A stretch of 5,627 bases of DNA from Deltaproteobacteria bacterium (GTDB lineage: Bacteria; Desulfobacterota_B; Binatia; UBA9968), in assembly GCA_030620935.1 (NCBI GenBank), contig JAUXIP010000160.1, positions 1 through 5,627 of the forward strand, in the 5' to 3' direction. The translations under genes were made by a program, and so were the position numbers. This document shows positions 1-5,627 of the stretch, in pieces. Position 1 is the stretch's first letter. The number at the start of each line of letters is the position of its first letter. A model generated the notes under the pieces. That model saw only the letters and a program-made list of their open reading frames with translations. It was not told where the DNA came from and made no database searches.

Positions 1-40
1 GGCGCCCCTCGGACCGAGCCCTTCCGAGCGCGGTCAAGCC

Positions 41-60
41 TTCGACTGAGCTCAGCCGAA
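41..60. repeat. 20-bp near-perfect palindrome, possible dispersed repeat
   Basis: TTCGACTGAGCTCAGCCGAA is self-complementary except for one symmetric mismatch pair (a G-T wobble in RNA), and is centred on the six-base palindrome GAGCTC. It lies in the GC-rich leader 170 bp before the first clear gene. Short palindromes with a TTCGACTGAGCTCAG core are familiar as dispersed intergenic repeats in many environmental genomes, so this may be one copy of a REP-like family. Only one copy is present in the window, so the dispersed nature is inferred. Confidence 0.45.
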
Positions 61-223
61 TGTCTGGGCCTGTGCCTTGTCGGCCACCGCCCCATCCGCT
101 CCGAGGGCGGTTACTCCCTAAGCCCGGGCCTGCACGCAACCTGTACGCTCCTGTGCCCGCGCTCTACAGGTCTCACTCCTCGGTCGCCTTATGGCTACTT
201 GCTGATGAACTCCTTTGTAAGGT

Positions 224-229
224 AGGAGG
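224..229 (+). promoter_or_regulatory. Shine-Dalgarno of the sialidase-like gene
   Basis: AGGAGG is a full match to the anti-Shine-Dalgarno core. It ends three bases before the ATG at 233, which fixes that start although the spacing is a little short. A TAG at 223-225 overlaps it and closes a frame open from the window edge, an arrangement often seen between coupled genes, but that upstream frame is not convincing as a protein. Confidence 0.7.
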
Positions 230-232
230 TTC

Positions 233-1624
233 ATGGTGAGAGACCGCCTGCAGACTTTCGCAGTCGCGGTGCTCGGCCTCGCGCTCTGTGTGATCCTGGC
301 CGCCGGCAGCGGCAACGTGAGCGCAACCGGGGCAAAAAAGGGGTCGGGAGTCTTTGAGTTAGGACTCCCGACCCCCTTCCGATCTCCCAAGTTCGGGCCT
401 GAGCGCCGGCTCGGACAGCAAAACAGAACTCCATCCACTCCGTTCCTGCGCCACAGCCCCGACGGCCGCCTCTATGCGATCTGGGTCGAGGACGACCGCA
501 GGCCGGATGCTACCATGAGGCGCGTGGGGTCCTATGCGAACCCCTTGGCCATACGCCTGGCACTGCTTGCCTGGTCGGCTGATGGGGGAAAGAGCTGGTC
601 TGAGCCCAGGCAGGTCAACGACTCGGTAGAAAGGGTCCAGGAAGGGGAGAGTGGGCCAAGGATCGCCTTCGGCGCCGACAACAGGGTCTACGTGGTCTGG
701 TCGATAACCGGCGAGACAGGTAGCATTCTGCGGGGGAACGTCCGCTTCGCGATGGAAGATGGGAAGGGCGGCTTCACGCCCGCCCGGACGCTCAGTGAGG
801 TCAAGGGTGCGGCGCGCTTCCCCATCGTCGAGGTCGCGCCCAACGGCAACTTACTGGTGGCTTGGGTCGATCGTCGCATCGACAACCCGAAACCGCGTCA
901 GCTCTACCTGATGCGGCTCGGCCCCGATGGCAAGGCGCTGACGAAAAATTACCAGGTAGGCGAGGGGATGTGCGACTGCTGCCGCATCGGCATGGCCATC
1001 GGCGACGGCGGCAGAGCGGTCTACCTGGTGAGCCGGGAGGTGAGTCCGGAGCAGATCCGCGACCACGCGCTCAGAAAGTCCACCGACGGCGGCGCGACAT
1101 TCGGACCGCCCGTCGAGATCAGCGACGACGGCTGGAAGGTGCCTTTCTGCCCCGACTCCGGTCCGACGATCGGCCGGGACGATCGCGGCTATCTCCACGT
1201 CACCTGGTTCACGCTCGGCCGCTCCGCTAAGAGGGATGGCGGCGTGTACTACGCCGTCTCGAAGGACGGCGGTCGGAGCTTTGCCCCTCGCCGATCGGTC
1301 CAGCGTAGCCCCGGATGGCTACTCCATACTGCGCTAGCGGTCGGTAAAGACGGGACAGTCTACTTTGCTTGGGACAACCTCGACAGCTCAGGCAAGTGGT
1401 CCCGGATCTTCGTTCGCGCACTGGCTCCGGACGGAAAGGGCTGGGGCCCGATTCAACAGATCAGCCGGGCGAAGAGGAATGCTACCCGGCCGGCGCTGGC
1501 GGTTTCGGAGAAGGATCTCCACGTCGCCTGGACGGAAAGTTATGGAGAGCTGACTGATGGAGAGCCGAGTTTTGGAGAAGAGCCACTACGGGTCGTGCTA
1601 AGGAGCGCCCGGCTTGTCGAGTGA
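233..1624 (+). CDS. Exported BNR/Asp-box beta-propeller protein (sialidase-like, Cys-rich CDCC type)
   Basis: 463 residues. Residues 1-31 form a Sec signal peptide: MVRDR, a hydrophobic core at about 9-24, and a plausible cleavage site after NVSA. The rest reads as a beta-propeller. Clear Asp-boxes (S-x-D-G-G-x-x-W/F) lie at 115-122 (SADGGKSW), 283-290 (STDGGATF) and 343-350 (SKDGGRSF), with degenerate ones near 175-181 and 399-404. Blade strands such as VYVVW, LLVAW, LHVTW and LHVAW recur. Proteins like this are usually labelled exo-alpha-sialidase, but I see no FRIP/YRIP arginine motif, so glycosidase activity is doubtful. Distinctive features are CDCC at 247-250 and FCPDSGP at 305-311, a cysteine set that could bind metal or form disulfides. 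The start is fixed by AGGAGG three bases upstream. A REP-like inverted repeat encodes about residues 36-48, a segment that looks added after the signal peptide. The stop overlaps the GTG of the next small frame (GTGA), suggesting translational coupling. Fold and export are well supported; the substrate is unknown. Confidence 0.88.
   Translation: MVRDRLQTFAVAVLGLALCVILAAGSGNVSATGAKKGSGVFELGLPTPFRSPKFGPERRLGQQNRTPSTPFLRHSPDGRLYAIWVEDDRRPDATMRRVGSYANPLAIRLALLAWSADGGKSWSEPRQVNDSVERVQEGESGPRIAFGADNRVYVVWSITGETGSILRGNVRFAMEDGKGGFTPARTLSEVKGAARFPIVEVAPNGNLLVAWVDRRIDNPKPRQLYLMRLGPDGKALTKNYQVGEGMCDCCRIGMAIGDGGRAVYLVSREVSPEQIRDHALRKSTDGGATFGPPVEISDDGWKVPFCPDSGPTIGRDDRGYLHVTWFTLGRSAKRDGGVYYAVSKDGGRSFAPRRSVQRSPGWLLHTALAVGKDGTVYFAWDNLDSSGKWSRIFVRALAPDGKGWGPIQQISRAKRNATRPALAVSEKDLHVAWTESYGELTDGEPSFGEEPLRVVLRSARLVE
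340..375. repeat. REP-like inverted repeat inside the coding region (13-bp perfect arms)
   Basis: GGGGTCGGGAGTC (340-352) and its exact complement GACTCCCGACCCC (363-375) flank a 10-base loop, with A-rich sequence before (334-339) and TT soon after. GGGGTC...GACCCC hairpins of this kind are typical of REP elements mobilised by RAYT (TnpA-REP, Y1 transposase) enzymes. This copy lies in frame within the sialidase-like gene, just past the signal peptide, and adds roughly a dozen residues (GSGVFELGLPTPF) without a stop. In the mRNA it would form a strong hairpin about 110 bases after the start codon. The family assignment is inference from the pattern; the inverted repeat is directly visible. Confidence 0.75.
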
Positions 1625-1731
1625 AGACGCAGCGCTGGCCCGCGAGGCGTTTTTTCGGGCTTGCCGTCGGGCTGCTGCTCCTCTGGGTCGCTGCGGCCCT
1701 GACATTGGGCCGTAATTTATGTTGCCATTAA
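1621..1731 (+). pseudogene. 5' remnant of a tlpA-like gene: 36-codon membrane-anchor stub
   Basis: A GTG at 1621 overlaps the stop of the sialidase-like gene (GTGA), the classic arrangement of a coupled downstream gene. The frame reads MKTQRWPARRFFGLAVGLLL, then LWVAAALTLGR and NLCCH before TAA. This is a basic head followed by a hydrophobic stretch at about 11-29, just like the N-terminal anchor of TlpA/ResA thioredoxins, but the mature domain is missing. GC is high to position 1710 (62 of 90 bases from 1621) and falls to 24 of 60 immediately after, so the last five codons probably come from inserted DNA. The missing part is probably the thioredoxin domain now encoded at about 3675-4209. No good Shine-Dalgarno is visible, consistent with coupling. 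It might instead be an independent small membrane protein or a chance frame. Confidence 0.5.
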
Positions 1732-1767
1732 ACGGCTTGACCAGTTTCAAATTCAGCAGATCTCACG

Positions 1768-4209
1768 ATGACTGAGGACAAAGAACAAGCAGCGCCGAGC
1801 GGAGCGGACGGTGTCGCTCAGAGCTTCGCAGCCCGGCTGCGTGTCCTGTGCAAAAACGTCTTTTTCACGATGATCATCCTCACGGTATTTTTTGCAGCAT
1901 CCGAACTCGTCTTGGCACTCATTGGAGTTCGCCCGGTTCTCTTGACCGAGGATCCCCTGGTTGGCTTCTCAGAGCACATCCCACAGTTCGTCGAAGCGCG
2001 CCGAGCCGATGGCTCCGTCATACTCAAAACAGCGAACAACAAGCGCAGACTGTTTAACATTCAAACGTTTCCCAAGAACAAAGCCAGCAACAGCTATCGG
2101 ATCTTCTGCATGGGGGGATCCACCACCTATGGTCGCCCGTATTCCGATAGCGTCTCGTTTTGCGGATGGCTGCGTGCGTTTCTGCGCGCTGCGGATCCGA
2201 TGCGCAACTGGGAGATCATCAATGCCGGTGGCGTTAGTTTCGCCAGCTACCGTGTGGCCAAGCTGATGGATGAGGTGAAGCTATATGCGCCGGATTTGTT
2301 TATTGTCTACTCTGGGCAAAATGAATTTCTCGAGCAACGCTCTTATGGAACCCTGATGAATCTCCCGTCCTGGGTGCTTCATGCCGATGCGGTGCTCGGG
2401 AGCACCCGAACGTATGCTGCCATGAGAAACGTGCTTGATGCCCTGAGACCCGACTCGCTTCAACAAGCACGAAAACGCGCTGAACTCAGTGGCGAGGTGG
2501 ATGAAATCCTCAACCACACCATGGGTCCCATCAGTTATCATCGCGATGACGCCCTCAAGCAGCAGATCATGACCCACTACCGCCTGAATCTAAGCCGCAT
2601 GGTTCACAATGCACGCAGTGTTAACGCAGACATCATCTTTGTTCAGCCCGCCGTTAACCTCAAAGACATGTCCCCTTTCAAGAGCGAACACAAAGCGGGA
2701 TTGAACGAAGAAGCGCTAAAGCAATGGCAGACCTTGGTTCAGCAGGCCACGGCACTCCACAAGGCAGGCCGCGTGGGGGAGGCATTGGCCCTGTATCGCC
2801 GGGCACTTCCTATTGACGACCGCTATGCCGAGCTGCATTACCGCATTGGACAGGTCCTTTTTGATCTGGGGGAATACCACGGAGCCGAGCAGGCCTTTTG
2901 GCGTGCGGTTGATGAAGACATCGCTCCGCTTCGCATCCTCAGCCCCATGCAACGGATCGTTAAAGACGTTGCCTCCCGGCACAACGTTCCGTTGATTGAT
3001 TTTCCGCGCATCCTCCAAGAGGCCTATTTTGCCCAATATGATCACGCCGTCTTGGGCAAGGAATATTTTGTTGACCATGTCCATACCAACATGGAAGGCT
3101 ACCGTCTGTTGGGTCTGGCCCTGCTTGATCAGTTAGTCAATCAGGGGATTGCCGCACCCGTGGCCTCCTGGGGCGAGGCGCGCATGGAGCGCGTGAAGCA
3201 AGAGGCCATTGCAGGCCTGGATCCCCGGGAAGAGGGCTGGGCCTTGAAGAATCTGGGAAAGGTGCTGGATTGGGCTGGAAAGTTTGATGAAGCACACAAC
3301 GCATTCTTGCGGGCCTTGGAGATTCTAGGCCCGGACCCAGTCATCTTTTTTCGACTTGCCAAGACGCTATCAGGCCGAGGAGAGCTCGATGAGGCCCTCC
3401 AATATCTCCGCCAGGTGGTGCCCATCGATCCAAACAGGGCGGACCTCCATCAAAAAATAGGAGGCTTATTAGCGCAGCAAGGGAAAACGGATGAAGCCAT
3501 CGAACATTACCAATGGGAGCTTCAGCATCATCCGAATAATTATCGCGCGCATACCGGGCTTGCGATTCAGCTCGCAAAGCAGGGTGATAGCAGGACTGCA
3601 ATCCATCATTTCTCAGAGGCCTTGCGACTGAAACCAGACGACAAAGTCGTAAAGAAACATCTGCAACAGCTGCGAGGGCGCCGCCACCGGGTAGGGGCCG
3701 CCGCTGAGGTGATCCTTCCGTCGACCGCAAGTTCGCAGGCCGGGCAGAACGCGGCCCCGACCATAGGCGCGGCGGCAGTCGGTTTCGAACTGAAGACGCT
3801 TGATGGCCAGCCCGTCCGGCTGGAGAAGTTTAACGGCAGGCCCCTGATTGTGAACTTCTTTGCGAGCTGGTGCGGTCCCTGCCGGGAGGAGATGCCCTTG
3901 ATCAACGCGCTGGCGTCCAAGGCGGATGAAAACGGCTACGCGGTGCTGGGGATTGCCATCCAAGATAGGCGCGCCTGGGTCATGGAGTTCGCCAGGGAAG
4001 CCGGGGTCGTCTTCCCCGTCGCCCTCGACCGCAACAGAAAAGTGCAACGGGCCTACCGCGTCCTCGGCCCTCCAACGACATTTTTCATAGACGCCCAGGG
4101 CGTTATTCGCGACATCGTTCTCGGACCGCTCACTCCGGAGCGTGCGCGTCAAGCGCTGGAAAAAACCGGGTGTACCAAACGGTGCCGGGAGCCGGTTGAT
4201 TCAATGTAA
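1768..4209 (+). CDS. Membrane-anchored SGNH hydrolase-TPR protein fused to a TlpA-like thioredoxin domain
   Basis: 813 residues. A basic segment (AARLRVLCK) and a hydrophobic helix at about 31-53 predict an N-in anchor with the rest in the periplasm. SGNH/GDSL blocks follow: GGSTTYG 116-122 (nucleophile Ser118), NAGG 152-155, GQNEF 183-187 (Asn185), and DHVH at 436-439 (Asp436, His439) in FVDHVHTNMEGYRLLG. A TPR pair at about 318-383, ending DEDIAPLR, sits between blocks III and V, a layout I recognise from large TPR/SGNH proteins of environmental bacteria. Further TPRs span about 487-635. From about 640 a low-complexity Ala-rich linker leads to a complete TlpA/ResA/DsbE-type thioredoxin domain at about 666-800: VGFELKTLDG, WCGPC 701-705 and the cis-Pro motif GPPTTFFID 767-775. 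GC jumps at the TPR/thioredoxin boundary (26/60 in 3601-3660, 44/60 in 3661-3720), so the fusion is probably recent. Likely roles are an ester- or acyl-type hydrolase with a protein-binding scaffold plus dithiol-disulfide exchange; substrates are unknown. The ATG at 1768 precedes the anchor but has no clear Shine-Dalgarno. Confidence 0.9.
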   Translation: MTEDKEQAAPSGADGVAQSFAARLRVLCKNVFFTMIILTVFFAASELVLALIGVRPVLLTEDPLVGFSEHIPQFVEARRADGSVILKTANNKRRLFNIQTFPKNKASNSYRIFCMGGSTTYGRPYSDSVSFCGWLRAFLRAADPMRNWEIINAGGVSFASYRVAKLMDEVKLYAPDLFIVYSGQNEFLEQRSYGTLMNLPSWVLHADAVLGSTRTYAAMRNVLDALRPDSLQQARKRAELSGEVDEILNHTMGPISYHRDDALKQQIMTHYRLNLSRMVHNARSVNADIIFVQPAVNLKDMSPFKSEHKAGLNEEALKQWQTLVQQATALHKAGRVGEALALYRRALPIDDRYAELHYRIGQVLFDLGEYHGAEQAFWRAVDEDIAPLRILSPMQRIVKDVASRHNVPLIDFPRILQEAYFAQYDHAVLGKEYFVDHVHTNMEGYRLLGLALLDQLVNQGIAAPVASWGEARMERVKQEAIAGLDPREEGWALKNLGKVLDWAGKFDEAHNAFLRALEILGPDPVIFFRLAKTLSGRGELDEALQYLRQVVPIDPNRADLHQKIGGLLAQQGKTDEAIEHYQWELQHHPNNYRAHTGLAIQLAKQGDSRTAIHHFSEALRLKPDDKVVKKHLQQLRGRRHRVGAAAEVILPSTASSQAGQNAAPTIGAAAVGFELKTLDGQPVRLEKFNGRPLIVNFFASWCGPCREEMPLINALASKADENGYAVLGIAIQDRRAWVMEFAREAGVVFPVALDRNRKVQRAYRVLGPPTTFFIDAQGVIRDIVLGPLTPERARQALEKTGCTKRCREPVDSM
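3679..4209 (+). other. TlpA/ResA-like thioredoxin domain, probable 3' part of the interrupted tlpA-like gene
   Basis: This is the 3' segment of the fusion gene, residues about 638-813, marked separately because its origin seems different. It has the order expected of a secreted thiol-disulfide oxidoreductase of the TlpA family: a short Ala/Gly/Ser-rich linker, FELKTLDGQPVRLEKFNG, the strand LIVNFFASW, the redox motif WCGPC, then VLGPPTTFFIDAQGVI with the cis-proline. With the 31 uninterrupted residues of the stub at 1621 it would make a protein of about 200 residues, a usual length for an anchored TlpA. Its high GC matches the stub and the sialidase-like gene, not the TPR section before it. 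The exact left edge is uncertain by some tens of bases. Confidence 0.6.
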
Positions 4210-4211
4210 AC

Positions 4212-4229
4212 CCCGCCTCTTGAGGCGGG
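4212..4229. repeat. Inverted repeat 1 of 3 after the fusion gene
   Basis: CCCGCCTC (4212-4219) and GAGGCGGG (4222-4229) are exact complements separated by two bases, beginning two bases after the stop codon. An alternative stem joins AAACCCC (4208-4214) with GGGGTTT (4242-4248). The hairpin is very GC-rich but is not followed by a T-run, so it may protect the mRNA 3' end or be repeat debris rather than a simple terminator. Confidence 0.55.
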
Positions 4230-4249
4230 CACAAAGCCGATGGGGTTTG

Positions 4250-4280
4250 CAAAGGGGAGAAGCGGCAGCTCTCCCCTTTG
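4250..4280 (+). terminator. Candidate terminator hairpin, inverted repeat 2 of 3
   Basis: CAAAGGGGAGA (4250-4260) pairs exactly with TCTCCCCTTTG (4270-4280) around a 9-base loop, an 11-bp stem. The GC-rich core has A on the left and TTT on the right, so it resembles a bidirectional intrinsic terminator with a short U-tract. It lies about 40 bases after the fusion gene's stop and before a candidate promoter, the expected place for transcription to end. The weak T-run keeps confidence moderate. Confidence 0.45.
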
Positions 4281-4311
4281 GTCGAACACCGAGTTTTACC
4301 CCGTGTTCGAC
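4281..4311. repeat. Inverted repeat 3 of 3, directly abutting repeat 2
   Basis: GTCGAACAC (4281-4289) and GTGTTCGAC (4303-4311) are exact complements separated by 13 bases. It starts on the base after the preceding hairpin ends, giving a back-to-back array of three perfect inverted repeats within about 100 bp. It could be a second terminator element, a regulator-binding palindrome for the downstream gene, or a short repeat element. Confidence 0.45.
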
Positions 4312-4332
4312 ATAACTTGATTTGACGGGCCT

Positions 4333-4362
4333 TTGGCAGTAAATTGAACTTATTTTTATAAG
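4333..4362 (+). promoter_or_regulatory. Candidate sigma70-type promoter for the GspC-like gene
   Basis: TTGGCA at 4333-4338 (five of six consensus bases) is followed after 18 bases by TATAAG at 4357-4362 (five of six). The surroundings are AT-rich, in contrast to the hairpins before. Initiation would fall near 4368-4370, leaving only a very short leader before the start codon at 4384, with the Shine-Dalgarno at its 5' end; that is a mild argument against exactly this placement. Confidence 0.4.
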
Positions 4363-4369
4363 CTCATTG

Positions 4370-4375
4370 GGAGGT
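4370..4375 (+). promoter_or_regulatory. Shine-Dalgarno that points to an ATT start codon
   Basis: GGAGGT is a full-strength Shine-Dalgarno. Counting eight bases on leads to ATT at 4384, in frame with the GspC-like protein. The in-frame stop TGA at 4345 and the absence of any in-frame ATG, GTG or TTG before the TTG at 4414 mean this site has no conventional start to serve. Confidence 0.65.
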
Positions 4376-4383
4376 GGAAAAAG

Positions 4384-5022
4384 ATTCTCAAACGCTCTTC
4401 GATACTCAGCCTATTGCTGCTGGCCGGCGTTATTTTTGTAGGCGAGAGAGTCTATCGGCTTTGGTCCGATGAGGGGTCTCAGAGGATCAGCAAGACGCAA
4501 GACGGCAAACCGCCCGCCGTTAGGAGTCCAACCTTCCGGCCTCGGCAATCGGGCACGGTGAGCACCAAACGCATTATCGAAAAGAATCTTTTCGATCCCG
4601 AGCGTGGCACGGGGCAAGCCCAAGGGACACAGGCTTCATCTACGGCCATGCAACAGGTTCAGAAAATGATTCTTTTAGGGACGGCGATTTTAGGTTCGAA
4701 CCGTTACGCGCTTTTTGAAGAGGGTTCAGCCGGAGGACGCTCGGCAAAAGCCAGAACGAAAAAGGGACAGAAAAATATCCTACGCCTGAAACTGGGAGAT
4801 ACAGTCGAAGATTTTAGGCTTTCCGAGATCCATGAGAAGAAGGTCGTCTTTACCAAGGGAGCATTGAAGGTTGAGATCGCTCTCGACTTCTTTCGGAAGG
4901 CTGGCAATGGAAACAAGCAGTCGGTGACCTCAAGACCGACTCGGGCGAAATCCAGGAGGGCGGTATCTCCACGACCCCGCACTCCGCGCCGGGCTGCCCC
5001 CACACCCACCGGGAGACCCTAG
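4384..5022 (+). CDS. Short GspC-like type II secretion protein, without PDZ domain
   Basis: Read from ATT at 4384 the product has 212 residues. It begins (M)LKRSSILSLLLLAGVIFVG, a basic head plus membrane helix at about 7-20. The motif IIEKNLFDPERG (64-75) matches the (R/K)NLFxP segment of GspC/XcpP-type proteins. It is followed by ILLGTAILGSNRYALF and, after a basic loop, LKLGDTVEDFRLSEI and KKVVFTKGALKVEIAL, the short beta-domain (HR region) of GspC and related PilP-like proteins. In type II secretion GspC is an inner-membrane protein whose HR domain contacts the secretin GspD in the periplasm. No PDZ or coiled-coil follows; the last 35 or so residues are a basic Arg/Pro/Thr-rich tail ending PTPTGRP. 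A TTG at 4414 would be a conventional start, but it lacks a Shine-Dalgarno and removes the basic head. The family call is fairly firm; the role in a specific secretion or pilus system is inferred, since the rest of the cluster is outside the window. Confidence 0.8.
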   Translation: MLKRSSILSLLLLAGVIFVGERVYRLWSDEGSQRISKTQDGKPPAVRSPTFRPRQSGTVSTKRIIEKNLFDPERGTGQAQGTQASSTAMQQVQKMILLGTAILGSNRYALFEEGSAGGRSAKARTKKGQKNILRLKLGDTVEDFRLSEIHEKKVVFTKGALKVEIALDFFRKAGNGNKQSVTSRPTRAKSRRAVSPRPRTPRRAAPTPTGRP

Positions 5023-5204
5023 CCACGGTGAAGATACGGACATTCTGTTACAAATTTATCCAGGAGTTCCTTGGTGGGTCTTTGACAATCCGGTAACAAA
5101 GCAACCCTCCAAAGTTTGCACTTCCCACCATAGAAAATTCTGCGAAAGCAACTAGTTACGGCGTCTCAAGTTCAGAAAAGTTGGCGCTTACCAGGTAAAG
5201 ATAA

Positions 5205-5250
5205 TGGGCGTGTAGGATGGTGTTTTATCGCCCAATTTTATTTTTTTTTT
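5205..5250 (+). terminator. Probable intrinsic terminator of the GspC-like gene's transcript
   Basis: TGGGCG (5205-5210) and CGCCCA (5229-5234) are exact complements around an 18-base loop, immediately followed by ATTTTA and an uninterrupted run of ten T to position 5250. The U-tract is excellent; the six-pair stem is short and the loop long, so strength is uncertain. It suggests that the next gene has its own promoter. Confidence 0.55.
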
Positions 5251-5254
5251 GCGT

Positions 5255-5283
5255 TTGACAAACACCTCTTAATTATCAAGAAT
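5255..5283 (+). promoter_or_regulatory. Candidate sigma70-type promoter for the last gene
   Basis: A perfect -35 box TTGACA (5255-5260) is followed after 17 bases by AAGAAT (5278-5283), four of six bases of a -10 box. A T-rich tract lies directly upstream. The leader to the ATG at 5347 would be about 55 bases. Placement right after the terminator supports an independent transcription unit. Confidence 0.4.
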
Positions 5284-5346
5284 ACCCTCCTTGCCGACTG
5301 TTATTTAGCCCAAGGGTGGTTTGGACAAAGGTTGAAATTCGTGGCG

Positions 5347-5627
5347 ATGAGTTCTTGCAAGGTTAGGAAAGAGTGGCGGGCGGTTTGGTGGGTCCGCGTA
5401 CCTGTCTTCATTGCTCTAGGTGTCTTTCTGATTTCCGGCGGCTTGGGCTGCACCGCCGGCATTGAGAAAAAAGAAGTATCCGAAGTTCGAGGGTCGAAAA
5501 AAGTTCAGACCGGAACGCCGGTTATAAGACATTCCAACGGTTCTAACGGTTTGCGGAAAGGCCTCTTTTTTCCAGTAGCAGCAGCAGAGGAAGAGACACG
5601 ACCCGATCAGGAACCTTCAGAGGCGGA
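5347..5627 (+). CDS. Exported or lipoprotein-like protein, N-terminal part (runs off the window)
   Basis: 93 codons are visible and the frame is open at the window end. The product starts MSSCKVRKEWRAVWWVRVPV, then a hydrophobic helix (about 17-33) ending ISGGLGC at Cys35. This looks like a signal peptide with a possible but atypical lipobox, since the -3 position is Gly rather than Leu. After it comes a hydrophilic stretch rich in Lys, Glu, Ser and Asn, then GLFFPVAAAEEETRPDQEPS. No domain is recognisable yet. In secretion clusters the gene after gspC is commonly the secretin gspD, so this could be the leader of such a protein, but nothing visible proves it. A GTG at 5341 in the same frame is better spaced from the only Shine-Dalgarno-like sequence (AAAGG at 5327-5331, nine bases before), so the true start may be two codons earlier. 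Confidence 0.65.
   Translation, partial: MSSCKVRKEWRAVWWVRVPVFIALGVFLISGGLGCTAGIEKKEVSEVRGSKKVQTGTPVIRHSNGSNGLRKGLFFPVAAAEEETRPDQEPSEA

Follow-up and report, generated by a model that had tools for sequence, protein, structure and literature searches.

Known relatives and the locus

Gene fusion and fission are general processes in bacteria, and bacterial gene fusions are mostly inferred from their end products. The locus described here lies in the window, i.e. the whole stretch of 5627 nucleotides that was analysed (contig JAUXIP010000160.1), and is best compared with two families of proteins. TlpA/ResA-type thioredoxins (P0241-P0250 among the matches listed; ResA structure 4nmu and TlpA structure 1jfu) have the same fold, WCxPC motif and place after a sialidase-like gene as a domain found in the window. 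In the window, however, the anchor of this domain is cut off as a stub, and the domain itself stands behind SGNH and TPR parts. Proteins consisting of an SGNH/GDSL hydrolase followed by TPRs (P0001 and P0002; PF13472) share the anchor, the SGNH motifs and the TPRs with the window, whereas their native last codons and stop are exchanged in the window for a thioredoxin domain. In P0002 (709 aa) and other longer relatives, a TPR stretch is present that is apparently missing from both the window and P0001. As in other fusion and fission events, two coding units have become one reading frame; the difference is that one partner is here split around the other, with its 5' end left upstream. A smaller kind of in-frame insertion is described in a report on Rickettsia, in which palindromic elements of about 150 bp are inserted in coding genes (PMC10969869). 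Among the literature matches listed, no description of an arrangement such as the present one was found.

Both reading frames reported in the first-pass annotation are present, a 36-aa stub starting with GTG (1621-1731) and an 813-aa fusion frame (1768-4209). The underlying observation, a split tlpA with an in-frame 3' fusion, is confirmed. Pfam places the domains of the long frame in the order GDSL lipase, TPRs and AhpC-TSA/Redoxin, so that the claim of a complete TlpA-like domain at the C-terminus of an SGNH-TPR protein holds. The features of the window are as follows.

233..1624, + strand: sialidase-like (BNR) gene, 463 aa; native left flank and upstream partner of tlpA
337..378, no strand assigned: hairpin within the sialidase-like gene; relatives are shorter here by at least 11 residues
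1621..1698, + strand: 5' end of tlpA, 26 codons, membrane anchor; GTGA overlap of start and sialidase stop, alignment to TlpA anchors
1621..1731, + strand: stub reading frame, 36 aa, GTG start; TAA after 10 non-tlpA codons
1699..1767, + strand: left end of the inserted DNA and SGNH-TPR leader; without similarity to tlpA
1768..4209, + strand: chimeric gene, 813 aa; anchor, SGNH hydrolase, TPR and TlpA-type thioredoxin
1768..3699, + strand: SGNH-TPR part, residues 1-644; P0001 is 93% identical
1837..1947, + strand: N-terminal hydrophobic (transmembrane-like) stretch, residues 24-60; hydropathy peak 2.47
2113..3084, + strand: SGNH blocks GGST (2113-2124), YSGQNE (2308-2325) and DHVH (3073-3084), from motif positions and conservation
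3691..3705, + strand: 3' fusion junction VGAA/AEV; edge of the low-confidence model linker 644-662
3700..4209, + strand: TlpA/ResA-type thioredoxin domain; PF00578 at E 1.1e-26, WCGPC at 3868-3882
4414..5022, + strand: GspC-like gene, right flank; relatives in 3/7 sialidase/tlpA genomes, on other contigs

The sialidase/tlpA pair in Binatia

The sialidase-like protein has a weak BNR_2 match that lies under the Pfam cut-off, and its nearest listed relatives are 71-75% identical. Its distribution was followed in a class-wide set of 148 genomes from the class of genome G003 (Candidatus Binatia). A sialidase of at least 53% identity occurs in seven of the 148, and close TlpA proteins (E 4e-55 or better) were found only in those same seven genomes, the next best match being at 5e-29. 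In all six Binatia-type genomes that have both genes on one contig, sialidase and tlpA are directly adjacent; in G002, the remaining genome, each of the two is located at the edge of a contig. The sialidase stop overlaps the ATG of tlpA in five of the six adjacent pairs, and in four of the six the first codons of tlpA read M-K-T, matching the window. An uninterrupted, directly adjacent pair does therefore exist in relatives, which is the check proposed with the original annotation. Two of the sialidase genes show irregularities of their own. That of G128 contains one internal TGA, and the sialidase-like gene adjoining tlpA in G004 (L004, 4203-4865) aligns in part only, residues 54-203 forming one piece, so that it may be internally deleted.

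Both ends of tlpA

Residues 1-26 of the stub can be aligned to the anchors of those TlpA proteins that are closest among the matches listed (MKTQRW-ARR...). The best local score of this segment is 77 (median 48.5), obtained with the N-termini of the ten closest listed TlpA proteins. With shuffled stubs, the maximum for the same N-termini was 46, and 77 was reached in 0/1000 cases; the stub itself gave no more than 34 with the N-termini of 119 sialidases and no more than 29 with those of the 120 listed SGNH-TPR proteins. Together with the stop/start overlap seen in relatives, these scores bear out the TlpA-style anchor that had been read in the GTGA-coupled stub. On this sequence comparison, the 36-codon stub opens with the true 5' end of tlpA.

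At the other end of tlpA, the AhpC-TSA/Redoxin family (PF00578) matches the fusion with 93.6 bits against a curated cut-off of 26, and the active site WCGPC stands at residue 701 (3868-3882). The ResA and TlpA models of NCBIfam both stayed under their cut-offs for the thioredoxin part (106.5 bits vs 170 and 62.8 vs 230, respectively). The four closest relatives of the fused domain among the matches listed are separate TlpA proteins of 84-90% identity. WCxPC is kept in 120/120 listed TlpA relatives; the variant in 114 of these is WCDPC, compared with WCGPC in the window. The alignment to tlpA picks up at AEVILPS, where the similarity of the stub ends, and the Ala codons of the joint are ambiguous by one or two. 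The gene is thus split at about codon 26 (1698/3700), with essentially zero tlpA codons missing. As had been predicted, the two pieces together have the size of a normal TlpA: codons 1-26 and the C-terminal part add up to 194 residues, compared with 183-250 in the ten closest listed TlpA proteins. Relatives were sought with each piece separately.

The SGNH-TPR gene and its relatives

Relatives of the SGNH-TPR part were sought by scoring 8000 candidates, and 120 of 817 matches are listed. The closest, P0001 (650 aa), is 93% identical over 79% of the fusion. It ends with RRHRVGAAVGLPR and a stop, about five codons past the joint, where the window has RRHRVGAA and then tlpA. The GDSL match of the fusion (PF13472) has 35.9 bits against a cut-off of 32.9, and the blocks GGST, YSGQNE and DHVH are conserved in 118, 120 and 120 of the 120 listed relatives, respectively. 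We take GGST, GQNE and DHVH to be the catalytic Ser, Asn and Asp-x-x-His blocks of the SGNH family.

A WCxxC motif is present in 0/120 listed SGNH-TPR relatives, and Pfam found no thioredoxin-type domain in P0001 and P0002. This bears directly on whether the protein might have a native SGNH-TPR-TlpA architecture and never have involved a separate tlpA. The reading frame is indeed open throughout, and with 120 of the 817 matches listed, rarer fusions, including a rare native one, may exist unseen. However, the missing motif among the 120, the adjacency of sialidase and tlpA in six of six genomes and a stub that is a real tlpA start all speak against such an origin, which we consider hardly credible. 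The native three-domain architecture was rejected as contradicted by the 0/120 count.

The 813-aa protein of the window is itself absent among the 120 of 817 listed SGNH-TPR matches, while the sialidase of the window (P0121) is listed in its own search, with a longest contig of 5627, so that the window is probably an entire contig. The 813-aa protein may have been absorbed into the 90% cluster of P0001.

Relatives of the insert are rare in the class. The SGNH part has some match in 27/148 class genomes, and only G091 exceeds 50% identity (52% over the SGNH part, 45% over 626 columns), the next class genome having 34%. The seven genomes with the sialidase/tlpA pair yielded no close relative of the insert: G142 alone matches the SGNH part, over a short stretch and at 33%, and a search with the whole SGNH-TPR protein in four of the seven gave just short TPR matches. 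In a phylum-wide sample, 7/395 genomes match at 1e-30 or better; at the DNA level, the insert region gave only short matches, in 22/395 genomes, the longest being 245 bases at 69%. Among the source names of the SGNH-TPR relatives are Candidatus Manganitrophus, Nitrospirae and Gammaproteobacteria MAGs. A tree was made from 30 of the 120 listed proteins together with the window and L038 (the G091 protein); in it, the window and P0001 stand between a Manganitrophus/Nitrospirae part and a group that holds Gammaproteobacteria, a placement that singles out no donor. The place of L038 is unsure because of its very long branch and the 59 residues before its likely start that were included. One scan of viral_contigs, in which exact peptide patterns from the SGNH-TPR protein were sought, gave zero matches.

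How the fusion may have arisen

The sequence anatomy, the homologies and the conserved gene order are directly observed, and from these we infer the direction of events. A Binatia-type ancestor would have carried the usual sialidase-like/tlpA pair, probably translated via the overlap of stop and start. Into its tlpA, at about codon 26 and just past the membrane anchor, an SGNH-hydrolase/TPR gene and a leader of about 70 bases would then have been inserted without measurable loss of tlpA codons, the last five or so SGNH-TPR codons and the stop being replaced in frame by the rest of tlpA. What remained would have been the anchor as a stub of 36 codons, followed by a single long gene. That tlpA was interrupted by the SGNH-TPR gene with an in-frame fusion, giving one periplasmic protein anchored in the inner membrane, appears to us fairly likely. 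Insertion of a foreign gene into tlpA with in-frame 3' fusion, as the first-pass annotation read the locus, is supported by the relatives, although a single step is less certain.

The doubt about a single step comes from the nearest relative. For P0001 and for the unbroken TlpA P0242, in which a hydrophobic stretch of its own is present, the listing gives an ENA contig of 4352 bp, probably the same one. In the nearest relative, therefore, the SGNH-TPR gene probably stands beside an unbroken tlpA, as linked but separate genes. This arrangement does not fit a simple one-step insertion in a common ancestor, and the fusion may have come about in a second step. The two-step version would have the SGNH-TPR gene arriving first beside a complete tlpA, perhaps with a duplicated tlpA start; its end would later have been joined to the tlpA domain through loss of the DNA between short GCC-rich stretches, and the stub would be a remnant of the first step. 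Both the tail of P0001 (VGAAVGLPR) and the LAAAEV of tlpA offer an Ala-Ala joint. The path between the window and its supposed sister is much shorter in SGNH-TPR (0.08) than in TlpA (0.30), which counts against the insertion account. Against two steps, the stub and the fused part are complementary within one or two Ala codons, which would be a coincidence if there had been a second, independent breakpoint. We regard two steps as possible, if on the unlikely side, and retain the interruption of tlpA by the SGNH-TPR gene as the main account.

The two tlpA pieces, the uninterrupted relatives and the 93%-identical unfused relative of the insert are all visible, so that the event can be placed within a few codons. 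The case is an instance of a known general process that is unusually legible, and its reach is modest, being that of a single metagenomic contig. It offers a legible single case of the possible birth of a chimeric protein in an uncultured lineage.

Composition and junction DNA

The GC counts first given for the edges of the insert are exact (62/90, 24/60, 26/60 and 44/60). The middle of the insert, by contrast, is not at 43-45% GC as had been stated: the value is 1056/1950, or 54.2%, over 1711-3660. Between adjacent 60-base stretches, the jumps at the two edges amount to 16 and 18 of 60 and are equalled at 1.6% and 0.9% of window positions, respectively. A two-breakpoint fit of GC over 233-4209 that ignored homology placed the breaks at 1713 and 3667 (delta lnL 22.5), compared with homology breaks at 1698 and about 3700. 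GC3 is 0.62 in SGNH-TPR, 0.77 in the sialidase, 0.75 in the thioredoxin part and 0.58 in the gspC-like gene. The latter has relatives in three of the seven pair genomes and is also low in GC3; thus, GC3 alone does not prove a foreign origin. The label 'foreign' is therefore favoured by the rarity of the insert in the class and by its GC3 (0.62 vs 0.75-0.77), and weakened by the gspC-like flank, which is also low.

Misassembly of two genomes or loci is suggested by these GC shifts at both joints, by the single 5.6-kb metagenomic contig and by the absence of the fusion protein from the 120 of 817 matches listed. It would, however, take two separate misjoins at the same tlpA codon, with the frame kept at one of them, and the 4352-bp listings of P0001 and P0242 independently suggest a linkage of SGNH-TPR and tlpA. 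An assembly chimera is accordingly very improbable in our estimate.

The GGGCCG word reported near both joints is shared by them and is the longest word common to the two junction neighbourhoods, but it has the frequency of chance and no demonstrable role. Six copies are seen in comparison with 7.2 expected, and 300/2000 random GC-rich pairs share a word of equal length, so that its sharing is attributed to chance; on the same counts, GGGCCG was rejected as a recombination site. The left copy lies nine bases past the end of tlpA similarity and forms an arm of a small terminator-like hairpin (1692-1714) that spans the left junction; such hairpins occur at chance number (3 vs 3.4). The word shared at the joints is maximally six bases, and shorter target duplications are indistinguishable from chance.

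Transposon ends were also rejected: no repeats of at least 10 bases, inverted repeats included, pair the two ends of the insert. As for a transposon- or integron-type insertion, the insert contains no transposase or integrase, its Pfam domains being confined to the SGNH-TPR frame. Six overlapping reading frames of 80-129 aa inside the insert gave zero Pfam matches. Rfam gave zero matches at gathering scores.

The predicted product

A model of the fusion protein was built from 34 aligned sequences (mean pLDDT 74.7). It starts with an alpha/beta region that is SGNH-like and modelled with mixed confidence, continues as a TPR superhelix modelled with confidence, and ends, after a low-confidence linker (644-662) at the joint, in a separate thioredoxin fold. 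The SGNH motif segments 118-125 and 430-439 fall below pLDDT 50. In the fold comparison, TPR proteins and ResA-type thioredoxins match best; ResA chains, which are also sequence relatives, match with a TM score (by target) of about 0.8-0.85. No SGNH hydrolase is among the 50 fold matches listed, all of which are TPR or thioredoxin proteins, and no sequence relative of the SGNH part was found in the PDB at E 0.1.

The thioredoxin part has no anchor or signal of its own within the fusion, in which residues 24-60 of the SGNH-TPR part are the only such hydrophobic stretch. The N-terminal helix from SGNH-TPR would keep all three domains (SGNH, TPR and thioredoxin) on the periplasmic side, with topology, expression and activity all predicted. 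The TlpA domain would in this manner keep its compartment and active site despite its cut anchor. Judging from the sequence, a single periplasmic protein is probably made, held at the membrane by the anchor of SGNH-TPR in place of the lost TlpA anchor. Borrowing the anchor of an inserted gene would be one route by which a domain deprived of its own anchor can still keep its compartment.

The fusion might instead be a decaying genomic accident, either not usefully expressed or with an inactive thioredoxin part. The stub is dead after 36 codons and the case is single; a scan of the + strand over 1550-4400 for one promoter type gave no sigma-70-type match, and no ribosome site is evident to the eye upstream of 1768. 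On the other hand, 813 codons are open, WCGPC and the SGNH motifs are intact, and the joint falls in a low-confidence, probably flexible linker. Further, the thioredoxin branch shows no lengthening in a tree built from the first 50 of the 120 listed TlpA proteins: at 0.10 it is the shortest of its four-row clade, the unfused relatives there having 0.11-0.18. Decay is thus rather unlikely, and an anchored periplasmic protein is the preferred reading.

Hairpins and other insertions in coding sequence

Other insertions were seen in genes of this pair. A GC-rich hairpin in the sialidase-like gene (337-378) lies just past the signal region, where 15/15 aligned relatives are at least 11 residues shorter; as a near-exact pattern, it had zero matches in viral_contigs. 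In the tlpA of G130 (L016, 2754-2905), an in-frame palindromic insertion (PPFEKGG...SPFFKGG) occupies the anchor region, the part that is split in the window.

These hairpins resemble the palindromic elements of Rickettsia in being in-frame coding insertions; the Rickettsia elements are about 150 bp, whereas a gene of about 1.9 kb is concerned here (PMC10969869). It is conceivable, though doubtful, that in this lineage the anchor region of tlpA tolerates insertions recurrently, and that hairpins (in G130 tlpA, in the window sialidase and, judging by its peptide, perhaps in P0244) and a whole gene have entered coding sequence in frame, with compartment and frame kept and new periplasmic multidomain proteins as the result. 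If this were true, the fused thioredoxin would act on the SGNH enzyme's own partners.

The close TlpA protein P0244 has an N-terminal extension (residues 1-75), which we presume to resemble a translated repeat element. The N-terminal extensions of P0242 and P0244 had no significant placement in the window or the loci examined. At the left end of the window, an overlapping palindrome, TTCGACTGAGCTCAGCCGAA, is found at 41-60 and is perhaps a dispersed repeat. Finally, two successive hairpins lie 3' of the fusion gene at 4250-4311, with arms at 4250-4260/4270-4280 and 4281-4294/4298-4311.
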